Origin: Verrucomicrobiales bacterium
Lineage (GTDB): Bacteria; Verrucomicrobiota; Verrucomicrobiia; Limisphaerales; UBA9464
Assembly: GCA_003445095.1 (NCBI GenBank)
Contig: DLVS01000786.1
Location: 1-15,483, forward strand
Length of the DNA stretch: 15,483 bases
Direction: 5' to 3'
Shown: one piece after another, positions 1 through 15,483 of the stretch
Layout of the letters: each line of letters starts with the position of its first letter
Position numbering within the stretch: the first letter of the stretch is position 1
The notes under the pieces: generated by a model
Seen by the model: only the letters and a program-made list of their open reading frames with translations
What the model was told of the DNA's origin: nothing
The model's database searches: none
Translations under genes and position numbers: made by a program

Positions 1-25
1 CCAAGGCAACTGCGGAACTTGGGTT

Positions 26-118
26 AGTCAGCGCTTCCTTCCGTCAGCGACTACGAAGGTTCATGGCCTCGATTCACGTGCGGATTTTGGAGGTCCCTGC
101 TCTCTCCATGAACCGAGC
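26..118. repeat. Direct repeat, copy A
   Basis: Copy A of a roughly 90-bp direct repeat. It starts AGTCAGCGCTTCCT and contains the shared core GTTCATGGCCTCGATTCACG and then CGGATTTTGGA, followed by a weaker match through TGCTCTC. By eye it agrees with copy B at nearly nine of ten positions over the first ~75 bases, with one single-base indel. GTCAGCG occurs twice inside the unit. It could be a remnant of a dispersed intergenic repeat family. Confidence 0.75.
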
Positions 119-200
119 GTAGCCGAGGGAACGACGCGCACTCTTCCTTTCGCACCGTCGCGGGGAATCAGCCGTCCTTCAACGAATCACGCGCTTCGGA

Positions 201-290
201 AGTCAGCGCTTCCTCCCGTCAGCGACTACCAAGTTCATGGCCTCGATTCACGTCCGGATTTTGGAAATGTTTGCTCTCCACGCAACCGCG
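201..290. repeat. Direct repeat, copy B
   Basis: Copy B of the same repeat, in the same orientation and 175 bases downstream of copy A. The left edge adds a small hairpin (GGAAG 198-202 pairs with CTTCC 209-213) that copy A lacks. Similarity fades after the TTTGCTCTCCA stretch. Its distance of under 100 bases from the esterase start means it could overlap that gene's promoter region, but no regulatory role is visible. Confidence 0.75.
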
Positions 291-357
291 TCGAGAGGAG
301 GGTGATTCATAGAGTATCTCTGCATCCCTGTATCCGCGAGAGTGGCACCCGGGTCTC

Positions 358-362
358 CGGAG
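358..362 (+). promoter_or_regulatory. Ribosome binding site of the CE15-like gene
   Basis: CGGAG ends 7 bases before the ATG at 370, a textbook Shine-Dalgarno position. It supports that start and makes this the best ribosome binding site in the window. Confidence 0.7.
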
Positions 363-369
363 AAATATC

Positions 370-1875
370 ATGAAGCTATCTTGGTCTTCCTCTAGGGTTT
401 TGTTGGGGCCTGTCGCAGCCGGAATAGTCTTCACCACCGCTTGCCCAGGTCGGCTCCTCGGCCAAGCCGACAACAATCCGTCACGAGCCCCAGGTAACAC
501 GCCGGCTCCGCTGAATTGGACCACCCAGCAGGATCACCAAAACATGAAGGAACAGTTGGGCATCGTCCGACTGCGTCCCGGTCCAAGCGGCCAGCCAGGT
601 GCCACCAACTCGGCCAATTACGATCCCGCCAAAGCGAATCCATTTCCTGACCTTCCCGAAGTTCTCAGGCTGAAGAACGGTCAAAAGGTGACGACAGCCG
701 AGATGTGGTGGCAACAGCGCCGACCGGAGATCGTCGAAGACTTCGAGCGGGAAGTCTTCGGTCGAGTGCCGAAGAATGTGCCGAAGGTGACCTGGACCAT
801 CACGACCCAGGCGTTCGATCGGGTGGTGGGAGCACTTCCCGTCCATGCGCGGCAACTCGTCGGGCACGTGGATAACTCGGCCTGCCCGGCTATTGCGGTG
901 GACATCCAAATGACGCTGGTGACCCCAAAGAACGCGAAAGGTCCTGCGCCGGTGCTGATGATGTTTGGCGGATTTGGTGGTGGGGGTTTTCCGCGCCGGC
1001 CGGGTGAGCCCGAACCGACGAATCGATTTGGATTTGGCGGTGGAAACTTTGCCGACCCTCCTTCGACCGAACAGTTGATTGCCGCTGGCTGGGGTTACGC
1101 CACCATCAATCCGGGCAGCATTCAGGCGGACAATGGCGCTGGCCTCACCAAAGGCATCATCGGACTCGTCAACCAAGGTCAACCGCGCAAGCCCGAGGAT
1201 TGGGGTTCGCTCCGCGCGTGGGCTTGGGGTGCCGCGCGCGGGCTCGATTATTTAGAGACCGACCCGACGGTGGAGGCTAAGAAAGTCGGCATTGAAGGGG
1301 TTTCGCGCTTTGGCAAGGCGGCGCTGGTAACCCTCGCCTTCGAACCGCGTTTCGCGTTGGCCCTGGTCGGTTCTTCCGGCGAAGGCGGTGCTAAGCTTCA
1401 CCGAAGAAATTTCGGTGAAGCGGTGGAAAACCTCACTGGCTCGGGCGAGTACCATTGGATGGCCGGCAGTTTTCTCAAATACGGAACGGCCGAGTCTTCG
1501 TTTGGCAGCAAGAACGCGGGCGACATTCCGGTCGATTCCCACGAGTTGATCGCACTGTGCGCGCCGCGACCGACCTTTATCAGTTACGGAATTCCGGAAA
1601 AAGGCGACGCCCATTGGCTCGATCAGCAAGGCAGCTACATGGCTACCGTGGCAGCCGGACCGGTGTATCTTTTACTTGGAGCGCGCGACCTTGGCGTTAA
1701 TGAAGACTACCGCATCGCGAAAATGCCGCCGGTGAACACGAGTCTCCTCGATGGCGAGCTCGCGTGGCGTCAACACGACGGCGGCCACGAAGATCGATCG
1801 AACATGAAATATTTCATCGCCTGGGCGAATAGGTTGCTTGGGCACGCGCCGCCGACCGTCGCGCCGACAAAGTGA
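370..1875 (+). CDS. Secreted CE15-like glucuronoyl esterase / alpha-beta hydrolase
   Basis: The 501-residue protein resembles carbohydrate esterase family 15, whose members cleave the ester between lignin and 4-O-methyl-glucuronic acid of xylan. The N-terminus (MKLSWSSSRVLLGPVAAGIV) is a hydrophobic export signal ending near residues 25-32. Cys25 is not in a canonical lipobox, so export to the periplasm or outside is more likely than lipidation. The nucleophile elbow is GVSRFGK with Ser312, the CE15 form of G-x-S-R-x-G-K. Next come SSGEGG (335-340), RRNFGE (345-350) and YHWM (361-364), all typical of bacterial CE15 enzymes. The histidine is probably His473 in HDGGHED. The acidic residue at the fungal catalytic position is replaced by Ser335. 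A glycine-rich insert lies at 199-225. The ATG has a good Shine-Dalgarno. The neighbours do not suggest a polysaccharide locus. The family call is fairly firm; the exact substrate is inferred. Confidence 0.8.
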   Translation: MKLSWSSSRVLLGPVAAGIVFTTACPGRLLGQADNNPSRAPGNTPAPLNWTTQQDHQNMKEQLGIVRLRPGPSGQPGATNSANYDPAKANPFPDLPEVLRLKNGQKVTTAEMWWQQRRPEIVEDFEREVFGRVPKNVPKVTWTITTQAFDRVVGALPVHARQLVGHVDNSACPAIAVDIQMTLVTPKNAKGPAPVLMMFGGFGGGGFPRRPGEPEPTNRFGFGGGNFADPPSTEQLIAAGWGYATINPGSIQADNGAGLTKGIIGLVNQGQPRKPEDWGSLRAWAWGAARGLDYLETDPTVEAKKVGIEGVSRFGKAALVTLAFEPRFALALVGSSGEGGAKLHRRNFGEAVENLTGSGEYHWMAGSFLKYGTAESSFGSKNAGDIPVDSHELIALCAPRPTFISYGIPEKGDAHWLDQQGSYMATVAAGPVYLLLGARDLGVNEDYRIAKMPPVNTSLLDGELAWRQHDGGHEDRSNMKYFIAWANRLLGHAPPTVAPTK

Positions 1876-2055
1876 GCCCCATCGATCGCAGCGCACCCGA
1901 TGAATCGGGCGATGTGGTCGAGTTCCGAATTCAAGCGGATGGAGCAACCATGTGCGTTGCAGTGATCCTCGCCGGCCGACTTCCCGTTGTTCGCCGGGTG
2001 TCGCTTGACTATGTTCTCGCCATCCCGGAACCGCGCATGTTTCGGAATTCACTTA

Positions 2056-4686
2056 ATGCCGCTATCCACCGCTGAAGAAGACTACATAGCCGACACGATT
2101 CGCCGACTTGGTCCGCGCGCGGCCTTCGATCAACTGATCGCGGAGAATGACGCCCTCATTCGCGGCCCCGAGCTGGGAAACGGCCGCCGCATCGCCAACT
2201 ATCGGACGGCAATTTACCGGGCGGTGGTGCGCGACTGGGCCGAGGAGCAAGTCCGAATCTTCGGATACAATCGTCCTTTCGCAGTGGCCGCATTGGGCGG
2301 AACGGGCCGCGAAGAAATGGCACCGAGATCCGATACCGATTTTGCGCTCCTGTTTGAGGACCCGCTGGATGACAACCCATTCCTGTTCGAACTCCAGCGG
2401 CAGATTCTCCACACCGACGAATTCGAGACGCGCTGCGGTTTTCCCGGTCCGAGTCTCCCTTTCAGCCTCCAAGACGTCCCGGGCCTGGTCGAGAAGCAGC
2501 TCAATTCGTTTCTGGATCAGCGCCCCGTATTGGATCTCTCCGGCCTAACGGACCGGTTTCGTGAACGTATCCGAGGCACATTCAATCCGTTCGAGCACTT
2601 CCTGCACGTCCAAGGCTTTTGGAAGGCGCATTGGGAAAATGCCGCCGCGCAGAGCGAACAATTGCATCAGTTCGACATCAAAAACGACGGTCTTCGGGTA
2701 TTCCTCGCTGGGATCTGGGCTCTGGCGGGCCGCGAATTCGTCCACAGCGATGAGATTTATGCGACCCTCCAGGATCCCCGCGACCTGGCGGCCTACGATT
2801 TCCTGCTCCGCATCCGGGCGTTCATCCATTTGCGACGTCTGCACAGCGGCCATAAGGCCTTAGCCCTGGGGAATCATCCAGAGGACGTACTGAACTTTGA
2901 CGACTTCAATTCATTCAGTGAACTGCTCGGACCGGAGGCCAACGAGCGCAGCCGTTTTGAATTCAACGCGCATGTTCGGGCTCTTTTGCTGTCCGCGCGG
3001 CGCCGAGTGGCGCAGCTCGCCAAGGGAATTATCGGGCATGAGCTAAGTCGCGGCCGGGAGATCGGCTCGGGCAGCCCCATTGCTTTGGGGCCGGGCGGAC
3101 TCTTTCATGCCGCGCTTCCTTCGGGGCGGACTCCGGCCGAGCAGAGTCGTGCTGCCCTGTCGCTGCTCCTGGCCGCGCAACGGTTCGGCGTTTCCATCGA
3201 TCCAGCGGAACTGCAATCGACGTTTGCGAATGCGGGCGATTGGCTGACTCCCGGACCCGAATTGGCTGATTTGTTTTATGAGCCGCGCGGAAGCCTCGCC
3301 GCAACGTTCGAGTTCCTCTCGCAAATCGACGGTGCGGAAGATCGATTGTTTCCCGGTTACGCCCGCTTCGAAGCGTCCCTGGACAAGCGCGTCATGACCG
3401 AGCGTCGGTCACTTCGCAGCGCTTTGGAACGTCAGAAGATGAGAGCCCTCGAGAACTTTGTGCAAGAGGGACGGACTCGCCTGAACCAAACGATCGCGCA
3501 CGCGCCGGTCGGCGGAATGGAGACGGGCAGCAACGTTGCGTTGGTCGCGACGCAGCTCGACCAAGAACAGCTTGCCGCGGTCAAGCTGGCCCTGAAGACC
3601 AAGCGCTTGCCGTTGACGCCCGATGACTTCGAGCGGCAACGCGATGAGAGTCTCTCTCTGGCGGAACGTTTCTCGACAGGATTCTCGGGGATCCCGTTGG
3701 CGGAATACTACCAAGCCTATTTTGTGCGCTGCGGCTTCTCGGCGGAAGTCCTGCGGCTCGTGGAGTTCCTGGTCGCGCACCGGCGGGCCTTCAAGAATTT
3801 CACTGAGGCCGGAATGAACGACGACGCCTCGGTCGCGCAATTTGCTCAGCTTTGCGGCGACGAATCGCGGCTGTGTTGCCTGTATGTTTTCACGTGCGCC
3901 GACCGTTCGGAGTGGGAGGACGAGAGAACTCATGCAGCGCGTTGGTACATTATCCGCGAGCTGTTCGGCAAAGCGCGGCGTATATTTCGGCCGGGACCGG
4001 ATCCCGTGCAGGCGCTCATGCGGAGGGGGTTTTCTTCCGAACAAGTGGAGACACTCAGAGAATTTGGCGATGCGCTCTTTGGGGGCCGGTATGGGGAGTA
4101 TGCCGAGCGTTTTGGAGCTCAACTCCTGCGGCTCGCGGAAAATCCGGAAGAGACCGGACCGCGGGTCATCTTGGTTTGCGACGGATCTTCAATGATCGTG
4201 GGTGTTGCGGCCCGCGATTATCGTGGATTGGCAGCCTCGATCAGCGGGGCGTTGCGGAGCCTTCAGATCGAATTGTCGCAGGCTCATCTGTTTTCCGCGA
4301 AGATGCTGGGCTTGGCGCTCGATTTTTTCCACGTCCTGCCGCGCGGAGGGGCGTTGCCGCCTGACCTCGTCCGGGTTCTCACGGCGTCGATTCAACAGCG
4401 GCTGCACATTGGCGACGCGGACGAGACAGACATGACCCGCATTCCCGAGAGGCCGACGTTACAAGAATGGAGGCCCGGACAATTCTGCTTGCGCCTCGAG
4501 ACTTCTCACGACTCGGGTGGCCTGGTCTATGCGCTGACCTACAAAGTCTTTCGATATTTGAAGGGTGACATTTTCGGCCTGGCGGCGCGTGCCGAGCAAG
4601 GTCGCGCCGTCGTTCTGGTATATCTCACCTTGCCTGAGGGCATGTCGTTGGAAGAAGCCCAATCGATTGTGGCTCGGTACTTTTGA
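2056..4686 (+). CDS. GlnD-like nucleotidyltransferase with degenerate HD domain
   Basis: The 876-residue protein has the architecture and length of GlnD, the bifunctional PII uridylyltransferase/uridylyl-removing enzyme of nitrogen signalling. The N-terminal motif GGTGREEMAPRSDTD (81-95) preserves the GG and the D-x-D metal ligands (Asp93, Asp95). FDIKNDGLR (206-214) resembles a worn version of the GlnD K-x-G-x-GGLRD motif. Residues ~565-640 follow the GlnD HD region in outline, with a recognisable CADRSEW. However, the YHxYTVDxH motif is replaced by DKRVMTERRSL (443-453), and no HDIAKG motif is present. Two C-terminal ACT-like units remain: ~703-760, ending GLALDFFHV, and ~808-860. Uridylylation activity is therefore plausible but hydrolytic removal is not. 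No glnB or glnA is nearby. I chose ATG 2056 because GGAA lies 8 bases upstream; ATG 2011 and TTG 1987 are in-frame alternatives. Confidence 0.75.
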   Translation: MPLSTAEEDYIADTIRRLGPRAAFDQLIAENDALIRGPELGNGRRIANYRTAIYRAVVRDWAEEQVRIFGYNRPFAVAALGGTGREEMAPRSDTDFALLFEDPLDDNPFLFELQRQILHTDEFETRCGFPGPSLPFSLQDVPGLVEKQLNSFLDQRPVLDLSGLTDRFRERIRGTFNPFEHFLHVQGFWKAHWENAAAQSEQLHQFDIKNDGLRVFLAGIWALAGREFVHSDEIYATLQDPRDLAAYDFLLRIRAFIHLRRLHSGHKALALGNHPEDVLNFDDFNSFSELLGPEANERSRFEFNAHVRALLLSARRRVAQLAKGIIGHELSRGREIGSGSPIALGPGGLFHAALPSGRTPAEQSRAALSLLLAAQRFGVSIDPAELQSTFANAGDWLTPGPELADLFYEPRGSLAATFEFLSQIDGAEDRLFPGYARFEASLDKRVMTERRSLRSALERQKMRALENFVQEGRTRLNQTIAHAPVGGMETGSNVALVATQLDQEQLAAVKLALKTKRLPLTPDDFERQRDESLSLAERFSTGFSGIPLAEYYQAYFVRCGFSAEVLRLVEFLVAHRRAFKNFTEAGMNDDASVAQFAQLCGDESRLCCLYVFTCADRSEWEDERTHAARWYIIRELFGKARRIFRPGPDPVQALMRRGFSSEQVETLREFGDALFGGRYGEYAERFGAQLLRLAENPEETGPRVILVCDGSSMIVGVAARDYRGLAASISGALRSLQIELSQAHLFSAKMLGLALDFFHVLPRGGALPPDLVRVLTASIQQRLHIGDADETDMTRIPERPTLQEWRPGQFCLRLETSHDSGGLVYALTYKVFRYLKGDIFGLAARAEQGRAVVLVYLTLPEGMSLEEAQSIVARYF

Positions 4687-4708
4687 GACCGCTGCTTCGC
4701 GGTTACTC
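4685..4708. terminator. Hairpin at convergent gene ends
   Basis: ACCGC (4688-4692) pairs with GCGGT (4699-4703) around a TGCTTC loop, and GAG outside it can pair with CTC (4706-4708) after a two-base bulge. The hairpin spans the stop codons of both converging genes, where a bidirectional terminator would be expected. Neither strand has a U-tract after the stem, so it is not a classical intrinsic terminator. Confidence 0.35.
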
Positions 4709-7700
4709 CTCCAATCGATAGAACCCGTGCTCGATTCCTGCGTTCGGAATTACCCACTCCGTTTCGTTGCCATTGGGCGTGATCGTGTCTTGGGTCGTCC
4801 ATGAGGTCAGGTCCGTGGAGAAGCGAAGCCGATAAGGTTTCCCCGGTTGAGCCGTAAATCGAATTCTCAGCCCGTCCGGTCCCGCCACTCGCGTTCCATA
4901 CATCCGAATCACTCGAAGGTCCCCCCGAAGCGGAATCAATCCCGGCGTTAAGAATCCGTCAAAGGAGCCGAAGTTTCCTCCGACTAAAAGTGAGCCATCG
5001 TTCTCGACGAGAATTGCTTTGACCTCTGCGGGGCTCAAAAACGGATGCCAAGACGCTTGCTCGCAGCCACGACCGAAATCGACCTCGGCATCTATCGAAC
5101 CGTCTTGGTTCATCAGCGCGATTCCCCTGCGCAGGTGACCGTGGAATCGTTGAAAGTTACCACCGACCCAGACTTTTCCCTCGGGGTGAGGGGCAAGCAC
5201 TTTCACTACGACGGACCCACCTTCACTCGAAGACTCGTCTTTGGCGCCCGGCAATCTTTGGAAATCTTCATCCACGCTTCCATCGCCGGCAAGCAGGACC
5301 AAGCCAGCGCAGAGTGTGTTGTCGAACGAGGAGAATGCTCCTCCCACCAGGACCCTCCCTTTAGCCAGGGGAAGTAGCGTTTCAACCACTCCGGCGAACT
5401 CGCCGGCGTGGAAAGACGGGTCAGGTCGTCCGTCCGTGTACAAGCGAATCACCTGGCTGGCGGTCGTCTCGTTGGCGGTCTGGAATTCGCCGGCCACGTA
5501 AATGCGGCCATCCTGAGCGACGGCGACCGAGCGAATGTATCCGCGAAAATTCATCGGTTGAAAACCCGCCGCGGGATAACCGTCGGCTCCCAAACGAACC
5601 AATTGCTGGGTACCGTTCCGATCGATGCCAAGGAAATGACGTCCGTCCGGCACGGAGAATAACCCCCAGACCGAACCTTCACCCGCCCAGGCACGGGTGG
5701 TCACCACCTCGCCGGCACTGCTCAACCGTCGCAATTCCAAGTTTGCGTAGTAATCGACGGTCCGTAGCACCAACCAGTCGCCTGTCGCCAAGGGCGCGAT
5801 CTCGTAGATTTCGAAGTCCGGCTCAATGGCCGCTTTAAGTGAGCCATCCGGCCCGAACAAACCCAGGTGAAACCATCCGCCCTCCTTCCGATTCAGACCT
5901 CCCCAAATGGCGGTGTCGCCAGTTCCATTTCGACGGACGCCGTGAACGTCCTGATAATCAGTGGCGAGGGCCTGCCCGATAAACGAGCGGTCAATCCTGA
6001 CCGCGCCGCTGTGATCGTCGTCCTTGATCCAGACACGGAGCGGTGGAGTGACAGATCCCTGCACGTTCAGGTCTTCAGCAAGGCGGACCGTAAAGTCTTC
6101 ATCCGTCTCCCGAGTCGCATCCTTCACCAAGGGCAGCGTCACCGTCTTTTCCGACTCCAAAGGGGCGAACTTAACTTCGATGGTGTCCGCGGCGAAATCA
6201 CTCCCGGCCGTTGCTGCGGCGGCCGCGGGCGTCAGTCGGACCGTGGCGGACTTCCGAACGTCGCCCACTCTGGTCACGCGCAGTTGAGCCTCACCCATCG
6301 ACTCTCCAAAAACTGGGTAGGTGTACGCCAGTGTCGTGGCGCTGGCCGACGGATCGAGTATCCGAAACCGGGCAAGTTTCTGCAGTGGCTTGCCGCTCAT
6401 TTGAGCCTCGAAGCTACCTCCGACGACTAGGTCTCCGTTGCCGAGTGTCACCAAGCTGCTGATCGACAAAGAAGAAGCCAACAGAGTTCGTTCCACGGTG
6501 CCATCCGTTCCAAGAATCGACAGGCTCGACGACACGCTCCATTTCCACTGGGTGTTCAAGGCAACTAAGACTCGTCCGTCTTTAAGCGGAACGGCTCTTA
6601 CGCTGCTCAGGAATGGATCACTGAGCGAGGGAGTAAAGTGCCGATCGATGGCGCCTTCGGAGTCGAGAACCCACACCACGGCGCTCCGTTCGTCGTCGGC
6701 CGATTGAAGCCACCGGGTCGCTGTGACCAAGAGATTCCCCCCGGGGAATACATTTACCTCCTCCGCCGATCCCATGAGCGACCTGGTGAAGGTGGGATCC
6801 TTCGTACCGTCCGCGAGCAAACGGATGAGTGCCGAGGCGTCCAGGTCGAGTGCCTCCCCGGCAATCAACATTCTCCCATCGTCCAAGATTCGAATGCCTC
6901 GCACCCGCGACCCGGAGGGAAGATGCCCTCGGAACCTCGAATCCACCCCGCCGTCAGGAAGCAACCGGGCAACGATATCGAGGCCACCTACCAGGATGCG
7001 CCCGTAAGGATCGACCGCGACGGTGTTCAATTCGTGGCGAGTTACTTCCTCCGGGACATTAAAGCTGGGGTCGACTTGCCCGTTGGCCAGATGCCTCAGA
7101 CAGGTCCACTTCCCGACACTGTTGAGGTCCGATTCCATGACGATTCGGAGAATCTTGCCATCGGCCTGTGCGGCTAACGCGACCGTCGCTGGGTAGGCGT
7201 CGGTTGGAAAAGCAGCGCCCGGAGCTGGGAACGTGGGATCCAGGGTTGAGTCACCATCCAATCGGAACCATCCCCCTACCGGGCTTCCGTCCACCTCTTC
7301 AACCGAGCCGATGACCAAGAGTTGGTTGTCCGGTAACGCGAGTAGATTTTCGATCCGATCTTTGGTTCGAAAGAATGGAGTGTTGAGCAGCATTACATCG
7401 GTCTCACTGTCTTCCACTTCAACATCAGCAATCGACCATTCGCTCAGTTGCGCCGGAGAGCTGGGATTCCGCAAAACGAGTCGGATGGACTTCGTGCCAT
7501 CGACCTTACCATCTGGCAGAAGCGGCAGCCGAATGGTCTGCGCGCGGGAGGAGTCGCTGAACGTGAGCTTGCCCGCTACGGGGAGATAGTCCTCTCCGGC
7601 GGTGGCAGGCCGGGCAGGCGCTGGAACGTCGACATAGTCTACGGTGACTTCAGTCCCGGCGGCTAGGTCACCGGCGAGTTCAACCGGAACCAACACCTCA

Positions 7701-7867
7701 CCGCTGTCCTCGGTGATGCGCCCGTACTGCGGCCACAGGAAGTGAATTTCAGGGGGGTGGTTTGGGGTTTGCGCGAGTGTCCAGTGGACCATCGACAGCA
7801 GGATAAATGCGGCCAAGAATCGCCGAAGAACCGAAGGGAGACGGCGAGAGGAGAAAGTCGGTCTCAT
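4703..7867 (-). CDS. Exported delta-60 repeat / Calx-beta protein
   Basis: This 1054-residue protein has a signal peptide at 1-33 (arginine-rich start, then FLAAFILLSM, cleavage near TLAQ). A Calx-beta domain follows at ~50-155, with TAGEDYLPVAGKLTF as its hallmark. Residues ~170-520 hold delta-60 type repeats: LDPTF or DPSF motifs, then DGKIL or DGRMLIAG strands and RLLADGTKDPTF. A second Calx-beta domain lies at ~515-630 (TAGSDFAADTIEVKF, TDEDFTV). A further delta-60 block runs to ~980 (DPSFHAGEF, KGRVLVGGAF, DGSVDEDF). The C-terminal ~65 residues contain YRLRFSTDLTSW and end GFYRLEE, a tail style common in exported Verrucomicrobiota proteins. The repeats suggest a beta-propeller-like surface or secreted protein, perhaps Ca2+-binding through Calx-beta; the real role is unknown. 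I chose ATG 7867 because it places the signal peptide at the N-terminus; the TTG at 7924 would put 19 polar residues before it. No clear Shine-Dalgarno. Confidence 0.8.
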   Translation of the reverse strand: MRPTFSSRRLPSVLRRFLAAFILLSMVHWTLAQTPNHPPEIHFLWPQYGRITEDSGEVLVPVELAGDLAAGTEVTVDYVDVPAPARPATAGEDYLPVAGKLTFSDSSRAQTIRLPLLPDGKVDGTKSIRLVLRNPSSPAQLSEWSIADVEVEDSETDVMLLNTPFFRTKDRIENLLALPDNQLLVIGSVEEVDGSPVGGWFRLDGDSTLDPTFPAPGAAFPTDAYPATVALAAQADGKILRIVMESDLNSVGKWTCLRHLANGQVDPSFNVPEEVTRHELNTVAVDPYGRILVGGLDIVARLLPDGGVDSRFRGHLPSGSRVRGIRILDDGRMLIAGEALDLDASALIRLLADGTKDPTFTRSLMGSAEEVNVFPGGNLLVTATRWLQSADDERSAVVWVLDSEGAIDRHFTPSLSDPFLSSVRAVPLKDGRVLVALNTQWKWSVSSSLSILGTDGTVERTLLASSLSISSLVTLGNGDLVVGGSFEAQMSGKPLQKLARFRILDPSASATTLAYTYPVFGESMGEAQLRVTRVGDVRKSATVRLTPAAAAATAGSDFAADTIEVKFAPLESEKTVTLPLVKDATRETDEDFTVRLAEDLNVQGSVTPPLRVWIKDDDHSGAVRIDRSFIGQALATDYQDVHGVRRNGTGDTAIWGGLNRKEGGWFHLGLFGPDGSLKAAIEPDFEIYEIAPLATGDWLVLRTVDYYANLELRRLSSAGEVVTTRAWAGEGSVWGLFSVPDGRHFLGIDRNGTQQLVRLGADGYPAAGFQPMNFRGYIRSVAVAQDGRIYVAGEFQTANETTASQVIRLYTDGRPDPSFHAGEFAGVVETLLPLAKGRVLVGGAFSSFDNTLCAGLVLLAGDGSVDEDFQRLPGAKDESSSEGGSVVVKVLAPHPEGKVWVGGNFQRFHGHLRRGIALMNQDGSIDAEVDFGRGCEQASWHPFLSPAEVKAILVENDGSLLVGGNFGSFDGFLTPGLIPLRGDLRVIRMYGTRVAGPDGLRIRFTAQPGKPYRLRFSTDLTSWTTQDTITPNGNETEWVIPNAGIEHGFYRLEE

Positions 7868-8112
7868 GAGGTCATCGCGGTTTGGTAGTTGGGCGGTGCG
7901 CGCCGGAGGCCCACGTCGCGGCAAGCCGGCCGGGCCAAAATCGAGAGTTCCAAATCAATCATGGGCAAGGTCGTGTTACTCTCTACTACGGATTTTCGGG
8001 TGAGCGATTTCGTGAAATCGAGTGCGGACTGTCCGTAAAATGGAAACCACCATTCGCACGTCGCCCGCGGTTTTCCGTTCAAGGTTCGACGTCGAAGTGA
8101 TTTCGTGGAGTC
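7868..8112. promoter_or_regulatory. Divergent intergenic region with several palindromes
   Basis: This gap must hold promoters for both the minus-strand delta-60 gene and plus-strand cutA. Four short inverted repeats sit in the cutA-proximal half: CGATTTC-GT-GAAATCG (8005-8020), CGGAC-T-GTCCG (8025-8035), AATGG-AAACCA-CCATT (8039-8054) and the perfect 12-mer TTCGACGTCGAA (8085-8096), 16 bases before the cutA start. GATTTCGTG occurs at 8006-8014 and again at 8099-8107. They could be operators or a folded mRNA leader. I could not assign -35/-10 boxes with confidence. Confidence 0.45.
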
Positions 8113-8484
8113 GTGCAACGGACGTCCCAACATCGTGTCGTACTGGTTACCGCCCCCGACCTCGAAACGGCGCGCAGCCTCGCTCGGTCGGCGCTGACTG
8201 AACGACTCGTCGCCTGTGGCAATCTCATCCCCCAGCTCGAGTCACACTATTGGTGGCAGGGAAAAATCGAATCGAGCTCAGAGGTTTTGATCGTGTTCAA
8301 GACGACGTCATCCCGTTTAGCCGCGCTCGAACGCCTCATTGTCGACGAACATCCTTATGACACCCCAGAATTGGTGGTGCTTGGACTTCAATCTGGAAAC
8401 GCCAAGTACCTCCAGTGGCTCGCGGATTCCGTCAGCTCCGGGGCCGGTCGCAAGGCGAAGTCCCGCTCACGCCCGGCCAAGTGA
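8113..8484 (+). CDS. cutA: CutA family divalent-cation tolerance protein
   Basis: This is a 123-residue CutA1 homologue. CutA1 proteins are small, very stable ferredoxin-like trimers linked to copper and other divalent-metal tolerance; their biochemical role is still debated. The family pattern is clear: VVLVTAPDLETARSLA at the start, LVACGNLIP (32-40) with Cys35 at the position of the E. coli copper-ligand cysteine, YWWQGKIE (46-53), VFKTT (61-65), and HPYDTPELVVL (80-90) with His80. The family ends around residue 107. The last 16 residues (SSGAGRKAKSRSRPAK) are a basic extension of unknown purpose. The start is GTG, and the GGAG just upstream is unusually close (2-base spacing). The palindrome-rich leader suggests regulation. 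recN follows on the same strand after 94 bases and may be co-transcribed. Confidence 0.9.
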   Translation: MQRTSQHRVVLVTAPDLETARSLARSALTERLVACGNLIPQLESHYWWQGKIESSSEVLIVFKTTSSRLAALERLIVDEHPYDTPELVVLGLQSGNAKYLQWLADSVSSGAGRKAKSRSRPAK

Positions 8485-8578
8485 GTTTCCGAAGCGGCCG
8501 CGGGGACACTGCCGTTGATCCTCCCGCCAAAGAAAGCAGTTGGCATTTGCCGCGATCCGCTCGAAATCAAGCGCGCCG

Positions 8579-10243
8579 ATGCTCACCACGCTGCGGATTA
8601 AGAATCTGGCCCTCGTGGCGGACCTCACTCTCGAACTGGCCCCGGGTCTCAACGTCATCACCGGCGAAACCGGCGCCGGAAAGTCGGTTATTCTCGGCGC
8701 GCTCAATCTCGTGCTGGGTCAGCGTGCCGATCGTACGTTGATCCGAACCGGAGCGGACGCCTGCACCGTGGAGGCATCGTTTGATACTTCGCGGTTGCAG
8801 ATGTCCGTCGCCCCATTCCTGGCGGAGCACGGGCTGGAGGCTAGCGACGATGGCCAGCTCGTCATCAAGCGGACCTTCACCGCCGCGGGAACCAACCGAC
8901 AATTCATCAACGGTTCGGCCACTCAACTGGGAACCCTCGCCGCATTAGGTGATGGACTCGTCGATTTGCACGGGCCTCACGAACATCAGTCCCTGCTGCA
9001 GTCCGCGCGGCAACTCGCGATCTTGGACGCCTTTGGAGGGCTGGCCGAGTGCCGCGCCTCAGTCACCGGTCCGCTGGCTCGGCGACGCGACATGGAGCGC
9101 GCCCGCGCCGAACTCACGATCGATGAGCGAAGCTTTGCCCAACAGCTCGATTTGTTGCGTTTTCAAGTGCGAGAGATTACCGAGGCTCGCCTACGAGAAG
9201 GCGAAGACGCGGAAATCGAAAAGGAACACCGTCGGGCCACCCATGCGGCTCGTCTGCAAGAACTGGCGCAGACGTCCCTCGGATTGCTCACGGACCGAGA
9301 CGATGCCGTCCTTGCTCAGTTAGGCGCGGTGGGCCGACTCCTTCAAGACATGCAGCGATTGGATGCGGGCGCGGCGGCGTTCGTCGGCATCCAGGAGCAG
9401 GCGATGGCGACCTTGCGCGAGTTGCAGGCAGACCTCTCGCGTTACGCGGATCAGATGGAACTTGATCCCTCAACGGTGCAGCGCCTTGAAGAACGACTCA
9501 ACCTGTTGCAATCGCTCAAACGCAAATATGGGCATTCATTGCCGGAAGTATTGGCTTTCGGCGCGGAGGCCCAATCTCGACTCGCGACGCTCGAAGGTCG
9601 TGACGCCGAATTGATCCGGCTCAATCAAGAGCTCGCCGAGTTGGACCGGACCGTCCGCTCGGCGGGTGAAGTGTTGTCAGCGGAACGGCGAAAGCTCATT
9701 CCGAAGCTTTCGAAAGCAGTGGCGCGTGAGCTGGCAGCGTTGGGGTTTCGCCAGAGCAGCTTCCTAGTAACGCTGATTCGAGAGGAGACGCCATCAGCCA
9801 CCGGATTCGATACCTGCGAATTCCAGTTCGCGCCGAATCCGGGTGAACCCGCGCGACCGTTGCGAGCCATCGCTTCCAGTGGGGAACTTGCGCGAGTCAT
9901 GCTGGCATTGAAGACGGTGCTGGCGGCCGAAGACGAAGTGCCGGTGCTCGTGTTCGACGAAGTGGATGCGAATGTCGGAGGCGAAACGGCGACGGCGGTG
10001 GGCGCCAAGCTGCGCCAAATCGCCCGACAACATCAGGTCGTCTGCATCACGCACTTGGCGCCGGTGGCGGCGGCGGGTGACGCGCATTTTGTGGTGACCA
10101 AGGAGGTGGTGGGCGGTCGGACTGAGTCGCACGTGGAACGCCTCGATCGCGGTGAACGCATTGAGGAACTTGCCCGCATGTTGGGTGGCGTCAGTGCCGT
10201 CTCCCGCCAGCACGCCGAGGAACTGCTGGGCACTAAAGCGTAA
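8579..10243 (+). CDS. recN: DNA repair protein RecN
   Basis: RecN is an SMC-like ATPase that binds and tethers DNA ends during recombinational double-strand break repair. From ATG 8579 the protein is 554 residues, matching the E. coli length (553). It opens MLTTLRIKNLALVADLTLEL, the usual RecN start. The Walker A motif is GETGAGKS (29-36). The FINGSATQLGTLAALGDGLVDLHGPHEHQ segment (~104-132) is characteristic of the family. Heptad-rich coiled coil runs through ~150-350 with a central hinge. The ABC signature is SSGELARVMLALK (from 433), and Walker B is VLVFDEVDANVGG with Asp460/Glu461. The H-loop is ITHLAPVAAA. The ATG has only a poor ribosome binding site; an upstream in-frame TTG at 8540 would add 13 atypical residues, so I rejected it. 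No LexA-type box was recognised upstream. Confidence 0.96.
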   Translation: MLTTLRIKNLALVADLTLELAPGLNVITGETGAGKSVILGALNLVLGQRADRTLIRTGADACTVEASFDTSRLQMSVAPFLAEHGLEASDDGQLVIKRTFTAAGTNRQFINGSATQLGTLAALGDGLVDLHGPHEHQSLLQSARQLAILDAFGGLAECRASVTGPLARRRDMERARAELTIDERSFAQQLDLLRFQVREITEARLREGEDAEIEKEHRRATHAARLQELAQTSLGLLTDRDDAVLAQLGAVGRLLQDMQRLDAGAAAFVGIQEQAMATLRELQADLSRYADQMELDPSTVQRLEERLNLLQSLKRKYGHSLPEVLAFGAEAQSRLATLEGRDAELIRLNQELAELDRTVRSAGEVLSAERRKLIPKLSKAVARELAALGFRQSSFLVTLIREETPSATGFDTCEFQFAPNPGEPARPLRAIASSGELARVMLALKTVLAAEDEVPVLVFDEVDANVGGETATAVGAKLRQIARQHQVVCITHLAPVAAAGDAHFVVTKEVVGGRTESHVERLDRGERIEELARMLGGVSAVSRQHAEELLGTKA

Positions 10244-10338
10244 TTCACCATACCCCCGTTGCCTTCGTTCAACGTCTTGCGCTTCGGGGTGCGATGCCTC
10301 TTATGGCTCGACCTGGCGCGCCCGCAGAAACTCCGAAG

Positions 10339-10378
10339 CCTACTGCCTTCTGCTCTACGAGCCAAAGCTTGCAGTAGG
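10339..10378. repeat. Inverted repeat between recN and the enolase-like gene
   Basis: CCTACTGC (10339-10346) and GCAGTAGG (10371-10378) form a perfect 8-bp inverted repeat with a 24-base loop. It straddles the stop codon of the minus-strand enolase-superfamily gene, in the convergent interval after recN. No U-tract follows on either strand, so it could be a weak terminator or an mRNA 3'-end structure. The rest of the 111-base interval (10244-10354) shows only the short pair CGTTG/CAACG (10257-10261 and 10270-10274). Confidence 0.35.
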
Positions 10379-11800
10379 GTCGGGCAATGTTCGAACGATC
10401 TCCCCCTCTCGATAACCGAAGCCAGGACCGTGGATGCTCTGCAACTCGACGCAACCCGAGACCCGCCGGTAGAGCCCAGGATGAACTTTCGCCTCGGGTG
10501 CGCTGGCGTCGGGATAGAACTGCATGGCGTTCGTCTCGACCCCCATGATTGTGGGCACGTGCGCCGCGAGCAGGCAGTGCGGTATTTGGGCGAGCATAGG
10601 ATTGGTCAGGTCTTGGACCATTAGCGCCAGGCCGTGCGCTTGCGCCCAGCACGCCGAGAGCAAGGCGCCCGTCTGTGTTTTGCAGGTTTTGAGCGCGACT
10701 CCCGTCCAGCCGAGTTCGCGACCGCGACGAATCAGCTTCCAATCATGGGCGCTTTCATCGAGGAAGAGTGGTTTCCGCGCGCTGACCGTGTGGACGTCGA
10801 TGGGGAATTCCTCGAGCTCATAGGGGAACGGTTGCTCGACGTAGAGCAACATGTCGCACAGCCGCGGATGCTCGACCCGCAATCGGTCCAGAATTTCGCA
10901 GACGTAGGCCGGTTCGTGAACTGTGCAGTTGAAGTCGGCCGTGAGCCATTCGACTTCATGAGCCGAAGCCAGTCGGCCAACCTTGATGAGACGTTGGTAA
11001 TCCCAATCGGCGTCATTTCCTCGCAACTTCACTTTGAGGCATTTCAAACCGTCGCGCTGGATCCAATCGGCGAGCAGCACTGGATAGCCATCCTTGGGTT
11101 CGTCCCCACGCAGGTCGGATTCTTCAAGCGGATCGAGTCCGCCGACCAAATGCCAAGCCCGAAGTCGGTCGAGCCGTTGGGGCCGGAGGAAGTCACGTGG
11201 AAAGCGGCCCGCGAACGAAACGGCAACGTCTTCGGCGGGGCTGAGGAACGCACTCAAGTCGCGACTGAGGAAGTCGGGACCGTACGTCGAGTAGCTGGGA
11301 ACTCCGTGCAGATTTCCAAAGGCATCGTGGAGAGCGAGGTCGAAGGCAGAGCAGCACACCAAGGCAGCGAGCCACGGGAGCCGAGTTGAGAGTTGAGAGT
11401 TGTTGAGTCGACTGGCGTTGAAGTCTTCCACCAAGCGCGGAAGTAGGAGTTCCGTGAAGTCATAGCCCAACTCCAGAGGGTGTCCCCAATCGCCGAAGTT
11501 CGCCCACGCCTGAGTAAGGAGCTCGCAGAAGAGTTTCAGGGCGCTGTGGCGTGGCGCATACGGCGCAGAACTGGGCCAAACCCACTGAACGCTCAGCGGA
11601 GTTTCGCCCCAGCCGTACGCCGCACGCCCGTCGCGACTAACCACGCGCAAGCGGACGCGAGCGCAGGTGACGGAGGTCAGTGCCTCGGTGCCAAACTTCA
11701 GCGGCACGCGGGTCTGTACCGGCAGGAACCATAAGGTCGCACTGGCAACATGAACGTCGGTGCTGCGACCTTGTCCTGAAATAGTAAAGCGCGAGTCCAT
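10355..11800 (-). CDS. Enolase-superfamily (muconate lactonizing/mandelate racemase-like) enzyme
   Basis: This 481-residue protein carries the full catalytic set of the muconate-lactonizing subgroup of the enolase superfamily, which abstracts a proton alpha to a carboxylate and stabilises the enolate with Mg2+. The residues are K256-x-K258 (CLKVKLR), D289-F-N291 (TADFN), E322 (VEQPF), D348-E349 (FLDES) and K371 (VALKTCKTQTG). Spacing between the metal ligands fits the (beta/alpha)8 barrel. Family members are usually 350-400 residues; the extra length lies before the barrel, at about 70-245, with a Trp/Pro-rich N-terminal part. Substrate is unknown: dipeptide epimerase, muconate cycloisomerase-like and sugar-acid dehydratase activities cannot be told apart here. 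The gene starts 44 bases after gyrA on the same strand and is probably co-transcribed. GGAGG (11811-11815) lies 10 bases before ATG; it can pair with a nearby CTCC in a weak 4-bp stem. Confidence 0.82.
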   Translation of the reverse strand: MDSRFTISGQGRSTDVHVASATLWFLPVQTRVPLKFGTEALTSVTCARVRLRVVSRDGRAAYGWGETPLSVQWVWPSSAPYAPRHSALKLFCELLTQAWANFGDWGHPLELGYDFTELLLPRLVEDFNASRLNNSQLSTRLPWLAALVCCSAFDLALHDAFGNLHGVPSYSTYGPDFLSRDLSAFLSPAEDVAVSFAGRFPRDFLRPQRLDRLRAWHLVGGLDPLEESDLRGDEPKDGYPVLLADWIQRDGLKCLKVKLRGNDADWDYQRLIKVGRLASAHEVEWLTADFNCTVHEPAYVCEILDRLRVEHPRLCDMLLYVEQPFPYELEEFPIDVHTVSARKPLFLDESAHDWKLIRRGRELGWTGVALKTCKTQTGALLSACWAQAHGLALMVQDLTNPMLAQIPHCLLAAHVPTIMGVETNAMQFYPDASAPEAKVHPGLYRRVSGCVELQSIHGPGFGYREGEIVRTLPDPTASFGS

Positions 11801-11810
11801 TTAGGAGCGC

Positions 11811-11815
11811 CCTCC
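11811..11815 (-). promoter_or_regulatory. Ribosome binding site of the enolase-like gene
   Basis: On the minus strand GGAGG stands 10 bases before the ATG at 11800. The neighbouring GGCG-CTCC lets GGAG fold back in a short GGAG-ggcg-CTCC hairpin, which may modestly reduce initiation. It contrasts with gyrA just upstream, which has no such site. Confidence 0.6.
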
Positions 11816-11844
11816 AGCGCCGTGGATCGCTCACCCAGCTCACC

Positions 11845-14484
11845 TTATGCAGGCGGTGGCGCGGGTTCGGTCGACTCCGACGTTTCGTCGTCGTCCTTTT
11901 CGGAAATGACCGGTGCGATCGCCTGGAGACGGTCGTTCGCTTCCAGGTTGATGAGCTTAACTCCTTGGGTGTTGCGGCCGGCCTCGCGAATTCCTTGGAC
12001 CGGAATTCGTACCATCTGACCACCGCCAGTAATGAGCATGAGTTCGTCGGCATCGTTCACGGTCAGCGCGCCGACGATGTTCCCTGTCTTCTCACCGGTT
12101 TTCATCGTGATGACTCCTTTACCGCCCCGCGATTGGAGCCGGTATTCCTCGAAGTCGGTGCGCTTGCCGATGCCGTTTTCGCCCGCGACGAGCAAGGTGG
12201 CTCCCGGCACCACGAGCGCGCAGGCCACGACAGCATCGGTTTTCTCCAATTCGATTCCCCGGACGCCGGTGGCCGCGCGGCCCATGGAGCGGACTTGATC
12301 TTCCTGGAAGCGAATGCTCATGCCTTCCTTGGTAATGAGCACTACCTCGTTCTGGCCGGTCGTGAGTTTCACGTCCACCAGATCGTCGCCTTGATCGAGC
12401 GTGATCGCGATGATTCCTCCCTTTCGGACATTTTGGAAATCGCTGAGAGCCGTTCGTTTGATCGTACCCAGGCGAGTAACAAAGAACAATTCATGGGTCT
12501 GGGTCCATGTTAGATCTTCTTTGTTCGGGCCATACTTGGCTTCGACGCGAACGAGCGTCTGGATTTTCTCCTCGTTACGGAGTTCGAGCAGATTAGCAAT
12601 GGACCGCCCCTTCGAAGCGCGCCCCATATCCGGAATCTCGTGAACCCGCTCGACGTACACACGGCCGAGATTCGTAAAGAACATCAAGTAGTCGTGCGTG
12701 GAGCAGGTAAAGAGACGTTCGATGAAGTCAGCGTCCTCCGGTTTTTCGGATTCGCGGGTGGCCATGCCAATGACGCCTTTGCCGCCCCGCCGCTGGGCGC
12801 GGTAGCTCGACACATTGGTGCGCTTAATGAGGCCATTGTGCGTGAGCGTGACAATCACTCCCTCGTTCGCGATCAGGTCCTCGATTGCCATCTCGCCTTC
12901 GTCGGGGACGATTTCCGTCCGCCGCGGGTTACCGTGCTTGTCCTTAATCTCGGTGAGTTCCTTCTTGATGATCGCGAGGACGCGCGACTCTTTGGCCAGA
13001 ATATCGAGCAGGTCGCGGATGCGCTCCATCAGCTCACGGTATTCGCCTTCGATCTTGTCAATCTCGAGCCCGGTTAGCCGATAAAGCTGTAGGTCCAGGA
13101 TGGAATTAACCTGGCGTTCGGTAAGCGCGTAGCGGCCCCTGGTCAGGCGATCCTCACTCCGCACGATAATGTTCCAACGTTCAACCTGGGCGCGGGTCCA
13201 TTCGAAGGCGAGCAACTTGACCTTGGCCTCGTCGCGATTGCGAGAGCTGCGGATGATACGGATAAACTCGTCAACGTTGCGGAGCGCGACCAGGTATCCT
13301 TCGAGGATTTCGGCACGTTCCTCAGCCTGCCGGAGATCGAATCGGGTCCGCCGTAAGATGACCTCTCGGCGGTGCTCGATGTAGGCCGAGATGAGTTCAC
13401 GAAGCGCGAGTGTCTTGGGCTTTCCGTGGTCAATCGCCAGCGCATTGACGCTGAAGGAGACTTCGAGCTGAGTGTGTTTGTAGAGGTTGTTGATGACGAC
13501 CTTCGGGATGGCGTCGCGCTTGAGTTCCACCACCAGTCGACTGTTCTCGTCCGACTCATTTCGAACGCCGCTGATATCGGTGACGACTTTATTGTTCACC
13601 AGATCAGCAATCTGCTGTTCCAGCGCGGCCCGATTGACGTTGAAAGGAATCTCCGTGATGACGAGCTGCTCGCGATTGCCTTTGAGCTGCTCAATGCCGA
13701 CTTTACCTCGGAGCTTCACGCTGCCGCGGCCGGTTTCGAAGTAGTTCTTGATTCCTTCAATACCGCAAAGGATGCCGCCCGTGGGAAAATCCGGCCCCTT
13801 CATAAACTTCATCAACTGCGCCGTGGTGATGTTTGGGTTGTCGATCTGAGCGCAGACCGCGTCCACAACTTCGGCGAGGTTGTGAGGCGCCATGTTAGTT
13901 GCCATGCCGACCGCGATGCCGGTGCCTCCGTTGACAATGAGATTGGGAAAGGCGGCCGGGAAGACCGTGGGTTCGGTGAGGCGCTCATCGTAATTCGGAA
14001 CGAAGTCCACCGTGTCCCTATCCATGTCGGTCATCAGTGCCGCGCCGAGGTGCGTGAGCCGCGCCTCGGTGTACCGCATCGCCGCGGGAGGATCGTCCTC
14101 AATGGAGCCGAAGTTGCCTTTACCATCCACGAGGCGTTCCCGCATGGCCCAGGGTTGGGCCATGTGGACCAGTGTCGGGTAGATGACGGCTTCGCCGTGT
14201 GGGTGGTAATTGCCGGAGGTATCGCCGCAAATCTTGGCGCACTTCATGTGCTTGCGGCCGGGGATCAGCGAGAGCTGCTCCATCGCGAAGAGGATGCGGC
14301 GCTGCGAGGGCTTGAGGCCGTCACGTACGTCGGGTAACGCGCGAGAGATGATCACCGACATGGAGTAGTCGAGGAAGGAGGCCTTGATCTCTTCCGCGAC
14401 GTTAATCTTGGTGATCTTTTCGCCGATGGCGTAGGCGCCGCCGGACGGAGCCGGGGAGGACGGGGGATGGGAATCTTCGGGCAT
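11845..14484 (-). CDS. gyrA: DNA gyrase subunit A
   Basis: GyrA is the DNA-cleaving and wrapping subunit of the A2B2 gyrase, which introduces negative supercoils. The 879-residue protein has [20 protein letters not shown] (46-65), the catalytic tyrosine Tyr138 in [10 protein letters not shown], and [16 protein letters not shown] (187-201). The GyrA-box QRRGGKG lies at ~563-569, which separates gyrase from ParC/topo IV. The C-terminal domain shows the blade motifs of the DNA-wrapping pinwheel. The tail ([15 protein letters not shown]) is acidic, as in E. coli. The quinolone-determining helix reads [10 protein letters not shown] (94-103), placing Ala99 and Pro103 where E. coli has Ser83 and Asp87. 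ATG 14484 is the only reasonable start. It lies 3 bases after the toxin stop, in the same frame, with no Shine-Dalgarno (CCTTTTTTAGTCC precedes it). Translation by coupling to the toxin gene is therefore inferred. The enolase-like gene follows. Confidence 0.97.
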
Positions 14485-14487
14485 GGA

Positions 14488-14931
14488 CTAAAAAAGGTCG
14501 TTCGGCAAACGGTCGGGGAACAGCGGGATGCTCAAATCGTGGGCGCCGGCACGAAGGCGCCGGTCGGTCGCGGCTAGCGGGAATTCATGGGCGAGGTCAC
14601 AGGTAGCGACGTGGATCGCGTCCAGAGTGCGCAGCAGAATTCTAGGATGGCAGCGGGCGATCGTATGGGTCGTTCGGTCGAGCACCCGGGAATCGAGGGA
14701 TTCCAAGATGATGGCCCCGTCTTCCAACCATGATTGGAATCGGTCCCAAGCACGCTGGCGGTCCGCGGGTTGAAGCTGGCCCGCCCGCTCTTTGCTGGCC
14801 AAGGCAGCAAAGACTTCGGCGCGGGCCAACTCCGATGAATGCAGCGGATGCCCTCGAAGCTCGCTTTCGAAAAAGGCAGAGTCCGCCTCAACTGTGACTA
14901 GTTTCACGAAGATCGCCGAGTCGCAGTACAT
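14488..14931 (-). CDS. VapC-like PIN-domain toxin (RNase)
   Basis: This 147-residue protein has a complete PIN domain, the Mg2+-dependent endoribonuclease fold of VapC toxins. Its four acidic residues are in place: Asp4 (MYCDSAIFVKL), Glu39 (SELARAEVFAAL), Asp104 (RTLDAIHVA) and Asp123 (ATDRRLRAGA). VapC toxins typically cleave tRNA or rRNA when free of antitoxin; the target here is unknown. I prefer ATG 14931, 5 bases after the antitoxin stop, because VapC proteins normally begin just before this D-S motif. A TTG at 14943 would overlap the antitoxin by 7 bases and add MVGV. Weak GAGG and TAGG lie upstream of the ATG. The last codons read CTT TTT TAG, giving a T6 run at the stop, and gyrA begins 3 bases later in the same frame. 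With all catalytic residues present, the toxin is likely functional. Confidence 0.9.
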   Translation of the reverse strand: MYCDSAIFVKLVTVEADSAFFESELRGHPLHSSELARAEVFAALASKERAGQLQPADRQRAWDRFQSWLEDGAIILESLDSRVLDRTTHTIARCHPRILLRTLDAIHVATCDLAHEFPLAATDRRLRAGAHDLSIPLFPDRLPNDLF

Positions 14932-14936
14932 CACGC

Positions 14937-15275
14937 CTACCAACCTCGCGCATCGCGATCTTCGCTGATGAGATCAGTGGAGTCTGGCCCGCCCGCCCAT
15001 GGGGGCATCTTCGCGAGATGGGCGGCGCTACCTGAGAAAACCTTCCGAGGCTTTGCGGTCTCCACCGGCACAAGCCGCGCCTTCGGTCGCCCATCCGAGG
15101 TGATCAGCACCTCCCGCCCCGCCGCTACCTTTTCGAGCAGGGCGGAGAGTGTGGCCTTGGCAATGCGTACCGACACGACCTCACCGAGCCCGGACCAGGT
15201 CACCGCTGCCGAATCCCGCAGGACAGCGGGCTCGGTCTCCGCGGAAAGGTACGTAACAGGGCGCTTCCGTTTCAT
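14937..15275 (-). CDS. Phd/YefM-type antitoxin (VapB partner)
   Basis: This 112-residue protein is the cognate antitoxin of the PIN toxin. The Phd/YefM-like DNA-binding and dimerisation core is VSVRIAKATLSALLEKVAAG (35-54) followed by REVLITSDGRPKARLVPVE (55-73). The C-terminal part, ending PDSTDLISEDRDARGW, is the variable toxin-wrapping segment; such DLI-x-x-DR-x-x-x-GW tails are common in antitoxins paired with PIN toxins. Residues 1-33 precede the usual fold start and are atypical. A GTG at 15176 with GAGG close upstream would give a 79-residue protein of normal length. ATG 15275 is given because it follows directly on the promoter, so its mRNA would be nearly leaderless. The gene starts 40 bases after gyrB, and the toxin follows after 5 bases. 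Autorepression through the upstream palindrome is expected for this family. Confidence 0.85.
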   Translation of the reverse strand: MKRKRPVTYLSAETEPAVLRDSAAVTWSGLGEVVSVRIAKATLSALLEKVAAGREVLITSDGRPKARLVPVETAKPRKVFSGSAAHLAKMPPWAGGPDSTDLISEDRDARGW

Positions 15276-15281
15276 GTCTTA

Positions 15282-15309
15282 AATGTAGTCACGCGTGACC
15301 ACATCGCAA
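15282..15309 (-). promoter_or_regulatory. Putative TA promoter with palindromic operator
   Basis: On the minus strand TTGCGA (15304-15309) and TACATT (15282-15287) are 16 bases apart, a fair -35/-10 pair. The spacer and -10 are covered by a 22-bp palindrome at 15283-15304. It has a perfect 12-bp core GTCACGCGTGAC and flanking ATGT/ACAT arms, with 10 of 11 base pairs matched. An operator overlapping the promoter is the usual autoregulatory site of type II TA modules. Predicted transcription would begin about 7 bases downstream of the -10, essentially at the antitoxin ATG 15275. Confidence 0.65.
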
Positions 15310-15315
15310 GTCTTT

Positions 15316-15483
15316 TCAAATGTCGAGATTCCGTACGTTCAACGCATTGTCCTCAATGAATTGCCGGCGCGGCTCGACTTCATCACCCATCAGGCGCGTG
15401 AACATTTCTTCAGCCTCCACGGCATCCGTGAGATCGATGCGCAACAGTTTTCGCCGCTTAGGATCCATCGTGGTGTCAAACAA
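15316..15483 (-). CDS. gyrB: DNA gyrase subunit B, C-terminal end (partial)
   Basis: The last 55 residues and the TGA stop of GyrB are present; the rest lies beyond the window edge. The readable sequence begins [20 protein letters not shown] and includes [20 protein letters not shown], ending [11 protein letters not shown]. This matches the conserved GyrB TOPRIM/tail end (E. coli-like LMG-D-x-VEPRR-x-FIE-x-NAL-x-x-x-NLDI). GyrB supplies the ATPase and TOPRIM parts of gyrase. Its presence upstream of gyrA in the same direction shows the ordinary gyrB-gyrA gene pair, here split by a toxin-antitoxin module. Confidence 0.95.

Follow-up and report, generated by a model that had tools for sequence, protein, structure and literature searches.

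A toxin–antitoxin module between gyrB and gyrA

The window, by which we mean the whole 15,483-nt stretch of DNA that was analysed, carries on its minus strand, in this order, the 3′ end of gyrB, a Phd/YefM-type antitoxin gene, a PIN-domain (VapC-type) toxin gene and gyrA (Table 1). The three intergenic gaps measure 40, 5 and 3 nt, and the Pfam and TIGR matches together with the coordinates confirm this arrangement, which an earlier note had read from the sequence. The antitoxin gene precedes the toxin gene, the gap between them is short and a palindromic operator lies at the promoter, the layout of a type II toxin–antitoxin (TA) operon. Beyond gyrA, an enolase-superfamily gene (MR_MLE_C; 10355–11800, minus strand) follows on the same strand, and recN (8540–10243, plus strand) lies on the strand opposite to gyrA.

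Table 1. Features of the gyrB–gyrA region in the window
Feature	Position	Strand	Evidence
gyrB 3′ end (last 55 codons), truncated at the window edge	15316..15483	-	PF00986 (E 2.5e-16); TIGR01059, partial
−35-like hexamer TTGCGA of the apparent antitoxin promoter	15304..15309	-	Sequence reading and alignment with relatives
Palindromic operator, 20 bp, 19/20 to the family consensus	15284..15303	-	Within a 22-bp palindrome, 15283–15304
−10-like hexamer TACATT, antitoxin ATG 6 nt on	15282..15287	-	Sequence reading and alignment with relatives
Phd/YefM-type antitoxin, 112 aa	14937..15275	-	PF02604 and TIGR01552 above cut-offs; homologues; alignment
PIN-domain (VapC-type) toxin, 147 aa, ATG at 14931	14488..14931	-	PF01850; alignment; structure model; PDB matches
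gyrA, 879 aa, start 3 nt past the toxin stop	11845..14484	-	TIGR01063 (1086.7 bits); PRK05560

The antitoxin scored above both family cut-offs (PF02604, 34.8 versus 29.8 bits; TIGR01552, 34.1 versus 20.8 bits) and differs from Phd/YefM antitoxins in having about 30 extra N-terminal residues ahead of the matched stretch. Phd/YefM antitoxins have Doc or YoeB as partners, whereas the partner here is a PIN protein.

For the toxin, PF01850 gave 36.4 bits against a cut-off of 23.6, a score obtained on the longer ORF that begins at 14943. This TTG start, taken from the ORF list, was set aside in favour of the ATG at 14931, because the resulting 147 aa match the length of the nearest homologues. PIN/VapC proteins stood at the top of both the Foldseek and the VIA lists for the structure model (pLDDT 95.2), so that a family score above cut-off and a PIN fold agree on PIN/VapC membership. 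Searching the PDB by toxin sequence returned no chain at E 0.01, and identity to the PIN toxins PAE0151 and VapC20 was 12–21%. The earlier note had placed all four acidic residues in the toxin, and D4, E39, D104 and D123 are indeed present. CcdB and ParE, to which the toxin was also compared, are gyrase poisons; this identity was rejected for the window toxin, for which PIN was the only Pfam family above cut-off and PIN/VapC led the fold lists. The proposal that the protein is a predicted RNase and not a CcdB/ParE-type poison was thus upheld, and its link to gyrase is one of location only.

A conserved operator and apparent promoter behind gyrB

The 22-bp palindrome falls within the 40-nt gap between gyrB and the antitoxin gene and is enclosed by a σ70-like promoter, laid out in the window as TTGCGA, 16 nt, TACATT, 6 nt and ATG. 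This promoter is clearest in locus L040 (TTGACA, 17 nt, TACATT); the window version is weaker and falls under the threshold of a generic σ70 scan. The same scan found no promoter in 14300–15483, and hence none for gyrA within the toxin gene, the case that the earlier note named as refuting; but it also missed the conserved promoter in front of the antitoxin gene.

The operator consensus in the gyrBA loci (those with the module between gyrB and gyrA) was TGTAGTCACGCGTGACTACA. Of 58 loci, 55 matched it with at least 14/20, at a median of 16 nt past the gyrB stop codon, and 41 with at least 16/20; shuffled sequences reached at most 15/20, so that scores of 14–15 are attainable by shuffles. Three loci were far outliers in the gyrB–operator distance, with another gene in between. 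Of the 41 loci with at least 16/20, 40 have their first in-frame ATG or GTG 5–7 nt past the −10 hexamer, and L170 has it 18 nt past. We infer from this sequence layout that the antitoxin–toxin mRNA may be both autoregulated and leaderless.

One terminator-like site was found in 14300–15483, inside the toxin gene, with 1.0 expected by chance, and the stretch from toxin to gyrA in the window contained no terminator above chance expectation. Given the lack of a conspicuous terminator there, gyrA should be reached both by read-through from gyrB and by transcription from the TA promoter.

In L035, L039, L101 and L104, half of an operator (TGTAGTCAC..) spans the gyrB stop codon. It is situated upstream of the promoter region and may be the trace of an earlier cassette. 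The record containing L035 is named Blastochloris (Pseudomonadota), yet its GyrA groups with verrucomicrobial GyrA; the contig is probably mis-binned.

Occurrence of the module across genomes

A GyrA scan of genome contigs yielded 80 loci, in six of which homologues of both antitoxin and toxin separate gyrB from gyrA. Two overlapping genome samples were searched at a match threshold of E 1e-25 with an alignment of 16 toxins (that of the window, six from gyrBA loci and nine homologues without an assigned location), a query that may favour relatives of the gyrBA copies, and at most 13 candidates were scored per genome. In the class sample (class of G001, 286 genomes), 28 genomes had a toxin match, one apiece, with 20 copies at gyrBA (19 with both neighbours visible, the contig of one locus ending before gyrA) and 8 elsewhere. 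The order sample (order of G093, 293 genomes) gave matches in 71 genomes: 46 had a gyrBA copy (45 with both neighbours visible) and 25 had copies only elsewhere. The G319 contig begins inside the toxin, and G420 and G437 each have one toxin copy at gyrBA and one elsewhere. Here, "elsewhere" denotes that no gyrA or gyrB match occurred in the fetched stretch, mostly 1.5–2 kb per side and in some cases limited by the contig.

These searches resulted in 59 gyrBA loci including the window, the other 58 each from a separate genome; contig ends left one locus without gyrA and one without gyrB. The module was co-directional with gyrB in 58/58 loci and with gyrA in 58/58, and at least 26 gaps of relatives were free of a TA pair. 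From the toxin stop to the gyrA start the median distance was 13 nt, with 3–41 nt in 54/58 loci and either 145 nt or additional ORFs in the remaining four. Comparison of gyrB–gyrA intervals across relatives, an approach put forward in the earlier note, thus recovered the same gene order in 58 further loci, with other cassettes sharing the gap; an assembly error or chance is excluded by these separate genomes. The note had also considered a TA module within gyrBA unusual. A seamless type II module is indeed there, but it is frequent in this lineage (46/293 order genomes) and the site is recurrent.

The catalytic residues were retained in nearly all gyrBA toxins (D4 and E39 in 59/60 each, D104 in 60/60 and D123 in 58/60). 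Nine close toxin pairs, picked for likeness and all used, showed dN of ~0.03–0.14, dS of ~0.3–2.7 and dN/dS of ~0.03–0.15; an antitoxin dN/dS value for L094/L142 was meaningless owing to frame or alignment and was dropped. The conserved residues and low dN/dS indicate that the toxin, a predicted RNase, is under purifying selection and stays functional.

The module was not matched in phage and plasmid collections at E 1e-5, and viral contigs gave one distant match (32% identity) and 0 occurrences of the exact promoter–operator pattern. A phage- or plasmid-borne module was rejected, as close relatives did not appear in these collections. PADLOC-DB contained no match for toxin or antitoxin; absence from that library rules nothing out.

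Toxin phylogeny

In an 89-row toxin tree, built without five weak matches (L136, L138, L195, L196 and L197), a supported branch separated 18 non-gyrBA copies from 60 gyrBA and 11 other copies. The tree required 8 changes of location, compared to an average of 24.8 with shuffled labels. The 11 non-gyrBA copies were nested among the gyrBA ones, and a single gyrBA clade was rejected in a 35-row tree (p-AU 0.005). Exits from gyrBA or several entries into it are possible; the base of the gyrBA clade lacks resolution. The simplest reading of these sequences would be an old entry into gyrBA, followed by exits and by exchange between lineages. The window toxin grouped with those of L092 and L096, and the window GyrA with those of L092, L096 and L102, the last of which has a toxin of another subfamily. 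Since both window proteins group with L092 and L096, no recent swap is evident for the window.

Copies outside gyrBA had mixed homes, and their operator was either the same as in the gyrBA loci or of a GGCC type. A sister clade with the GGCC-type operator (L183, L184, L187 and L191) seems to occupy a genomic home of its own: on reading the sequence, its copies adjoin what seem to be shared ABC-transporter genes, and in L187 and L191 a protease-like gene, again apparently shared, precedes the copy.

The cassette and its gyrase flanks are largely uncoupled, as judged from sequence

Identities were correlated over 51 loci in which 320 GyrA and 260 GyrB residues could be compared, a set that leaves out, for their short flanks, the window, L035, L039, L140, L159 and L179. 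GyrA and GyrB changed together (rho 0.88), whereas the values were 0.21 for GyrA–toxin, 0.18 for GyrB–toxin, 0.37 for GyrA versus the last 80 residues of the antitoxin and 0.42 for toxin–antitoxin (n=51 in each case). The GyrA–toxin value was reached by 4/1000 permutations, and by 29/2000 in another run; because it beats nearly all permutations, part of the correlation would be vertical. Nearest neighbours agreed for 21 of the 51 loci between GyrA and GyrB, for 9 between GyrA and toxin, for 12 between GyrB and toxin and for 8 between toxin and antitoxin. This last count implies either that the module is not swapped cleanly as one unit (mosaics) or that the measure is noisy.

Individual pairs of loci pointed the same way. 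L145 and L171 share 99.7% of the compared residues in GyrA and 98.8% in GyrB versus 45% in the toxin; for L106 and L107 the values are 99.1%, 97.7% and 51%. Six pairs were laid out in nucleotides, and in the five discordant ones (L145/L171, L106/L107, L093/L141, L139/L155 and L143/L164) divergence ran mainly from the operator or antitoxin start to the toxin end or gyrA start, with likeness in L106/L107 resuming over the final hundred bases of the toxin gene. The sixth, L147/L152, is one of the close pairs that have the toxin in common too (94%) and is alike over the whole layout. Two further states of the locus were a tandem of two modules of different subfamilies in the gyrB–gyrA gap of G351 and a decayed copy in L122, in which the antitoxin is shortened and a fragment is left of the toxin. 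Taken together, these comparisons indicate that cassette and flanks are largely uncoupled; fast divergence could mimic part of the apparent exchange.

Other contents of the gyrB–gyrA gap

Among the gyrB–gyrA pairs listed (86, one contig each, read by hand from a listing that favours relatives of the window), 62 had short gaps, 14 held Phd/PIN modules and 10 had long gaps without Phd/PIN. These ten comprised two kinase pairs, one decayed module, three PDDEXK_3-type ORFs, two unrecognised contents, one ParE-type toxin with a partner and one DUF2283 protein with a partner; Pfam covered one of the three PDDEXK_3-type ORFs plus one from L020. A ParE-type toxin is present in L126.

The kinase-like protein (192 aa) and its partner (95–102 aa) lie between gyrB and gyrA in L119, L121 and L007, in the last case behind a Phd/PIN module, and the L119 copy matched AAA_33 and Zeta_toxin. 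A kinase search of the same 293 genomes gave matches at E 1e-25 in 62. Among the best 30 matches, to which the location count applies (34 weaker ones lie outside it), the top 8 (E 4e-53 or better) were without exception at gyrBA, and each of the remaining 22 lay elsewhere. A partner was found in seven of the eight gyrBA kinase loci, each time with a 4-nt overlap between the kinase stop and the partner start. The two genes are a putative TA pair. In L198 and L205, the kinase start overlaps the gyrB stop (TGATG), which leaves no promoter space behind gyrB; a promoter inside gyrB is possible for these two cassettes. For the kinase, the anti-phage library gave one match, to AriAB (17 residues, E 0.0026), which was disregarded.

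Other ORFs were seen at the same place. A similar sulfotransferase ORF occupies the gap in L018, L021, L023 and L031 (two of them named Udaeobacter), and Pfam identified that of L021 as Stf0. L130 combines a TA module with a sulfotransferase-like ORF and a GxxExxY-like fragment. A 351-aa ORF between gyrB and the TA module (L129:842–1897) presumably resembles a D12-class DNA adenine methylase. Judged by eye, gaps without TA showed no clear insertion scar or target duplication.

Discussion

Our reading, which we consider probable, is that the gyrB–gyrA gap of Verrucomicrobiae houses a type II TA module and serves as a TA socket kept mainly by addiction and exchange: TA cassettes lodge there, get exchanged and decay. 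The sequences show that the module keeps its place and orientation, that the toxin is under purifying selection and that other alleles have taken over the coding part between a constant gyrB, operator and gyrA.

In type II TA systems, the antitoxin together with the toxin represses at a palindrome, and loss of the antitoxin frees the RNase. At this locus, antitoxin and toxin would occupy the palindrome of their own promoter, just past the gyrB stop, and thereby repress it, with the mRNA predicted to start at or beside the antitoxin start codon. When the unstable antitoxin falls, the toxin would cleave RNA. Read-through from gyrB and transcripts from the TA promoter would both run on into gyrA. 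Other alleles may replace the coding part by homologous recombination through gyrB/operator and gyrA, and loss would be slowed, as deletions would have to spare both gyrA and the antitoxin. The earlier suggestion that insertion made the module hard to lose is favoured by this analysis, with the qualification that cassettes are swapped and one copy has decayed.

A possible yet rather unlikely alternative is that gyrB–gyrA of Verrucomicrobiae is a polymorphic cassette locus like immunity loci, with flanks and operator kept and with Phd/PIN alleles and kinase/ParE pairs traded under selection for difference. Each cassette would tap the expression of the gyrase operon, and shut-off of gyrB, for example by phage, would starve the antitoxin.

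Functional coupling to gyrase supply, the other suggestion of the earlier note, is conceivable because the module comes with an apparent promoter of its own, some 800 bases ahead of gyrA. Under stress, the autorepressed promoter would contribute extra gyrA transcription, and GyrA would rise as the antitoxin decays; alternatively, the toxin would trim gyrBA mRNA. This explanation fits the operator and promoter-like sequence 5′ of gyrA in 55/58 loci, the 3–41-nt toxin–gyrA spacing in 54/58, the co-direction of every locus and purifying selection on the toxin. However, 62 of the 86 listed gyrB–gyrA pairs have a short gap without a cassette, unrelated cassettes take the same place, and the kinase cassette of L198 and L205 starts in the gyrB stop codon with no promoter space behind gyrB. 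Moreover, the review PMC7167474 judges mazEF in relA–mazG and yafNO in dinB–yafP to be without a functional operon link. We therefore regard coupling as improbable. Since many relatives' gaps are empty and unrelated cassettes do as well, addiction and easy replacement are preferred over gyrase control; in our judgement, what maintains the site is addiction together with replacement through homologous flanks.

Decidedly improbable is a gap that tolerates any co-directional insert and contains TA genes merely because these are common. Non-TA inserts do exist (PDDEXK_3 ORFs of GxxExxY-like type, the Stf0 sulfotransferase and a methylase-like ORF), but the toxin clade is concentrated at gyrBA, with 60/71 copies on one supported side of the tree, and the best 30 kinase matches divide into 8 at gyrBA at the top and 22 elsewhere. 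Finally, one ancient insertion inherited with gyrBA, with many losses and with toxin diversity arising by fast evolution, would fit the fixed position and operator spacing, the single tree side holding 60 gyrBA toxins and 11 others, the match of the window's group between both trees (L102 excepted) and the weak yet non-zero GyrA–toxin correlation, but is made very unlikely by the gap between that correlation and the GyrA–GyrB one (rho 0.21 versus 0.88), by different supported toxin subfamilies between near-identical flanks and by the tandem of two subfamilies in G351.

With TA cassettes that lodge and are exchanged as the preferred reading, the 59 gyrBA loci with measured flanks combine at one gap a constant position with exchange of alleles, a tandem arrangement, decay of one copy and occupation by unrelated cassettes. 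Different pairs in the same gap of related species constitute a natural test of how TA modules move and are kept, a question that strain comparison makes testable. They also place a possible stress or defence module in the expression path of an essential enzyme.

Comparison with known systems

Among the titles and abstracts listed in searches of openly licensed literature, none reports a TA pair lodged between the two gyrase genes; a passage of PMC7561548 about a long gyrB–gyrA gap names transporters and cysL. According to the available text of PMC7167474, E. coli and relatives carry mazEF in relA–mazG, yafNO in dinB–yafP and ccd in folA–apaH, and the relA–mazG gap can hold either mazEF or parDE. 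As far as that text describes them, these sites resemble gyrB–gyrA in having a TA pair between two core genes with a TA-free gap in relatives and, at relA–mazG, different TA families at one gap. The present locus differs from the E. coli sites described there in its operon, the essential gyrBA, and in its occurrence in Verrucomicrobiae; in addition, subgroups of two unrelated cassette families are tied to the gyrB–gyrA gap, and alleles differ between near-identical flanks. We believe that both the parts and the kind of placement are known, and that the form they take at gyrB–gyrA is new and unusually clear.
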